Assembly: GCA_025934735.1 (NCBI GenBank)
Contig: JAICWP010000007.1
Location: forward strand, 1-64,000
Direction: 5' to 3'
DNA from: Terriglobales bacterium
Lineage (GTDB): Bacteria > Acidobacteriota > Terriglobia > Terriglobales > Acidobacteriaceae
Length of the DNA: 64,000 bases
This document shows, in pieces, positions 1 through 64,000 of the stretch. The notes beneath the pieces are model-generated. The model had not been told where the DNA came from. It was given only the letters and a program-made list of their open reading frames with translations, and made no database searches. Positions within the stretch are counted from its first letter, which is position 1. Each line of letters opens with the position of its first letter. A program made the translations under genes and the position numbers.

Positions 1-310
1 GCTTCCGGGCGCGTTCACCGTCACGCTATAGTTCACTGTCACTGACTGGCCCACGACCGAGGGATCGGGAGTATCGGAGGTGATCGTTGTGGTCGTGTTC
101 GCCTTGTCCACCGTGTGCGACTCTGCCGCCGAGGTGCTGCCGTTGAAGTTGCTATCTCCGGCGTAGGTGGCCGTCAGGCTCTTGGCTCCCGCGCTGGTGA
201 AGGTCAGCGAGCAGGTACCCGCCGCCACCGTGCCCGTGCAGCTCACGGTGCCGTCGCTCACCGTCACATTGCCCGTGGGCGTGCCGCTTCCGGGCGCGTT
301 CACCGTCAGG
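1..310. repeat. Tandem repeat, period about 285 bp, encoding Ig-like modules
   Basis: The segment starting GCTTCCGGGCGCGTTCACCG at position 1 recurs at 286, giving a period of 285 bp or 95 codons. The intervening text is similar over most of the unit, and a more diverged unit follows toward 600. The period is a multiple of three, so gain or loss of a copy would keep the reading frame of the secreted protein. Confidence 0.75.
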
Positions 311-3003
311 GTGAAGCTGACTGTTACCGCTTGCCCTACGACTGAGGGATCAGGGCTATCGGATGTGATCGCCGCAGTGGTATCAGCCTTACTAACCGTT
401 TGGGCGAGCGTCGAGGACGTGCTGCCATTGAAGTTGCGATCGCCCGCGTACACCGCCGTGATCGGATGCGGACCCACGCTCAGCGATCCGGTGCTCAAGG
501 TGGCCTGGCCAGAACCGTTCAAAGTCCCCGTTCCTAACGTAGTGGCACCGTCGTTGAACGTGACCGTACCGGTCGCCGTACCGGCGCCCGGAGCCACCGC
601 GCTCACCGTCGCGGTAAACGTTACCGACTGACCAAGAGCGGAAGGATTGACAGATGACGTGATGGTGCTCAGGCTATCTGTCTTATTCACCGTTTGTCCG
701 CCGCTTAATGAGCCACTGCTGTTTGTGAAATTGCCCGTGGCGCTGTAACTAGCGGACACGGTATGGCTACCTACAACTAAGGCGGCATTGCTGCCACTAG
801 TAGCCGTACCGTTGCTGCCGTTCGCAGTTACCGTAACAGGCGAACCGACATTTGTACCGTCAACCACGAATTGCACCGTCCCCGTAGGCGCTGCAGTGCC
901 CGAGCTTGGAGTAACGGTGGCAGTGAACGTTACACCTTGACCAAATGCAGATGGGTTGGCCGACGAATTCACGCTAGTGGCCGTTGAGACGGTCGCAGGA
1001 TTGACCACAAAGTTCACAGGATTGGAAGAGCCGCCACCCGGCACAGGATTGGTGACAACGACGGGATAATTGCCCGCAGTAGCCTGATCGCTGGCACTCA
1101 GCACAATTGTCAACTGCGTCGAGTTTACGAATGTTTTTGCGTGGCCCACTCCGTTATATGTCACGGTCGAGGTGGAGACGAAGTTTGTCCCATTGACAGT
1201 GAGAGTCTGCGAAGCGGCCCCCACCGTGGTCGAAGCTGGTGATAAATTAGCGATACTAGGAATAGGATTTGAGACGGTCAGCCCAAAATTTGAGCTGACA
1301 CTATTTTTCCACTTATTGTTATCAGATGAATTGAAGTTGCCTTTGACATTCAACCCGCTCCCTGCCTCAGTAGGCATTAAAGTCACGGCGCAACTGGAAT
1401 TACTGGATGACCCGATCTGAGCTAATGTGCATACGCCGCTCGGCGTGAATACAACCGTTCCATTATATGAAAATGTAACCGTTCCCTGCGGATAGCCATT
1501 CGGAGCTCCGGATTGAGTATTGCCAACTGTTGCCGTACAGGTCGTTGAGGTATCAGCCAATAGCGAGCTAGGCGAACAAGATACCGTCGTTGAAGTCGTG
1601 TCTCCTGCCGCATCCGTGAACGTGGTCTGCGCCTGCGATTGGCTGCCGCTAGCGGTGAGATAAAAACGCACATTAAGGTCGTGGGAATCTGGCGAGAACT
1701 GGCTGTTCGAGATATTCCCGTTCTGGTCGGCGACGGCGGTCATGGCTGGGTGGGTATCGAGGTTCGGCGATTCCACCAAGGTCAAGCTCACCGTTTCGCC
1801 GGGCTGCCACCCCGAGCCCGTGATGTTCACAGTGGTACCGGGCGCGTAGTCGCTCTGGTCGGTCTTGACGGTAGCAAAGCCGTACAGTTCGGCGCCGGCC
1901 AGAGTGCCCGAGCCCGCGTTCTGCCCGCCGGCTACCAGCAGCAGGCCATCCACGGTCGAAAGCGGCGCACCCGCAGCGCCTGCGCGTGGGCTGGCCATGG
2001 CGCCAGTCGCCTGCACCGCCGTGTTCCAGGGTACAAACAGTTCCGCTGACGCTAGTTCTGTCCCCGCCGAGGTTCCGCCAACAACCAGCACGCTGCCGTT
2101 ATGAGGAAGCAAAAAGGCCTGCTGGCCGGAACGCGCGGTTGCCAGCGAAGCCGGACTTACAGCAATCGTACCTGCCGCTGGATCATAAATTTCAATCGAG
2201 GCTAGATCGTTGCCACCGTCATCACCACCAATCAGGGCCACCGTGCCGTCGAGCAGCGTGGTAGCCGACAGCTTGGCGCGGGCAGTGGCTAGTGCCGGTC
2301 CGGCCGTTATTGCGCCGGTACCACCGTCGTAAATCTCAGTGGAGGAGAGCGTAGTGGGGTTGCCGCTCGCGTCCACAGCCGTGCCGCCAGCAATCAGGAC
2401 GCGTCCATCGCTCAGTACCGCGGCGGCATGGTCCTGGCGAGCTGTAACCAGCGCGCCCGCAGAGCTAAACGTGTCATTCGTCTCATCAAACACTTCCAGC
2501 GCGCTCACTGGTCCAGCGGAACTTTCACCACCTGCCAGCAGCACATCGCCATTCAATAATTGCGAGATGCTATGGCCGGCTCGCGCTTCAACCATGGTCG
2601 CCGACAACATCTGCCAGGCATTCGTCTGCGGGTCATAGGTTTCGGCCGAATTCGTGATCCCGCCCCCGCTGGTCCGTCCGCCGGCCACCAGCACGCGCCC
2701 ATCGGGCAGCACGATGGCGGCATGCCCGCTGCGCGCCGCCTTCATGGCTGCGGCGGACGAAAAGGTGCCATCCGTATTGAACAATTCCGTGCTCGACATT
2801 GGCGCGCCGCTGCCATCAGAACCGCCGGTGATGAGAATGCGGCCATCCGGCAGCGCAACCGCCGCCGCCCCGGAACGTGCGGTGGCCAGACTTCCGGCAG
2901 CCTGCCATGCGCCAGTGCTGACCTGCGGCAACGACGCTTTTAAAATGAATGTGGCGCTGAACAGCGAGAGAAGGACTACAGCCAGACGAAGCGTTCGCGA
3001 CAT
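1..3003 (-). CDS. Large secreted Kelch / TIG / bacterial Ig-like repeat protein (3' end cut by window)
   Basis: The reverse strand is open from an ATG at 3003 to the window edge, 1001 codons without a stop, so the C-terminus is missing. The start is preceded by a GAGGTG ribosome site. Residues 1 to about 25 form a signal peptide. About residues 28-385 contain Kelch-like repeats of the type ARSGHAAIVLPDGRVLVAGG followed by TYDPxTxxW, suggesting a beta-propeller. A linker beginning TDQSDYAPGTTV follows, then a TIG/IPT-like domain (PSIANLSPASTTVGAA), then at least four Ig-like modules of about 95 residues (NPSxxGQxVTFTATV, PTGTVxF). Such proteins are exported and usually considered adhesive or surface-associated; the ligand is unknown. 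The last Ig modules are near-identical at DNA level, so copy number may vary between strains. Confidence 0.85.
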   Translation of the reverse strand, partial: MSRTLRLAVVLLSLFSATFILKASLPQVSTGAWQAAGSLATARSGAAAVALPDGRILITGGSDGSGAPMSSTELFNTDGTFSSAAAMKAARSGHAAIVLPDGRVLVAGGRTSGGGITNSAETYDPQTNAWQMLSATMVEARAGHSISQLLNGDVLLAGGESSAGPVSALEVFDETNDTFSSAGALVTARQDHAAAVLSDGRVLIAGGTAVDASGNPTTLSSTEIYDGGTGAITAGPALATARAKLSATTLLDGTVALIGGDDGGNDLASIEIYDPAAGTIAVSPASLATARSGQQAFLLPHNGSVLVVGGTSAGTELASAELFVPWNTAVQATGAMASPRAGAAGAPLSTVDGLLLVAGGQNAGSGTLAGAELYGFATVKTDQSDYAPGTTVNITGSGWQPGETVSLTLVESPNLDTHPAMTAVADQNGNISNSQFSPDSHDLNVRFYLTASGSQSQAQTTFTDAAGDTTSTTVSCSPSSLLADTSTTCTATVGNTQSGAPNGYPQGTVTFSYNGTVVFTPSGVCTLAQIGSSSNSSCAVTLMPTEAGSGLNVKGNFNSSDNNKWKNSVSSNFGLTVSNPIPSIANLSPASTTVGAASQTLTVNGTNFVSTSTVTYNGVGHAKTFVNSTQLTIVLSASDQATAGNYPVVVTNPVPGGGSSNPVNFVVNPATVSTATSVNSSANPSAFGQGVTFTATVTPSSGTAAPTGTVQFVVDGTNVGSPVTVTANGSNGTATSGSNAALVVGSHTVSASYSATGNFTNSSGSLSGGQTVNKTDSLSTITSSVNPSALGQSVTFTATVSAVAPGAGTATGTVTFNDGATTLGTGTLNGSGQATLSTGSLSVGPHPITAVYAGDRNFNGSTSSTLAQTVSKADTTAAITSDSPDPSVVGQAVTVSFTLTVNAPGSGTPTGNVTVSDGTVSCTGTVAAGTCSLTFTSAGAKSLTATYAGDSNFNGSTSAAESHTVDKANTTTTITSDTPDPSVVGQSVTVNYSVTVNAPGS

Positions 3004-3593
3004 ACTTCACCTCAACCGCAGAATGGGCACAGTAACGAGCCCACTAGCAGCATGTTGGCGGGGAGGTCAGTCTGTCCCGGAGCGGGGGATCAGAAATGGA
3101 ACAGCACTACATCCAACAGCTGTACGGCAGCAGCGCTGTATTGCAACGTAACAGGCGCCACTTGCCCACCTGGGAAGACTCGGCCTGCGTAAAGCCTTGC
3201 CAGGAGCCGAGTCCGAGCTAATCCTGTTCTACAGATGTCGTCCCGTAAATGGCACAAAGGTGGGTGAAAACAGTTGCGGACAGTATCAAGGGGTGAATAC
3301 TGTTAGTGATGTATTCCCAGGCCCGCCGACGAGAAGGGAGAACGCTTTGCCGCATGCGGATTCCAGGTTTTCAGGTGCAGTACGCTTAAGCCTGGCAACA
3401 TTGACGGCGGGCTGACAAAAATTAGAAGTACCTTGGCGGCATATCCCCTGGATGGCGGTCAGTCCTATGCCAACTGAAAACCCCGCCAGGGATTGATTGG
3501 GGCAAGGATCATCGGAATAGACCTGAATTGTAAAGTCGATTTGTTGCTTCGGGGTATTATGTCTGGTCGGTTTCCCGGATAACAGCTTCAGGT
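3004..3593. other. Gene-free spacer between two divergent genes
   Basis: About 590 bases lie between the leftward secreted-protein gene and the rightward MFS gene. Small open frames here have no recognisable product, no good ribosome site and no family resemblance. The only clear structure is the stem-loop at 3177-3213, listed separately. Both promoters should be here, but I could not assign boxes with confidence. Confidence 0.6.
3177..3213 (-). other. Stem-loop in the 5' region of the large secreted protein gene
   Basis: GACTCGGC at 3177-3184 pairs perfectly with GCCGAGTC at 3206-3213. Read on the minus strand the stem continues after a two-base bulge with CCTG/CAGG, closing a 13-base loop. 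It lies about 175 bases upstream of the start codon at 3003 and is not followed by a T run. It might be part of a structured leader RNA; I could not match it to a known riboswitch class. Confidence 0.4.
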
Positions 3594-4877
3594 GTGAATG
3601 TCGGCTCCGGGCAGCCAGCCGCCGGTACATCAATGAGCTACAGTGCGCCCCCGCCCCCGGAATTGAATGGTCTCTCCGCGTCCGACCAGCGTCATGCCAT
3701 CGCTGCCAGCTTTATGGGCTGGACGCTCGACGCCTTTGATTTCTTTGTCCTCACCTTCCTGATCGGGCCCTTGTCGCAACAATTTCGGGTCTCCAAAAGC
3801 GCCATAGTTCTCACCTTGACCATGACATTGGCCATGCGGCCGGTGGGTGCACTGCTGTTCGGCATGCTGGCGGACCGCTACGGGCGCCGCCGGCCCCTGA
3901 TGGCGAATGTCATCTTCTTCTCGGTGGTTGAACTGCTCTGCGGTTTCGCCCCCAGCTACTCGGTCTTTTTTGCCCTGCGCACCATCTTCGGCATCGGCAT
4001 GGGAGGGGAATGGGGAGTGGGCGCCTCGCTCGCCATGGAAAGCGTGTCCTCCCGGCGGCGGGGCTTCATTTCCGGCGTGATCCAAAGCGGCTATTCCACC
4101 GGTTACCTCCTGGCCGCCATTGCCGCCCGCCTGGTATTGCCGTTCTGGGGGTGGCGAGCCATGTTTTGGGTGGGCGGACTCCCCGCCCTCCTGGCTTTCT
4201 ATATCCGCTACCGGGTGAAGGAATCCAAGGCGTGGGAACAGCATCGTGCACCAACCGTGGGCAGCATCGCGGGTACCGCGTTCACCCATTGGAAGCTGTT
4301 CCTGTATCTGGTGCTGATGATGGCTCTCATGAACTGCCTCTCTCACGGCACTCAGGACCTTTATCCCGACTTCCTGGGTTCGCATGGCATCGCTTCTGCC
4401 ACCGTGTCCTATTTGGCCATGCTCTACAACGTCGGAGCCATTCTGGGCGGTATTTCCTTTGGTCATCTTTCGGAACGAATAGGCCGGCGCTGGGGCATGC
4501 TGTTGGCCATCGCTTTGGCCCTTGCAGTCATTCCTTTGTGGGCTTTCAGCACCCGCCTGGCTGCGCTCGCGGTGGGTGCGTTCCTGATGCAAGTGGGCGT
4601 GCAGGGCGCCTGGGGCATTATTCCCGCGCACCTCAACGAACTTTCTCCCGATACCGTGCGGGGCATGCTGCCCGGTTTTGCCTATCAGATTGGCATCCTG
4701 TTCGCCTCGCCTACCAACACCATCGAGTACGCTCTGCGCGATCGGCTGGGCTACTCCTGGGCACTGGCCTCCTTTGAGTTCGGAGTCATGCTTCTGCTGG
4801 CGCTAACCGTGGCTCTGGGCTCCGAGAGGCGGGGCAAGAGCTTCCTGCGACCATCCGTGGGCCAAGTCTCTGCCTGA
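3594..4877 (+). CDS. MFS transporter, SHS-type carboxylate (lactate/sialate-like) proton symporter
   Basis: This 427-residue protein has about 12 hydrophobic segments. The sequence MGWTLDAFDFF in the first helix, the DRYGRRRP loop between helices 2 and 3, and GMGGEWGVGASLAMES in the middle are typical of the sialate/lactate:H+ symporter branch of the major facilitator superfamily in the inner membrane. The exact substrate cannot be read; a small carboxylate is the best guess. The ATG at 3594 has an AGGTG just upstream; an internal ATG at 3633 precedes the conserved part and is an alternative start. It stands alone, between a divergent secreted-protein gene and a sigma54 activator. Confidence 0.85.
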   Translation: MNVGSGQPAAGTSMSYSAPPPPELNGLSASDQRHAIAASFMGWTLDAFDFFVLTFLIGPLSQQFRVSKSAIVLTLTMTLAMRPVGALLFGMLADRYGRRRPLMANVIFFSVVELLCGFAPSYSVFFALRTIFGIGMGGEWGVGASLAMESVSSRRRGFISGVIQSGYSTGYLLAAIAARLVLPFWGWRAMFWVGGLPALLAFYIRYRVKESKAWEQHRAPTVGSIAGTAFTHWKLFLYLVLMMALMNCLSHGTQDLYPDFLGSHGIASATVSYLAMLYNVGAILGGISFGHLSERIGRRWGMLLAIALALAVIPLWAFSTRLAALAVGAFLMQVGVQGAWGIIPAHLNELSPDTVRGMLPGFAYQIGILFASPTNTIEYALRDRLGYSWALASFEFGVMLLLALTVALGSERRGKSFLRPSVGQVSA

Positions 4878-4991
4878 CCTGTCCACGGCCTATGGGTCGC
4901 TGCCCTCAGGGACAGCGGCTAATGTCCACCTAAGCACCCCAAAAGTCACCTTCGTAACCTACCCCCGCTGACACCAGGGCGCTAGCTTGAA

Positions 4992-6380
4992 GTGAGTCCT
5001 GCTCTAACTCATCGCCTCAGCGAGGTTACTTGCGTGCTCTGCCATTTTGTTGATCAGCGGGTGGATTTCTTTGCCGTGCTGGAAGAAAAGCTAGGTGAGG
5101 GCTTTACCCTCACTCCGGCGGTGGAGGACGACTACACCTCCCTGAGTGCCAGCGATGTCATCCTCTGCAATCTTCCAGCGGGCGATGACCCCCGTTTCCC
5201 TATCAGCTTGAAGACTTTGCAGACCCTGGTGCGCAATCCCGCAGGCATCCCGGTGGTCGCATTTCTCTCCACTGACGAGCGCGAAGTCATGCGGGAAGCC
5301 CTTTCGGCCGGCGCTTTCGATCATTTTGTGGAAACCGGTTCCATGCAGGAATTGCGCCTGGTATTGCGCCGTGCGGGACGCTTCCAGGAACTGCGGCGCG
5401 AGTTACAGCGTCTGCAGACCACGGCTCCCAATCCCGGCGAATTCTCCGCCATGGTGGGCACCGACAATAGCATGCGTCCGGTTTTTTCCCTGGCTTCCAA
5501 GGTGGCGCCCACAGACGCCAACGTGCTGATTACTGGCGAGAGCGGCACCGGAAAGGAGCTGCTGGCGCGCTCCATTCACTCCGCCAGTTCCCGCTCCAGC
5601 CAGCCCTTCCTTGCCGTAGCCTGCTCCTCGCTGCCGGAGACCCTGATTGAGGCGGAATTGTTCGGTCATGAAAAGGGGGCGTTCACGGGCGCCAACGCGG
5701 CACGCGTCGGCCGTTTTGAAGCCGCCGGAGAAGGCACCATCTTTCTCGACGAAGTGGGCGACCTGGCTCCCGCGCTGCAGGTGAAACTCCTGCGCGTGTT
5801 GCAGGAGCGCACTCTGGAACGGCTGGGGAGCAACCAGAGCCGCCCCATGGAAGCGCGCGTCATCTGCGCCACCCACCGCAACCTGCAGCAACTGGCCAGG
5901 GACGGATCCTTCCGCCTTGACCTTTACTATCGGCTTAATACTGTGGAAATTATTCTCCCCCCCCTGCGCGACCGCCGTGACGATATTGCCCTGCTTGCTC
6001 ACACTTTTTTGCAAGGTTTTAACCAGCGCCACCGCCGCTCCGCGCAACGTCTTTCCGCTGCAGCTCTCTGCGCCCTGGAGGAATATGAGTGGCCGGGCAA
6101 TGTGCGCGAACTGCAGAACGTGATCGAGCGTGCGGTGGTGATCTGCGATGGGCCGGAAATAGGCATGGAACACCTCCCTTCCCAGTTTGCCGCCTGGTCG
6201 GAAAGCGACTCCGGTAATTCTTTCGACGAAGAAGTCCGCAACTTCAAGCGCCGCCTCATTCTGCGCACGCTGGCCGAGTGCGGCAACAACAAGGTGCAGG
6301 CGGCCCGCTTTCTCAAAATTGCCCGCTCTTCCATTCACCGCCTCATTGAAGAGCTTGATATTTCGCCCACTGTTCACTAA
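4992..6380 (+). CDS. Sigma54-dependent transcriptional activator with degenerate receiver domain
   Basis: This 462-residue bacterial enhancer-binding protein has three parts. Residues 1 to about 135 have a receiver-like fold, but the expected phospho-acceptor Asp is Asn60 (ILCNLPAG). An AAA+ domain at about 150-390 has Walker A GESGTGKE at 182-189 and the sigma54-contacting GAFTGA loop at 229-234. The C-terminus is a Fis-type helix-turn-helix (NNKVQAARFLKIARSSIHRLI). It should therefore drive RpoN promoters, probably without phosphorylation. The start is a GTG at 4992 with no clear ribosome site. A CpaE-like gene follows closely. Three pilin genes in this window have sigma54-type promoters, so they are candidate targets; that link is inference. 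Confidence 0.92.
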   Translation: MSPALTHRLSEVTCVLCHFVDQRVDFFAVLEEKLGEGFTLTPAVEDDYTSLSASDVILCNLPAGDDPRFPISLKTLQTLVRNPAGIPVVAFLSTDEREVMREALSAGAFDHFVETGSMQELRLVLRRAGRFQELRRELQRLQTTAPNPGEFSAMVGTDNSMRPVFSLASKVAPTDANVLITGESGTGKELLARSIHSASSRSSQPFLAVACSSLPETLIEAELFGHEKGAFTGANAARVGRFEAAGEGTIFLDEVGDLAPALQVKLLRVLQERTLERLGSNQSRPMEARVICATHRNLQQLARDGSFRLDLYYRLNTVEIILPPLRDRRDDIALLAHTFLQGFNQRHRRSAQRLSAAALCALEEYEWPGNVRELQNVIERAVVICDGPEIGMEHLPSQFAAWSESDSGNSFDEEVRNFKRRLILRTLAECGNNKVQAARFLKIARSSIHRLIEELDISPTVH

Positions 6381-6442
6381 CCGGGTTCTGCTTGTGGGAG
6401 ATGTACTTCCGTCACTTGGAGCCGGTTTGCTCTCGGCCTAGC

Positions 6443-7657
6443 ATGGATGTGTTCCCTTCGTCACTGTTTATGCCTGTCACAACGGTTGGAATTCTAGGTT
6501 CTGAAGACGAGCAACTCGAGCTGCTGCAAACCCTGGTTGATGCCACCGCGGCTAGCCGCACCGTGCTCAAGGACCCACTCGCTGAGCTCGATTCCTTCAT
6601 TCGCAAAGTTCGGGAAGTCAAACCGCAGGTTTTGCTGCTGGACATTCCGCCCCGCAATCACGCTCCTGCTCTTGCTGCGGTGGAGCGCTTGCATGCCGAG
6701 TTTCCGCAAACGGCCATCTTTGCTTCAGGCGATATGATGAAGCGGCAGATCATCGTGGATGCCATGCGCGCGGGCGCGTGCGAATTCCTCGACCGACCCC
6801 CCAGCACCCATAGCTTGATAGAGGCTTTTTCGCGCCTTTCGGCTACGCGCCGCAAACCTGGCGATGATGCCAATCGCGGCCGTGTGATCACGGTGCTGAA
6901 TGCCAAGGGCGGCTGCGGGGCCACCACGGTGGCCGTGAATTTGGCCGTCTCCTTGAACGAGACTCACGGCAAAGCCGCGCTGGTGGACCTGGCGCCGATC
7001 GGGCATGCTGCCTTGCATCTCAATGCCAAACCCAATTTTGGCGTGCTGGACGCTTTGCAGAACTGTCACCGCCTGGACAGTTCTCTTCTCGACGGATTCG
7101 TGACCCGCTGCGATTCGGGCGTTCACCTGCTGGCTGCCCCGCCGGTGCCTACCCCAATCAAGCCCTCGGAAGATGAGGTGAGCCGCCTGTTCGATCTGAT
7201 GGTGAACCACTACAAGTACGTCGTGGTGGACCTCTCTTCGCGGCTGGATCCGTTGGTCCGGATGGTCTGTGCATTTTCCGATACGATTCTTATGGTGGCG
7301 GAAACCGACATGATCGCGCTGTTGTGGAATGCGGCCCGGGTGCAGAGCTACCTCGGAGAAGCCTCTTCCCGCGAAAAGGTTCGGCTTGTGCTCAACCGGT
7401 TTCGTAAGACTCCTGAATTCAGCGATGCCGATGCCGAAGCCGCGGCCGATGCCCGCATCCTGTGGAAGATTCCCAGCCAATACTTCGTGGTTGGCAACGC
7501 CATTGACCGGGGCACTCCGGTCGCCTTGCAGAAGAATACGGACGTGGCGCGTTCCTTCCGTGGTCTGGCTTCAGTGGTTGCCCAGGATCAGAGCCGCCCG
7601 GCCCGCCGCCTGCTGAATAGTGAATACGCCAGCCGTATTCGCGCTTTTTCGACATAA
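6443..7657 (+). CDS. CpaE/MinD-like ATPase with N-terminal receiver-like domain
   Basis: About 404 residues from the chosen ATG at 6443; in-frame TTG 6392, ATG 6401 and ATG 6470 are alternatives and none has a convincing ribosome site. Residues 1-130 resemble a receiver domain, keeping Asp67 (LLLDIPP) but ending FLDRPP where KP is usual. Residues from about 145 form a MinD/ParA-type P-loop ATPase with the deviant Walker A KGGCGATT at 155-162. This order is that of CpaE/TadZ, proteins that position type IV (Tad) pilus machinery in the cell. The gene follows the sigma54 activator by only about 60 bases and probably shares its transcript. No other Tad gene is in the window. Confidence 0.85.
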   Translation: MDVFPSSLFMPVTTVGILGSEDEQLELLQTLVDATAASRTVLKDPLAELDSFIRKVREVKPQVLLLDIPPRNHAPALAAVERLHAEFPQTAIFASGDMMKRQIIVDAMRAGACEFLDRPPSTHSLIEAFSRLSATRRKPGDDANRGRVITVLNAKGGCGATTVAVNLAVSLNETHGKAALVDLAPIGHAALHLNAKPNFGVLDALQNCHRLDSSLLDGFVTRCDSGVHLLAAPPVPTPIKPSEDEVSRLFDLMVNHYKYVVVDLSSRLDPLVRMVCAFSDTILMVAETDMIALLWNAARVQSYLGEASSREKVRLVLNRFRKTPEFSDADAEAAADARILWKIPSQYFVVGNAIDRGTPVALQKNTDVARSFRGLASVVAQDQSRPARRLLNSEYASRIRAFST

Positions 7658-7767
7658 ACCGCGCCCCGGCATCACCCCCGGTTGTCCGTCCGCTTGGCAC
7701 TAAACCACGGCATCCATTAGGATTACGGCTGTCACAGCCACGTTCGTTCTCGCATCTAACAGCCCGC

Positions 7768-10700
7768 ATGCGCACGAATTTCGCAGCCCTGATGGCAGAG
7801 TCTGTTGGCTTGGCGGAATGCCTGGACCGTATGGCGGCCCGCAAACACGCCGACCGCCCGGTCTCCACCTATCGCCTGCAGTTCAGCGGCGAGTTCCGCT
7901 TCGTGGATGCGCGCGCCTTGGTGCCTTATCTCCGCGCCCTCGGTATTACCCACTGTTACGCTTCTCCCTTGTTGAAGGCTCGCACCGGAAGCGCTCACGG
8001 CTACGACATAACCGACCACAATACCCTGAATCCGGAAATCGGAACCGAGGAGGAATTCCAGGCGCTCGTCTCCGAACTGCACGCCAACGGTATGGCCCTG
8101 ATCCTGGACTCCGTCCCCAACCACATGGGTGTGGGACACGGCGACAACCCCTGGTGGCAGGACGTGCTGCAGAACGGGCGCAGCTCGGCCTACGCTGATT
8201 ACTTCGATATTGACTGGGAGCCGCTCAAACCTGAACTCCGCAACAAAGTGCTGTTTCCCGTGCTGGGCGGACCCTACGGCGTGGAATTGGAACGGGGTCA
8301 CCTGCGCTTGAAGTTTGACGGCAGCTTTGTTGTCCAGTACTACGACAAGCTCGTGCCGGTGGACCCCCAAACCATTCCGCTGATTTTTGAACCTCTCGGC
8401 GACCTGCGCGTCCAAGCCGTGGAACTTCCCGAGACTGACCGGGCTGAGCTGGAAAATGTCCTTTTCGCACTGCGCCAGCTCCCGCCCAATTGGTCAACCG
8501 ATCCCCAACCTGTGAGCCGCCGCCGGGCCGAAGCGCCTGCCCTGTTGCAGCAACTGCAGCAACTCGCGGATCATTCCCCAGCCATTCGTGCCCTCATTGA
8601 CCAGGCTCTCGCGGCTACGAACGGCGAACCTGGTCTCCCCCGCAGCTTCGACTCTCTGCACCGCCTGCTGGATGCGCAAGCATATCGCCTGGCCCACTGG
8701 CTGGTTTCAGGCGAGGAAATCAATTACCGCCGCTTCTTCGATGTGAACGACCTGGTGGGCCTGTGCATGGAAAATCCGCGCGTCTTCGCCGCCACTCACC
8801 AACTGCTGCGGCGTTTGCTGGCCCAGGGCAGCGTCGCCGGCCTGCGCATTGACCATCCTGACGGCCTGCTCAATCCGGCACAATACTTTGTCCGCCTGCA
8901 GATGCTCTATGCCGCCAGCCAGTGCTGCGGGCCTGAACCGCGCGGCGCCGTGGCGGAAAACGGCATTGAGGAAGAGGTGCAGACTATTTTTGGCCAGCAT
9001 GAATGGATGCTCCGCCAAGTCCCGTTTTATGTTGTGGTGGAAAAAATCCTCGAACCGGGCGAGCACCTGCCTCCTTGGCCGGTGGACGGCACCGTGGGCT
9101 ATGGCTTTGCCAACCTGCTCAACGGCGTATTGATTGATTCCCGCAACCGGCGTTCCTTCACCCGGCTTTACGAGCGCTTCATCGGCGGCCCCGTGGACCC
9201 GGATACGGTCATTTACGAAGCCAAGAGCCTGGTCATGAATACCGCTCTGGCCAGCGAGGTGGCAGTGCTCACCCACCTGCTAGATGAGATCTCCAGCGCC
9301 GACCGGCATGCTCGCGACTTTACCGTGAAGTCGCTGGCTACGGCGATCCGTGAAACCATCGCCTGCCTCCCCGTGTATCGCACCTACGTCGACGAACGCG
9401 GCAATGTTATCGAACGTGACCGCGCCTACATTGACACGGCGATTGCCCGCGCCAAGCGCCGCAATGAGGCCATGCCCGCCCCCATCTTCGACTTTCTGCG
9501 TAACATTCTCCTGCTCCAGGGCAGCGCCCCGGAAGGCGATGGCGAGCAATACCGTAAATGGCTTTATTTCGTGCTCAAGTTCCAACAACTGAGCGGGCCG
9601 GTGATGGCCAAGGGTTTGGAGGATACGGCTTGCTATGTGTATAACCGCCTGGCCTCCGTCAATGAGGTCGGCGGCTCGCCCAAGGGATTCGGGGTTCCGG
9701 TGGAGGAATTCCATCGCGGCAATCTGGAGCGGGCGGAGAACTGGCCGCATGCCATGCTTCTCACCTCCAGCCACGACACCAAGCGCAGCGAGGATGTGCG
9801 CGCCCGCCTGAATGTGCTTACGGAGATGCCCCGTGACTGGTCGGCGGCAGTCATGCGCTGGCGCCGCATAAACCAACCCAAAAAGGTCAGCATTAGTGAC
9901 GGACGCATCGTCCCCGACGCCAATGAGGAGTACCTCCTCTATCAGGCCCTGGTGGGGGCCTGGCCTTTCGCCGCCGCGGAACGTGACGAATTCACCGCGC
10001 GCGTGCAGCGCTACATGAACAAAGCCGTGCACGAAGCCAAGGTCAACCTCAGCTGGGTGAACGATAATCCCGAGTACTCAGCCGCCCTGAAATTGTTCAT
10101 TGCCCGCATCCTGGCGCCCGATTTTGCCGGCAGGCGCAATCCGTTTCCCCAGCGGGTGGAAGAATTTATTCGCACTGTCGCTTACTTCGGAGCCGTGAAT
10201 TCGCTGGCTCAGGTGTTGTTGAAGATCGCTTGCCCGGGCATTCCCGATTTTTATCAGGGAAACGAATTGTGGGAGTTCCGCTTAGTCGATCCTGACAACC
10301 GCCACCCGGTGGATTTTGACCGGCGGCGCCAGGTTCTCCAAGAGTTGCTGCGCCAGGCCAACCACTCCCATCGGCTTGAGTTGTGCTCCAATTTGTTGGC
10401 CAATTACCAGGACGGGCAGATCAAGATGTGGGTTACTCTGCAGGCTCTGAACTTCCGCCGCGAGCATACGGATCTCTTCCGTGCCGGTTCTTATATTGGG
10501 TTGACCGCAGGCAACGAAAAGGAGGAGCACTTGCTCGCCTTTGCTCGCAACTACGAGGACCAGATGGCCCTGGTGGCCGTTCCCCGCCTCTCCTACACCC
10601 TTATGCGAGGGCGACTCCAACCCCCGTTGGGAGACGCCTGGGGCAACGCCGTATTGCAGTTGCCAGCTGAAATGATGGGAACTCGCCTGCTCAATATTTT

Positions 10701-10791
10701 TACCGGCGAAGTGTTTCCCGCCAATGGCCGCACTTTGCCCTGCCGCGACCTGTTCGCTCACTTCCCCGTTGCCCTGCTCGCCGCATACTAG
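7768..10791 (+). CDS. treY: Malto-oligosyltrehalose synthase
   Basis: This 1007-residue GH13 enzyme converts the reducing end of malto-oligosaccharides to an alpha,alpha-1,1 linkage, the first step of the TreY/TreZ route to trehalose. Family hallmarks are STYRLQF near the N-terminus, the ITHCYASPL and GSAHGYDITDHNTLNPE segments, and LDSVPNHMG. The catalytic positions appear as Asp362 (GLRIDHPDG), Glu425 (VVEKILEPGE) and Asp670 (SSHDTKRSED). The length is at the long end for the family. No treZ lies in the window; malQ converges from the right with only 23 bases between stops. Cytoplasmic, probably osmotic or desiccation protection from glycogen. Confidence 0.95.
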   Translation: MRTNFAALMAESVGLAECLDRMAARKHADRPVSTYRLQFSGEFRFVDARALVPYLRALGITHCYASPLLKARTGSAHGYDITDHNTLNPEIGTEEEFQALVSELHANGMALILDSVPNHMGVGHGDNPWWQDVLQNGRSSAYADYFDIDWEPLKPELRNKVLFPVLGGPYGVELERGHLRLKFDGSFVVQYYDKLVPVDPQTIPLIFEPLGDLRVQAVELPETDRAELENVLFALRQLPPNWSTDPQPVSRRRAEAPALLQQLQQLADHSPAIRALIDQALAATNGEPGLPRSFDSLHRLLDAQAYRLAHWLVSGEEINYRRFFDVNDLVGLCMENPRVFAATHQLLRRLLAQGSVAGLRIDHPDGLLNPAQYFVRLQMLYAASQCCGPEPRGAVAENGIEEEVQTIFGQHEWMLRQVPFYVVVEKILEPGEHLPPWPVDGTVGYGFANLLNGVLIDSRNRRSFTRLYERFIGGPVDPDTVIYEAKSLVMNTALASEVAVLTHLLDEISSADRHARDFTVKSLATAIRETIACLPVYRTYVDERGNVIERDRAYIDTAIARAKRRNEAMPAPIFDFLRNILLLQGSAPEGDGEQYRKWLYFVLKFQQLSGPVMAKGLEDTACYVYNRLASVNEVGGSPKGFGVPVEEFHRGNLERAENWPHAMLLTSSHDTKRSEDVRARLNVLTEMPRDWSAAVMRWRRINQPKKVSISDGRIVPDANEEYLLYQALVGAWPFAAAERDEFTARVQRYMNKAVHEAKVNLSWVNDNPEYSAALKLFIARILAPDFAGRRNPFPQRVEEFIRTVAYFGAVNSLAQVLLKIACPGIPDFYQGNELWEFRLVDPDNRHPVDFDRRRQVLQELLRQANHSHRLELCSNLLANYQDGQIKMWVTLQALNFRREHTDLFRAGSYIGLTAGNEKEEHLLAFARNYEDQMALVAVPRLSYTLMRGRLQPPLGDAWGNAVLQLPAEMMGTRLLNIFTGEVFPANGRTLPCRDLFAHFPVALLAAY

Positions 10792-10814
10792 CCCGCGGCC
10801 TGTTAAGAGAAGGT

Positions 10815-12353
10815 TTACGCCGAGAACTGCTCTTGCATGATTTGCCCCGCCGTCTTTGCCGGCACCACCCGGTCCGTCACTTCCGCCAGCGCCGCCAGCG
10901 CATGGGCCAACTCCTTCTTCAGCGAGCCGGGCTGGTAGCGCCAGCTCCAATTTCCTTGGCTCTGGCTGGGCGTATTCATGCGGGCTTCGCTGCCCAGCCC
11001 AAGAACATCCTGCATTGGGATGACGCAAAGGTCGGCCACCGAGGACTGGGCCGCGCGCACGAAGGCCCAGTGCACCCCGCGCTCATCCAGCGGGCCCAGG
11101 TAGATCTGGGCCTGGGACCGCTCAAAATCGTTAGCGCCAGAATTCCACCAACCCACGGTGGTGTCATTGTCATGGGTCCCCGTATAGACAACGGTATTTG
11201 CCTCGAAACGGTGCGGCAGGTAAATGTGTGCCCCCGGATTTCCAAAGCCGAACTGCAGCACCCGCATGCCGGGAATCTGCAGCCGCTCACGCAGGGCATG
11301 CACCTCGGGTGTGATCATGCCCAGGTCCTCGGCAATGAACGGCAGGCTGCCCAAAACCTGCCGCACGCGGTTAAAGAGATCGTCCTTGGGTCCATCTACC
11401 CAGCGGCCGTGCACGGCGGTGGGCTCGTGCGCGGGAATTTCCCAGCACTGCTCGAATCCGCGAAAGTGATCAATGCGCAGCAGGTCGCACATGTGCATGG
11501 CCCAGCCCAGTCGCTGCAGCCACCAGTCGTACCCATGTGCCTTGAGCGCGTCCCAGCGGTAAAGGGGATTGCCCCAGCGCTGCCCGGTCTCGCTGAAGGC
11601 GTCTGGCGGCACGCCCGAAACCACCTCGGGCTCGAGCTCCTGATTCAGGCGAAATATTTCAGGATGCGCCCAGACGTCGGCGCTGTCGTAATTCACGAAG
11701 ATGGCGATGTCGCCGATGATGCGAATGGAACGCGCCGCGCAGTACTGGCGTAGCGCATTCCACTGCTCGAAGAAGGCGAACTGCAGCACCCGCCCGATTT
11801 GCAGTTCATTGGCCAGTTCGCCCCGAGCATGGTCCAGCGCAGCCGGCTGCCGGTGCGCCAGCTCCCGCGGCCACTCATTCCACGCCTTCCGGTAGCGCTG
11901 CCGCAGGGACTCAAACAACACCCATCCTTCCACCCACCAGGAGTTCTCTGTGCAGAAGTGATCGAAACGGGAGCGATCATGGGCGCTGGCCTGGCGGAGA
12001 AAAGTTTGGGCCGCTTCGATGAGCAGCGGCAGCTTGGCCGCTGACACCTCTTCGTAATTTACCCGGCCTGCCTGCCCCGGCACATGGGAGAGGCGGCTGC
12101 GCTCAATCCACCCGCGCTCGGCCAGGCGCTCCAGGCTGATCTGCAGTGGGCTTCCGGCGAACGCCGACAGCGAAGAATAGGGCGAATTGCCATAGCCGGC
12201 GGGAGCCAGCGGCAGAATTTGCCAGAGACCTTGCCGCGCCGCTGCCAGGAAATCCACGAACTCGTAAGCAGCGGGGCCGAAATCGCCGATACCGCCCAGC
12301 GACGGCAGCGACGTGGGATGCAGCAGGATCCCGGTGGATCGTGGAAAGGCCAT
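10815..12353 (-). CDS. malQ: 4-alpha-glucanotransferase (amylomaltase, GH77)
   Basis: This 512-residue cytoplasmic enzyme transfers maltosyl and longer units between alpha-1,4-glucans. It matches the family over its full length, beginning RSTGILLHPTSLPS and GIGDFG, with PYSSLSAFAGSPL. Catalytic segments are LLRIDHFRGFEQCWEIP (nucleophile Asp), FIAEDLG (acid/base Glu) and YTGTHDNDT. It lies 57 bases downstream of the PpiD-like foldase gene on the same strand and converges with treY, so glucan handling genes are paired here although transcribed toward each other. Confidence 0.95.
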   Translation of the reverse strand: MAFPRSTGILLHPTSLPSLGGIGDFGPAAYEFVDFLAAARQGLWQILPLAPAGYGNSPYSSLSAFAGSPLQISLERLAERGWIERSRLSHVPGQAGRVNYEEVSAAKLPLLIEAAQTFLRQASAHDRSRFDHFCTENSWWVEGWVLFESLRQRYRKAWNEWPRELAHRQPAALDHARGELANELQIGRVLQFAFFEQWNALRQYCAARSIRIIGDIAIFVNYDSADVWAHPEIFRLNQELEPEVVSGVPPDAFSETGQRWGNPLYRWDALKAHGYDWWLQRLGWAMHMCDLLRIDHFRGFEQCWEIPAHEPTAVHGRWVDGPKDDLFNRVRQVLGSLPFIAEDLGMITPEVHALRERLQIPGMRVLQFGFGNPGAHIYLPHRFEANTVVYTGTHDNDTTVGWWNSGANDFERSQAQIYLGPLDERGVHWAFVRAAQSSVADLCVIPMQDVLGLGSEARMNTPSQSQGNWSWRYQPGSLKKELAHALAALAEVTDRVVPAKTAGQIMQEQFSA

Positions 12354-12410
12354 GGTCTGGCTAGAGAAAGCTATCTCTGTTGAACTGTTGAACCGGCTGT
12401 GGACAGGCGC

Positions 12411-14393
12411 TCAACTCGCTTCATTATGCGGAGTAGTCAGCTGCTTAAGCACCTGCTGGTTAATCTGGATCTTGCCGCTTTTTTGCAACTGCTCCCGCAG
12501 GTTGGCGATGAACAGCTCCAGCATCTGGTCGCGCTTCTGCTGCACCACCTGCTCGCGGATTTGGTCCTTTTGCTTCTGGAAATCAGCCGCCGAAGGTTCC
12601 TGCCGGTCCAGCACTGAAAGCACCGCGCCATCGGTGCCATTGTCAATGGGCCCGCTGATCTCGCCGGGTTTCATGGTGAACGCCACGCTAGCCGAGCCAG
12701 ACATAGCACCCACGTCCGGCACCTGGTCCTTGCGCGTTACCAGCTCGCTGGTCTTTAAGGTTGCACCCGCTTCCTTGGCTGCCTTCTTCAGATCGTGCAT
12801 GGCGCGGGCCCGGTCAGAGAGCTCCTGCGTCTTTTGCGCCAGCATGGATGTGGCCTGCTGGTTCACAAACTCGGACTCCACCCTGGCGCGAATCTGCTCG
12901 AACGTCGGCGTCTGCGGCGGCTGTACCCCCGTCACCCGGTACACCACGTATCCCTGGCGCAGGTTGGTCAAATCCGGCGGCTGGTTCTGCGAGGCGCTGA
13001 ACACGGCGTCCATAAACTCCGGAGCCTGGCCCATCCCTGGCAATGCATCACTTCGGCCCACGAAGTCGGTGTTTGTGAGCTGCAGATTGTTCTCCGCCGC
13101 CGCCTTGGCCATCCCCTGGCTGCGCGCTTGGGATTCCACCTTCTCCGCCTGGTTCTGCGCCGCCTGGGCCGCCTTGTCCTGGGCGATTAGGGGCGTGATC
13201 TGCGCCGCTACCTCGCTCAGCGGCTTCAAGTGCGCTTCCTGCTTGTTGTCCACACGTATGATGTGAAATCCGTAGCTGCTCTGCACAATCCCGCTGGTAG
13301 AACCCTTGGGAAGCGAGAAAGCGACCTTCTCGAACTCCGGCACCGTCTGCCCGCGCTGAATCCAGCCCAACGATCCGCCATTTTTGGCGCTGGCCGTATC
13401 CTGCGAGTCTTTTTCCGCCAGCTTGGCGAAGTCCGCCCCGGCATGCAGCTGCTTCAGAATGTCTTCCGCTTTTTGCTTGGCGGCGTCCATGGCTTTTGGA
13501 TCCACCTTGCCGTCCGGCCCAGGCGGCGGAGTCTTGATCAGAATATGGCGCACTTCCACCTGCTCCGGCACGCGGTACTCATCCTGGTGCTCGTTGTAAT
13601 AGCGCTGCAAATCGTCGGGGGTGACCTGGACCTGGCTCGCCAGTTTGCTGGTATCAACCAAGATGTAGCTGACCTTGCGCTTCTCCGGAATGGAGTTCAC
13701 GTAAGTCTGCTTGTTCCTGTCGTAAAAAGCCTTCAGCTCCGCCTCGGTCGGATGAATTTGTTTCTTCAGCTGGTCAACGGTGAGCACCGCGTATTCGAAC
13801 TTTACTTTGGTGTTGTCTTTCGTGAACTGCTGCTCCAGTTCGCTGGGCGAAGCCACCACCGAGCCAGTCACCATGTCCATCAGCTTGCGGCGCAGCAAGT
13901 CGTCTTTCACCGCCTGTTCGAACTGCGGCACGCTCATACTGAATTGCGAAACGAAATCCTCATAGGCCTGCTCGCCAATGAAGGTGCCGTTCGGAAACAG
14001 CGAGGGGCCCATGGGGCCATGCTGCAGTTCGTCCTGCAACTCGGGATTACTCACACTCAGCCCGACGCGCTGGGCCTCCACCAGCATGGCATGTTCGGTA
14101 ATCAGGTTGTCCGCCGCGCGCTGCACCAGGAAGGGCATCAGGGCCTGCGGCAGGCCCCGGGGAAACTGCTGTCGCCCCATATTGCGGGCTTGCTGCTGGA
14201 CCTCGGAAACACTGATTTCCTGGCTCCCAACTTTGGCCACTACGTTCTGCCCCAGATCGTTCTGGAAGCCAAAGGCGTCTCCCAGAATGCCGCCAGGGAC
14301 CAGCACGATCACCATGGCAGCGCAGATCACCACCAGGAGACCGCCCAAAACAACTTTCTTGATAGGACCGGGGGTTTGCAGAAAGCGAATCAT
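12411..14393 (-). CDS. Membrane-anchored peptidyl-prolyl isomerase (SurA/PpiD type)
   Basis: This 660-residue protein has a single membrane anchor at about residues 12-35 (KKVVLGGLLVVICAAMVIVL), so the bulk is periplasmic. A SurA/PpiD N-terminal chaperone region follows (QQQARNMGRQQFPRGLPQAL). A parvulin-type rotamase domain sits at about 285-385, with VRHILIKTPP, NGGSLGWIQRGQTVPEF and GIVQSSYGFHIIRVD. A second, degenerate PPIase-like region follows in the C-terminal half, as in PpiD. It assists folding of exported proteins. It is the first gene of a possible two-gene unit with malQ and is divergent from the GH2 gene. Confidence 0.9.
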   Translation of the reverse strand: MIRFLQTPGPIKKVVLGGLLVVICAAMVIVLVPGGILGDAFGFQNDLGQNVVAKVGSQEISVSEVQQQARNMGRQQFPRGLPQALMPFLVQRAADNLITEHAMLVEAQRVGLSVSNPELQDELQHGPMGPSLFPNGTFIGEQAYEDFVSQFSMSVPQFEQAVKDDLLRRKLMDMVTGSVVASPSELEQQFTKDNTKVKFEYAVLTVDQLKKQIHPTEAELKAFYDRNKQTYVNSIPEKRKVSYILVDTSKLASQVQVTPDDLQRYYNEHQDEYRVPEQVEVRHILIKTPPPGPDGKVDPKAMDAAKQKAEDILKQLHAGADFAKLAEKDSQDTASAKNGGSLGWIQRGQTVPEFEKVAFSLPKGSTSGIVQSSYGFHIIRVDNKQEAHLKPLSEVAAQITPLIAQDKAAQAAQNQAEKVESQARSQGMAKAAAENNLQLTNTDFVGRSDALPGMGQAPEFMDAVFSASQNQPPDLTNLRQGYVVYRVTGVQPPQTPTFEQIRARVESEFVNQQATSMLAQKTQELSDRARAMHDLKKAAKEAGATLKTSELVTRKDQVPDVGAMSGSASVAFTMKPGEISGPIDNGTDGAVLSVLDRQEPSAADFQKQKDQIREQVVQQKRDQMLELFIANLREQLQKSGKIQINQQVLKQLTTPHNEAS

Positions 14394-14507
14394 TTGTCTT
14401 TTAGTTACTCCAGGCTAGTTAGCAGGAAACTTAATTATAAACGACCTCTCGGCCATTCTCCCTGGCTTCGGTCTGCACGCGCGCGGCGTCAGCGCATGCC
14501 GCCCCAG

Positions 14508-14536
14508 TTGAGCAAGTTGACATCAAGGCCCATAAT
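14508..14536 (+). promoter_or_regulatory. Sigma70-type promoter for the GH2 gene
   Basis: TTGAGC at 14508-14513 and CATAAT at 14531-14536 are separated by 17 bases, matching 4/6 and 5/6 of the housekeeping consensus. The predicted transcription start near 14543 leaves a short leader containing the GGAGG ribosome site of the GTG start at 14574. Confidence 0.5.
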
Positions 14537-14573
14537 AGAAGGTCCGCAAGTACTTCATTTCCGGAGGCCGTCA

Positions 14574-17225
14574 GTGAGCCAAGCTGTGTCCGCCCGGTTA
14601 CTACTGATTTCGTTCTCTTTCAGCTTATTGCTTTCCGCCGCTTCTGCCGCCGGCCAGCAGGCCAGGCTGCCGATTACCCAAGACTGGGCCATCCAATCCT
14701 CGGCCCAGGTAACCGATACCGGCCAGAGCCTCTCTCAACCGGGCCACGCCACCCCGGGCTGGTACACCACCACCGTGCCCACCACCGTCCTTGCCACTTT
14801 GGTCCGGCATAACGTTTACCCGAACCCGGACTTCGGCATGAACCTGCGCCAAATTCCCGGGACCACCTATCCCATCGGGGAAAATTTCTCCAATATTCCC
14901 ATGCCGCCGGGCAGTCCTTTCGCGGTGCCCTGGTGGTATCGCACCGAGTTCGAGGTGCCTGCCGCCTACAAGGGCAAGCAACTGTGGCTGAATTTCGAGG
15001 GCATTAATTATCGCGCCAACATCTGGCTGAATGGCAAGCAGATCGCCAGCGACAAGGATGTGGCCGGCACCTGGCGCTCCTATGAGTTCAACGTCACCGA
15101 CGCTGTCCAGCCTGGACAGAAAAACGCCTTGGCGGTAGAGGTCTTCGCGCCTCTTCCCACCGACTTGGCGGTCACTTTTGTGGACTGGAACCCCATGCCC
15201 CCGGATAAGGACATGGGCTTGTGGCGTGGTGTTTACCTGGCCACCAGCGGCCCGGTCGAGGTTCGCCATCCTCACGTCATCACCGACGTGGATACCCCTT
15301 CGCTTGCCAGCGCGCACCTCACGGTGACGGTCGAACTGCACAACGCCACCAACCAACCGGTTAAAGGAACGCTAAAGGGCACAATCGGCAGCATTGATTT
15401 CTCGCAGCCGGTCGAACTGGCGGCGAGCGAGACCAAGGAGGTGGAGTTCACGCCTCAGCAATCCTCCCAACTCAATTTTTCCAACCCCAAATTGTGGTGG
15501 CCCTGGCAGATGGGCGCGCAGAACCTCTATGACCTGCACCTCGAATTCGACACCGATGGCGGCGTTTCCGACCAGCAGGACACCAAATTCGGCATCCGCC
15601 AAGTCACCTCGGAAATGAATCCCAATGGCTACCGCGTGTTCAGCATCAACGGCAAACGCATCGTGATTCGCGGCGGCGGCTGGTCGCCCGATATGATGCT
15701 GCGCCAGAACCCTCAGCGCCTGGAAGACGAGATCCGCCTCACCCGCGACATGGGCCTGAACACCATTCGACTGGAAGGCAAACTGGAAACCGACCACTTC
15801 TTTGACTTGGCCGACCGCTACGGCATCCTCATCATGGCCGGGTGGTGCTGCTGTGATGCCTGGGAAAAGTGGCCCCACTGGCCGCCGCAGAACTTCGATA
15901 TCTCCCAGGAATCCCTCCGCGACCAGATTCGCCGCTTGCGCAATCACCCCAGCCTCTTCGTCTGGCTGGATGGCAGCGACAACCCGCCTCCGCCGGACGT
16001 GGAGCAGAACTATCTCAACGTGCTCAAAGCCTGCCGCTGGCAGAACCCGGTGGTCTCTTCCGCCACCGCTAAGCCCACCTCGGTCACCGGCAATAGCGGC
16101 GTCAAGATGACTGGGCCCTATGAATACGTTGCTCCCTCGTATTGGGAGAAGGACAAGACCCGCGGCGGCGCCTATGGCTTTAACACCGAAACCAGCCCCG
16201 GCCCTGCCATTCCAGTCCAGGAGAGCCTGGAGAAATTCATTCCTAAAGAGAAGCTCTGGCCGATCAGCGAGGCCTGGGACTACCACGCCGGCGGCGGCGC
16301 TTTTAAGAATGTGAAGGTCTATAGCGACGCTTTGAACGCCCGCTACGGTACTGCGTCCGACCTGCAGGACTACGACCGAAAAGCGCAGCTGATGAACTAT
16401 GAAGGCATTCGTGCCATGTTCGAAGCCTACAGCCGCGACAAGTACAACTCCACCGGGGTGATTCAGTGGATGCTGAACAACGCCTGGCCCTCGGTCATCT
16501 GGCACCTGTTTGACTACTACCTGCAGCCGGGCGGCGGCTATTTCGGCGCCAAGAAGGCCACCGAACTGTTGCATGCCCAGTACAACTACGACGACCACTC
16601 CATCTCGCTCGTCAGCAGCCAGTACACGCCTGCTAACGGGCTGAAGGTCGCGGCCACGGTTTACAACCTGGACATGGCCCAGAAATTTGCAAAGCAGGTG
16701 ACCGTGGATGCCGGCCCGGACAGCAGCCAGAAGCTGTTCGCGCTTCCCAACATTGACGGCTTGACGCCCACCTACTTCCTGCGCCTGACCGTGGACGACG
16801 CCGGGGGCAAGCGCCTCAGCACCAACACCTATTGGCTCTCCACCAAGCCCGAAAAGCTGGATTGGGAGAAGTCCACCTGGTATTACACGCCTACCGCAGA
16901 CTTCGCCGACTACACGGCCCTCAAGCAACTGCCAACCGTGAAGCTGAAGCTCTCCAGCCGCACCGGCCAGGAAGGCGGAAATGACGTGACCCACGTCACG
17001 ATTTCTAATCCCGGCAAGGCGCTGGCCTTCTTCGTCCGGCTGAAGCTGGCCAAGGGCAAAGGCGGGCAGGAGGTCTTGCCGGTGATTTACCAGGACAACT
17101 ACTTCTCACTGCTGCCGGGTGAGAAACGCGACTTAGCCATCAGCTACCGGAGCAGCGATCTGGGCGGTGCCAGGCCGGTGGTGGAGGTCAGCGGCTGGAA
17201 CATCGCGCCGGCCACGGCAGAATGA
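14574..17225 (+). CDS. Secreted GH2 glycosidase, exo-beta-D-glucosaminidase-like
   Basis: The start is a GTG at 14574 with GGAGG six bases upstream, although the open frame extends about 1.3 kb further 5'; the product has 883 residues. A signal peptide covers about 1-28. The order sugar-binding domain (WWYRTEFEVP, WLNGKQI), Ig-like domain and TIM barrel is that of GH2. The pattern WLDGSD with Asp469 as acid/base and GFNTETSPGP with Glu539 as nucleophile resembles exo-beta-glucosaminidases (CsxA group), where the acid is a GSD Asp rather than the NE Glu of beta-galactosidases. It would release glucosamine from chitosan oligomers in the periplasm. Beta-mannosidase-like activity is the main alternative. 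It neighbours an APC permease and a ChbG-like deacetylase. Confidence 0.85.
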   Translation: MSQAVSARLLLISFSFSLLLSAASAAGQQARLPITQDWAIQSSAQVTDTGQSLSQPGHATPGWYTTTVPTTVLATLVRHNVYPNPDFGMNLRQIPGTTYPIGENFSNIPMPPGSPFAVPWWYRTEFEVPAAYKGKQLWLNFEGINYRANIWLNGKQIASDKDVAGTWRSYEFNVTDAVQPGQKNALAVEVFAPLPTDLAVTFVDWNPMPPDKDMGLWRGVYLATSGPVEVRHPHVITDVDTPSLASAHLTVTVELHNATNQPVKGTLKGTIGSIDFSQPVELAASETKEVEFTPQQSSQLNFSNPKLWWPWQMGAQNLYDLHLEFDTDGGVSDQQDTKFGIRQVTSEMNPNGYRVFSINGKRIVIRGGGWSPDMMLRQNPQRLEDEIRLTRDMGLNTIRLEGKLETDHFFDLADRYGILIMAGWCCCDAWEKWPHWPPQNFDISQESLRDQIRRLRNHPSLFVWLDGSDNPPPPDVEQNYLNVLKACRWQNPVVSSATAKPTSVTGNSGVKMTGPYEYVAPSYWEKDKTRGGAYGFNTETSPGPAIPVQESLEKFIPKEKLWPISEAWDYHAGGGAFKNVKVYSDALNARYGTASDLQDYDRKAQLMNYEGIRAMFEAYSRDKYNSTGVIQWMLNNAWPSVIWHLFDYYLQPGGGYFGAKKATELLHAQYNYDDHSISLVSSQYTPANGLKVAATVYNLDMAQKFAKQVTVDAGPDSSQKLFALPNIDGLTPTYFLRLTVDDAGGKRLSTNTYWLSTKPEKLDWEKSTWYYTPTADFADYTALKQLPTVKLKLSSRTGQEGGNDVTHVTISNPGKALAFFVRLKLAKGKGGQEVLPVIYQDNYFSLLPGEKRDLAISYRSSDLGGARPVVEVSGWNIAPATAE

Positions 17226-17408
17226 CTTGTCACCACGGAGACACAGAGACACAGAGACACAGAGAAAATCGATTGCAGATTGTTAAGTCAAAAATGACGA
17301 CCCAAGTCCGCGGTTCAGAAATCGTCAATCGACAATGCCGATCTTCAATTTCCTTTCTCGGTGCTCTCTGTGTCCTCTGTGGTGAGTTTTGATCGTCTTT
17401 GGCGGCTT
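17226..17408. repeat. Intergenic inverted repeat between convergent genes
   Basis: CACCACGGAGACACAGAGAC and two further ACACAG units at 17231-17256 are mirrored by CTCTGTGTCCTCTGTGGTGA at 17367-17386. Inside lies a second weaker pair built on AATCGATTGC and GTCAATCGACAATGCC. It is non-coding, sits between convergent stops and resembles other gaps in this window, so I read it as a dispersed repeat that may also fold as a terminator. Confidence 0.6.
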
Positions 17409-18794
17409 TTACTCGTCCGCGGGGATATCGAAATTCACCAACTCGCCTTTGAATCCTTTGGTCTTCCAGACCCCGTAGGCAATGCCCAGGCCCATCCAGA
17501 TACTGCCCGCAATCTTGGCGGGCGTGCTCAGGTTCAGCCAGAGCAGCAGGCAGACAAAGAATCCAATTGCCGGCGGAATCAGATTAGTCAGCTTTTTCTC
17601 CGGGTTGCGCAGGTAATAGCGCACGAAGGCCGCCGCGTTCACACCCATGAAGGCAATGAGCGCGCCGAAATTCAGCATCTCCGCTCCCAAGCCGTAGCCC
17701 GTATTCTGGCTGCCGGCCATGACGGGTAGCAGAAATGCCCCGGCCAGCGCCAACCCACCCACAAACAGCACGTTGTTGCGGGGAATGTGCCGCCGCGGAT
17801 CAATGGCGCCAAAGAACGACTTCGGCAGCGCGTTGCTGCGCCCCATACCGTAGAGCAGGCGCGCCGCGCCCAGTTGCGCTCCCATGCCGGAGCCGAAATT
17901 GGCCACCAGCAGCGTGACTCCCACAATCACCAGCAGCGGCTTCCAGGCCACGGCCGCCACATAAACGTATGCGGTATCCACGTTGGGATAGGGCCGGGCG
18001 ATGGGCCACAACAACTGCGCGACGTAGACTTCGGCCGCCGAGAGCAGACCAATCACAACGCAGGTCAGCACCGTCGCCAACAGAATGTTCCGCCGCGGGT
18101 TCTCCGCCTCCTCCGACAGGGTTGAAATGCCGTCGAAGCCAATATAAGTCAGCACCGCAATGGACGTCCCCCCCAGCACCGCCTTGGTGGACCAAGTAGC
18201 CGGATCATAGAACGGGTTGGTGAAATAACCGGCGCCGTGGGGCGCGCCAAAGATATAACGCGCCGCAGCGACGAAGATCATCGCAATCACGATTCCCATA
18301 CCAAGCGCCAGGCCGGCGTTCACCCGCGCCGAAGTCTTGATGCCCCGCATATTGATAAACGTGAACAGGAACGCGAAGAAGATCGCCCAGATCCAATACG
18401 GCACGCCTGGCGCGAAGGTTACCGCCTGCTGGCTGCACCATATGACGCAAATCATGGGATTGAGCATGTAGTCCATGACCATGCTCCAGCCGGTCACGTA
18501 TCCCAGCCCTGCATTGATCTCCTGTCCTACGTAGGTGAAGGCGGAGCCGGCGCTGGGATAAACCCGCGCCATGCGTCCATAGCTGATGGCGGTGAACAGC
18601 ATGGCCACCATGGCGATCAGGATGGTGGTAACCACGTGCCCGCGGGCGCGCGTGCTCAACACGCCATACACGGACATGGGCGCCACCGGCTGAATCACAA
18701 TGATGCCGTAAAGAATCAGGTCCCAGAGAGTAAGAGCGCGGCGCAGCTTGGGGCCGGTGGTTTGCGCCCCGGCGGTGCTGGATGGAGTTGACAT
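17409..18794 (-). CDS. APC-superfamily amino acid / amine permease
   Basis: This 461-residue inner-membrane protein has about 12 hydrophobic segments. Its start is LTLWDLILYGIIVIQPVAPMSVYG, followed by AISYGRMARVYPSAGSAFTYVGQ and later TYIGFDGISTLSEEAENPRRN, all typical of amino acid/polyamine/organocation permeases, energised by ion gradient or exchange. The substrate is not identifiable. I prefer the ATG at 18794, which has GAGG a few bases upstream, over a GTG at 18830. It is divergent from the ChbG-like gene by about 150 bases. Confidence 0.88.
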   Translation of the reverse strand: MSTPSSTAGAQTTGPKLRRALTLWDLILYGIIVIQPVAPMSVYGVLSTRARGHVVTTILIAMVAMLFTAISYGRMARVYPSAGSAFTYVGQEINAGLGYVTGWSMVMDYMLNPMICVIWCSQQAVTFAPGVPYWIWAIFFAFLFTFINMRGIKTSARVNAGLALGMGIVIAMIFVAAARYIFGAPHGAGYFTNPFYDPATWSTKAVLGGTSIAVLTYIGFDGISTLSEEAENPRRNILLATVLTCVVIGLLSAAEVYVAQLLWPIARPYPNVDTAYVYVAAVAWKPLLVIVGVTLLVANFGSGMGAQLGAARLLYGMGRSNALPKSFFGAIDPRRHIPRNNVLFVGGLALAGAFLLPVMAGSQNTGYGLGAEMLNFGALIAFMGVNAAAFVRYYLRNPEKKLTNLIPPAIGFFVCLLLWLNLSTPAKIAGSIWMGLGIAYGVWKTKGFKGELVNFDIPADE

Positions 18795-18944
18795 GTGCCT
18801 CGATCCCGGCGTGCTGCCCGTTTCTAGCACTTGGGGAAATCAAACGCAAGCATTCGAAACATTTCGCGCTTTACAGCTGCCGCCCGGCGGCGGTAACATC
18901 CCGCCGCAAGCCTGATTCCCATTTTTCGCGCCGCAGGGAGGGCC

Positions 18945-19907
18945 ATGACCCAGCTATTTGCGCGCAAGTGCCTGCCATTTTACCTGTTTGTCCTTCTTAT
19001 TTCCTCTTTCGCCTTCAGCCAGGCAGCCGGCCAGACCATCCAGGAAAAGCTGGGCTATCCGGCCAACTCCCGGCTGCTCATCATCCATGCCGACGATTTT
19101 GGCGGCTCGCATTCCATCAACCTCGCCATCATTGACGCCCTGGAGCATGGCTGGGTCACTTCCGCCAGCATTCTCGTTCCCGCCCCCTGGTTCCCCGAAG
19201 CGGCGCAGTGGGCCAAGGCGCACCCCGACGCCGACCTCGGCATCCATCTCGACCTCAATAGTGAGTGGACCACTTACCGCTGGGGGCCGGTCAGTTCGAA
19301 GGACCAGGTGCCCAGCCTGCTCGATTCCGAGGGCTACTTTCCTCTGGTGGAAGACGAGGTGGCAAAAAACGCAAAGATCCCCGAAATGCAAAAGGAACTG
19401 CGAGCGCAAATTGATCGCGCCCGCGCTTGGGGCGTCCACCTAACTCATCTTGACACCCACATGGGGACAGTCACGCATACCCAGCAACTCTTCGATGCTT
19501 ATAAGGCGCTGGGACACGAGTACGATTTGCCCGTTCTGCTGGAGCGGACGCCCAGCGAGCCGGTGCCGCCGGGCTATGTGATTCCCCAGGATGAAGCGCT
19601 TACCGATACGGTGCTGCAGATGGTGCCGGGCGTGCCCATTGATCAGTGGTTCGACTGGTACAAGAAGACGCTGACTCCACTTAAGCCTGGCGTGTATCAA
19701 CTGATCGTACATCTCGCCTACGACGACCCGGAGATGCGCGGCGCCACCTACAAACATCCTGACTGGGGCGCGGCCTGGCGCCAGGCTGACCTGGAGATGG
19801 TCAGCAGCCCCGAGTTCCAGCAGTTCCTAAAAGAACAGGGATTCATTCTGGTGAAGTGGAAGGACCTGGCGAAGGCGCTGCCATCAAATTACGGCCAGCG
19901 CAAATGA
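18945..19907 (+). CDS. Secreted ChbG/HpnK-family (YdjC-like) carbohydrate deacetylase
   Basis: This 320-residue protein has a signal peptide ending near AAGQ (about residues 1-29). The metal-site motifs of the YdjC family are present: HADDFGGS, GIHLDLNSEW and HLTHLDTHMG. Known members remove an N-acetyl group from chito-oligosaccharides (ChbG) or a hopanoid sugar (HpnK). Export is unusual for ChbG itself, which is cytoplasmic. Together with the nearby exo-glucosaminidase-like GH2 enzyme it could process chitin-derived oligomers outside the cytoplasm: deacetylation, then release of glucosamine. The sequence shows the fold and metal residues; the substrate is inference. Confidence 0.85.
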   Translation: MTQLFARKCLPFYLFVLLISSFAFSQAAGQTIQEKLGYPANSRLLIIHADDFGGSHSINLAIIDALEHGWVTSASILVPAPWFPEAAQWAKAHPDADLGIHLDLNSEWTTYRWGPVSSKDQVPSLLDSEGYFPLVEDEVAKNAKIPEMQKELRAQIDRARAWGVHLTHLDTHMGTVTHTQQLFDAYKALGHEYDLPVLLERTPSEPVPPGYVIPQDEALTDTVLQMVPGVPIDQWFDWYKKTLTPLKPGVYQLIVHLAYDDPEMRGATYKHPDWGAAWRQADLEMVSSPEFQQFLKEQGFILVKWKDLAKALPSNYGQRK

Positions 19908-19986
19908 AAATGCCGAAAACGCGGAGAACGCTGCGATCAAAAAAGAAATTCACGATCTCTGCGCCCTTCGCGTACCTCTGCGGTTT
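19908..19986. repeat. Intergenic dispersed-type repeat between convergent genes
   Basis: AACGCGGAGAACGCTGCG and CTCTGCGCCCTTCGCGTACC are imperfect inverted arms around an A-rich centre. It has the same style as the 44215-44358 gap and may act as a weak terminator for both genes. Confidence 0.45.
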
Positions 19987-21837
19987 TTATTCGGATGGGG
20001 CGGACAGAGGCACGCTGCCCCGGATTCCCTGCCCTTCAATGAGCGTGTAAATCGCATCTGGCGTGATGTTGGTTAGTGTCTCCACCCTTCCACTGGGCCA
20101 GCGGATCTGCACCGAATCAATCTTCGTCTCTTTGCCCAGCCCGAAGTGCTGCCTCAAATCATTCTGTGAGAGGTAGCTCCCGCCACTCTTGACCTCGCTG
20201 AACTGCACCAGCTTCCCTGCCCGTACCGTCACCCGCGCGCCAATGGCGGCACGATTGCTCTTCGTGCCCACTAGCTTGAATTCCACGCGGTGATTGCCGT
20301 CTTGGTTCAGGTTCTTGAGGAGCAGCGGCGGGCCGTCAATGTCTACTACCACCACGTCTATATTTCCGTCATTGAAAATATCACCGAAAGCCGCGCCCCG
20401 CCGCGAGTGCGGAGGAATGCCGGCCAAGCCGGACGCTTGTGACACATCCTCAAAGGTTCCGTCCCAGTTGTTGCGATAAAGCAGCAGGGGCTGCTCGTAG
20501 GGCGCACCGCCGGGAATGGTATTGGCCTGCGGATACACGTGTCCATTGGCCACAAACAGATCCAGCCAGCCATCGTTATCCATGTCGAAGAACGAAGTTC
20601 CCCATCCCACCAGCGGATACGTGGCTTGACCCACACCCGCCTTCCAGCTCACATCATCGAAACCCTCCTGACCCAGGTTGCGGGCCAGCATCGCCCCTTG
20701 CTCAGCAAAGTTGGTCACGAAAATGGAGAGGCGACCGCTGTGGTCGTAATCGCCCCAATCCACTCCCATGGAGCCTTGCTCCAGGCCATCGCCGCTCAGC
20801 GCCGCTCCCAGCAGCATGCCCGTGTCGCTGAACGTGCCGTCGTGGTTGTTGTGATAGAGGTAATTGGCAGTGGTGTCGTTGGCCACGTAAAGATCGGGCC
20901 ACCCGTCGTTGTCGTAGTCGCCCCACACCGCCCCCAGGCCGTAGTAGTGGCTGGGGTCGCTGACGCCCGCCTTGAGGGAAACCTCCTCAAACGTCCCGTC
21001 GCCACGATTGTGAAACAGCAGATCGCTTTCCCCCGGCATGCCCCAGGGCCCGCATTGCACCTCGATGCCCTTGTACTTGCAGAACTGCGCGCTCCCGGGG
21101 ACGGGCAGGTGGTCCATGTCCACGTGCACGTAGCGGGAGACGAACAGGTCCACGTTGCCGTCACGGTCGTAGTCCGCCCAGGCCGCGCCCGTGCTGAAGC
21201 CACCCCCGCGTACCCCGGCTTTGTCCGTGACGTCTTCAAATGTGCAGTCGCTCTTGTTGCGGTAAAGCACGTTGCCGCCGTAGCCGGTGACGTAAACGTC
21301 CAGCTTGCCGTCGTTATCGAAATCGGCCACGGCCACGCCCATGCCCCAGCCCTTGCGCGTCATGCCCGCCCGCTGGGTAATGTCCTTAAAAGTGCCATCC
21401 GCTTCCTGGTGCCACAGGGTGACCATGGGATCACCGCCCTTGCGGTAGCGCTCCACGCTGGACCCATTGGCCATGATGATGTCGAGCCGCCCATCGCCAT
21501 CGCAATCAAACAAGCCAATACCCCCGCTCATGGACTCAATAACATAGTGCTTTTCAGGCGAGGAGATGTGGGAGGCGGTGAGGCCCAGCTTTTGGGCAAC
21601 AATCACAAATTTGGGTGAAGGTCCCGCGCCCGGCCGGGCATGCGCTTTCATTGCCCGCGGCGGAGGCGCAGCCGTTGGTCCCATTGCTGCCGGAGTTTGT
21701 GTCTGCCTTTGCGGCACAGTCCGCGTGGACGACTGCTTGTGCGGCGTCTGCGCCCACAAATCGGCTACCAGAATGCAGATCAGGGAAAAAGCCCATATGG
21801 GCGGCCTGGAACCATTGCGGGGCATGAATACGCCCAT
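19987..21837 (-). CDS. Secreted FG-GAP/UnbV (CRTAC1-type) protein
   Basis: This 616-residue protein has an N-terminal signal peptide (about 15-29, ending DLWAQ). FG-GAP/VCBS repeats with calcium-loop signatures run from about 95 to 500: FDCDGDGRLDI, DFDNDGKLDVYV, DYDRDGNVDLFVS, DYDNDGWPDLYVAN, DMDNDGWLDLFVAN. The C-terminal UnbV/ASPIC domain has GARVTVRAG, SGGSYLSQNDLRQHFGLG and VQIRWPSGRVE. The repeats should build a calcium-stabilised beta-propeller outside the cytoplasm. The biochemical role of this family in bacteria is not established. It is the last gene of a four-gene leftward cluster, 142 bases after its neighbour. Confidence 0.9.
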   Translation of the reverse strand: MGVFMPRNGSRPPIWAFSLICILVADLWAQTPHKQSSTRTVPQRQTQTPAAMGPTAAPPPRAMKAHARPGAGPSPKFVIVAQKLGLTASHISSPEKHYVIESMSGGIGLFDCDGDGRLDIIMANGSSVERYRKGGDPMVTLWHQEADGTFKDITQRAGMTRKGWGMGVAVADFDNDGKLDVYVTGYGGNVLYRNKSDCTFEDVTDKAGVRGGGFSTGAAWADYDRDGNVDLFVSRYVHVDMDHLPVPGSAQFCKYKGIEVQCGPWGMPGESDLLFHNRGDGTFEEVSLKAGVSDPSHYYGLGAVWGDYDNDGWPDLYVANDTTANYLYHNNHDGTFSDTGMLLGAALSGDGLEQGSMGVDWGDYDHSGRLSIFVTNFAEQGAMLARNLGQEGFDDVSWKAGVGQATYPLVGWGTSFFDMDNDGWLDLFVANGHVYPQANTIPGGAPYEQPLLLYRNNWDGTFEDVSQASGLAGIPPHSRRGAAFGDIFNDGNIDVVVVDIDGPPLLLKNLNQDGNHRVEFKLVGTKSNRAAIGARVTVRAGKLVQFSEVKSGGSYLSQNDLRQHFGLGKETKIDSVQIRWPSGRVETLTNITPDAIYTLIEGQGIRGSVPLSAPSE

Positions 21838-21979
21838 TTTACCGAAAAGCGTAGTCCTGTGGCCTCACGGAGCGGATTGAGCGATTTAACAATTGCCAAT
21901 TTGTAATTGAAGAGTGGTTACTCCAGGGCGCTGCAAAATGCCGAATTAGAAATTACTTAATTCCCCTGCGCCCTCTTCA

Positions 21980-24900
21980 TTAGTGTTTTGGACTCGGAGG
22001 AAACTGAAACCGATACGACTTCGGCTCTTCCCCGCTCATCTGCCGCGTGTTGTACCGCAGCAGATATTTCAAATGCGCATTATCCAGGGGATATGCCTTT
22101 CGCGCTCCGTAGGGATAGACGCCCATGGCATGAAACGGCAAAGGCGCCACGGTGTTAGCATCGGCGGCATAGAAGTCCATGTCCTTCTCGTACCCATTGG
22201 CCATAAAGAAGTAGTCGCGCTTCCATCCGGCCGGCAAGTTCGGCAAGCGGCTGCCGTCAAAATCGAGCGCCACCTCTTCTCCGGAGCCAAATACCACAAA
22301 GCGGTCATCGGCCTGGGTCAGCAGCGGCTGCACATCGCCGTAGCGTGTGTAATTGCCCGCCTCATGAGCATAGGGCCCGGTGGGGCTCACGTCGTCATAG
22401 ACGAACTTAATGTCGCCCGGCAGGCTCTGCGCCACCTGCCGGGGATAGCCATGGAAGCCCAACTTCGCCCCCACCAACGGCACAGAGGAAACCCGCGTGG
22501 CAATGCTGCTGTCATCGCTGCGGTCCAAAAGCATCTGGTCCCAGTAGATCTGCAGGTTGGTGGTGATGCGGATGCGCCGGGTGCCCACGGGCAAACGCCC
22601 ACTCAGGTCAGCCACCATGGTGCGTCGCAGGCCTGCAGGAAACCCCATATCGTCCAGCACGTGCACCCAATATCCGCCAGGCGTGAGCGCCTCCACATAG
22701 GGCGCAACCGGACTGAGCCCCGACTGCGAGGCGGCATACATTCCATCAGCGGTGAAGTAGTCAATGTAGCCGGTGGCCAGCAGCCGCAAGGGCCCGCCGC
22801 GGTATGCTTTGCCCAGATCCAGTTCCAGCGTGTGCGGCTCGGCAAAGCCCATGAACGGCAGCAGTTTGAAGCCGGTCACGTAGCGGTGGTCCTGCGCCAG
22901 CAGTTCGGGCAGCACATTGTGTCCGTGTCCGTCCCAAGCCCCCGCCGGCGGCTGTGCGTTATGGCTGGCAATCACTTTGAAGTGCGGATACGGCGGATTG
23001 CTGAGGAAGCGCTCGTTGGGATAGACCTGCACGCCCTCGGGATGGTCAATCGCCAGCAGCTTCGCCTGATCGAAATAAACCACCTCTTCCATCGGTTCCA
23101 TGAAGCGGAAACTGAGCTTGCCATCGCGCAGGCGCACGCGGTCGCCATCCACCTTTACGTACTCAGTGGGACGGGGAATGTTGCGCTCGCCCGGCCCCAC
23201 CCAGTGCCCCACCACGCCGGCGCCGATCATGTCCGCAACAAACTCGTACCGCGATCCATTCCAGGCAAACAAAGTAGGACAGGAACTGCCGCGGCGGTCA
23301 ATTTCGATGATGTTTTCCTGCTTGTCAGCCGCGATCTGCACCTCATCCTGCACCACGCCCGTGGGCCAGGTCATACGCACCACATCGGCGCTGGTTTCAG
23401 AACCCAGGCCGGCGATGATCTCCGGCGAATTCTGCCCCAGGTAGCCGGAGCCGCCCTGCACTTCAAATTTCTGGTGTAGCGCCCCGGCGAAGACTTCTAC
23501 CTTGGTACCGATACTGCTCTTGTTATCGTTCAGCCCTTTCAGCGCGATGCGCAGCCAGTGGTTGCGATTGCCGCCCTCATTGCGCAGCAGCACCAGCGGG
23601 CCGCCGTTTTGCGTAATCAGCAGGTCGGTAGAGCCATCACCCCAGAAGTCACCCGTGACCAGCGCTCGCGGATTATGCAGCTGAATCTTGTCCAGTCCGA
23701 CTTCAGCGCTGACGTCTCTGAATCCCTTTGGCCCTTCATTGCGGAAAAGACGCACCTCGCCGCGTCCGCCTTTCGTCTCCCCTACGGCTGCGACGTCAAT
23801 CCAGCCATCATTGTCGTAGTCGAGCGCGGCCACACCCCACGCCTTCACCCAATCGAGGTTTGGCAACGCCACGGGTTCGAACTTCTCGCCCTTGAGATTT
23901 CTCCACAGCGTTAAACCCGGCGGTACCGGGTGAGTGAATACCAAGTCCATCCAACCGTCTTTATTGAAGTCGAATACCGCGACACCCGCCGCAATCGCCG
24001 GCATGTCACCGGTCCAGGGGTGCGTTACAGAAAATTTGCCCTCCCGAGGGTTTAAAAGCACCGCGGGGGATGTCGTCCACCCCGTAACAACCAGATCAAT
24101 GGCACGATCATTATTGATGTCGGTACCCGCAACCGAAATGCTTGGAGCAGGAGCATCAAGCAAACCTATGTTGAGCGTGACGTCCGTAAAGCTTCCGTTC
24201 CCGTTGTTCCGCCACATCTGGTTGGCGAGAAGCCTGCCCCGGGTTCCGGCACCATTCACCGCTGTGAATGGATCTACCCCCTCAGGTGCTACAGCATTCT
24301 GGAAAGTTGTGAGAAGAAGGTCCAAGTCGCCATCATGGTCATAATCGATGAAGGTCATGCCCAGCGATTCACCCCCTCGAATGCCTGCGGCTTGCGTCAC
24401 ATCTGTAAACTTGGCGCCCTTCTCGTTGTGATAAAGCGCGACCCGCGCCTTGAAGGCCACCGCCAGATCGGTGAAGCCATCGTTGTCGTAGTCGCCGGCA
24501 GCACAGCTGATGGCCGCCGCCTTTGGATCCAGTCCGACCGACTGGGTAACGTCTACAAACCTCCCTTGTCCCAGGTTTCGGTATAGCGCCATGCCACCCT
24601 GTTTGCCGCCGCGGGCTACAAAAATGTCGATCTTGCCGTCATTGTCGTAGTCCAACAGGCAGGCGCCTGGTCCGGCCACATCCGCAACTGTCTTGGGTGC
24701 GGCGCTAGGCCGGCTTTCAACAAACAGACCCACCTCTTTCGTCACGTCCACGAAGCGCACTGGAATTGCCGCAGGCACTGCCTCCACAGTGTCCGACGAA
24801 CTTTCCGACAGCGAGAGCGGCCCCTGGTCGCCATAGGCCACGCTCATGGCCGCGCCCAGCTTCGATTTCGTAATCTGCTGGAACTTTGCCAGGCGCGCTC

Positions 24901-25480
24901 GCGCCTCCTCCATATTCCCTGACTGCTGGTACGCGCGGGCCAGCCCGAATTCCGCCGAGGCGTGATAGGGATCGAGTTGCAGCGTCTTCTGAAATTCCTG
25001 GATGGCGTGCGGATAATCCTTCAGCTGCATGTATAGCGTGCCCAGGAAGTAGTGGGTGTCAGCGTCCTTGGGTTCGAGCTCAGCCACGTGCTGAAACGCA
25101 TCCAGCGCCGCGTTGGGCTGGTTGTCGCCGCGGTAGAGCAGGCCCAGGTTGTACCAGGCATGCGCCTCTCGCGGATCTGACTTCACTACCTCCAGCAATG
25201 TTTGCCGTGCCGGCTCAATTTGCTGGAGATTGAGCAGCGCGATGCCTTGGTTGACTTTGGCCGCCAGCAGTTTGGGATCAGCCGCAAGCGCCTGCTGAAA
25301 GTATTGCAGCGCCTTTTTGAAGGCCTGCTGGTTCATGTAGCCGACGCCCAGGTTGTTCAGCCGGTTCGCCTGCGCGGCGGAGTTGCCGGAAGCAGCCGCA
25401 GGCTTACGCTGAATGGCGAACAGGCCAACTCCAATTAGCGCCAACAACACTGCCTGTCGGGAGAAAAAGGGTGCATGCAT
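21980..25480 (-). CDS. Secreted TPR + FG-GAP/UnbV protein with large C-terminal domain
   Basis: This 1166-residue protein begins with a signal or anchor segment (RQAVLLALIGVGLFAI). Residues about 35-215 are TPRs (ALQYFQQALAADPKLLAAKV, AWYNLGLLYRGDNQPNAALD). FG-GAP repeats run about 245-600 (LLDYDNDGKIDIFVARGG, DYDHDGDLDLLLT, ALDYDNDGWIDVAAVG). A UnbV/ASPIC region follows at about 640-715 (GSGYLGQNSPEIIAGLG, MTWPTGVVQDEV). The last 440 residues form a separate domain starting SCPTLFAWNGSRYEF that I do not recognise by function. It lies 20 bases after the preceding FG-GAP gene and is surely co-transcribed. Confidence 0.9.
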   Translation of the reverse strand: MHAPFFSRQAVLLALIGVGLFAIQRKPAAASGNSAAQANRLNNLGVGYMNQQAFKKALQYFQQALAADPKLLAAKVNQGIALLNLQQIEPARQTLLEVVKSDPREAHAWYNLGLLYRGDNQPNAALDAFQHVAELEPKDADTHYFLGTLYMQLKDYPHAIQEFQKTLQLDPYHASAEFGLARAYQQSGNMEEARARLAKFQQITKSKLGAAMSVAYGDQGPLSLSESSSDTVEAVPAAIPVRFVDVTKEVGLFVESRPSAAPKTVADVAGPGACLLDYDNDGKIDIFVARGGKQGGMALYRNLGQGRFVDVTQSVGLDPKAAAISCAAGDYDNDGFTDLAVAFKARVALYHNEKGAKFTDVTQAAGIRGGESLGMTFIDYDHDGDLDLLLTTFQNAVAPEGVDPFTAVNGAGTRGRLLANQMWRNNGNGSFTDVTLNIGLLDAPAPSISVAGTDINNDRAIDLVVTGWTTSPAVLLNPREGKFSVTHPWTGDMPAIAAGVAVFDFNKDGWMDLVFTHPVPPGLTLWRNLKGEKFEPVALPNLDWVKAWGVAALDYDNDGWIDVAAVGETKGGRGEVRLFRNEGPKGFRDVSAEVGLDKIQLHNPRALVTGDFWGDGSTDLLITQNGGPLVLLRNEGGNRNHWLRIALKGLNDNKSSIGTKVEVFAGALHQKFEVQGGSGYLGQNSPEIIAGLGSETSADVVRMTWPTGVVQDEVQIAADKQENIIEIDRRGSSCPTLFAWNGSRYEFVADMIGAGVVGHWVGPGERNIPRPTEYVKVDGDRVRLRDGKLSFRFMEPMEEVVYFDQAKLLAIDHPEGVQVYPNERFLSNPPYPHFKVIASHNAQPPAGAWDGHGHNVLPELLAQDHRYVTGFKLLPFMGFAEPHTLELDLGKAYRGGPLRLLATGYIDYFTADGMYAASQSGLSPVAPYVEALTPGGYWVHVLDDMGFPAGLRRTMVADLSGRLPVGTRRIRITTNLQIYWDQMLLDRSDDSSIATRVSSVPLVGAKLGFHGYPRQVAQSLPGDIKFVYDDVSPTGPYAHEAGNYTRYGDVQPLLTQADDRFVVFGSGEEVALDFDGSRLPNLPAGWKRDYFFMANGYEKDMDFYAADANTVAPLPFHAMGVYPYGARKAYPLDNAHLKYLLRYNTRQMSGEEPKSYRFQFPPSPKH

Positions 25481-25500
25481 GTCGTGCAGGAAGTGTAATT

Positions 25501-27333
25501 CTATTGCGAACGCTTGGCGAATGGGCGATGCGCGACAATCCCGCGGGCTTCCTGAACCGTCACAGTCTGCCCTCCTGGCACGTTGCTCAGCTTATCCGTC
25601 TGCCCGCTGGGCCACCTGATCTCGACGGAATCTGCCTTGCCATGCTGGCCCAGACCGAACGTCAGTACCAGTTCGCTTTGCGATAAATAACTCGACCCGC
25701 TGCGCAACATCTGGTCCTGTTTCATACCGGCCACATCAACGTCCACCAGCGCCCCAATGCCGTCGCGGTTGGACTTGGTGCCCACCACCTTGATGCGCAG
25801 GCTGTTGTCCGTCCCACCATCATTTCGGAATAAGTAGGCCCGGCCACCGTTCGTGGTCAGCAGGATATCCAAGTCTCCGTCGTTATCAACGTCAGCGTAG
25901 GCCGCGCCCCGCGCCACTTTGGGGCTGGCGAAGGCGGCGCCCATCTCTTGGGTGACCTCCTGGAACTTGCCTCCGCCCCGGTTGTGGAACAGGTGCGGCG
26001 GCTCGGCGAACTTCACCGTCTTTTGCACCTTTTCGATCTGGTTCTCAATGTGGCCGTCGGCAACGAAAATGTCGGGCCATCCATCCAAATCGTAATCGAA
26101 AAAGAAACAGCCGAAACCCAGGGTAAGCAGGCTGTCGTGCCCAATTGAGGAGCGCGGCGCCTCGTCCACAAACAAGCCGTTCCCTTCATTGTGGTAGAGC
26201 GACACCATTTGGTTGGCAAAGTTTGCGATCAGAATGCTGGGGTGGCCCGAGTGGTCATAATCGGCGGTATCCACGCCCATGCCCGCCCGCGCCACACCAT
26301 CCTCGCTGAAGGCAATCCCCGCCGGCATTCCCTGCTCGGCGAACGTGCCGTTGTGCTTGTTCACGTACAGCTTGTTGGGTTGGGTATCATTGGAGACCAG
26401 GATGTCGGGCCAGCCATCACCGTTGTAGTCCAGAGTTGCGATCCCCAGGCTCTTGGAAGTCGGGTCATAGAGCCCGGCCTTTTGTGTGACATCTTCAAAC
26501 TTGCCGTGCCCCAGGTTGTGCCACAGCCTCAGCGACGCGCCCTTGTACGACTCCGGCGTGCAATACGACTTATGGCTGCCGTCCAGCGTGCAGTAGAGGT
26601 CGTCCTTTTCCGACCACTGCACGTAATTTGCGACCACCAGGTCGAGCAACCCGTCACGGTCATAGTCCACCCAGGCCGCTCCGGTGGAGAACTCGGTGGG
26701 TCCCCAGAGCCCCGCCGCCTTGGTCACATCGGTGAAGGTGCCGTTGCCGTTGTTGTGGAATAAGTGACTCTGTCCGAGTGCGGTGACAAAAATATCGTCG
26801 TGGCCGTCATTATCGTAATCGCCGACTGCTACTCCCATGCCATACATCTCCACCGCCAGGCCGGCCTTGCGAGTCACATCGGTGAAGGTACCGTTATGGT
26901 TGTTGTGATAAAGCTTCAGCGTGGTCGTCCCGTGAACCTTGTGCCCGGAAAAATCTTCGGAGTTGATCAGCAGGATGTCGGGCCAGCCGTCGTTGTCATA
27001 ATCAAGGAAGGCACAGCCCGGGCCCATGGTTTCCGGCAGCCACTTCTTGCCGAATGCGCCGTTGTTGTGCACGAAATGGATACCGGCGCGTGCAGTGATG
27101 TCGGTAAAGTGGATGTGAGAACTGCCCTGCTGTCCCACGGCGAAAGTGGTGATCAGCAGCGCCAGCACGAGCCCGACAATACTGCGTGGGCAACCGCGCG
27201 AGCTTTCCGAGACGGCTCGAGCACCGACGGCGCTTGACCTCAGCTTCGCACTCAGCGTGGAAGCGCACCGCTTCAGCCGTGCGATCAACGATTGCAGAAT
27301 GTTCCGGGCTTTAGCCCCTGTGGCCCGATTCAC
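25501..27333 (-). CDS. Secreted FG-GAP/UnbV (CRTAC1-type) protein
   Basis: This 610-residue protein has FG-GAP repeats (LDYDNDGWPDILL, DYDNDGHDDIFVTALG, DYDRDGLLDLVVAN, FDYDLDGWPDIFVAD, DVDNDGDLDILLT) and a C-terminal UnbV domain (GSSYLSQSELVLTFGLG, VEIRWPSGQTD). A hydrophobic export segment is at about residues 52-68 (VGLVLALLITTFAVG). The GTG at 27333 overlaps the upstream stop in GTGA, supporting coupling. The first 45 codons are unusually Arg/Ser/Ala-rich and include a GGGCTAAAGCCC palindrome, so the true start may be later, closer to the signal segment. Confidence 0.88.
   Translation of the reverse strand: MNRATGAKARNILQSLIARLKRCASTLSAKLRSSAVGARAVSESSRGCPRSIVGLVLALLITTFAVGQQGSSHIHFTDITARAGIHFVHNNGAFGKKWLPETMGPGCAFLDYDNDGWPDILLINSEDFSGHKVHGTTTLKLYHNNHNGTFTDVTRKAGLAVEMYGMGVAVGDYDNDGHDDIFVTALGQSHLFHNNGNGTFTDVTKAAGLWGPTEFSTGAAWVDYDRDGLLDLVVANYVQWSEKDDLYCTLDGSHKSYCTPESYKGASLRLWHNLGHGKFEDVTQKAGLYDPTSKSLGIATLDYNGDGWPDILVSNDTQPNKLYVNKHNGTFAEQGMPAGIAFSEDGVARAGMGVDTADYDHSGHPSILIANFANQMVSLYHNEGNGLFVDEAPRSSIGHDSLLTLGFGCFFFDYDLDGWPDIFVADGHIENQIEKVQKTVKFAEPPHLFHNRGGGKFQEVTQEMGAAFASPKVARGAAYADVDNDGDLDILLTTNGGRAYLFRNDGGTDNSLRIKVVGTKSNRDGIGALVDVDVAGMKQDQMLRSGSSYLSQSELVLTFGLGQHGKADSVEIRWPSGQTDKLSNVPGGQTVTVQEARGIVAHRPFAKRSQ
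27305..27320. repeat. GGGCTTTAGCCCC palindromic element inside the 5' end of an FG-GAP gene
   Basis: On the coding strand it reads GGGGCTAAAGCCCG, a short palindrome within codons 7-12 of the gene starting at 27333. The surrounding codons have atypical composition for a signal region, suggesting a mobile palindromic repeat placed at the gene junction or a misplaced start. Confidence 0.4.
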
Positions 27334-30194
27334 CGGCCCGCCCCCGCCGCCGAACCTTCATAGGTGTCATGCGAGGCCTGTTTTAGCATCGCCAGCGGTA
27401 CAGACACGTGCTCGTGGATCGCCTGCCGCTCATTGTTGTCGTCCGGATGCAACTGCCGGTACGGGCCGGTGATTGTCTGCTCGGCCTCATTAGCTTTAAA
27501 GCGCAAGTAGCGTACCTGGTGGTCGTGGGCGTCCTTCGCATCGCCCAAGCCGGTGTAGCAAAGCATCAGGTTGTAGTGGGCCATGAGATCTTCAGGGTCT
27601 ATCGCCAGCACCGAATCCAACACTTTCACCGCCCCTTTATAGCGCCGCTGCAGGAACAGGATGCGCCCCAGGTCATTGAGCGCAACCCGATCGCGGGGAT
27701 ACTGCGCCAGCACCCGGCGCAGATGCTGCTCAGCTTGGTCATAGTGCCCCTCTTCGCGCAGCACCTGGGCATAGAAGAAATGGGCGCGGGCCAGGTTGGG
27801 CGCAACGCTCAGCGCTTTCTCCAGCACGGCACGGGCCCGATCCAGATCGCCCTCCTGCACCGCGGCCCGTCCCATGTTGACCCAGCCATCCGGATTCTTG
27901 GGATTGATCTCAGTTATCTTCTGGAAAGCCGCTTCCGCTCCCTTCAAATCCCCTTGCAGCAGCAGCCCGATTCCGTAATCGTTCCAGCGCTGCCAATCAT
28001 CGGCATCGAGCACCACTTTTGGTTTGGGCTTCGGCGCCCTGTGGGCAACAACCGGCAGCGTGATCTCGTCCTCCGCCAAGGCCACGATCGGCAGGTTGGG
28101 AATCTTCTGTTCCTTGGCAGAAACGTCGTGCACTGGTCCATCCAGCAGGTAATGGGTATCGTCGTAATCCGGCGTGTGGCGCGGCACTTGCTTGGGATCG
28201 GGCGCACCCGAAAATGCAAATTGCGTGAACCACCAGGAAAACTTGCGGTAGCACAGGCGGGCGTGCAGCGTGATCTTTTCGCCCGCATTTTCCGGGATGT
28301 GAAGGCGGTAGTGTACTGTGTCGGCCGCTCCTGGCGGTATCAAATGCACATACACCACCGATCGTGTGGCCCAGGCGTTGCGCTTGTTGATTGGGTTGCC
28401 GTGCTCATCCACCTGCAGCGAACGGTAGAAGTGCGCTCCGGGATCTACCGGCCCGCTGCCGTTGTCCTCCACCATGCCGCTCCAGAACAGCACCTGGCCG
28501 CGGTTGTCGGTGGCCTTCAGTTCCAGCCAGGTATCGAAGGCATCCACCGTGCCGCCAGGAAAGAAATGTCCAACTTTCTTCGTTCGTACCACCACGTCCA
28601 CCCGGTCGGTGTCGCCCCGCCGCAGGGCCGGAAGCGCCCGGTTCAGCGGGGCTGTAATCGGCCGCACCTCGCCTACTTCCCCCCGAGGCAGATTAGATTC
28701 TGCTTCCTCGCCCACGGCGAAGGTGGTCGCCAGCTGCGGCGCTCCTGACAGGGGCACCAGAGGTTTCTTCGCGGCCGTTTCGGGCTGGTCCGGCGATAAC
28801 GCAAAAATATCCACGCTCACGATGCCGTTCTTGAGAAAACTTTCCTCGAAATGTAACTGCTTGGCGTCTTCGTTGGCCGTAGGTAGCGCCGTGTTGGCGG
28901 CAGGAAAGCGATGCGAATGAACGAATCCGTGGATGTTGCCGGCATCCTTTGAGGAGGTCAGCGGCATGTGGCAGTCCTGGCACTCCGCCGGTTTGGCCGG
29001 ATAGTAGAAGGAGCGCGCTCCCTGCCCCGAAACCCCGCTGGCCTGCCAGTTGTCATATTCGTTGAACCCCCTCTCCCAGCGGTAGTGGTTCACCGGAACA
29101 TCCAGGTGAACTTTGTGGCAACTGGAGCAGAACTCCGCCGTCTGGTTCCGCATGAACGGCTTCAGGAAAACCCGCCGGTGCGGCTCCGGGTTCAGATTCA
29201 CCAGGAAATCGTGCAGGGTGCGGATCACCGGGTTCTTGCTGGCGGCCAGGGCGTGCAACCGCGGATACTCCAGGTAGAAGTCGCCATTGCCCATGCTGCT
29301 CTTCACCCGCGCGATGGAGTGGCACATCATGCAGCCCAGGCCGGCCTGTGCTTCCGGGGTGTGAATGATCTTGCGGATGGGAGTATCCATCATTCCGCTG
29401 TAGAGCACCGCTGGATCGTGGCAGCCGCCGCACCACTTCGAGGGCCTGGTGCCCACGACGTCCTGCATGTACTCCACGCTCTTGCGGTACCACTGGTTGT
29501 TAAAGGATGAGAAGTGATGAGCCGAGCTGTACCACTCGCGGTAGATATCTTCATGGCAGCGCTTGCAGGAATCCGATTCCATGAAAAACTTGCTGGGGAT
29601 CTTCTGCCCGCCGTAAACCTGGGCCGAGCTGGGAAAAAACGGCCCTTTGGGACCGTCGCCCTCCCCATTCATGCTGGCGGGCGCGTCGGGAGGATTCTGT
29701 ATGCGTGCGCTGCTCTGCCAGTTCACATTACGTTGATACCAGGCTCCCGCGCTCAGGCTGGCCAGGATGGCCAGCGCCAGCACGGGCCGCGCCACCACCG
29801 CTCCCGGCAGCCACTTTAGCCATCCCCGCCGTTCTGCCCAATCGGCGAACAACAGCGCCATCGCTGCCAGCACTAGAACGATATGCAGGTACAGCCAGTT
29901 CCAATCTTCTCGCGGCGTGCCGGTGTAGATGAGCACCACGCCGATGGCCGCACCCGCCGCCAGCAGCAGCCAGCCCGCCTTTCCCGTGAGCGTTTGCGCC
30001 CGCAACCGCCGCCACAAAAATGGCACCAGTAAAATCGCCACTATCACGCCGGCAATTGTGTGCAGCAACACTACACCGGCATAAAGCACGTTGGGCTGGG
30101 GAAAGGGATACAGGTAGGCAGCGGAACCCACCAGGAAAAGCAGTAGTCCGAACAGCAGCTTGTAACTAAACGGACGATCCGATTGCGGCATCAC
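27330..30194 (-). CDS. Membrane-anchored pentahaem c-type cytochrome with C-terminal TPR domain
   Basis: This 954-residue protein starts with five predicted membrane helices (about 11-31, 36-60, 73-92, 98-118, 132-153). Five CxxCH haem sites follow: CKRCH 210, CGGCH 255, CMMCH 288, CSSCH 356 and CQDCH 405. The first, in the setting CHEDIYREWYSSAHHFSSF, resembles the cytochrome c554/hydroxylamine-oxidoreductase-related fold. A beta-rich region follows, then TPRs at about 725-905 (AEAAFQKITEINPKNPDGWVN). His45 and His104 lie inside helices 2 and 4 and could hold a b haem; this is speculation. The haem part should be periplasmic. It heads the cluster with three FG-GAP/UnbV genes; electron donor and acceptor are unknown. 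Confidence 0.9.
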   Translation of the reverse strand: MMPQSDRPFSYKLLFGLLLFLVGSAAYLYPFPQPNVLYAGVVLLHTIAGVIVAILLVPFLWRRLRAQTLTGKAGWLLLAAGAAIGVVLIYTGTPREDWNWLYLHIVLVLAAMALLFADWAERRGWLKWLPGAVVARPVLALAILASLSAGAWYQRNVNWQSSARIQNPPDAPASMNGEGDGPKGPFFPSSAQVYGGQKIPSKFFMESDSCKRCHEDIYREWYSSAHHFSSFNNQWYRKSVEYMQDVVGTRPSKWCGGCHDPAVLYSGMMDTPIRKIIHTPEAQAGLGCMMCHSIARVKSSMGNGDFYLEYPRLHALAASKNPVIRTLHDFLVNLNPEPHRRVFLKPFMRNQTAEFCSSCHKVHLDVPVNHYRWERGFNEYDNWQASGVSGQGARSFYYPAKPAECQDCHMPLTSSKDAGNIHGFVHSHRFPAANTALPTANEDAKQLHFEESFLKNGIVSVDIFALSPDQPETAAKKPLVPLSGAPQLATTFAVGEEAESNLPRGEVGEVRPITAPLNRALPALRRGDTDRVDVVVRTKKVGHFFPGGTVDAFDTWLELKATDNRGQVLFWSGMVEDNGSGPVDPGAHFYRSLQVDEHGNPINKRNAWATRSVVYVHLIPPGAADTVHYRLHIPENAGEKITLHARLCYRKFSWWFTQFAFSGAPDPKQVPRHTPDYDDTHYLLDGPVHDVSAKEQKIPNLPIVALAEDEITLPVVAHRAPKPKPKVVLDADDWQRWNDYGIGLLLQGDLKGAEAAFQKITEINPKNPDGWVNMGRAAVQEGDLDRARAVLEKALSVAPNLARAHFFYAQVLREEGHYDQAEQHLRRVLAQYPRDRVALNDLGRILFLQRRYKGAVKVLDSVLAIDPEDLMAHYNLMLCYTGLGDAKDAHDHQVRYLRFKANEAEQTITGPYRQLHPDDNNERQAIHEHVSVPLAMLKQASHDTYEGSAAGAGR

Positions 30195-30290
30195 TCGCTC
30201 TGTGATTTTTCCTCATGCTAAAGGCGCGCGGCATCCAGGCGCCAGGTTGAAATAAGAATTCCGAATGAGCCGGCCGTGCGAACCCCACTC

Positions 30291-30314
30291 CGCCCGCCAG
30301 CATACAAGCGGGCG
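30291..30314. other. GC-rich hairpin in the spacer upstream of the cytochrome gene
   Basis: CGCCCGC at 30291-30297 pairs with GCGGGCG at 30308-30314 around a ten-base loop. It lies about 80 bases after the stop of the regulator gene at 30396 and 97 bases before the cytochrome start. No T run follows on either strand, so it may be a weak or factor-assisted terminator. Confidence 0.35.
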
Positions 30315-30395
30315 TAACTTTAATGGTAAGAGAGCAGATCGGCAATAATACAAAAACACTACTCCGGCCAATGATCGTCCCGCGGGTCCAGCAGT

Positions 30396-32306
30396 TTAGG
30401 AAGTAAGCTTCATCCGACGCAGAAGGGCTTGAAAGCGCGGGTCGGAGCGGAGTGGGTCAAGCCTGGGGTCAGACCGGAGCGATAACCAACCATCATCAGG
30501 CTTCAGCAAGGCTTTCTGTAGCCAGGACAGAGCTTCGTCGTTGCGGCCCAGTCCAAGGTTCACCAAGGCGATGTCCAAACAGAAAGCGTGCGACTGCTTT
30601 TGCAATCCTTGCAGACGGGCTAGGATGCTCAAGGCCTGTTGCTTATGTCCCGAAATGGCGTAGAGATATCCACGCTCCGCCCACAACGGATCCCCGCCGG
30701 TATGGGCGCTGAGCTCATACTCATGGATGGCGGCTTCATACATGCCCTTCCGCTCATAGATATGTCCCAGTGTCTCGTGCCCCTTGGGAAAGTGCGGGTC
30801 CATAGCGAACACGAGCTTCATCTGGGCCAGCGCAGCGTCTGATTGACCTGCGCTCGAAAGCACTTCCGCCAGTGCCGAACGAATGATCAAGGAGAGCGGA
30901 TCGAGCTTTAGCGCCTCCGCGATTTCTACCCGGCATTCCTGAGAGCGGCCGGTCGCCTCCAGCACGAAGGCATACCAATGGTGCGCGGTGGCGTAATTAG
31001 GATCCAGTGCGATGGCAGTCTTGAGTGTTTGATCGGCGGCAGTCACGTCCACCTCACGGAACAATTCGATGAAGCCCAGGGCGGTACGGGCTTCGCCGGA
31101 AGTGGGATCTAGCTCCACCGCTTTCAAAGCTGCCGCCTTCGCCTCGGCCGTTGGGCCACCGCTCTCAGCCAATCCGGCGTAAGCCGCTGCGTACTGAGGG
31201 TCCACCTCAATAGCTTGACGGAAATATTTTGCGGCAGTCGCATAACCCACAGAGGTTCTCTTGTTCCAGTAATAGCGGCCGAGCAGATAAGCCTCGTGGG
31301 CTTCGGGATCAGGGCTGTGGCGCTGCATCGTCCGGGGTGATTCCAGTGCCACCGATACGCCTACCTGCCGTGTAATCTCTCGCGCCACGTCATCTTCGAG
31401 CTGCACCAGATCACGGATGTCTCGATCGTAATCGGCGGCCCAGACATGCGCCTGATCCGAAACTTCCACCAGCTGAGCAGTGACCCGGAGTTTTTTCCCC
31501 GTGCGGCGCACGCTGCCCTCCAAGACGTAGCTCACGCCAAGCTCTTTCCCGATCTGGCTGATGGTTCGGGGGGAGTGCTTGTACGTCATGGCAGAAGTGC
31601 GCCCAATCACGGCCAAGCGCGTTGGGTTCAGATTCCCCAGTTGTTCGCTCAATTCCTCGGTGATGCCGTCACTGAGGTACTCCAGGGTGGAGTCGCCGCT
31701 GAGATTTTGGAAAGGCAGCACCACCAGCATGATTTTTCCAGGATGCGCCTGTTCCCGTAATTTGTGCCGATTCAGGTTTGAGCCCCCCATCCCGAACAGG
31801 ACAATGCCAACCAGGATGGCAGCCAATACCATGGCGCGTCGCCCTTGCAGCCAGGTCCGTTGGTTGCGGGAAATTGGCTCTACAAGAACGGGGCTGGGCG
31901 CAATCGCCGGTGTCGGCAGCGCAGGGAGCGGCTCTACCTCTGACTGGGCGGGGACGGGGGCCGGATTGACGGCGAATATTTGCTCCACTTTACCAATGAA
32001 GCGATAGCCTACGCCGGGAACCGTTTCGATGTATTTGGGACTTTCGGAGGAATCGCTGAGGGCAGCCCGCAGCTTGGTAACAGCAACGCTCAGACCCTTG
32101 TCATAATCTACAAAAACGCCCTCACCCCATAACAGACCACGCAGATCGCTGCGCGTTACCAGCTCTCCGGAGTGTTCCACCAGGGTTTGGAGGAGCTGCA
32201 GGGGCTTGCGTTCCAGCTTCAGCCGGATACCGAACTTGCTCAGCTCATTTCGGTTCAGGTCCAGTTCGTAAGGGCCAAACCGGTACCGCTGGACTGCAGA
32301 ATGCAT
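30396..32306 (-). CDS. CadC-like transcriptional regulator: winged helix, membrane helix, FlgO-like and TPR domains
   Basis: This 636-residue protein starts with an OmpR/PhoB-type DNA-binding domain at about 8-103 (FGPYELDLNRNELSKFG, RSDLRGLLWGEGVFVDYDKGL, KYIETVPGVGYRFIG). One membrane helix lies near 160-178 (MVLAAILVGIVLFGMGG). Then comes a FlgO-like region (VVLPFQNLSGDSTLEYLSDG, YVLEGSVRR, DLVQLEDDVA) and a run of TPRs to the end. The architecture suggests a one-component membrane-bound regulator whose outer part senses or binds a partner, common in Acidobacteriota. It lies upstream of the cytochrome cluster on the same strand, 201 bases away, and is divergent from a secreted-protein gene whose shared spacer carries phased repeats. 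Confidence 0.9.
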   Translation of the reverse strand: MHSAVQRYRFGPYELDLNRNELSKFGIRLKLERKPLQLLQTLVEHSGELVTRSDLRGLLWGEGVFVDYDKGLSVAVTKLRAALSDSSESPKYIETVPGVGYRFIGKVEQIFAVNPAPVPAQSEVEPLPALPTPAIAPSPVLVEPISRNQRTWLQGRRAMVLAAILVGIVLFGMGGSNLNRHKLREQAHPGKIMLVVLPFQNLSGDSTLEYLSDGITEELSEQLGNLNPTRLAVIGRTSAMTYKHSPRTISQIGKELGVSYVLEGSVRRTGKKLRVTAQLVEVSDQAHVWAADYDRDIRDLVQLEDDVAREITRQVGVSVALESPRTMQRHSPDPEAHEAYLLGRYYWNKRTSVGYATAAKYFRQAIEVDPQYAAAYAGLAESGGPTAEAKAAALKAVELDPTSGEARTALGFIELFREVDVTAADQTLKTAIALDPNYATAHHWYAFVLEATGRSQECRVEIAEALKLDPLSLIIRSALAEVLSSAGQSDAALAQMKLVFAMDPHFPKGHETLGHIYERKGMYEAAIHEYELSAHTGGDPLWAERGYLYAISGHKQQALSILARLQGLQKQSHAFCLDIALVNLGLGRNDEALSWLQKALLKPDDGWLSLRSDPRLDPLRSDPRFQALLRRMKLTS

Positions 32307-32404
32307 GACTTGGTCGTTCTCAGAGGGCGCACAGCATACACCGGTTTCGGTGCCGCCGACTACAGCTTAATCTGGCAGCTGGCAAACCAATATGAATCAG
32401 CAAC

Positions 32405-32449
32405 TTAGACCTTAGCACCAAATTAGCACGACCTTAGCTTGACGCTAAC
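32405..32449. promoter_or_regulatory. 11-bp phased TTAG direct repeats, candidate winged-helix operator
   Basis: TTAGCAC, TTAGCAC and TTAGCTT start at 32412, 32423 and 32434, exactly 11 bp apart; another TTAGAC begins at 32405 and an inverted GCTAA at 32444. OmpR/PhoB-type proteins bind direct repeats phased by about one helical turn. The repeats lie in the 223-bp divergent spacer beside a gene encoding just such a DNA-binding domain. Confidence 0.5.
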
Positions 32450-32529
32450 ATTGCCCCGCTGCAATTGTGCTCCCCCAACGCGGACCAGTTCCGGTCCTGG
32501 CTGGCCAAAAATTCGTAAGGAGACAAACT

Positions 32530-33261
32530 GTGAAGAAAATTATCTCGCTCAGAACTGTCCTGGGCCTCAGCGCGATCCTGTGCCTGGGCATGGCCGTGCC
32601 CTGCATGGCGAAGAACAGCACAGGTTGCGGCTACAACGTAACCTCCGTCTTGTACGACTCGGATAGCCAAGTGCCTGCCCAACCGTTTCAATACCAGAGC
32701 GACGGGTTGGGAGCATACACGACGTTTAGATCATCTGGTAATAACGCCGTTAGCTCAATTATCCAGAGTTCTTGCAGTTGGGCCCTGGACACCACTGGTT
32801 CCACATCACGGGGAATCGTGGTGACGCTCGCCTATCCTTCCTCGAGTGGTTCTCCGGCGCCATTTACGGGCCCGCAAGAGATCCATGGCGTCTTCCATAC
32901 CCAATGTTTTGATAATCCTGCGAACAACAGCCTGAACTTCGGCACCATGACTTTCGTCGGCCAGACCTTGGCCTGCCCCATGCATCTAGTCTTTACCTAT
33001 AACGGTGTTTTGTACAACTTAGGGTTGGCTCCGCCCACTTTCTCCGGGACATCCTACATGCAGGTAACCTGCACCGGCGCGACCGGAGGGCAGTGCAATC
33101 AGTGGACGGTCCAGCCGGATCCTGCCACTTCCGTTATCAACCCACAAACGAACCAGCTTTCGGGAATTGCTGAATTGTTCCTGCCCTCCTGCAATGGCTG
33201 CGGGAACGGCACTCCCCTGGGCCAGTATCTGGTGTCGTTCAGTTTCCTCATTCACAAGTGA
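32530..33261 (+). CDS. Secreted cysteine-rich hypothetical protein
   Basis: I do not recognise the family. The GTG at 32530 has AAGGAG eight bases upstream, so I use it rather than an earlier in-frame start; the product has 243 residues. A signal peptide is clear (KKIISLRTVLGLSAILCLG, cleavage near CMAK). The mature part is rich in Ser, Thr, Gly, Asn and aromatic residues, is predicted mostly beta, and has eight Cys that could form four disulfides. It is likely an exported protein. It shares its promoter region with the CadC-like regulator, which may control it. Confidence 0.75.
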   Translation: MKKIISLRTVLGLSAILCLGMAVPCMAKNSTGCGYNVTSVLYDSDSQVPAQPFQYQSDGLGAYTTFRSSGNNAVSSIIQSSCSWALDTTGSTSRGIVVTLAYPSSSGSPAPFTGPQEIHGVFHTQCFDNPANNSLNFGTMTFVGQTLACPMHLVFTYNGVLYNLGLAPPTFSGTSYMQVTCTGATGGQCNQWTVQPDPATSVINPQTNQLSGIAELFLPSCNGCGNGTPLGQYLVSFSFLIHK

Positions 33262-33497
33262 ACGGTATCGAAGCGCGGGAGAGGCAATTCAATGCCCTTC
33301 GACGGCGGACAAGTGACTCTCAGGGAAGGTGATTGGCGACAAGGCGGGAAGGCGGCCTAGTTGTAGCGCGGGCCCCTGCCGGTTGCGCAGCTGGCGACAG
33401 CAATCCATGGCTTCCAGAACAAAAATACTGCAGTTTACTAGTGCTCGCCTTGTTGATCAAAACCACAATTCCCAACATTTTAGAAAGGCTTTGCGAA

Positions 33498-34697
33498 ATG
33501 AAAACCAAACTCCTGTATCCACTGATGTTTTTGTGTCTAGTGTTCTACACGAGTTGCGGTGGCGGAACATCAACACCCTCACCCTCACCCTCACCAACCC
33601 CAACTCCAACCCCAACCCCAAGTAGTACCTGTTCAAATCTGTCGCCAGGAACACCGCCCGCTGGTTCGGAACTGTTCTATCTCGGCGACAATGCCGGTTG
33701 CATTTACGGCTATGGCCTGGACCCTACTTCTGGCAATCTAACTCCGATAGCGATCAACAGCATGTCTGCGAAGGCCAACGTCCGGCTGGCAGCGGATTCA
33801 GGCGGGCAGGTTCTGTATTCCTCAGATGCAGCTCTCAACGTGCCCAATGTCTCTTCTTGGATTGTGAATAAGCATACTGGTACTTTGACCTCTAACCCTG
33901 CGGTCCAACTGTCAGCGCCCCCAGGCAAACTAGTCCCTTTTTCTACCTATCTCTATGCCATTGCAGACCCGTATGCAAATGCCAAGGTTGCAACGATGTG
34001 GGTATTCAAGATCAATCCATTGAATGGGGCACTGTCGCTGCTGTCCGATCACACTACTCAACTTCCCGGAGTACCGTTTGGTATGGCGATTGACCCCACA
34101 GGGTCTTTCCTGTTTGTCCTTTGGGACGGTGTTCCTGGGGGAAAAATTTCCACGTTATCGCGTAACCCTACTACTGGTCAGGTGACGGTTTTATCGCCGC
34201 CCGTTGACACTGGAGGCTTGGCCCCTGCCGCCGTTGCTGTTACGGCGGACGGTAACTTTGTAGTCGTGCTCCATCAGAAATCGAATAATCTGGCGGTATT
34301 TTCCTTGGACCATAGCACGGGTGCGCTAACTGCCGTGCCTGGCTCTCCATTTGCCAGCGGTCCACAGCCGGGGGCAATGACAATTGATCCTAGTGGCAAG
34401 TTTGTGCTCGTCGCTGATTCCGGAAATGACAACCTGACGCCCTACGCCATTGACTCCGCAGGCAGCTTGACAGCCGGAACGCCGGTGTTTCTCGGAGAAG
34501 CGAATTCCCAGCCGTCAGCAATCGCTGTGGACCCAGCTGGCAAATTCGTATTCGTCGGCATATTCAACCAAAAGGTAGCGGGATTCACTCTGGACCCAAG
34601 CACAGGGTCATTGACGCCCATGCCGGGTTCGCCATTTTCGGGGTCGCCGCAATTTGTGACTAACGATATGGTCTTCGTTCCGGGGGTGACACAGTAG
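33498..34697 (+). CDS. Beta-propeller (lactonase/YVTN-like) lipoprotein
   Basis: The ATG at 33498 has AAAGG upstream and gives a 399-residue protein; the open frame extends further 5' without a better start. The signal segment ends FYTSCGGG, a lipoprotein-like cysteine although the -3 residue is not ideal. A Ser/Pro/Thr linker follows. The rest shows repeats such as FAIDPTGSFLFVL-type strands: MAIDPTGSFLFVLWDG, VTADGNFVVVLHQ, MTIDPSGKFVLVADSGNDN, IAVDPAGKFVFVGIF, each followed by STGALTAVPGSPF-like text. This is the 6-phosphogluconolactonase-like seven-bladed propeller type often seen in acidobacterial surface proteins. Enzymatic activity should not be assumed. Confidence 0.82.
   Translation: MKTKLLYPLMFLCLVFYTSCGGGTSTPSPSPSPTPTPTPTPSSTCSNLSPGTPPAGSELFYLGDNAGCIYGYGLDPTSGNLTPIAINSMSAKANVRLAADSGGQVLYSSDAALNVPNVSSWIVNKHTGTLTSNPAVQLSAPPGKLVPFSTYLYAIADPYANAKVATMWVFKINPLNGALSLLSDHTTQLPGVPFGMAIDPTGSFLFVLWDGVPGGKISTLSRNPTTGQVTVLSPPVDTGGLAPAAVAVTADGNFVVVLHQKSNNLAVFSLDHSTGALTAVPGSPFASGPQPGAMTIDPSGKFVLVADSGNDNLTPYAIDSAGSLTAGTPVFLGEANSQPSAIAVDPAGKFVFVGIFNQKVAGFTLDPSTGSLTPMPGSPFSGSPQFVTNDMVFVPGVTQ
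33576..33622 (+). repeat. Six-base coding microsatellite for a Ser/Thr-Pro linker
   Basis: CACCCT units followed by AACCCC/AACTCC units encode the SPSPSPTPTPTPTP linker of the lipoprotein. The unit is six bases, so slippage would change linker length without frameshift. Confidence 0.7.
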
Positions 34698-35115
34698 CTG
34701 TTCGGCCTGGCCCTCCCCCGCAACATCCACTCCGTTCCGCCATGCGGTACTGGATGGTGAAACTGTGTGTCTGGACGACAACGGCTGCTCTCAGTTTAAT
34801 CAGCTACTGTTCCGCCGCGGTACACCTCGGTAAATCATCGCCGTCGCGAGCCACCCCGCTGCTCACTCCCGTTTTCTGGCTGCCCGACTCTATCTCTATC
34901 CGGACTTCGTATTGCTGCAAATGTGATTTCATGGCCAGTACTGAAAAAACATTCTATTATCGCGACGCAACCAACCCCTAGAGACGCCCGGCATTGACAA
35001 ACGGGAGAAAGCAACTGGGAGGCAGCTATGAGCTGGCGTTTTAGGCGAAACGTTGGGCCGAAAGGGAGATGTAGAACCTCCCTGTGCATTAAGATGGAGC
35101 AGGGTGACCTCCCTC
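34698..35115. other. Spacer without a supported gene
   Basis: About 420 bases between the propeller lipoprotein and trmO. A 79-codon open frame at 34742-34981 has no ribosome site, no family resemblance and an improbable composition. I see no convincing terminator or operator. Confidence 0.5.
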
Positions 35116-35565
35116 ATGTTTACTCCGCAGCCGATTGGATTCGTGAGCAGTCCGTACAAAAATACCAAGGAGATTCCCAAGGGCTTTGGCGCAAAGCACG
35201 AGGCGGAGGGCCTGCTAAAGATTTTGCCCGAACTGGAAGCCGGACTGGCCGACATCGAGGGATTTTCCCATCTCTTTGTTATTTGGGAATTTGACCGCTC
35301 GGAGGGCTTCGAACTGCTCGGCACCCCACCGATTGATGACCGGCCCCATGGGGTGTTCGCCACCCGCTCGCCGCGACGACCGAATCCGATCGGCCTCACC
35401 GTGGTCCAACTCCTGCGCCGTGAGGGGCCCCTCTTGCACGTCCGTGGCTTGGACATGCTCGACGGAACCCCCATCCTCGATATCAAGCCCTATCTCTCCA
35501 GCATCCCCACGGAGAGCTTGCGCCGCGGTTGGCTGGCGGAAGCGGAAGCACGGAAAAAGCCCTGA
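35116..35565 (+). CDS. trmO: tRNA (N6-threonylcarbamoyladenosine-37) methyltransferase TrmO family
   Basis: This TsaA/TrmO-family protein has about 149 residues from the ATG at 35116; a GTG at 35104 with GGAG upstream is an alternative. Family motifs are PIGFVSSPY, DIEGFSHLFVIWEFDRS, GVFATRSPRRPNPIGLT and VRGLDMLDGTPILDIKPYL. Members use SAM to methylate t6A37 of certain tRNAs. It is shorter than E. coli TrmO because it has only the core domain. It stands alone, followed at some distance by the candidate RNA and terminator. Confidence 0.9.
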   Translation: MFTPQPIGFVSSPYKNTKEIPKGFGAKHEAEGLLKILPELEAGLADIEGFSHLFVIWEFDRSEGFELLGTPPIDDRPHGVFATRSPRRPNPIGLTVVQLLRREGPLLHVRGLDMLDGTPILDIKPYLSSIPTESLRRGWLAEAEARKKP

Positions 35566-35571
35566 GCTACA

Positions 35572-35738
35572 GCGGATCCTTAGCGCCGTGAACCCCGCGT
35601 GCGACAGGTACCTATTACCTCCGTGACTTGCCCAGTCTCGGTGGCAGCGCTAGGATGCGCTTGGGTTTGGCGAAGTACCTCGGGGGAGGGTACCAGCCAC
35701 AAGGGAGCCTGGGCGCGAGCCCGGGCTTCTTTTTGTTT
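35572..35738 (+). ncRNA. Candidate structured RNA ending in an intrinsic terminator (class unknown)
   Basis: The spacer after trmO can fold: TCC-T-TAGCGC near 35577-35586 pairs with GCGCTAGGA around 35648-35656, and GTACCTC near 35675 pairs with GAGGGTAC near 35688-35695. A strong terminator follows at 35706. No open frame fits. It might be a small RNA or just the trmO 3' region. I could not match it to 6S, SRP, tmRNA or RNase P signatures. Confidence 0.33.
35706..35738 (+). terminator. Rho-independent terminator with GCGA tetraloop
   Basis: AGCCTGGGC at 35706-35714 pairs with GCCCGGGCT at 35719-35727 (one G-T wobble) around a GCGA loop, followed directly by TTCTTTTTGTTT. It ends transcripts coming from trmO or from the candidate RNA. 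Confidence 0.85.
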
Positions 35739-35857
35739 CGACGTTGGCCTTTGGCTCTTTTGCCCTTGGTTCCTATTTTTGTGGGGTGACGGAAAAGCGG
35801 CAAAGGCTACGAATCTGGCGTATTTAGCCATCTCGCAGGGGCCAAACCTCCTGCCAC

Positions 35858-36574
35858 CTACGATCCGACCAGTTTTTCCAGGGCAGCCTTGTTGCGAATC
35901 AGCAGAGTGGAGCCGCGCAGTTGCGCGATCTGGTGCTTGCGGAAGTCACTTAGCACGCGGGTCACGGTTTCCCGCGAGGTGCCCACCAACTGCGCAATCT
36001 CTTCGTGGGTTAATGCCAACTTAATGCGAATCCCATCTTTGGTGCTCTCCCCTTGCTCCGACCACTCCAGCAGCAAGCGCGCCATCTTCTCCGTCACCGA
36101 ATGCGAAAGACCCAGGGAGCGGATCATTTCATAGGCGGACTGGCAGTTCTGGCTCAAGTGCTGGGCGGCCTTCAGGCAGGCATCGCCGTGCTCCTGCAGG
36201 AAATGCAGGAAGTCTTCACGCTTGACGAAGTTCAGTTGTGCAGCCTGCAGCGTTTCCGCCGTCAATTCGTAGGGCTTACCGGAAACGGTGGCGTGCAAAC
36301 CCAGAACTTCCCCGGGTTCGGCGATGCGCAGAATCAGGGTCTTGCCCTCTCGGGATGTGGTGGAGAGCTTAACCCTGCCCTTGCACAGCACGTACATGCC
36401 ACGCGGCGCCTGCCCTTCCACAAACAACACGGCGCCAGGAGGCACCGCGGAGGAATATTTGATTTTCTCGAAAGCAGCCAGGGCGGTGTGAGGTAAGTCG
36501 CAGAAAAATCGCTCCGATCGCAGATTACATATGAGGCAGTTTTCGATGATGGGCAGACCGTACGGCGACCCCAT
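35858..36574 (-). CDS. Crp/Fnr-family transcriptional regulator
   Basis: A 238-residue regulator from the ATG at 36574, chosen because AGAGGTG lies just upstream; a GTG at 36592 lies inside a palindrome and is less likely. The cyclic-nucleotide-binding-like barrel spans about 25-140 (PPGAVLFVEGQAPRGMYVLCKGRVKLS) and a Crp-type helix-turn-helix is at about 180-215 (LTHEEIAQLVGTSRETVTRVLSDF). N-terminal Cys (CLIC and FFC) recall Fnr-type regulators, but the spacing differs from E. coli Fnr, so an iron-sulfur cluster is only a possibility. It lies upstream of, and divergent from, the first pilin gene. Confidence 0.9.
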   Translation of the reverse strand: MGSPYGLPIIENCLICNLRSERFFCDLPHTALAAFEKIKYSSAVPPGAVLFVEGQAPRGMYVLCKGRVKLSTTSREGKTLILRIAEPGEVLGLHATVSGKPYELTAETLQAAQLNFVKREDFLHFLQEHGDACLKAAQHLSQNCQSAYEMIRSLGLSHSVTEKMARLLLEWSEQGESTKDGIRIKLALTHEEIAQLVGTSRETVTRVLSDFRKHQIAQLRGSTLLIRNKAALEKLVGS

Positions 36575-36584
36575 GCGGCACCTC

Positions 36585-36607
36585 TTAATCACATCCCGCT
36601 GTGATAA
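36585..36607. promoter_or_regulatory. TCACA-N6-TGTGA palindrome upstream of the Crp/Fnr gene
   Basis: TCACA at 36589-36593 and TGTGA at 36600-36604 are separated by six bases, and the symmetry extends outward as TTAA and TAA. It lies about 15-30 bases before the chosen start at 36574. The half-site words are those of Crp, but their order is everted relative to TGTGA-N6-TCACA, so autoregulation is possible but not certain. Confidence 0.45.
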
Positions 36608-36749
36608 CTATAGCATCCGCCGTATACATTCTTTCGCTCGAGTCTCGCGCGTATTGGTAACCCGGATGCTTCCACTGACTTAGGGGAGGTAACTTGGGGC
36701 CGCCGCAGCCTCTTTCAGCAATTCTCTTTGCGTAAACAGCCACGAGCGA

Positions 36750-36764
36750 TGACAAATTGTGTCA
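36750..36764. promoter_or_regulatory. TGACA-N5-TGTCA palindrome, candidate enhancer site of pilin 1
   Basis: Perfect five-base arms with AATTG between them. The centre is about 105 bp upstream of the -24 GG of the pilin promoter, a normal distance for a sigma54 activator. TGTC words are the recognition element described for PilR in Pseudomonas. Confidence 0.55.
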
Positions 36765-36860
36765 AACAATCCTCCTGGACCCCTGCTCCAATCCCCGCCA
36801 GCTTCCGTCAAAATTGCGTTGTGTCCATGATTTGAAGAGGTTGCAGCTGAAGCTGCAGAA

Positions 36861-36876
36861 TGGCCCCCAGGGTGCA
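36861..36876 (+). promoter_or_regulatory. Sigma54 (-24/-12) promoter of pilin 1
   Basis: TGGCCC-N5-GTGCA, compared with the consensus TGGCAC-N5-TTGCA, with correct GG-to-GC spacing. The start of transcription would be near 36887, 43 bases before the pilin ATG. Confidence 0.65.
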
Positions 36877-36929
36877 TAGTTTTCGCTGGAAGCACTGTGC
36901 GGTACCACAGCTCGGGACGGCGCTGCTTA

Positions 36930-37448
36930 ATGGAGAGAAACAAAGGATTTTCGCTGATTGAGTTGCTGATCGTGGTGGCGATTATGCTGATTATCGCCGC
37001 CATCGCCATTCCCAACCTGATTCGCGCTCGCATTGCGGCGAACGAGTCCTCCGCCGTCTCCTCTGTCCGTACTATCATGACCGCACAATCAGCCTATTCC
37101 ACCGCTTTCCCCAACATCGGTTATGCCGTAGCCCTGGTCAACTTAGGTGGGTCTCCTCCTTGCACTCCCACTTCGGCCAATGGTTGCCTCATAGACACGG
37201 TTCTGGCCAGCGGCACCAAAGGTGGCTACTCCTTTAATGCGGTGGGTGGAAACCCGAGTCCCCAGGGTGCCAATACCAGCTTCTCCGTCGGGGCTGCTCC
37301 CAACTCGCCCAACCTTTCAGGGGTGCGCCGTTTTTGCGGCTTGAACGACAACGTCATCCACTACGATCTCAACCCGGGCCTGGTTTCCACGCTGCCTACC
37401 GCCACCGACTGCAGCAACGCGCCCTTTGCCAGTCAGATCGTGCAATAG
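36930..37448 (+). CDS. Type IV pilin-like protein (pilin 1)
   Basis: From ATG 36930 the prepilin has 172 residues. The leader MERNKG precedes the prepilin peptidase site before FSLIELLIVVAIMLI, with Glu at +5 and a long hydrophobic helix, as in major pilins and pseudopilins. The region after the helix (RARIAANESSAVSSVRTI) is typical of acidobacterial pilins. The C-terminal globular part has four Cys, which could give two disulfides (PPCTPTSANGC, RRFCG, ATDC). Leader removal and assembly occur in the inner membrane. It is followed by a paralogue about 400 bases away. An earlier GTG at 36897 would lengthen the leader and is rejected. Confidence 0.92.
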   Translation: MERNKGFSLIELLIVVAIMLIIAAIAIPNLIRARIAANESSAVSSVRTIMTAQSAYSTAFPNIGYAVALVNLGGSPPCTPTSANGCLIDTVLASGTKGGYSFNAVGGNPSPQGANTSFSVGAAPNSPNLSGVRRFCGLNDNVIHYDLNPGLVSTLPTATDCSNAPFASQIVQ

Positions 37449-37625
37449 CCCGCACTGCGCGTCATCAAAACTGCCCGTTAACTTGCCTCGGGTAATCCCG
37501 CTGCCAATTCCTTCAGTAACTTGCCCATTGGTTTTGCCAGGCCGAAAATCGTGCCTCGGCTGCTGCATTTCTCAGCTGTTTGCGAGAAAACGGACCTCCG
37601 TGCCCAAGTGCTTCTGCTTTCGTCC

Positions 37626-37640
37626 TGACAAAAAATGTCG
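37626..37640. promoter_or_regulatory. TGACA-N5-TGTCG site upstream of pilin 2
   Basis: Near-palindrome with an AAAAA spacer, 34 bp (about three helical turns) centre to centre from the next site at 37660. Same architecture as the site before pilin 1. Confidence 0.5.
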
Positions 37641-37659
37641 CTCGGCAGCCGCGCAAGAA

Positions 37660-37674
37660 CGACAAATTTTGTCG
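37660..37674. promoter_or_regulatory. CGACA-N5-TGTCG palindrome upstream of pilin 2
   Basis: A perfect palindrome, CGACAAA-T-TTTGTCG, whose centre is about 102 bp upstream of the -24 GG. This almost equals the 105 bp seen at pilin 1, which supports a shared activator. Confidence 0.55.
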
Positions 37675-37767
37675 GGTAGCAGCATCCGGCATTCTGGCCC
37701 GCTTCTGCTGTCGGGACAAATGCCGCATTTCAGACGGCTTAGCGCCTGCCAGCCTGGTCCTGAAGTC

Positions 37768-37783
37768 TGGCGGGGGAATTGCA
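37768..37783 (+). promoter_or_regulatory. Sigma54 (-24/-12) promoter of pilin 2
   Basis: TGGCGG-N5-TTGCA keeps the invariant GG and GC at the correct spacing. Transcription would begin near 37794, about 52 bases before the ATG. Confidence 0.7.
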
Positions 37784-37845
37784 ACCCTGTACTGCGTACT
37801 CCGGGTTCAGTCTTAGGTAACACTTTGTCGAGAATGAGGGGACGA

Positions 37846-38373
37846 ATGAAGAAGAACAAGGGTTTTTCACTTATCGAACTGCTGATTGTGGTGGCGATCA
37901 TTCTCATCATCGCTGCCATCGCCATTCCCAACCTGTTGCGCGCCCGCATTGCCGCTAACGAGTCGTCCGCGGTGAGCTCGTTGCGCACCATCAACACTGC
38001 TGAAGTGTCGTACGCCACTGCCTATCCGAACGTTGGCTATTCGACCGGCTTGGCCGACCTGGGACCGGGGTCTACCGGCACTTGCCCCACCACGGGTCCG
38101 ATTGCGACCAGCTCGTGCTTCATTGACAGCGTGCTGGCTTCCGGCACCAAGAGCGGCTACAGCTTCGGTTACGCCGCTGCGGCTGGTGCCAACGGCGGCG
38201 CCAACGTTACCTATGGCGCGGGTGCGGTTCCGGTGAACTTCAACCAGACCGGCGTGCGCCAGTTCTGCTCCGCGGAAGATGCGGTCATCCGTTATGCCGC
38301 AGGTTCCAGCAGCGCCGCTCCGGTGACTGTCTCCGCTACCTGCTTGGCCAGCCCCTTCAGCCCGCTGCAGTAA
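37846..38373 (+). CDS. Type IV pilin-like protein (pilin 2)
   Basis: The ATG at 37846 has GAGGGG five bases upstream and gives a 175-residue prepilin with leader MKKNKG before FSLIELLIVVAIILI, and Glu at +5. The conserved RARIAANESSAVSSLRTINTAE follows, then a Gly/Ala/Ser-rich globular part with Cys near GTC, SSC, FC and TC. It is a close paralogue of pilin 1, and both have sigma54 promoters. A strong terminator follows, so it is a monocistronic unit. This is probably a major pilin, but no pilus machinery (PilB/C/Q) is in the window. Confidence 0.94.
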   Translation: MKKNKGFSLIELLIVVAIILIIAAIAIPNLLRARIAANESSAVSSLRTINTAEVSYATAYPNVGYSTGLADLGPGSTGTCPTTGPIATSSCFIDSVLASGTKSGYSFGYAAAAGANGGANVTYGAGAVPVNFNQTGVRQFCSAEDAVIRYAAGSSSAAPVTVSATCLASPFSPLQ

Positions 38374-38397
38374 GTTGGCTGACCGTGTGCTTCGTTT

Positions 38398-38433
38398 GGG
38401 GGCAGGACGCAAGTCCTGCTCCCTCATTTTTTT
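38398..38433 (+). terminator. Rho-independent terminator of pilin 2
   Basis: An 11-bp stem, GGGGGCAGGAC at 38398-38408 with GTCCTGCTCCC at 38413-38423, closes a GCAA loop and is followed by seven T. It is a strong terminator 24 bases after the pilin stop. Confidence 0.92.
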
Positions 38434-38504
38434 GCCATACCTTCTGTTGTCGTACATGGCACGCCACTGTGAGTTCCGCTGTGTCCCGTGTTTAAATTTG
38501 CCCA

Positions 38505-40373
38505 TTGCGTTCTGCAGCAGCCAAACCGTCGCCCCAGCCACCAATAACAGAATCTCTATTCTTTTCTGCCCAGAAACGCACCCTTGTTCTCTGCCTTTTG
38601 CTGGTTCTGGGTACCCTGGCACTCTACAACCCGGTCAGCCGCCACCCCTTTTTTAATTTTGATGATGACCGGTACGTCACGGAGAATGTGCACGTTCGTG
38701 CCGGGCTAACTTGGGATTCCATCGCTTGGGCGTTCACCACGTTTGATGAGGCAAACTGGCACCCTGTTACGTGGCTTTCGCACGAGCTCGACTTCCAACT
38801 GTTCAAGCTCAACCCCGCCGGGCATCACTACACCAACCTTCTTCTGCATTGCCTCAACGCGGTGCTGCTGTTCCTCCTTTTGCAGTCGGCCACGGGGTTT
38901 ACCTGGCGGAGCCTGATGGTGGCGGCCTTTTTTGCGTTTCACCCCGTCAATGTGGAATCGGTGGCCTGGGTGGCAGAGCGAAAAAACGTGCTCAGCATGA
39001 TGTTTTTCCTGCTCGCCCTGGCGTCCTACGGGCGCTACATTCGCAAGCCCCGCTGGGACCGCTATTTGGCGGTGGCACTCCTGTTCGCCCTAGGGGTGAT
39101 GGCCAAGCCGATGATCATCACCCTGCCCTGTGTTCTGCTCCTTTGGGATTACTGGCCTCTGCACCGGATGGGCAGTTCGGAGCAGCAGCCCCCTATGACT
39201 TCGGAGCCACGCTCATTCCGCTGGCTGGTGGCGGAGAAGATCCCCCTGTTCGCACTGTCCGGGGCGAGTGCCGCGATCACCATGCAAGCACAAGGAAAAG
39301 GCGGCGCCATTCGCTCCGCCTATTTTCCGCTTGCGGAGCGTTTGGCTAACGCACTCGTCGCCTATGGGCGCTACTTATGGAATGCCTTTTGGCCGGTACG
39401 ACTGGCGGCCTATTATCCTCACCCGGCTAACACGCTCGCCGGTTGGCAGGTTGCTCTTGCAGCCGTTTTCTTGTTTGCGGTGACCGCTGTGGCCCTCATG
39501 GCCAGGCAGCGGCGTTACCTGGCTGTGGGCTGGTTCTGGTTCTTAGGAACCCTGGTGCCGATGATCGGCCTGGTGCAGGTAGGTGGCCAGGCCATGGCGG
39601 ACCGCTACGCTTACCTGCCCTACGTGGGCCTGTTTCTCATGGTGTGCTGGGCAGTGCCCGATTCGGTGCCGCGATCCCGTTCCTATGCGCGGTGCGTGGC
39701 CTTTGCGGGTGGCGTTGCCCTGCTGGCGCTGGCGACTCTGACCGCGCGACAAATCGGTTACTGGCGCGACAACGTAACCCTCTGGACACGCGCGGTGCAG
39801 GTGACAGGCCCCAATTTTATTGCCGAAGATAATCTTGGCGGGGCATTGCGCGCCGACGGACGAACCGACGATGCCATGGTGCATTTTCGCCGGGCAGTGG
39901 AAATCAATCCTGACGACCCTATTGGAAATCTGAATGTAGCGGCGTATGAGCAACAACATGGAAATCTACAGAGCGCCATCGGGCGGTACCAGGTGGCGCT
40001 GCGGATGACGCCGAACCTTGAGCTGCAGGCCACCGCCTACAGCAATCTTGGTTCTGCTTATCGCAGGCTTCACGACCAGTCGCACGCCCGGGAAAACTAC
40101 CAGGCCGCTGTGCAGCGCATGCCGGCGAACGCGTTGGGCTGGGTGGGATTAGGCCTGGTGGAGCAGGACAGCGGCAATCTGAATCGGGCCATTGACGACT
40201 ACTCCCGTGCCATGGTTCTCCAGCCCACTGACGTAGGCTATCTTTTGCTGGCGCAGGCGCTGGAGAAAGCAGGGCGGATGAATCAGGCTAAGGAAGCTTT
40301 TAGCAAGGCGCCGGCGTTATCGGCCGATCTTGCGAAGGCTCGGCAGAACGCGCAGCAGCTCCTGTCTCAGTAA
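38505..40373 (+). CDS. TMTC-like integral membrane protein (GT-C glycosyltransferase-like) with C-terminal TPRs
   Basis: A 622-residue protein. About ten hydrophobic segments occupy residues 25-420, then TPRs run to the end (AMVHFRRAVEINPDDPIGNLN, AIGRYQVALRMTPNLELQA). The FNFDDDRYV acidic motif after the first helix and AFHPVNVESVAWVAERKNVLS match the TMTC/PMT-like GT-C family, which transfers sugars from lipid carriers outside the membrane. In eukaryotes TMTCs O-mannosylate cadherins; bacterial members are uncharacterised. The position just after two pilin genes suggests glycosylation of pilins or other exported proteins, which is inference. The TTG at 38505 is the earliest start; it lacks a clear ribosome site. 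Confidence 0.8.
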   Translation: MRSAAAKPSPQPPITESLFFSAQKRTLVLCLLLVLGTLALYNPVSRHPFFNFDDDRYVTENVHVRAGLTWDSIAWAFTTFDEANWHPVTWLSHELDFQLFKLNPAGHHYTNLLLHCLNAVLLFLLLQSATGFTWRSLMVAAFFAFHPVNVESVAWVAERKNVLSMMFFLLALASYGRYIRKPRWDRYLAVALLFALGVMAKPMIITLPCVLLLWDYWPLHRMGSSEQQPPMTSEPRSFRWLVAEKIPLFALSGASAAITMQAQGKGGAIRSAYFPLAERLANALVAYGRYLWNAFWPVRLAAYYPHPANTLAGWQVALAAVFLFAVTAVALMARQRRYLAVGWFWFLGTLVPMIGLVQVGGQAMADRYAYLPYVGLFLMVCWAVPDSVPRSRSYARCVAFAGGVALLALATLTARQIGYWRDNVTLWTRAVQVTGPNFIAEDNLGGALRADGRTDDAMVHFRRAVEINPDDPIGNLNVAAYEQQHGNLQSAIGRYQVALRMTPNLELQATAYSNLGSAYRRLHDQSHARENYQAAVQRMPANALGWVGLGLVEQDSGNLNRAIDDYSRAMVLQPTDVGYLLLAQALEKAGRMNQAKEAFSKAPALSADLAKARQNAQQLLSQ

Positions 40374-40450
40374 TTGTCCTGCGAAGTTCCCTCTGCCTTG
40401 AGGCCTGGAACTCCTTTCACCGTGCTTTACCATGTTCGGAAGGCTTCTCC

Positions 40451-41716
40451 TTGTCGCTCGTCTCCACTTCCGCCCGGACCATCTTCCATCTCGACATGGA
40501 CGCGTTTTTCGTCTCGGTCGAGGAGCTCTTTGAGCCTTCGCTGCGGGGCAAGGCCGTAGTGGTGGGCGGCCAGCGCGAGGAGCGGGGCGTGGTCTCGGCT
40601 GCTTCCTATGAGGCTCGGAAGTTTGGCGTGCACTCGGCCATGCCCTTGCGCACCGCCGCCAAGCTCTGCCCTCACGCCATCTTTGTGGATGGCCATCCCG
40701 ACCGCTACCGTGACTATTCCCAGAAGGTTCATCACGTGCTGCAGAATTTCTCGCCACAAATCGAGATGGTCTCCATTGACGAAGCCTACCTCGAGATGAC
40801 CGGGACGGAGCGCCTGCATGGGCCGCCCTTGCGCGCCGCGCACGCGCTTCACAAGGCCATCCACCAAAGCACCGGGCTGAACTGCTCTATCGGCATTGCT
40901 AGTTCGAGGCTGGTGGCCAAAGTGTGCTCCGACCAGTCGAAGCCCAATGGCGTGCTCTGGGTAATGCCGGGCTACGAAGCCCGTTTCCTGGCGCCGCTTG
41001 CAATTCGCAAAATTCCGGGCGTGGGCAAAGTCACGGAGCAAAACCTGCAAGCGCTGGGCATTCACACAGTAGGCGATCTGGCCCGGTTGGACGAAGCATT
41101 CCTCGAGGAGCGCTTCGGAAAATGGGGGCTGGCCCTGGCGGGCAAGGCCCAGGGGCTGGATGCCGGCGGGTGGTTCGATTCTGAAATCGGCGCTGATGAG
41201 GATCCCAAGTCCATCAGCCATGAGCACACGTTTTCCGTGGACACCGCAGATCCGCAGCAACTGGAGGCCACGCTGCTGCGGCTTTCGGAAATGGTGGGGC
41301 GACGCTTGCGCGAGGCCGGCCTGCACGCCCGCACTGTGCAATTGAAGCTGCGGCATGCGGACTTCACCACCATAACCCGTGCCCATACCCTGCCCCACTC
41401 TACCCAGCTCGACACCGAACTGTTTGCAGAAGTGCGCAAGCTGTTCCGCGAAAATTGGAAGGTGGATCAGCTCATTCGCTTGTTGGGTGTGCATGTTTCC
41501 TCCTTCGCACACGACGAAGGCCAGCTCGACCTGCTGGAAGGCGATAAGCAACGCCGCTGGCGCCAGGCGCTCTCGGCGGCCGATCATTTGCGCGACAAGT
41601 ATGGAGAATCAGCGGTGGAGCTGGGCGGAGGCTTGAACGCGCGCTTCCGCGAGCGGGTTCACGAAAACCCGGCCGGACTACCGGGAAAGAGCAAAAAGAC
41701 GCCTCCCTCAGACTAA
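40451..41716 (+). CDS. dinB: DNA polymerase IV (Y-family)
   Basis: A 421-residue translesion polymerase. Catalytic carboxylates are in HLDMDAFFVSVE and SIDEAYLEM. The steric region GVVSAASYEARKFGVHSAMP, the helix-hairpin-helix KIPGVGKVTEQNLQALGI and the little-finger domain follow. QLDLL at 358-362 fits the sliding-clamp-binding motif of Pol IV. The start is a TTG at 40451 with GGAAGG eight bases upstream. I saw no LexA-type box. It is a stand-alone gene. Confidence 0.95.
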   Translation: MSLVSTSARTIFHLDMDAFFVSVEELFEPSLRGKAVVVGGQREERGVVSAASYEARKFGVHSAMPLRTAAKLCPHAIFVDGHPDRYRDYSQKVHHVLQNFSPQIEMVSIDEAYLEMTGTERLHGPPLRAAHALHKAIHQSTGLNCSIGIASSRLVAKVCSDQSKPNGVLWVMPGYEARFLAPLAIRKIPGVGKVTEQNLQALGIHTVGDLARLDEAFLEERFGKWGLALAGKAQGLDAGGWFDSEIGADEDPKSISHEHTFSVDTADPQQLEATLLRLSEMVGRRLREAGLHARTVQLKLRHADFTTITRAHTLPHSTQLDTELFAEVRKLFRENWKVDQLIRLLGVHVSSFAHDEGQLDLLEGDKQRRWRQALSAADHLRDKYGESAVELGGGLNARFRERVHENPAGLPGKSKKTPPSD

Positions 41717-41746
41717 AAATGCCCGCGCCACTCTCGCAGCGCGGGC
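41715..41746 (-). terminator. Rho-independent terminator of the leftward secreted-protein gene
   Basis: GCCCGCGC at 41721-41728 pairs perfectly with GCGCGGGC at 41739-41746. On the minus strand it is followed by ATTTTTAG, a short T run, right after the gene ending at 41775. It may also slow dinB transcription from the other side. Confidence 0.75.
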
Positions 41747-41774
41747 CGGGTTCTTCGCCTTATGCCTTCGTTTC

Positions 41775-42782
41775 TTACCAGATAGCAGCGTTCACCTTAT
41801 CCACCCATTCGTACCAGGGGTCGCCGGCGCTATCCGTATCCTGCTGGAATTGCACACCGAAGTCATCGCCCCAGCTGCTGCCCACGGCGGGCACCCAGGT
41901 GTTGATGTTGTACTGCGTGCCGTCAACCTGCAGCGCCACGTAGTGCAGGTACTTTGTGTTCTGATCACGCGTGAGATACCAGGTAACCTTGTGCCACTGT
42001 CCGGGACCAAACCTGGCGCAGGCTACCGAGGTGTGCTGCCAGTAACGCCCGGTGTTGTTCCAGATATCCCAATGGCCGGTGGCGTAATCGCATTGCGAGC
42101 CGAACATGTATTTGAAACCATTGGTAGAAAAATAGGCGTCGAACTCCACAGCCTGCACCACATACGCGCCATTAGACTGCCTGGTCTTGGAAGCATTCCA
42201 CTGGAAGTTCATGGTGTACTCGATGTGGTTGGCCCAGTTCTGCGGCCCAAACTTTTTCACGAACAGGTCATCAGCCCAAGGCACGTAGCCTCCGATCCAG
42301 GCTTCGATCCCACTGCCATCCAGGGAAGGGCTGCTCACGAACTGCTTCATCCAGTACTGCGCTACCGGTCCATTGGCGCAAACGGTACAGCCAATCCAGC
42401 CGGTCATATTGTCAATGTTGTTGAAGAACTTGGCATTGGAGGGCGGAGCAGGAATCAGGCTGGTCCCACCGCTTCCCCCGATGCTGACGGTCAGGTAACC
42501 GCTCCCAAAGGCGCCGGTGCTATCCCAGGCGGTCACGACCACGTGGTGGCTCCCCGTGCTCATGCTCAGCCATTGACTGATTTTAGTGGCGGAAGTGTTC
42601 TGCCGGAACACCAGTACCGAATCCACGTAGATGCACCAGCCGGTGATCGCGTGCGAAGAGCTGGCGCTGGCAACGATGTCAGCCGGCGAGGTGGACCCTG
42701 CCGGCTGCACGCTTACCGATACCGCCAGGCAGGGGGCCGCAACCAGCAACAAAGCCGCAATGAGCTTTAGAAGAAAACGCAT
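41775..42782 (-). CDS. Secreted Ig-like / concanavalin-like hypothetical protein
   Basis: A 335-residue exported protein with signal peptide 1-20 (LLKLIAALLLVAAPCLA). Residues 21-105 look like a bacterial Ig-like module (VSVQPAGSTSPADIVASASS, HHVVVTAWDSTGAFGSGYLTVSIGG). The C-terminal 200 residues are rich in Trp, Tyr, Asn and Gly and resemble a jelly-roll lectin/LamG-like fold (WHKVTWYLTRDQNTKYLHYVALQVDG). Four Cys are present there. A carbohydrate- or surface-binding role is plausible, but I recognise no catalytic motif. A terminator follows directly. Confidence 0.75.
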   Translation of the reverse strand: MRFLLKLIAALLLVAAPCLAVSVSVQPAGSTSPADIVASASSSHAITGWCIYVDSVLVFRQNTSATKISQWLSMSTGSHHVVVTAWDSTGAFGSGYLTVSIGGSGGTSLIPAPPSNAKFFNNIDNMTGWIGCTVCANGPVAQYWMKQFVSSPSLDGSGIEAWIGGYVPWADDLFVKKFGPQNWANHIEYTMNFQWNASKTRQSNGAYVVQAVEFDAYFSTNGFKYMFGSQCDYATGHWDIWNNTGRYWQHTSVACARFGPGQWHKVTWYLTRDQNTKYLHYVALQVDGTQYNINTWVPAVGSSWGDDFGVQFQQDTDSAGDPWYEWVDKVNAAIW

Positions 42783-43110
42783 CAGGTGAGCTCCTTCAAT
42801 ATGAGTGAGTTGTCTTGCGTTTCTTGCCTGGGGGGAATTCCGCGGCAGGGCGTGCTCTTTGCCGCCTCAATTCGCAACGATCTTTTATTTGAGTGACTCA
42901 GGAATAACAGACAGCCGGAACAAAGCCTATTCGCAAGAAACCTCAGAACCGAACGATGGTTTCACCGATGTTCTACTCAGATTGTCTAGGTACTTAGCCT
43001 GAGGGGCGGCTGCTTGCGTCAACGGCGGGCGCACATGTAACGAAGAGATTTGCCGATCCAGCGTGGGACGCGTCACACAGCCGGCCTTCTCTGCATCCTA
43101 TGTTTGACTT
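42783..43110. other. Intergenic region with one hairpin
   Basis: No gene is supported. GCGGCA at 42842-42847 and TGCCGC at 42860-42865 form a six-bp hairpin about 65-80 bases before the start of the leftward secreted-protein gene. It could be a leader element; it does not match the c-di-GMP riboswitch core I looked for. Confidence 0.4.
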
Positions 43111-43302
43111 ATGAAAAAGCGTGAACTGAAGAACCGGTTGCGCCAGCGCACCGCCGATAAGCTCTACGATCTGGCGCGCAGCACCGGCCGCGTGCCCAAT
43201 CAACTGCCTGCCGGCGAGTCACCCGCCAGTACACACGAACAACTTCGGCGAACCGCCCAAACCCGCGGCAAACGCCAACCTGACCAGAACCTCGCTCGCT
43301 AG
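43111..43302 (+). CDS. Small basic hypothetical protein
   Basis: 63 codons, KKRELKNRLRQRTADKLYDLAR at the start followed by a Pro/Ser/Thr/Gln/Arg-rich tail. No signal, membrane segment or known motif is visible, and no ribosome site precedes the ATG. The N-terminal half could be an amphipathic helix with nucleic-acid affinity. It may be real, because it fills the gap between two leftward genes in a plausible codon pattern, but it could be a chance frame. Confidence 0.35.
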   Translation: MKKRELKNRLRQRTADKLYDLARSTGRVPNQLPAGESPASTHEQLRRTAQTRGKRQPDQNLAR

Positions 43303-43350
43303 CGTGCGCTGGCCGCACTCCAAAGTACAAGTTGCAAACTTAAGCTATCT

Positions 43351-44214
43351 TCACAGTCCCACTTCGATGCGCGAGCGCGGATCCAGGTAGTCGCGCAGTG
43401 CGTCGCCGATAAAATTAAAGGAAAGCACGGCCAGCATCACCGCTGCCGCGGGAAATAGCACCAGATGAGGCGCATCGAACAGATGGGCGCGCCCGTCATT
43501 CAGCATGGAGCCCCAGCTCGCGGTTGGGGGTGGCACGCCCAGCCCCAGAAAGCTCATGGTGGCTTCAGCCAGCACTGCGCCCGCCATGCCAATGGCCGCC
43601 TGCACGATCACCGGCTGAATAATGTTGGGCAGGATATGCCGGGTGACAATGCGCCAGTCGCTTGCGCCCAAGGCCCGCGCCGCTTCCACATATTCGCGCT
43701 CGCGCGCGGCCAGCACCTGCGCGCGCACCAGGCGGGCATAGCCCACCCAGCCGCCCAGCGAGAGCGCCAGAATCAGGTTGAAGATGCCGGGCCCGCGGAA
43801 AGCCACGAAGGAAATGGCAATCAGAATTCCGGGAAACGAGAGGAACGCGTTCATCAGGATGACGTTGACGAAGCGGTCCACCTTGCCGCCGTAATACCCG
43901 GCGATCGAGCCGATCACCAGGCCGAGGAAGAGCGCCCCCACTACCACGCTGCTGCCCACCAGCATGGAAATGCGGGCGCCATAGATGAGGCGAGAAAGGA
44001 TGTCGCGCCCCAATTCGTCCGTACCGCACCAATGTGCGGCCGAAGGTGGCGCCAGCCGCGACGCCAACTCGAGGTGCGCCGGATCTTGCGGCGCAATCCA
44101 GGGCGCAAACAGCGCGAACACAACGAAGATGGCGACCAGAACCACGCCGATGGTCGCCAGCCAATTGCGCTTGGCGGCACGCGTCAGGGCCGGTGCCTGG
44201 GCTACTGTTGCCAT
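43351..44214 (-). CDS. Oligopeptide/dipeptide-type ABC transporter permease (OppC/DppC family)
   Basis: A 287-residue inner-membrane protein with about six helices. The N-terminal OppC segment (APWIAPQDPAHLELASRLAPPS, HWCGTDELGRDILSRLIYGARISM) and the ATPase-coupling EAA loop (EAARALGASDWRIVTRHILPNI) identify it. It would form the channel with the OppB-type permease encoded 144 bases upstream. No ATP-binding or solute-binding protein gene is nearby, so substrate and completeness are unknown. Confidence 0.92.
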   Translation of the reverse strand: MATVAQAPALTRAAKRNWLATIGVVLVAIFVVFALFAPWIAPQDPAHLELASRLAPPSAAHWCGTDELGRDILSRLIYGARISMLVGSSVVVGALFLGLVIGSIAGYYGGKVDRFVNVILMNAFLSFPGILIAISFVAFRGPGIFNLILALSLGGWVGYARLVRAQVLAAREREYVEAARALGASDWRIVTRHILPNIIQPVIVQAAIGMAGAVLAEATMSFLGLGVPPPTASWGSMLNDGRAHLFDAPHLVLFPAAAVMLAVLSFNFIGDALRDYLDPRSRIEVGL

Positions 44215-44358
44215 AGGTCAAAGATCAACGCAGAGGTCGCGGATAAGGACCAGAGAAAAACGGGCAATAAGGCCTGGTGGCGAAATCCATCCGGATTTAT
44301 TCCTTTCATTTGCCGCTTTTCCCTTAATTTCTTTCTGCGACCTTTGCGTTAAAGGTTC
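44215..44358. repeat. Dispersed-type intergenic inverted repeat between the permease genes
   Basis: ATCAACGCAGAGGTCGCGG near 44224 and GCGACCTTTGCGTTAAAGG near 44337 are imperfect inverted arms around an A/T-richer centre. It separates two genes expected to be one operon and resembles the gap at 19908-19986. Confidence 0.5.
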
Positions 44359-45285
44359 TTATTGCCGAATGCGCGGGTTCGCTACGGAGTACAACAAATC
44401 CGTCAGAAAATTTACCGCCACATACGTTAAGCCAATGGCCAGGATGCAGCCTTCCACCAGGTAATAATCGCGGTTGGAAATTGCCTGGATGGTAAGCCTC
44501 CCGATTCCTGGCCAGGAAAAAATCGTTTCGGTGACGATGGCGCCGGCCAGCAGCGCGCCAAACTGCAAGCCCACCACGGTAAGCACCGGGATCATGGCAT
44601 TGCGCAGGGCGTGCCGGTAAACTACCGTGCGCTCCGGCAGGCCTTTGGCGCGCGCCGTACGAATGTAGTCCTGGCCCAACTCCTCCAGCATGGAAGTGCG
44701 CACCATGCGGGTGAGGATGGCAGCCAGCGCGCTGCCCATGGTAATCGCCGGCAGCACCAGGTGCCCGAAGGAGCCCGAGCCCGATACGGGCAGCCAGCCC
44801 AATTCAATGGCAAAAAACAATATGAGCACTGGGCCGAGCGCGAAATTAGGGAACGACAGGCCGAACAGGCTGACCACGCTGAGCAGTCGGTCATCCCAGC
44901 GGTTACGCCTTTGCGCCGAGCGCACGCCTGCCGGGATGGAAAGCGCTAGCGCCAGCAGCAGCGAGGCCACCGTCAACTCCAGCGTGTATGGATACCGCTG
45001 AGCGATCAGGCTGCTCACACCCTGGTTGAAGCGCAGCGACGGTCCCAAATTACCGTGCAGCACACCCGCCCAATAATTAACGTATTGCTTGCCGAGCGGC
45101 ACATCCAGACCATAAGCGTGGCGCGCCGCCTGCATGTCCATTGCCGCCGCCCCCTCGCCCAGCATCTGCTGGATGGGATCACCGGGCACGAGGTGAATCA
45201 GCAGAAAAACGATTGATACCACCAGCCAGATGACCGGCAGGGTGTAAAGCAGGCGAACACCCAAATAGCGGAGCGTGGCTCTCAT
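44359..45285 (-). CDS. Oligopeptide/dipeptide-type ABC transporter permease (OppB/DppB family)
   Basis: A 308-residue inner-membrane protein. The start RYLGVRLLYTLPVIWLVVSIVFLLIHLVPGDP and the EAA loop YIRTARAKGLPERTVVYRHALRNAMIPVLTVVG are typical of OppB/DppB, as is the ending RNYYLVEG-like NRDYYLVEGCILAIG and DLLYSVANPRIR. It pairs with the OppC-type gene downstream to form a heterodimeric permease, probably for peptides, nickel or similar solutes. A secreted hypothetical protein gene lies upstream on the same strand. Confidence 0.93.
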   Translation of the reverse strand: MRATLRYLGVRLLYTLPVIWLVVSIVFLLIHLVPGDPIQQMLGEGAAAMDMQAARHAYGLDVPLGKQYVNYWAGVLHGNLGPSLRFNQGVSSLIAQRYPYTLELTVASLLLALALSIPAGVRSAQRRNRWDDRLLSVVSLFGLSFPNFALGPVLILFFAIELGWLPVSGSGSFGHLVLPAITMGSALAAILTRMVRTSMLEELGQDYIRTARAKGLPERTVVYRHALRNAMIPVLTVVGLQFGALLAGAIVTETIFSWPGIGRLTIQAISNRDYYLVEGCILAIGLTYVAVNFLTDLLYSVANPRIRQ

Positions 45286-45390
45286 GAAACGAAGTTGGAG
45301 CTATTGTAGGGCTTTGAGAGCTGGGCGGGAATACGGTTGCGGTAACCCAGGGCAATACTGACAATACCGCCTCGCCACCGTGCTTCCGCC

Positions 45391-45972
45391 TTAGTGCTTC
45401 TTCAGTTCGTGGTCCACACGGTTGGCTTCATGATCCATCGCCGGCAGGAGTGTATCGGAAACATTCGCGGAAGGTCTTTCCAGAACCGAAGTGTCCAGCA
45501 CCGGCTTAAAGCGCCCAATTCGAAACAACGCAAAGGCCACTTCCAAATTGTCCCGGTGCACAGGACCGCTGGAGCCTCCCATCGGATCGCTCGCATCCAC
45601 GCTGGGAACACGGCCGCCAATCGAAATCTGCGGCGCTTGTGGCTCCAGCAGATGCTGCCGTGGGTCGCGAATTTGTGTCAACAGAAGGTAATCACAGTTC
45701 TTTTGCTGCGATTCATGCCCGTTGTCTTTGCTGAGCTGCAACGGATATCGCGACGACGTGGATGAATCCATGGCGACCGCACCCACTTTGTTCTGCTTGA
45801 GGCTCTTGACCAGGCGCTCTGTTAAGTGTTCTACAAAAGCCGAGGTCGTGCTCGCGTTGCCCACGACCGCGACGCACACTTTCGCGGGCTCACTTCTGGG
45901 CCCATCCTGTGCGAATATGCCAGTCGAGAGACCGAGAAAAGCGGCAGTAGCAGCTAGGGAGAACAGGCGCAT
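45391..45972 (-). CDS. Secreted hypothetical protein
   Basis: 193 residues with a strong GGAGGTG ribosome site four bases before the ATG, and a signal peptide ending near GIFAQ. The mature part begins KVCVAVVGNASTTSAFVEHLTERLVKSLKQ, like a small alpha/beta domain, and ends in a His/Lys-rich tail. I do not recognise the family. The predicted fold recalls FlgO- or lipoprotein-type stress proteins, but this is weak. It follows the CNNM/CorC gene by 36 bases and is probably co-transcribed. Confidence 0.72.
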   Translation of the reverse strand: MRLFSLAATAAFLGLSTGIFAQDGPRSEPAKVCVAVVGNASTTSAFVEHLTERLVKSLKQNKVGAVAMDSSTSSRYPLQLSKDNGHESQQKNCDYLLLTQIRDPRQHLLEPQAPQISIGGRVPSVDASDPMGGSSGPVHRDNLEVAFALFRIGRFKPVLDTSVLERPSANVSDTLLPAMDHEANRVDHELKKH

Positions 45973-46008
45973 GGGGCACCTCCCAACAACCCTAAGTATA
46001 AGCCGGGT

Positions 46009-47379
46009 TTAATCCCCGGTCCGGCTCACCACCTGCGACCGCTCCTGCAGGATTTCAATGCGCACCTTGGCGATGCGGTGCCCGCCCATCTCCACCACCG
46101 TGAAGCGGCGGCCCCCATAATCGAAAAAATCACCGGTAGCAGGAATCTTCTGCAGACGGGAGAGCACGAATCCAGCCAGAGTTTCAAATCCCTGGTCGCG
46201 CGGCAGGGTGAGCTGGTACTGGCTCTCCAGGTCGAGGATATTGGCCGAGCCTTCCAGAACCATGGTTGCGCCCGCTTTCAGGGGCGCCAGGCCAGCCACA
46301 TCGAACTCATCTTCGATTTCGCCCACCAATTGCTCCAGCACATCTTCGACCGTGACCACGCCTACCGTGGAACCGAACTCATCCACCACCACCGCCAGGT
46401 GGCGCTTGCGCTGTTTGAATTCGGTGAGCAGGTCGCCCAGGGGCTTAGTCTCCGGCACCACCAGCACATCGCGCATGATCTGGCTGATGGGCATCTTGGC
46501 TACGCGCGCCGCCGCCGGTTGCGCTGGGGAGAGTGACACCCGCAGCCGCATCCAGCGCATCAGGTCCTTGGCGTAGAGAATCCCCACAATGTGCTCGGGG
46601 CCGCGCTGCGGATCGTAAACCGGGATGCGCGAGTGCTGCTCCTCGACCACTCGCGCCACTGCTTCGTCCAGGGTCAGGTCGGCGGGAAAAGAAAAGATGT
46701 TGGGCCGCGGCACCATTACTTCCCGCACCGTCACCTCACCCAGTTCCAGGGCGTGGCTAACAATTTCTTCCTCGAAAGGCGCAATCAGCCCAAAGCGCCG
46801 GCTGGCGGCGACAATCAGCTTCAATTCCTCCGGCGAATGCGCCGCGCCGCTGCGGATTTGGCGGGAGCCGAACGCGCGCAATACCGCATCGGCCGAGCGG
46901 TTCATCACGTAAAGAAAGGGCCACGAGATGGCCAGGAAGACGTCCATGGGACCGGCCACCGCGAGCGCCACCCGTTCGGCGCGCTGCAAGGCCACCGATT
47001 TGGGAACAATTTCGCCGAGAATCAGCAGCACATAAGTGATTAGCGAAAAGGAAATCACTACGGCCAGGGTGTGGGCGTAAACCTTGGCGTGGGGTACGTT
47101 GACCAGGGCGCCTTGCAGCATGCGCGCCACCACCGGTTCGCCAATCCAGCCCAGAAGCAGGCTGGCCAGCGTGACGCCAAATTGCACTCCGGCCAGCACT
47201 TCGGCCAGGCGCTGGTGCAGTTTTTGAACGGTACGGGCGCCGATGCGGCGGGCCTCCACCAACTGCTGCAGACGCGTATCGCGAACGCTGACCAGAGCGA
47301 ATTCGGCGGCGACGAAGAATGCGTTGGCCGCCACCAGCAGCACGACCAGCAACACCCGCAGCAGCAGAAAACTAACCAT
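46009..47379 (-). CDS. CNNM/CorC-type membrane protein (hemolysin family, DUF21-CBS-CorC)
   Basis: A 456-residue inner-membrane protein. Residues 1-190 form the CNNM/DUF21 domain ([39 protein letters not shown]). Two CBS domains follow at about 215-335 ([34 protein letters not shown]), then the CorC_HlyC domain ([10 protein letters not shown]-like, [25 protein letters not shown]). Homologues take part in magnesium/cobalt efflux or homeostasis; the hemolysin label is historical. Confidence 0.92.
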
Positions 47380-47690
47380 GTAAAACTAGATTCTAACATC
47401 TTCCTACCGCAGGCCTATGGACGTAATGGTCTGTGTTATCCTTCAGTTGCAGAGAAGCAAGCACAATAATGAGTGGATCTACCCGGCGCCCTCGCGCCTG
47501 CTTGGCCCCGCCGGTCAGAAGGACCCCCAATTAGCTTCTTGCTTCCCTTTTACGGCCATTCCGGTCTAACCAACGTCGGAAGGGCAAAACCGTAATTCCG
47601 CCACAAATTTTCTCCGCCCGCCAGGAACAAATAGCGAGTGGCTGGCGTAATAGAGAGTGAAGGCGATCTGTTCGCAGCAGGAGGACCACC
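47380..47690. other. Divergent intergenic region
   Basis: About 310 bases between the leftward CNNM gene and the rightward adaptor gene. Only short open frames without ribosome sites are present. It should hold two promoters; none stands out. Confidence 0.45.
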
Positions 47691-48908
47691 GTGGCCAACG
47701 GCAATGGTAATGGCAAAAAGAAGAAGCACAAACGGCTGCTTTACATCGGCGGATCGCTGATAGCCCTCGTTCTCATCGTGCTCGCGGTTTCAGCCGCGAC
47801 CCGCGGGGGGACCAAGATTGATCCCACCAAGCTGGCCAAGGTGGAGCGCGGCGATCTGGCTAAAAGCGTGGTCGCCACCGGCAAGGTAGAACCCATCACC
47901 AAGGTGGAGATCAAGTCCAAAGCCAGCGGCATCGTTAAGAAATTGCTCGTGGACGCCGGCGATCGGGTCAAGAAAGGCCAGATTTTGTGTGAATTGGACC
48001 GCGAGGAGATCCAAGCGCAGGTAAACTCCGCCAAGGCTCAGTCGCTGGCATCCGAAGCCGCCGAGCGCGGCGCCACCGCCGATCTGGCGCGCGCCAAGGT
48101 GGACGCCGAGGGTCCGGATGTCCCGCTGCTGAAACGGGCGTATGAGCGGGCCCAGAACATGGCCAAAGAAGGGGTAGTTTCGCAATCGGCGCTGGACGAT
48201 GCGCAGAAGAACTACGAGTTAGCCCTCAACAAGCAGAACGTCTCCAAAGCACAGGTCCTGGTGTTGAGCGCAAAGGAAAAGCAGGCCGCCGCCCAGGTGC
48301 AGCAGGACAAAGCCAACCTCGCCCAACTGCAAGAACAGTACAGTTACACCACCATCACTTCCCCGATTGATGGCGTAGTCCTCTCCCGCGACGTGGAGAT
48401 GGGCGATGCCGTCAGCTCCATCCTGGTGCTCGGCTCATCCGCCACCCTCATCATGACCCTGGGCGATACCAGCCAGGTTTATGTGAAAGGCAAGGTGGAC
48501 GAGAGCGATATCGGAAAGGTCTACCTCGGACAGCCGGCGCGCATCAAGGTGGAATCCTTCAAGGACAAAACCTTCTACGGTAAGGTCACCAAGATTGCGC
48601 CCATGGGCGTGGAGAAGGACAACGTCACGACTTTCGAAGTGCGCGTCTCCATCAATAATCCCGGTGGCGAGCTCAAGGCCAACATGACCGCTAACGCGGA
48701 GGTCATCCTGGAAGAGCACAAAAACGTGCTGCAGATTCCTGAAGGGGCGCTGATCTACGACAAAGACAAAAAGTCCTACGTGCAGGTGCCCGACCCCCAT
48801 GCCAAGGATGGCATGCGGAAGATCGCGGTCAACGTCGGCATCTCTAATGGCGCCAAAACCGAAGTGCTGGGCGGGCTGAAGGAAGGCGAACAAGTGGTGC
48901 TGCAATAA
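47691..48908 (+). CDS. Periplasmic adaptor (MacA/HlyD family) of a tripartite efflux system
   Basis: 405 residues from a GTG with AGGAGG eight bases upstream. A basic N-terminus (KKKKHKR) precedes one membrane anchor at about 16-36. The lipoyl/barrel-sandwich halves (VEIKSKASGIVKKLLVDAGDRVKKGQ and TTITSPIDGVVLSRDVEMGDAV) bracket an alpha-helical hairpin of about 100 residues. A beta-barrel and membrane-proximal domain follow (DVKGKVDESDIGKVYLGQPARIKVE-like). It should link an inner-membrane MacB-type permease to an outer-membrane channel. Two permease genes follow, but no ATPase gene. Confidence 0.92.
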   Translation: MANGNGNGKKKKHKRLLYIGGSLIALVLIVLAVSAATRGGTKIDPTKLAKVERGDLAKSVVATGKVEPITKVEIKSKASGIVKKLLVDAGDRVKKGQILCELDREEIQAQVNSAKAQSLASEAAERGATADLARAKVDAEGPDVPLLKRAYERAQNMAKEGVVSQSALDDAQKNYELALNKQNVSKAQVLVLSAKEKQAAAQVQQDKANLAQLQEQYSYTTITSPIDGVVLSRDVEMGDAVSSILVLGSSATLIMTLGDTSQVYVKGKVDESDIGKVYLGQPARIKVESFKDKTFYGKVTKIAPMGVEKDNVTTFEVRVSINNPGGELKANMTANAEVILEEHKNVLQIPEGALIYDKDKKSYVQVPDPHAKDGMRKIAVNVGISNGAKTEVLGGLKEGEQVVLQ

Positions 48909-49012
48909 GGCGCTGTGGGCGCTCGGCTATCGGCTCTTGGCCTCTTAGCAGGCAGTGAAACGTCGGGACGGAGCGCCAATACCCAAGAGCTAACAGCCAA
49001 CCGCTGGTTTCC
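48909..49012. repeat. Short intergenic inverted repeat
   Basis: GCTATCGGCTCTTGGCCTCTTA near 48922 and CCAAGAGCTAACAGCCAA near 48983 are inverted copies of one word. This matches the dispersed non-coding type in other gaps of this window. It separates the adaptor from the first permease gene. Confidence 0.5.
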
Positions 49013-50281
49013 ATGAACCTCCTCGAGCTAATGCGGCAGACGCTCTCCACCTTCCGCGCTCATAAGACGCGAACCTTTCTCACCATGTTCGGCATCATCT
49101 GGGGAATTTCCTCGGTCATCATCCTGGTCGGCCTGGGCCAGGGCTTCAGCAAAGACCAGAGAAAGCGCATGGAGAGCCTGGGCAAGGATCTGGTGATCGT
49201 GTGGGGAGGCCGCACCAGCGCGCAGGCAGGCGGCCTGGCGGCCGGGCGAGAAATTCCGCTCAACGTCAGCGACGCCGTCCTGATCAGACAGCAATGCTAT
49301 CTGGTGAAGGCGGTCAGCCCGGAACTGCGACGCTCCGTGCCCGAGGTCAGCGCTTTTAATCAGTCCAACCGTTCGGTGGTAGGGATGTGGCCCGAGTACC
49401 AGGATTTCCGTTCTCTGAAAGTCTCCGAGGGGCGGCTCATTACCCAGGATGATGAGGATCAGGGCGCGCGGGTGGTGATCCTGGGCGACGCCGCGAGCAA
49501 GCAGTTATTCAATGGACAGCCGGCGGTGGGCGCCACCATCTCCATCCTGGGCTGGCCCTACACTGTGGTAGGAGTGCTGGAGAAGAAGAAGCAGAACTCC
49601 AATTACAGCGGCCCAGACAACGACAACCTCTACGCGCCCTTCTCCGCCGTGGCTCGCGACCTGCCGCCGCCCGAAAACGACCAGGGCCAAAAGCGCACCG
49701 TGCAGCGCGGCTGGGTCAACGACATTGTTTTCGAGGTGGCCAATGCCGACGAGCACGAGGCCGCGGTCCTGCAGGTGCGTCGGGTTCTGGGACGCGTCCA
49801 CCACTTCGACGCCGCCGACAAAGACGCGCTCTTCATCTGGGACACCATGGAGGGCGCGAAACTGGTGAGCCGCATTTTTGACGTCATCACCATCTTCTTC
49901 GGCTGCGTGGCCATCATGACCCTGTGCCTGGGTGGGATTGGGGTGATGAATATCATGCTGGTTTCGGTGAGCGAGCGCACCCGGGAAATCGGGATGCGCA
50001 AGGCGATTGGCGCCACCAAGGCCGACATTCTGCGCCAGTTTTTCGCCGAATCCGCCATTTTGACCGTGTTCAGCGGAGCTATCGGCCTGTCCGTGGGCAT
50101 CGGGCTGTGCGTCGCCATGGGCGCTATTCCCCTCCCCGATTTTGTCCCCCATCCCATTATTTCGTCGGCCTCGCTGGTGGCTTCGGTGCTTACGCTCTCG
50201 CTGATCACGGTGACCGCCGGCGTGTACCCGGCGCAACGAGCGGCGGAAATGGAGCCCATCGAATCCCTGCGCTATGAATAA
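49013..50281 (+). CDS. MacB-like ABC transporter permease (FtsX fold), first copy
   Basis: 422 residues. One helix near 20-42 (RTFLTMFGIIWGISSVIILVG), a large periplasmic MacB_PCD domain (about 45-285), then three helices in the FtsX domain with GVMNIMLVSVSERTREIGMRKAIGATKADIL. Unlike E. coli MacB it has no N-terminal ATPase, so a separate ATP-binding protein is required. It forms a unit with the adaptor, the DUF4097 gene and the second permease. Confidence 0.92.
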   Translation: MNLLELMRQTLSTFRAHKTRTFLTMFGIIWGISSVIILVGLGQGFSKDQRKRMESLGKDLVIVWGGRTSAQAGGLAAGREIPLNVSDAVLIRQQCYLVKAVSPELRRSVPEVSAFNQSNRSVVGMWPEYQDFRSLKVSEGRLITQDDEDQGARVVILGDAASKQLFNGQPAVGATISILGWPYTVVGVLEKKKQNSNYSGPDNDNLYAPFSAVARDLPPPENDQGQKRTVQRGWVNDIVFEVANADEHEAAVLQVRRVLGRVHHFDAADKDALFIWDTMEGAKLVSRIFDVITIFFGCVAIMTLCLGGIGVMNIMLVSVSERTREIGMRKAIGATKADILRQFFAESAILTVFSGAIGLSVGIGLCVAMGAIPLPDFVPHPIISSASLVASVLTLSLITVTAGVYPAQRAAEMEPIESLRYE

Positions 50282-50333
50282 AATTCTTGCTCGCCTGCGG
50301 GCTTGTCATACGTCTCTTTAACGGAGGAAGCTA

Positions 50334-51314
50334 ATGCGCACCAACAAAAGCCTGTTTCTAGCTTTAGCCATGGCACTGGCGGCGAGTTTATCGCTCGCGG
50401 CGTTACCCGCCCAGGCCGCCGCCCGCGGCTCGTTTCAGCGTACGTTGACGGTCACCGGACCGGTGGACCTCGACGTCACTACCGGCTCCGGCAACATTGA
50501 TGTGCGCGCCGGGGCCGTGGGATCCGTGCAGGTTACAGGCCGCATTAAGGTCAGCGGCTGGGGTGACAACGGCGAAGAGAAGGTCCGCAAGCTGGAACAG
50601 ACCCCTCCGATTCAGCAGAACGGCAACAGCATCCGCATCGGCTATATCACCGACCCGGAGCTGCGGCGCAATGTGTCGATTGACTATCAAATCGTGGTTC
50701 CGCAGGCTACGAGCCTGACCTCCCACACAGGCTCCGGTGACCAAAAAATTGATGGCATCAAAGGCCCCGTGGAGGCACGTTCCGGTTCGGGTGACATGCA
50801 CCTATCAAGCGTCGGCAGCCGCTTGGAAGCGCACACCGGCTCCGGCGACCTGCAGATGAACGACATCAACGGCGACGTGCGCGCCCGCACCGGCAGCGGC
50901 AACATTCAGGGGGACGGCGTGGCCGGCGGGTTCGATGCGGAGACCGGCAGTGGCGACGTTACCCTTCGGCAGACGGCTAGCGGCGAAGTTCGCGTGCGCA
51001 CCGGGTCCGGCGGGGTTGATTTGCACGGCGTGCGCAGCATGGTGAACGCCGATACCGGCAGCGGCGACGTCAGCGTCGAAGGCACTCCTGGCGGCGAATG
51101 GAAGCTCAGCGCCGGCTCCGGCACTATCAAGCTGCGAATTCCCAGCCAGGCCGGTTTTAACCTGGACGCTTCCACCAGTTCGGGAGACATCGAACTGAGC
51201 CACACGGTGGCGGTTTCCGGCAACATCTCGCGGCACTCCATTCATGGCAAAGCCGGGAACGGCGGCAGCCTGGTGGAAGTGCGCACCGGGTCAGGGAATA
51301 TTGAGATCGAATAG
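50334..51314 (+). CDS. Secreted DUF4097 beta-strand repeat protein
   Basis: 326 residues with a signal peptide ending near PAQAAA and a GGAGGAAG ribosome site. The body is a regular series of short units of about 18 residues built on TGSGD/TGSGN (HTGSGDQKIDGIKGPVEARSG, LQMNDINGDVRARTGSG), expected to form a right-handed beta-helix or stacked strands. DUF4097 proteins often accompany sensing or envelope-stress loci, with no defined biochemistry. Its place between two MacB-like permease genes suggests a partner or cargo of the efflux system. Confidence 0.88.
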   Translation: MRTNKSLFLALAMALAASLSLAALPAQAAARGSFQRTLTVTGPVDLDVTTGSGNIDVRAGAVGSVQVTGRIKVSGWGDNGEEKVRKLEQTPPIQQNGNSIRIGYITDPELRRNVSIDYQIVVPQATSLTSHTGSGDQKIDGIKGPVEARSGSGDMHLSSVGSRLEAHTGSGDLQMNDINGDVRARTGSGNIQGDGVAGGFDAETGSGDVTLRQTASGEVRVRTGSGGVDLHGVRSMVNADTGSGDVSVEGTPGGEWKLSAGSGTIKLRIPSQAGFNLDASTSSGDIELSHTVAVSGNISRHSIHGKAGNGGSLVEVRTGSGNIEIE

Positions 51315-51316
51315 GG

Positions 51317-51376
51317 TTTCAAAGTTTCGGGTTTCGGTTTGCTGGGACACGAAACTTGAAACTCGAAACTCTCAAA
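51317..51376. repeat. Intergenic inverted repeat
   Basis: GTTTCAAAGTTTCGGGTTTCG and CGAAACTTGAAACTCGAAAC are imperfect inverted arms of one word. The gap between the DUF4097 gene and the second permease is mostly this element. Confidence 0.6.
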
Positions 51377-51413
51377 TCTCGTAGCTACACATAGCAGAGC
51401 GCGGCGCAATCCC

Positions 51414-52670
51414 ATGATGCTGAAGGAACTCATCCTGCAAGGCTGGCAAGCGCTGATGCGCAACCGTCTGCGCTCGGTGCTCACCATGCTGGGCATCACC
51501 TGGGGGCTGGTCTCGGTGGTGATCCTGCTGTCTTACGGGCAGGGGTTGGGCGGCGGCATCCTGGCGGCGTTCTCCGCGATGGGTAACAATGTGATCGTGC
51601 TCTGGCCCGGCCAGACCAGCATGCAGGCCGGGGGCCAGCGGGCCGGCAAGAAAGTCAAGTACGAGTATGCGGACGTGGAAGCCATCCGTGACGAGGTGCC
51701 GCTGGTGCGAGCGGTGAGCGCCGAATCCACCGACCAACTGGCTTACAAGCTGGGCACGCGCGTGGTCTCTATTCAAACCCGCGGCGTGGAACTTCCCTAC
51801 GGCCAGATGCGCCGGCTGGAAATCGCCGACGGGCGCTACTTCGATGCTTCCGATTTTACCGAGCACCGGCGGGTAGTGATTCTCGGCTACGACGCTAACA
51901 AGAAAATCTTTCAGGGCGCCCCCGCAGTGGGCCAGTCGGTCGAAATTGGCGGGCAGATGTTCGACGTGATCGGGGTAATGAAGCAAAAGATTCAGGATTC
52001 CATGTATGAGGGTCCAGACAATCAGGATGGCTTCATTCCGTTCGACTGTTACCAGGATCTGAAGAGCCAGCGCGACCCCGACATGATCGTCTTCCAGCCA
52101 CTGGATCCGTCGCTGGATGGCAAGACGCTTGCGGCAGTGCGCACCGTACTGGCCCGCCGGCACCACTTCAATCCTAAGGACGACAAAGCCACCCCGGAGT
52201 GGAACACGATTGAAACCAAGAGCATGATCCGAGCCTTCAGCCTGGGGCTGCAGGTGGTGCTGGGGATTATCGGCGCCCTCACCCTGGCTGTGGGCGGAGT
52301 GGGCGTGATGAACATCATGCTGGTTTCTGTGACCGAACGGACCAGGGAAATCGGCCTGCGCAAGGCCCTGGGCGCCAAGCAGTTCCACATTCTTACTCAA
52401 TTTCTGCTTGAGGCTCTGGTGCTGACCTTTCTGGGCGGCCTAGCGGGGATTGTATTTTCTTTGGTGCTTACCCGCGCTATACCGCCGCTGCCCCTCTACA
52501 GCGCGCTGTACAAGACCGCCAATCACCAGGGTGACGTATTCCTGCACATGTCCGTCAGCGTGGTGACTGTATCGTTTATCATCCTTTCGCTGGTGGGCAT
52601 GGTTTCCGGCTTCTGGCCTGCGTGGAAGGCGGCCCGCCTGAGCCCGATTGAAGCCCTGCGTTACGAGTAG
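51414..52670 (+). CDS. MacB-like ABC transporter permease (FtsX fold), second copy
   Basis: 418 residues with the same design as the first copy: helix near 20-42 (RSVLTMLGITWGLVSVVILLS), MacB_PCD periplasmic domain, and FtsX helices with GVMNIMLVSVTERTREIGLRKALGAKQFHIL. It also lacks an ATPase domain. The two permeases differ clearly, so they could form a heterodimer or serve different substrates. A palindrome and a new gene follow after 60 bases. Confidence 0.92.
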   Translation: MMLKELILQGWQALMRNRLRSVLTMLGITWGLVSVVILLSYGQGLGGGILAAFSAMGNNVIVLWPGQTSMQAGGQRAGKKVKYEYADVEAIRDEVPLVRAVSAESTDQLAYKLGTRVVSIQTRGVELPYGQMRRLEIADGRYFDASDFTEHRRVVILGYDANKKIFQGAPAVGQSVEIGGQMFDVIGVMKQKIQDSMYEGPDNQDGFIPFDCYQDLKSQRDPDMIVFQPLDPSLDGKTLAAVRTVLARRHHFNPKDDKATPEWNTIETKSMIRAFSLGLQVVLGIIGALTLAVGGVGVMNIMLVSVTERTREIGLRKALGAKQFHILTQFLLEALVLTFLGGLAGIVFSLVLTRAIPPLPLYSALYKTANHQGDVFLHMSVSVVTVSFIILSLVGMVSGFWPAWKAARLSPIEALRYE

Positions 52671-52694
52671 CTGTGCCGTGATCACCCGCCGTAA

Positions 52695-52708
52695 TTAGCC
52701 GAGGCTAA
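52695..52708. promoter_or_regulatory. TTAGCC-GA-GGCTAA palindrome before the homocysteine methyltransferase gene
   Basis: A 14-bp palindrome with perfect six-base arms, ending 23 bases before the ATG at 52732. The short centre argues for a protein-binding operator rather than an RNA hairpin. The cognate regulator is unknown. Confidence 0.4.
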
Positions 52709-52731
52709 GCGAATCCTGTATTCTTTTTCCC

Positions 52732-54597
52732 ATGTCCTCTGAGTTTCTTTCCCGATTGCAGACGGGACCAGTGTTGTGCGACGGCGCCATGGGCACGCTT
52801 CTGTACGCCCGGGGAGTGTTCATTAACCGCTGCTATGACGAACTGAATTGCTCCCAGCCGGACATGATCCGGGACATACATCACGAGTATCTGCAGGCGG
52901 GAGCTGAAGTTATTGAAACCAATACTTTCGGTGCCAACGCGGTACGTTTGGCCCGCCACGGTTTTGCCGAGCGCGTGCACGAGGTGAATTTAGCCGGCGC
53001 TCAGCTGGCGCGCGAAGCCGCCAAGAGCTTTGCCGCCTGGGTCGCGGGTTCGGTGGGGCCGCTGGGCATCCGCATTGAGCCTCTGGGAAAAACCTCCCGC
53101 GAGGAAGCGCGCTCCATCTTCAAGCAGCAGATCGCGGCGCTCGCCGAGGGCGGAGTGGATCTACTTATCCTGGAAACGTTCGGCTATTTGGAAGAGCTGC
53201 ACCAGGCCCTGCTGGCCGCCCGCGAGGTGAATCCTAAAATTCCGGTGGTGGCGCAAGTCACCATTGATGACGATGGCAACTGCCTCGACGGTTCCAGCCC
53301 GGACACCTTTGCCCCTCAGTTGGCGGAATGGGGCGCCGATGTGCTGGGCTGCAACTGCAGCGTCGGGCCGGTCGCGATGTTGGAAGCCATGGAACGGGTG
53401 CGCCAGGTGACTACGGTGCCCCTGGCCGCCCAGCCCAACGCCGGCATGCCGCGCAGCGTGGAAGGCCGAAATATCTATCTCTGCTCGCCGGAATACATGG
53501 CCAGCTATGCCCGCAAGTTTGTGACAGCCGGAGTGCGCCTGGTGGGCGGTTGCTGCGGCACCACCCCCGAGCACATCCGCGCCATGAAGTCTGCCCTGCA
53601 GGTGGGCAAGGCGCGCAATCGCACCAGCACCTTTCCGCTAGCTGCGACTCCGGCGAAACCGGCCGCACACGAGCCACCCGCGCTGGAAAAAAGGTCGCGA
53701 GTTGGAGCCAAGTTGGCTGCCGGCGAGTTTGTCAGCATGGTAGAAATCGTGCCTCCCAAGGGCACCGACATCGTTAAGGAGTTGGAGGGAGCGCGCTTTC
53801 TCAAGTCGGTGGGTGTGGATGCGGTGAACATTCCTGACAGTCCGCGGGCGTCAGCGCGCATGAGCAACCAGGCGTTATCCATTCTGATCCAGCAGCAAGT
53901 AGGCATTGAAGCGGTGCTGCACTACACCTGCCGCGACCGCAACGTGCTCAGCATTCAGTCGGACCTGCTGGGAGCGGCCACCATAGGGATTCGCAACCTG
54001 ATTTGCATCACAGGAGATCCGCCCAAACTGGGAAATTACCCCGATGCCACCGCGGTTTTCGACGTGGATGCCATCGGCCTGGTCAATATTGTCCGCAACC
54101 TGAATCGAGGCTTGGATATAGGCGGCAATCCCCTGGGCAACGGCACTTCATTCGTGATCGGCGTAGGGGCCAACCCTGGGGTACCCAACATTGACGAAGA
54201 AATTCGCCGCTTCGAATACAAGGTGGAAGCAGGAGCGGAATATGCCGTCACCCAGCCGGTGTTCGACATCGGGCTGCTGGAGAACTTTCTCCGGCGCATT
54301 GAGCATTGCCGGGTACCGGTTATTGCCGGTATCTGGCCACTGGTCAGCGTGCGCAATGCCGAGTTCATGAAGAACGAGCTGCGGGTATCCATTCCGGATG
54401 CCATTTTTCAACGTATGGGGGCGGCCAGTAACGCCGAAGTCGCACGCCATGAAGGAGTTGCCATCGCCCGCGAGATGCTGCTTGCGCTGCGCGGCCTGGT
54501 TCAGGGAGCCCAGATCAGCGCTCCCTTTGGCAAGTACAGCGCTGCCGTGGATGTGCTCGAGGCCCTAGGCGCAGGCGGGGCTGCCGCCCAAGGCTAG
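52732..54597 (+). CDS. Bifunctional homocysteine S-methyltransferase / 5,10-methylenetetrahydrofolate reductase
   Basis: 621 residues in two parts. Residues 1-290 form a homocysteine methyltransferase barrel (VLCDGAMGTLLYARG, AGAEVIETNTFGAN) with zinc-type ligands at Cys209 (LGCNCS) and Cys274/275 (GGCCGTT). From about 325 a MetF-type reductase follows (VEIVPPKGTDIVKELEGARF, CRDRNVLSIQSDLLGAA, CITGDPPKLGNYPDAT). The fusion, as in YitJ-type proteins, could make methyl-THF and use a methyl donor for methionine synthesis. The true methyl donor of this N-terminal type is not certain. Confidence 0.93.
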   Translation: MSSEFLSRLQTGPVLCDGAMGTLLYARGVFINRCYDELNCSQPDMIRDIHHEYLQAGAEVIETNTFGANAVRLARHGFAERVHEVNLAGAQLAREAAKSFAAWVAGSVGPLGIRIEPLGKTSREEARSIFKQQIAALAEGGVDLLILETFGYLEELHQALLAAREVNPKIPVVAQVTIDDDGNCLDGSSPDTFAPQLAEWGADVLGCNCSVGPVAMLEAMERVRQVTTVPLAAQPNAGMPRSVEGRNIYLCSPEYMASYARKFVTAGVRLVGGCCGTTPEHIRAMKSALQVGKARNRTSTFPLAATPAKPAAHEPPALEKRSRVGAKLAAGEFVSMVEIVPPKGTDIVKELEGARFLKSVGVDAVNIPDSPRASARMSNQALSILIQQQVGIEAVLHYTCRDRNVLSIQSDLLGAATIGIRNLICITGDPPKLGNYPDATAVFDVDAIGLVNIVRNLNRGLDIGGNPLGNGTSFVIGVGANPGVPNIDEEIRRFEYKVEAGAEYAVTQPVFDIGLLENFLRRIEHCRVPVIAGIWPLVSVRNAEFMKNELRVSIPDAIFQRMGAASNAEVARHEGVAIAREMLLALRGLVQGAQISAPFGKYSAAVDVLEALGAGGAAAQG

Positions 54598-54711
54598 GCT
54601 TTGCCTTTCCGGGCATACTCCCGAGTCCGGATTCTGCCAGGACGCAGTATTAAATTTTCCTGCGCAAAAGATGCAGGGATGTGCATTAAAATATAGGCGA
54701 GGGGATTTGGG

Positions 54712-54951
54712 TTGCCGAAGTTTGAGGAGTGCCTCCAGCGCCTGGAGAAGATTGTGACCGAGCTTGAACAGGGGGATATTCCCCTGGAGAAGTCGCTGGC
54801 GCTTTTTGAGGAGGGCATGCAGCTTTCCACAACCTGCCGCAAGGAATTAGAGCAGGCCGAAGGTAAAGTCGAGATCTTGTTGAAACAGAACGGGAAAATA
54901 CAAGCGGAACCCTTCGAGCCCTTGACTGAGAAGGCGGAATCCAGGAAGTAG
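54712..54951 (+). CDS. xseB: Exodeoxyribonuclease VII small subunit
   Basis: 79 residues, all helical: FEECLQRLEKIVTELEQGDIPLEKSLALFEEGMQL is the family signature. The start is a TTG at 54712 with GAGGGG eight bases upstream. It binds the catalytic XseA subunit, which degrades single-stranded DNA; xseA is not in the window. The separation from ispA, its usual neighbour in many genomes, by about 3.4 kb of unrelated genes is noteworthy. Confidence 0.93.
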   Translation: MPKFEECLQRLEKIVTELEQGDIPLEKSLALFEEGMQLSTTCRKELEQAEGKVEILLKQNGKIQAEPFEPLTEKAESRK

Positions 54952-54986
54952 CCCCCCGCGCTTTCGTCATGCTCGTTTGACCACAA

Positions 54987-55036
54987 GCGCCGCAGTTTGA
55001 AGTGCGGTGTTTACGCTGCCGTTGCGTAGGCGACGG
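54987..55036 (+). other. Two consecutive hairpins in the leader of the receiver gene
   Basis: CGCCGCA/TGCGGTG (54988-55009) and CCGTTGC/GCGACGG with a GTAG loop (55019-55036). The first, 36 bases after the xseB stop and followed by TTT, could be a weak terminator for xseB. The second lies just before the ribosome site of the next gene. Confidence 0.35.
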
Positions 55037-55056
55037 TCGAACATCAAGGGGGAACT

Positions 55057-55431
55057 ATGCAGCCGTTGAACGTGGTTGTTCTGCAGAGCGATGTGTTACT
55101 CGCTCAAACCCTGCAGAATTCGCTGCAGAGTCATTTCAGTTTCATCTACTTAGCGCGCAACCTGGGAGAAGCGAAAGCCGCAGTTCCCAAGTACCGGGCG
55201 CACATACTGATTGTTGATCTGGAACTGGTTTCACGGGCGGAAGTGGAGTGGCTGCGGCGGGAATTTCCGGGGCTTTGCTTGGTTTGCACCCACCGACTGG
55301 CAGACGAGGAGATGTGGACGGAAATGGTCGAGGCGGGTGCCAGCGATCTGTGCTTTTCCGCTGACAGCCAAGGCATTTTGAGCGCCGCCCTGCGCAGCAC
55401 GAGGGCTAGCGCTAAGGCTATCGCCGCTTAG
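55057..55431 (+). CDS. Single-domain receiver-like protein
   Basis: 124 residues from an ATG preceded by GGGGGAAC. It fits a CheY-like fold: beta1 PLNVVVLQSDVLL, the acceptor Asp in HILIVDLELV, and a Thr in LVCTHRLADEE. The usual Lys-Pro near the end is absent (GASDLCFSAD), so phosphorylation may not signal normally. No output domain is present. It precedes pilin 3, whose sigma54 promoter starts 80 bases after its stop; whether it participates in pilus control is unknown. Confidence 0.75.
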   Translation: MQPLNVVVLQSDVLLAQTLQNSLQSHFSFIYLARNLGEAKAAVPKYRAHILIVDLELVSRAEVEWLRREFPGLCLVCTHRLADEEMWTEMVEAGASDLCFSADSQGILSAALRSTRASAKAIAA

Positions 55432-55511
55432 TCCGCAATTCTGACGCAACTTCTTGCGCTTAGCTCGTTCCTTGTCTGGAGATAGGTTGTTCTTTGCCTT
55501 AAGGGCAGCTC

Positions 55512-55527
55512 TGGCCATAAGATTGCA
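55512..55527 (+). promoter_or_regulatory. Sigma54 (-24/-12) promoter of pilin 3
   Basis: TGGCCA-N5-TTGCA matches the consensus at all of the most conserved positions. Transcription would start near 55538, about 80 bases before the pilin ATG. No clear TGTC palindrome sits 100 bp upstream, unlike at pilins 1 and 2. Confidence 0.72.
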
Positions 55528-55618
55528 ATAGTTATCTATGCGGCTGTTGCCGGAAACAGCCGTCGGGCGCGGCTTTGGGCCGCTGCCGGAAATTTTGAAA
55601 AGCAGACACGGATTTCTA

Positions 55619-56131
55619 ATGAAACGCTCAAGAAAAGCTAAAGGCTTCTCCCTCATCGAATTGTTAATCGTGGTGGCCATCATTCTGATCATCGCCGCCA
55701 TTGCCATTCCCAACCTGCTGCGGGCCAAGATTTCCGCCAATGAAGCTTCGGCGGTTTCGTCCATCCGCACCATCAACCAGGCGGAATTGTCGTACCAGAC
55801 GTCTTATCCCAACAATGGGTACGCCGCCCAACTTCCCAATCTGGGCGGGGCCAGTCCCTGCAGCCCAACGCCCGCCAATGCCTGCCTGATTGATCAGAGC
55901 CTGGCCGGCGGCACCAAGAGCGGATATGGCTTTGCGGCGATTGGAGGGAATCCGGTAAACGGCTCCAATACCAGCTACGTAGCCGGAGCTGCGCCCATTA
56001 CCTTCAACCAGTCCGGCGTGCGGCTGTTCTGCTCTACCGAGGACAACGTGATTCGCTGGGATGCAAACTCCAGCAAGAGCACCACGCCGCCCAACGCGCA
56101 GCAGTGCCCGAATTTCACGCCGTTGCAGTAG
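55619..56131 (+). CDS. Type IV pilin-like protein (pilin 3)
   Basis: 170 residues from ATG 55619, with leader MKRSRKAKG before FSLIELLIVVAIILI and Glu at +5. The stretch LRAKISANEASAVSSIRTINQAE and the Gly/Asn/Pro-rich globular part with Cys (SPCSPTPANAC, FCSTED, QQC) parallel pilins 1 and 2, about 17-18 kb away. The open frame extends upstream, but an earlier start would give an abnormally long leader. Ribosome site weak. Confidence 0.92.
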   Translation: MKRSRKAKGFSLIELLIVVAIILIIAAIAIPNLLRAKISANEASAVSSIRTINQAELSYQTSYPNNGYAAQLPNLGGASPCSPTPANACLIDQSLAGGTKSGYGFAAIGGNPVNGSNTSYVAGAAPITFNQSGVRLFCSTEDNVIRWDANSSKSTTPPNAQQCPNFTPLQ

Positions 56132-56222
56132 AACTAAGGGCAGAGGTTACCAAAGAAAGACACTGGACGGTTTCCTGCGTGCCAAGCCAGACTGGGTTCC
56201 CGCCCGGTCCATAACCTGCTAT

Positions 56223-57374
56223 TCACCCTGCCTTGGGTAGAAAATTCCACCCTGTGGCGCCGCCGCGTTTGCGGCTGCCGAGCACCTGAGCGAAGGTGCA
56301 GTCCTTAGGCTTCTTGTCAGGGCGCCAACGCAAAAATTTGGTGCCGTGACGAAAGCGCCCGCCGGAAAAATGATCGTAGCGGACTTCGCACACCAGCTTG
56401 GGCTGGAGCGGTTGCCATTCCATGGAGCGCTTGGTACTCCAGCGGCTCAGCCCGCCCGGAGCTTTGCCGCTGAAGCCGGGCGGCGCGATGAGCGGCTCGA
56501 CGACTCCCTTCAGCTCCTGGCGCTGCTCGGCGGTAAAGCTGGAAGAAAAACCCACATGGTCCAGCAGACCGTCTACGTTGTACAGACCGAGCAGCAACGA
56601 GCCGACCTGGCCGCCTTTCTCCGCCCAACGGAAGCCGCCTACCACGCAATCGGCCGTGCGAATGCGCTTGATTTTTACCATGCCGGCGCGATCGCCAGAG
56701 TGATAAGGCTCATTGGCCAGCTTGGCCACGACTCCATCCAAGCCGCTAGGGGCAAGCTCGCGCATCCAGCGCTCGGCTTGGCGGCGATCGACGGTAGAAG
56801 GCGAGAGGCGCACGCGCTCGCTGTTTCCTGCACCGCGAAACCATGCCTCCAGCCGCTGGCGGCGTTCTGAGAGGGGCAGCGCGACCAGCGATTTGCCTTG
56901 TTCATCCACGAGCAGGTCAAAGCACATGAGCGTGGCGGGAGTTTCCCGGGCCAGCTTACGGATGCGGGATTCGGCGGGATGAATGCGCTGCAGCAGCTCG
57001 TCGAACGCAAGCTGCTGGCCGGAGAAGATGACGATTTCGCCATCGAGGACGAACTGCTGCGGACGGAGCTGGAGCAGGGCCTCGAGAAGCTCAGGAAAGT
57101 AGCGGCCCAGCGGCTGCCCGGATTTCGATTGCAGCAAAACTTGCGAGCCGCTGCGGAAAGCCAAGCAGCGAAAACCGTCCCACTTAGGCTCGTATTGCCA
57201 GTCTTCGCCACGGGGAAGGTCGGCGACTGATTTGGCCTCCATCGGTGGATACGGCGGGCGGATGGATAGGTTAATTTCCGGGAAAGGCGCCTCGAGAGCT
57301 TCTTCGGGAACGGCGCCAGCCGAAATGCGGTCGCGGATGACCCGCGTGGTTTTCCTGCCCCGGGTAGTTGCCAT
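56223..57374 (-). CDS. ATP-dependent DNA ligase, LigC/LigD-ligase type
   Basis: 383 residues. The adenylation motif I is EPKWDGFRC with Lys64, followed by VLDGEIVIF, GLDGVVAKL and MVKIKRIRTADCVVGGFRW, and an OB-fold C-terminus (VCEVRYDHFSGGRFRHGTKFLRWR). It has ligase parts only, without the polymerase or nuclease domains of LigD. Such ligases serve end-joining or base-excision repair. No ku gene is in the window. Confidence 0.92.
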   Translation of the reverse strand: MATTRGRKTTRVIRDRISAGAVPEEALEAPFPEINLSIRPPYPPMEAKSVADLPRGEDWQYEPKWDGFRCLAFRSGSQVLLQSKSGQPLGRYFPELLEALLQLRPQQFVLDGEIVIFSGQQLAFDELLQRIHPAESRIRKLARETPATLMCFDLLVDEQGKSLVALPLSERRQRLEAWFRGAGNSERVRLSPSTVDRRQAERWMRELAPSGLDGVVAKLANEPYHSGDRAGMVKIKRIRTADCVVGGFRWAEKGGQVGSLLLGLYNVDGLLDHVGFSSSFTAEQRQELKGVVEPLIAPPGFSGKAPGGLSRWSTKRSMEWQPLQPKLVCEVRYDHFSGGRFRHGTKFLRWRPDKKPKDCTFAQVLGSRKRGGATGWNFLPKAG

Positions 57375-57519
57375 GCAAACTTAGATGGCGAAAGGAGGTT
57401 GAGCCGCTGTCCCAAATGTGCTGCGCTCCTGTCGAGGCTCTTCGCGCAAAAAGGCTTTTGCGAGATGTGATCCCAAGTCAAGAATGATCTTCGGTGAACA
57501 GCGAGCGAACTATCCGTGG

Positions 57520-58305
57520 CTACCCGCCGATTTTGACCGCGAGCATGGAGATGGAACCGCCGTCCACGCCTTCCACGGGAAACGAAATGGGATCAGAAGG
57601 AAGGCGGGTACCAACTACGTAAAGCAGGGGGAGGTAATGGTCGGGCGTGGGAACGGCCAGTAGGGCTTCGCGACCGAGCTTGTTCTCGTAATCAATCAGC
57701 GGCTGGTCCTCTTGGGCGAGAAGCAGCTCGCGCGCACGCTTTTCAAAAGCTACGGCCCAGTCGAAGGGCTCGACGATATGCCTCCCCCAGGCGTAGGTGT
57801 GCAGGTTGTGAACCAGGTTGCCGCTGCCCATGATGAGCACGCCTTCTTCTCGTAGGGACGCCAGCCGCTGCCCAATCTCAAAATGGAACGAAGCGGGGCG
57901 GCATTCATCAATGCTTAGCTGAACGACGGGAATGTCAGCTTGCGGGTAAACGTGCGTGAGGACCGACCAGGTGCCGTGATCAATGCCCCAATGATCGTCG
58001 AGACGAACGGAAATAGGGGCCAGCAACTTCTGCACGCGTTGCGCCAGCTGGGGATCACCGGGCGCGGGATATTGCACCTGGTAGAGCTCCCGTGGGAAAC
58101 CGCCGAAATCGTGAATGGTTCGAGGCGCAGTGCTCACTGTGACCGCGGCGTCTTGGATGTACCAGTGCGCCGATATGCACAGGATTGCTTTGGGACGCGG
58201 AAGGTCGGCTGCCATGGCTGCCCACGCTTCGGTGTAGGGATTGCGCAGCAGCGCATTCATGGGATTGCCGTGGCCGAAGAATAGGGCGGGCATGAGTGGC
58301 GCCAT
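57520..58305 (-). CDS. Extradiol ring-cleavage dioxygenase of the LigB/YgiD family
   Basis: 261 residues from the ATG at 58305, preceded by GGAG; an upstream TTG would add four residues. Metal-binding His lie in FFGHGNPM, CISAHWY, DDHWGIDHGTW and PTPDHYLPLLYV, as in YgiD (4,5-DOPA extradiol dioxygenase), whose members bind zinc or iron. The physiological aromatic substrate is unknown. It shares a short divergent spacer with ispA. Confidence 0.9.
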   Translation of the reverse strand: MAPLMPALFFGHGNPMNALLRNPYTEAWAAMAADLPRPKAILCISAHWYIQDAAVTVSTAPRTIHDFGGFPRELYQVQYPAPGDPQLAQRVQKLLAPISVRLDDHWGIDHGTWSVLTHVYPQADIPVVQLSIDECRPASFHFEIGQRLASLREEGVLIMGSGNLVHNLHTYAWGRHIVEPFDWAVAFEKRARELLLAQEDQPLIDYENKLGREALLAVPTPDHYLPLLYVVGTRLPSDPISFPVEGVDGGSISMLAVKIGG

Positions 58306-58381
58306 GTGCGACTCCAATCAGGGGATAGATGCGAATGGAGCTAGCAACGACGCTCCGGACGCTTGTTATACTCAAAAACGA

Positions 58382-59263
58382 ATGCTGCAACAAACTCTGG
58401 AAGAAGGACGCCGCACGGCGGATGCGGCGTTGGAAAGACTGTTGCCGCCGGGCACGCGGTATCCCACCTCGATTCATCAGGCGATGCGGCACAGCGTGTT
58501 TGCGGGCGGCAAGCGCCTGCGGCCCATCCTGTGCCTGGAAGCGGCTCGACTGGTAGCCGGTTCCCTGCCCGAAGGCGTGGACGAGTTGGGCGCGGCGCTG
58601 GAGATGCTGCACACCTATTCGCTAATCCACGACGACCTGCCGGCACTGGACAATGATGATTTGCGGCGCGGACGCCCGACCTGCCACAAGGCATTTGGAG
58701 AAGCCACTGCAATTCTGGCGGGCGATGGCCTTCAGACCTACGCATACGAGGTGCTGGCGCGGTTGCGCTGCCCGGCGGAGCGGCGGGTGCGCATCGTCGA
58801 GGAAATTGCGCACGCCACCGGCACGGTGGATGGCATGATCGGCGGGCAGGTCATGGACCTGGAAGCCGAACACAAGCGCGCCGACGCGGCTACCTTGGAA
58901 TACATCCATAACTCCAAAACCGCGGCTCTGATTACCGCGTGCGTGGTGACGGGAGGCGTCTACGCCGGCGGGAAGGAAGAGCAGGTCGGCAACTTGCGCG
59001 CTTTTGGTCGAGCGATCGGGCTGGCATTCCAGATTGTGGATGATGTGCTGGACGTGACGCAGTCTTCCGAGCAGTTGGGCAAGACCGCCGGCAAGGATAC
59101 GGCCACGGAGAAGGCAACGTATCCGGCGCTATATGGGGTAAAGGAATCCTTGAACAAGGCGGACGTACTGGTGGAGTCGGCGTGCAAGAGCCTGGACGGC
59201 TTCGGCGAGCGCGCAGGAACGTTGAAAGCGCTGGCACAGTTTCTGGTGGAGAGGAAGAAGTAG
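58382..59263 (+). CDS. ispA: Polyprenyl (farnesyl/geranyl) diphosphate synthase
   Basis: 293 residues from the ATG at 58382, the length expected for IspA; the frame stays open further 5'. The first aspartate-rich motif is HDDLPALDNDD and the second is FQIVDDVLDVT, with GGKRLRPILCLEAARL before them. It condenses isopentenyl diphosphate with allylic diphosphates. TATACT at 58367-58372 could be a -10 box, giving a nearly leaderless message, which fits the absence of a ribosome site. Confidence 0.93.
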   Translation: MLQQTLEEGRRTADAALERLLPPGTRYPTSIHQAMRHSVFAGGKRLRPILCLEAARLVAGSLPEGVDELGAALEMLHTYSLIHDDLPALDNDDLRRGRPTCHKAFGEATAILAGDGLQTYAYEVLARLRCPAERRVRIVEEIAHATGTVDGMIGGQVMDLEAEHKRADAATLEYIHNSKTAALITACVVTGGVYAGGKEEQVGNLRAFGRAIGLAFQIVDDVLDVTQSSEQLGKTAGKDTATEKATYPALYGVKESLNKADVLVESACKSLDGFGERAGTLKALAQFLVERKK

Positions 59264-59360
59264 CTAGGTTGTAGTTGGTAGCTGGTGAGATGCAGGTCGC
59301 GCCGCTGCGCTTCTCCCGCAAGCCCTCACGCAATGCTCAGGAAGACAACGAAAGGTGCGA

Positions 59361-59390
59361 GGCAGGGCGAAGCTAAAGGTGCGCCCTGCC
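59361..59390. terminator. Possible bidirectional terminator hairpin between ispA and plsC
   Basis: GGCAGGGCG at 59361-59369 pairs with CGCCCTGCC at 59382-59390 around a 12-base loop. It lies between convergent genes but has no T tract, so a Rho-independent role is doubtful. Confidence 0.4.
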
Positions 59391-59409
59391 AAAAGCATGT
59401 CAGGCACAT

Positions 59410-60132
59410 TCACGCGCTGCGGGCGGGAGTGCGGTATTCGTCGGGGAGGGCGCTTTCGATGGAGTCACGCACGGCTGCCAGCAGAGCATCTCGATCAGAA
59501 AACTGCTGCGGATTAAGAGGCGGATGGAAGACCACGGTCGCGGTACCCGCGCGAATGCTGAAGCGGCGCTTAGGCAAGATGTGGTGCGTGCCAACGATGG
59601 TAACGGGAACAACCGGCGCGCCGCTTTCCATGGCGAGATAGAAAGGGCCCTTCTTGAAGGGCAGCAGGCGGCCATCCAAAGAGCGGGTGCCTTCGACAAA
59701 AATGGTCATGGGTATGCCGCGAGCGAGGACTGCCGATGCGGCGCGTAGGCTGGCGATAGCAGCGTCGCGATTGCTGCGCTCCACCGGCACCAACGATGCC
59801 AGGCGCATGGCACGGCTAAGAATGGGCACGCGAAAAAGTTCCTTCTTGACCAGCACCGAGGTGCGCCTCGGAATCACCGGCACCAGGATAGGCGGGTCAA
59901 GGTTGGAGACGTGGTTGGACATGAAGATGTAGGTAGCCGCGGGATCCAAGCTGCCTAACCCGACCACCTTGACCTTGACTCCCGCCACGCGCACGCCAGC
60001 AAAAGCAACGCGGGTGCCCAGCCAGTAGAGCACATCCACTTTGCCGCTCAGGAAAGTCCAGGGAAAACCGATGAGGGCGGCGAAAGGCACCAGCAGCAGC
60101 CAGAACGCCAGCATCAGCAGGGTGCGAATCAC
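59410..60132 (-). CDS. plsC: 1-acyl-sn-glycerol-3-phosphate acyltransferase
   Basis: 240 residues with N-terminal membrane helices (LLMLAFWLLLVPFAALIGFPW). The catalytic NHxxxxD motif is SNHVSNLD, with FVEGTRSLDGRLLPFKKG as the acceptor-binding region and APVVPVTIVG later. It adds the second acyl chain to make phosphatidate. It is the last gene of the operon; its ATG overlaps the mpl stop by four bases. Confidence 0.92.
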   Translation of the reverse strand: MIRTLLMLAFWLLLVPFAALIGFPWTFLSGKVDVLYWLGTRVAFAGVRVAGVKVKVVGLGSLDPAATYIFMSNHVSNLDPPILVPVIPRRTSVLVKKELFRVPILSRAMRLASLVPVERSNRDAAIASLRAASAVLARGIPMTIFVEGTRSLDGRLLPFKKGPFYLAMESGAPVVPVTIVGTHHILPKRRFSIRAGTATVVFHPPLNPQQFSDRDALLAAVRDSIESALPDEYRTPARSA

Positions 60133-61562
60133 GAGCGCGCCGGGACAGCGGCAGGAGCGGCAGCCTGCAGGCGCCGGGGCAATTTCTCATAGATGCCGCC
60201 AAAGCCGCCGTTGGAGAGAATCACCACCACGTCGCCTGCGCGCAGTTCGGCGCCGATTTGGGCGACGATGGCATCGGCGTCGGGAATGACGCGGGCGCGC
60301 TTGCCGAGATGGTTGATGCGGGCAATGACCGCCGTCAGATCAAGGCACTCGCTTTCGGGAATTGCCTCCGGCCGGAAGACGCGCGCCACCACCACCTGGT
60401 CCGCAGTGGCCAGCGCCTGCGCCAGATCGTTCTGCAGCACGTTGCGGCGCAGGGTGTTGGAGCGTGGTTCGAGAATGGCCCAGAGCCGACGCCCAGGATA
60501 ACGGGCGCGCAGAGCCTTAATGGTCTCGGCGATAGCGGTGGGGTGGTGAGCAAAGTCGTCAATGATGGTGACGCCTTTAACCTCAGCTTTAACTTCCAGG
60601 CGCCGCTTCACGCTTTTAAAAGCCTTTAAGGCGGTGGCGATTTGCTCCGGACTAATGCCGTAAGCAGAAGCCATTGCAGCCGCGGCGGTGGCGTTTAGGA
60701 CGTTGTATTCGCCGGCCAGCGCAAATTCTAAGTCGGCCCAGTGGCTTCCATCACGCAGCACCGACCAGCGGGTGAGCTGGGGATCCAGGCGCAGGTTGGC
60801 GACCTGCCAGGCGGCGTTTCCGTTGCTGCCGTAGCGTTCGACCGGACAAAGCCCCTTGGCCAGGCACTCGCTCACATTTTGATTGCCTTCGAGAGCTACG
60901 ATGCGGCCCCGGCGGGGCACCAGGTTCACCAGGCGCTTGAACGCGGTCTTCACTGCGTCCAGATCCTTATAAATATCGGCGTGGTCAAATTCCACCGAGG
61001 TGAGAATGACGGAGTCGGGAAAGTAGTGGAGGAACTTAGGACCCTTGTCAAAGAAGGCGGTGTCGTATTCGTCGCCTTCGATGATGAAATGGCCGCCGTC
61101 GCCCAGGGCGAAGCTGCTGCCAAAATTTTCCGCGATGCCGCCCACCAGGAACGCCGGGTGCTTCCCTGCCGACTGGAAGATCCAGGCAAGCATGGAGGTG
61201 GTGGTGGTCTTGCCGTGCGTGCCAGCGATGACGATAACTTCACGGCCGCGCAAGAATTCATCGTGCAGAATCTGCGGCAGCGAGCAGAACGGGATGCGGT
61301 GGTCGAGCAGATATTCCAGTTCTACGTTGCCGCGGGATATGGCGTTGCCAACCACGATCAGGTCGGGATGGGGCTGGAGATTGGATTCGGCGTAGGGCTG
61401 AGCAACAAGGATGCCGAGGCCGGCCAGAAAGTCTGACATGGGTGGATAAGCGGCGGCATCCGAACCGGTGACTTTGAATCCGCGCTGCTTCAGCATGCCC
61501 GCCAATGATGCCATGGCCGTGCCGCAAATGCCGATGAGATGAATGTGACGATTGGGCTTCAT
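60129..61562 (-). CDS. mpl: UDP-N-acetylmuramate:L-alanyl-gamma-D-glutamyl-meso-diaminopimelate ligase
   Basis: 477 residues. Mur-ligase architecture: Rossmann-like start HLIGICGTAMASLAGMLKQRGF, ATP loop GTHGKTTT at 114-121, central DEYDTAFFDKGPKFLHY and VEFDHADIYKDL typical of Mpl rather than MurC, then IIDDFAHHPTAI and ILEPRSNT. Mpl re-uses murein tripeptide released by recycling, joining it directly to UDP-MurNAc. It overlaps ldcA and plsC by four bases each, so expression is coupled. Confidence 0.95.
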   Translation of the reverse strand: MKPNRHIHLIGICGTAMASLAGMLKQRGFKVTGSDAAAYPPMSDFLAGLGILVAQPYAESNLQPHPDLIVVGNAISRGNVELEYLLDHRIPFCSLPQILHDEFLRGREVIVIAGTHGKTTTTSMLAWIFQSAGKHPAFLVGGIAENFGSSFALGDGGHFIIEGDEYDTAFFDKGPKFLHYFPDSVILTSVEFDHADIYKDLDAVKTAFKRLVNLVPRRGRIVALEGNQNVSECLAKGLCPVERYGSNGNAAWQVANLRLDPQLTRWSVLRDGSHWADLEFALAGEYNVLNATAAAAMASAYGISPEQIATALKAFKSVKRRLEVKAEVKGVTIIDDFAHHPTAIAETIKALRARYPGRRLWAILEPRSNTLRRNVLQNDLAQALATADQVVVARVFRPEAIPESECLDLTAVIARINHLGKRARVIPDADAIVAQIGAELRAGDVVVILSNGGFGGIYEKLPRRLQAAAPAAVPARS

Positions 61563-62542
61563 AATTTGGCCGAACGAACCACCTCGCCGGCGGGCGCCAC
61601 CGAAGCTTCCAGCAGCCGCAGGCGAACCCCGTTTTTACTTGCTTGCAGCGAACAGCGCACGCCCAGCGGCAAAGTGATATTTTCCCGTGTAACATGCCCG
61701 GAGCGAAGGCCGTAAGCAATGGGAATGTGCAGTCCGCGCAGTACGCGGGTAACCACCTCCTCGAGCGTGTAATCTTGCTCCACGCCGGGCTGCACGCAGT
61801 CCAGCATTTCGCCGAAAATGACGCCGCGGACGCCCTCCAGCTTGCCCGCCAGCTTCAACTGCATAAGCATACGATCTACTTGAAACGGTTTTGCGGCGAT
61901 ATCTTCGATAAAGAGGATGGTCTCGCGGGTGTCAATCTCAAAAGGCGTGCCCAGCGAGGCGACCAGCATGGAGAGGCACCCGCCATAGAGCGTGCCCTCG
62001 GCGCTGCCTTCAAGTAACGCTTTAACTTCTGAATCGTGCGGGAAATTGAGTTCCCAGGCTGAAGTGGCGGTGAGCGCCGCGTTCCACGAGGCCAGGTGAA
62101 CGCCCTCGGGCACCGCAAAATCCTTGGTCACCATGGGACCGTGGAAGGTAACCAGGCCGGCCCTAGTGAACCAGGTGAGCAGCGTGGTGATGTCGCTGTA
62201 GCCGATGAAGATCTTGGGGTGACGCCGAAGCTTGGCGAGATCCAATTCCTGCAGCAGGTAATTGGTGCCATACCCGCCGCGGGCGCACACGATGGCGCGA
62301 ATTTCGTCGCGCTCGAACATTTCTTCCAGCTCGCGGGCGCGGCGGCGCACGGAACCAGAGAAATAGAGGTCGCGGTCGAGGATGGAATCCTTGTAGAAGG
62401 GTTCATAGCCCAACCGGCGCAGGCCGTTGCAGCCGGCCTGCAGCAGCTCGCGCTTGATGGGGCTGCCGGGCGCAACGATGCCCACTCTGTCCCCGGCACG
62501 CAGCGCCGGAGGCTTGAGGCGCGAGTTGGATGAGCTGGCCAT
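61559..62542 (-). CDS. ldcA: LD-carboxypeptidase (peptidase S66)
   Basis: 327 residues. Family text: APGSPIKRELLQAG, CARGGYGTNYLL, catalytic Ser116 in IGYSDITTLL, Glu in LFIEDIAAKPFQVDRML and His in YGLRSGHVTRENITLP, the Ser-Glu-His set of S66 enzymes. It removes D-Ala from murein tetrapeptide to give the tripeptide that Mpl uses; the two genes overlap by four bases. No signal peptide, so it acts in the cytoplasm. A MccF-like immunity role is less likely in this context. Confidence 0.93.
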   Translation of the reverse strand: MASSSNSRLKPPALRAGDRVGIVAPGSPIKRELLQAGCNGLRRLGYEPFYKDSILDRDLYFSGSVRRRARELEEMFERDEIRAIVCARGGYGTNYLLQELDLAKLRRHPKIFIGYSDITTLLTWFTRAGLVTFHGPMVTKDFAVPEGVHLASWNAALTATSAWELNFPHDSEVKALLEGSAEGTLYGGCLSMLVASLGTPFEIDTRETILFIEDIAAKPFQVDRMLMQLKLAGKLEGVRGVIFGEMLDCVQPGVEQDYTLEEVVTRVLRGLHIPIAYGLRSGHVTRENITLPLGVRCSLQASKNGVRLRLLEASVAPAGEVVRSAKL

Positions 62543-62545
62543 CGC

Positions 62546-63337
62546 TTAAAGAAAAAACTCGCCCTGGGCGACCAGGCGCGCGGGGCCTAGCAGAAAAACA
62601 CGCTCCTCCCAGCGCACGGTTTGAACCCCGCCCGGCGTGTGAACCTTCACCGGAGACTGCACCCGCTTGGCGGCAATGGAAGCCACCGCAGCAGCGCAGG
62701 AACCGGTGCCCGAGGACTGCGTTTCGCCGACGCCACGCTCAAAGAAGCGCGCGTGGATATCGCTATTCTTGCTGGTCGTTACAAGTTCAACATTAATGCC
62801 GTACTTGAAATCATGGTGCTTGCCGATTTCGGCCGCTTCCGCCTGCCATCCTGGACCAAATTCTTTCACAAAGACAACAAAGTGCGGGTTGCCCATTGAA
62901 ACCGGAATACCGCGCACCTCGCCAAAGGCCAGCTTGATGGGAAACTCATCGCCGACCTGGGGCTCGCCCATGTCGGTTTCAAATTCAAAGTCCACGCCGT
63001 TGCGGCGAACCAGGGTGCAGGTTTTGACGCCGGCGCCGGTGCGCACCACCAGCTTTTCCCTGCCCTGCTCGGAGGCCAGGTAGGCGGCCACGCAGCGGGT
63101 ACCGTTGCCGGAAATTTCCGCTTCGGAGCCGTCCGCATTAAAAAGCCGGGCGCGGATGTCAGCGTCAGTGGCAGGAAATAGCCACTCCACGCCATCAGCG
63201 CCGATGCCGTGGTGGCGATCGCACATGCGGCGGCTCACCGCCTCCAGGTCAGGGCGAGCGTGCAGACCGTCCACGATGAGGAAATCGTTTCCGCAGGCGC
63301 TGGCCTTAACAAAGGGAATGGCGGGAGCAGAAGTCAT
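62546..63337 (-). CDS. dapF: Diaminopimelate epimerase
   Basis: 263 residues. The two catalytic Cys are Cys82 in EISGNGTRC and Cys214 in SSGTGSCAAA, with GNPHFVVFV and FFERGVGETQSSGTG between them. The usual KMHGLGNDF start is altered to KASACGNDF. It interconverts LL- and meso-diaminopimelate for peptidoglycan and lysine. It lies three bases before ldcA and overlaps the mgtC-like gene by four bases. Confidence 0.95.
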   Translation of the reverse strand: MTSAPAIPFVKASACGNDFLIVDGLHARPDLEAVSRRMCDRHHGIGADGVEWLFPATDADIRARLFNADGSEAEISGNGTRCVAAYLASEQGREKLVVRTGAGVKTCTLVRRNGVDFEFETDMGEPQVGDEFPIKLAFGEVRGIPVSMGNPHFVVFVKEFGPGWQAEAAEIGKHHDFKYGINVELVTTSKNSDIHARFFERGVGETQSSGTGSCAAAVASIAAKRVQSPVKVHTPGGVQTVRWEERVFLLGPARLVAQGEFFL

Positions 63338-63990
63338 TCGCCCTCAGCCTGGCCCAGGGAATTAACGCTGCGCAACAAGGTGGATTGGCGCAAACGGGTG
63401 AGCAGCATTTGCTGCTCTTGGCGGGCGGCATCCACGGAAAATTGCACGCGCGAGTGACCGTTGATTTTGGCGATCTGAACTGAGGTCATGCCGAGCTGCT
63501 CATCCTGCAGGATGCGGTTAAGTTCGGTGATGGCAGTGTCAGCATCTTCGCCAATAACCTCGTAATTCACCAGCAGCGGCTTGAGCTGGAGGCGAGCTTC
63601 CATGCGGCCCAGGGTATAGAGGGCAAGCAGGGCGATCAGGGTCGCAAGGACAGCGGGCACATAGAGTCCGCCGCCCACGGCCATGCCAATCGCCGCCACC
63701 ACGAAGATAGTGGCCGCAGTGGTCAGGCCAACCACCGAGCCGCGCGAATGAAGGATAGAGCCAGCGCCGATGAAGCCGATGCCGGGAATGATTTGCGCGG
63801 CAATGCGGGTGTGGTCCCCGGAATATTCGCTGGCTAGTTCGAACGAAAGAATGGTGAATAGGGCCGAGCCGAGGCACATGAACATATTGGTGCGCAGGCC
63901 AGCAGGCTTGTGCTTGATCTCGCGCTCCAACCCGACAATGCCGCCCAGGATGGCCGCCAGCAGGAGGCGGACGACAGTCTGCCCCACCAC
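63334..63990 (-). CDS. MgtC/SapB-family membrane protein (5' end may lie outside the window)
   Basis: At least 218 residues. The hydrophobic N-terminal domain with ILGGIVGLEREIKHKPAGLRTNMFMCLGSALFT and PGIGFIGAGSILHSRGSVVGLTTAATIF is the MgtC/SapB signature, followed by a soluble ACT-like C-terminus. The GTG at 63990 is the first start in the window, but the frame is open to the edge and members usually begin a few residues earlier. The family is linked to magnesium adaptation, not proven transport. It heads the overlapping operon with dapF. Confidence 0.88.
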   Translation of the reverse strand: MVGQTVVRLLLAAILGGIVGLEREIKHKPAGLRTNMFMCLGSALFTILSFELASEYSGDHTRIAAQIIPGIGFIGAGSILHSRGSVVGLTTAATIFVVAAIGMAVGGGLYVPAVLATLIALLALYTLGRMEARLQLKPLLVNYEVIGEDADTAITELNRILQDEQLGMTSVQIAKINGHSRVQFSVDAARQEQQMLLTRLRQSTLLRSVNSLGQAEGE

Positions 63991-64000
63991 AGGGGGGAAG

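Follow-up and report, generated by a model that had tools for sequence, protein, structure and literature searches.

Within the 64 kb window, by which we mean the whole stretch of DNA analysed, the genes of a winged-helix regulator and of a secreted protein diverge from a spacer of 223 bp, and this spacer contains three TTAGC words (Table 1). An earlier note on this DNA had described the words as direct repeats with exact 11-bp phasing, and all three starts were verified in the sequence. They are better read on the minus strand, that of the regulator, as three copies of GCTAA, the orientation common to the related operators described below. A similar TTAG(A) at 32405 does not share the phase of the triple, and one inverted copy, GCTAA, lies at 32444-32448.

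Table 1. Coordinates of the features at the locus
Feature	Position	Strand	Basis
Regulator: winged-helix domain (Pfam residues 29-103), membrane-segment-like stretch, TPR region	30396..32306	-	Pfam and translation
Repeat copy 1, TTAGC on + / GCTAA on -	32412..32416	-	sequence
Repeat copy 2, 11 bp from copy 1	32423..32427	-	sequence
Repeat copy 3, 11 bp from copy 2; abuts putative -35 box	32434..32438	-	sequence
Putative -35 box TTGACG of the secreted-protein gene	32439..32444	+	inferred from sequence
CATTG on + = CAATG on -; counterpart of the family CAAT box	32449..32453	-	layout comparison
Putative -10 box AATTGT; TG upstream at 32460-32461; 18 bp from TTGACG	32463..32468	+	inferred
AAGGAGA, likely ribosome-binding site of the secreted-protein gene	32517..32523	+	sequence
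Divergent gene, 243 aa, signal-peptide-like start; likely target	32530..33261	+	translation, domain scan
Lactonase/beta-propeller protein, lipoprotein-like start; next gene downstream	33498..34697	+	sequence, domain scan

The winged-helix domain that the earlier note had seen in the regulator was confirmed by a Trans_reg_C match of 58.9 bits (Pfam cut-off 26.2), and its nearest solved structures are ToxR (E 2.4e-13), a response regulator and CadC. Between this domain and the TPR region, whose Pfam matches begin at about residue 355, a hydrophobic, membrane-segment-like stretch was recognised by eye in the translation at about residues 157-175, so that an N-terminal winged helix is followed by a membrane segment as in ToxR and CadC. 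The score with the CadC equivalog, model NF007540, was 45.5 bits, far below its cut-off of 400. Pfam matches were limited to Trans_reg_C and the TPRs, with neither a BTA domain of the SARP type nor a phospho-receiver domain, and the regulator is a one-component protein. Its own genome displays 13 winged-helix matches. A scan of genome contigs revealed 12 distant relatives and no close orthologue, the best full-length matches being about 42% identical, and no orthologous spacer was found in which conservation of the window's own site could be followed.

The secreted protein matched no Pfam or NCBIfam family and showed no relatives outside its own genome among 31 genomes. Its only weak relative is a paralogue in the same genome (L262, G000:C34:179105-179674) with 31% identity, and no winged-helix gene was found near this paralogue in the fetched stretch. 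The lactonase-like gene downstream, which we regard as a possible second gene of the target unit, encodes a Pro-Thr/Ser linker in a simple-repeat stretch at about 33577-33625. Elsewhere in the window, a tandem pair of similar pilin-like genes is located at 36897-37448 and about 37900-38373 (GFSLIELLIVVAI starts), and 25501-30194 carries genes for a cytochrome c554-like/TPR protein and then an FG-GAP/UnbV-ASPIC protein, apparently in one operon. The earlier note had not seen the phased repeat in front of this cytochrome operon, and indeed no phased pair, even with one mismatch allowed, is present in 30195-30395; the operon therefore shows no sign of the same site.

TTAGC is the only exact 5-mer triple at a spacing of 11 in the 64 kb window; at the other spacings between 8 and 15, we found one tandem array with a unit of 8 bp (at 17238) and one triple each at 12, 13 and 15. 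With at most one mismatch, the TTAGC triple occurs once in its own genome of 4.94 Mb. When the 223-bp spacer was shuffled 2000 times with its dinucleotides preserved, no 5-mer triple arose at spacing 11, and three shuffles had one at any spacing from 8 to 15.

The exact TTAGC triple was rejected as a query for related sites: over 299 genomes of the class, it matched in 28, the reversed control was by eye at least as frequent, and only one of the 29 other matches fetched (L077, G309) lay near a winged-helix gene. A single word is the wrong query because the cores differ between paralogues. Related sites were found in the 450 bp upstream of 142 distinct homologous winged-helix genes, our discovery set. 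From this set and from the held-out set described below, hits whose domain sequence exactly repeated another or that had less than 120 bp upstream had been dropped before counting. Allowing one mismatch, 15 of the 142 regions contained a 6-mer triple at spacing 11, and no other spacing between 7 and 21 was represented in more than four regions; shuffled sequences averaged about 0.2, and coding sequence yielded no triple at spacing 11. Read in the gene's own orientation, the cores of these 15 triples are related, e.g., CTGAA, GGTAA, GGTGA, GCTAA and TGTCA. CAATG often precedes the triples, and TCAATG was present in 32 of the 142 regions (11 for its complement). Self-similarity of the sequence after CAATG was 0.348 at lag 11 and 0.318 at lag 22, compared with 0.23-0.27 at other lags, and this was absent after CATTG.

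Aligned and counted from CAA, the sites revealed T at +14, +25 and +36 and A at +16, +27 and +38; the layout was thus defined as CAAT followed by three T-N-A elements at +14, +25 and +36, with at least five of the six bases matching. After CAATG, it was found at +14 in 19 of 83 discovery sites and in 12 of 40 sites of a held-out set of 56 regions fetched after the layout had been defined. Each of eleven other offsets gave none or one in the discovery and held-out sets (held-out: one site at +15, none at the ten others), and the reverse-complement control at +14 gave 0/51 and 1/19, respectively. The plain triple test was weak on the held-out set, with 2/56 at spacing 11 and one each at 9 and 20. 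Because one order contributes several related sites to the discovery set, reduced sets were made to address relatedness, and in a non-redundant set of 75 sequences (domain less than 60% identical), the layout stood at +14 in 18 and at any other offset from 5 to 23 in at most three. Over all 198 regions, a period of 11 yielded 46 matches and other periods 0-14, while the layout was matched in only 53 of these regions; a fourth repeat is not general (T in six, A in eight of 46). A further 29 regions, domain hits in L286-L314 that passed the score and length limits, nearly all of them from other classes of the phylum and a few sharing the family of the window, showed triples at spacing 11 in five and at none of 14 other spacings. 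A subgroup of three (L174, L189 and L201) with a recognition helix of type NINNIVRKIR displays GTATAT-type repeats in the same phase, which the strict layout test misses.

By these comparisons, the three evenly spaced words belong to a design found beside many related regulators of the same phylum. At the window, an 11-bp phased triple in the shared orientation lies upstream of the winged-helix gene, and its repeats, orientation, core type (GNTAA) and place all agree with the family. Its CAAT box exceeds the usual distance to the repeats by 3 bp, CAA and the first T-N-A being 17 apart (T at +17) and not 14 (13-15), and no recognisable -10 box follows the TTG derived from the window's CAATG; the site is a spacing variant of the family layout. 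That the three words are a chance pattern without function could be argued from this displaced CAAT box and from the lack of a confirming orthologue, but the outcome of the shuffles and the period, orientation, core type and place shared with related sites make it very improbable.

The similarity of the cores was found to follow the identity of the recognition helices. Among 54 sites, including that of the window, the correlation over all pairs was r 0.53, with r 0.43 for pairs less than 60% identical outside the helix and 0.41 for those below 55%, and in none of the pair sets was this reached in 2000 permutations. For the rest of the domain, r was about 0 in distant pairs (less than 60% identical). 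Two correspondences stood out: F at helix position 7 with G at +3 after T-N-A (8/8 versus 4/46), and N at helix position 10 with C at +1, i.e., T-C-A (7/11 versus 2/43). The code was weaker in a reduced set of 33 representatives of the 54 (F7-G 5/5 versus 4/28; N10-C 4/8 versus 2/25). Outside the fitted set, one F7 regulator from another class has the expected TGAG repeats, and another regulator with TGAG repeats has H at helix position 7. Helix positions 3, 7, 10 and 11 align to ToxR S86, Q90, S93 and T94, in a numbering inferred from residue names in excerpts of PMC8517210. The earlier note's reading, in which OmpR/PhoB-type domains bind direct repeats one helical turn apart, is supported by the period of 11 bp in the homologues' phased repeats and by the covariation of core and helix.

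Searching 21 genomes for the exact layout gave 13 occurrences, against two for the reversed control. A winged-helix gene was found within 1.5 kb of six of the 13 and of none of the other seven. Three of the matches without an adjacent winged-helix gene have T-C-A-type cores and precede similar genes in three genomes. These divergent genes (L276:3304-4041 in G000:C9, L277 and L278) lie behind the phased T-C-A-type repeats with no immediately adjacent winged-helix gene, and the L276 copy is CDP-alcohol phosphatidyltransferase-like. The gene is possibly a conserved non-neighbour target; about 1.3 kb from the L276 (G000:C9) site, the own genome has a winged-helix gene whose helix carries N at position 10, in agreement with the code. 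Such matches indicate that regulons are not always confined to the divergent neighbour. They could also be taken to mean that another OmpR/PhoB-type protein, e.g., a response regulator, binds the repeats and that the adjacent gene is a bystander, since OmpR/PhoB-type proteins also bind 11-bp phased repeats (excerpts of PMC4832192) and for seven of the 13 layout matches no winged-helix gene is nearby. Covariation between the core and the recognition helix encoded next to it, and the single occurrence of the triple in its own genome, speak against the bystander and leave it quite improbable.

In the family, the CAA of the layout is TTG on the other strand, mostly TTGA or TTGC, which corresponds to the -35 box of the divergent promoter. 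Over the 53 layout sites, a sigma70-like -10 box, with A in 38 and T in 35 of them, stands 17 bp after TTG. This promoter is preceded, not spanned, by the repeats, whose distance from it is fixed in 46 of the 53. Downstream, a divergent ORF with a hydrophobic, signal-peptide-like start was picked at 44 of the 53 sites, whereas the same pick, a crude hydrophobicity rule on ORFs chosen by a simple score, gave 260/2000 at random anchors and 82/144 at winged-helix genes without the layout. Since the latter also score high, the test speaks more strongly for the link to exported proteins than for the layout. Ten divergent proteins were scanned, revealing aspartyl-protease-like, FG-GAP, DUF4440, DUF7948 and CDP-alcohol phosphatidyltransferase-like members and five without a family; four more included one PEP-CTERM-like and one rhodanese-like protein, both below cut-off, and two without a match. 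A membrane segment was present in 22 of 23 layout regulators visible over at least 250 aa, and in 73 of 89 of all such regulators.

For the window, the consensus promoter scan of the spacer gave no match at threshold and did not list TTGACG/AATTGT, which is nevertheless the best reading of a promoter here, with a spacing of 18 bp and the TG upstream of the presumed -10 box. It would place the repeats at about -41 to -37, -52 to -48 and -63 to -59, which is near the ToxR operator of ompU, which the excerpts of PMC7496328 locate at -51 to -37, just upstream of the -35 region.

As to the regulators' own promoters, 63 of 198 regions have TGnTAnA[CA]T in forward orientation in the 130 bp before the domain, against none in reverse or in coding sequence; this motif is likely to be the extended -10 box of the regulator genes themselves, away from the repeats. 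The earlier note had proposed that the regulator controls both itself and the secreted protein. Control of the divergent secreted-protein gene is supported, as the family repeats adjoin a divergent promoter that usually leads to a signal-peptide-like ORF; self-regulation is weakly supported, many homologues having their own -10-like box away from the repeats. The same regulator could instead occupy the repeats to repress the divergent gene, or mainly to repress or activate itself, given that the operator lies between both genes, that a protein bound at the window's third repeat could block polymerase at the abutting putative -35 box, and that several sites show a word resembling TAAGTT beyond the repeats, towards the regulator gene. 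However, the fixed position upstream of the divergent promoter is the usual place of an activator and many homologues carry their own -10-like box elsewhere, which is why we regard repression or mainly self-directed control as unlikely.

We therefore consider it probable that the repeats are the operator of the adjacent membrane-anchored winged-helix/TPR regulator, which would activate the divergent gene, usually one for an exported protein. In a head-to-tail arrangement, every 11-bp repeat would hold one winged-helix domain, whose recognition helix would read the T-N-A core together with the bases beside it. Because the array lies just upstream of the divergent -35 box, the bound regulator would help RNA polymerase at a weak promoter and so turn on the divergent gene, and the TPR part may sense a periplasmic signal. 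Whereas the repeats, their phase and place throughout the family, the family's divergent promoter signature and the covariation of helix and core can be read from the sequences, we infer binding, activation rather than repression and the sensing of a periplasmic signal. In a broader reading, to which we give an even chance, the winged-helix/TPR membrane regulators of the phylum would form separate wires, each with its own three-fold 11-bp operator, a helix-to-base code and its own divergent exported-protein gene; if so, knowing the recognition helix would suffice to predict which targets an uncharacterised paralogue controls. A shared layout and code would allow targets to be predicted and tested for numerous regulators and would tie an expanded regulator family to the control of exported proteins.

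That tandem winged helices bind repeats spaced by one turn is already known, as excerpts on PhoP (PMC4832192), SARPs (PMC10936776) and ToxR (PMC8517210, PMC7496328) describe. Our literature searches found no published account of the layout, the divergent exported-protein pairing or the covarying core in this family, and no papers on what the phylum's winged-helix/TPR regulators bind, the matches dealing with other organisms or subjects.

Among known systems, the combination of winged helix and TPR is shared with the HilA family, and HilA also binds repeats one turn apart. HilA/EilA (NF009037) was the best-scoring NCBIfam model for the regulator, but its 70.3 bits are far below the curated cut-off of 589, and the best-matching stretch, residues 186-472, lies outside the DNA-binding domain. 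Unlike our regulator, SARPs carry a BTA domain and are not known to have a membrane segment. They resemble it in their OmpR-type domain and in direct repeats near the -35 box of a weak promoter helped by the activator; for SARPs such as AfsR, excerpts of PMC10936776 give repeats at a spacing of 11 or 22 bp that lie partly on or next to the -35 element, with the 3' repeat 8 bp from the -10 box, while the array described here lies upstream of the -35 box. With the response regulators PhoP and PhoB, it shares repeats one helical turn apart and, as a prediction, tandem binding of the kind outlined for PhoP in the excerpted PMC4832192, where the recognition helix reads the major groove; in contrast to them, no receiver domain was found. 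ToxR and CadC come close in having an N-terminal winged helix, a membrane segment, a periplasmic part and a direct-repeat operator, and the ToxR box, TNAAA-N5-TNAAA in the excerpts of PMC8517210 and PMC7496328, has the T-N-A core in common with the repeats of the window family. ToxR uses two repeats at 10 bp, whereas three at 11 bp are found here, TPRs follow the membrane segment, and many paralogues exist per genome, each having a core of its own and often a divergent secreted-protein gene as its partner.
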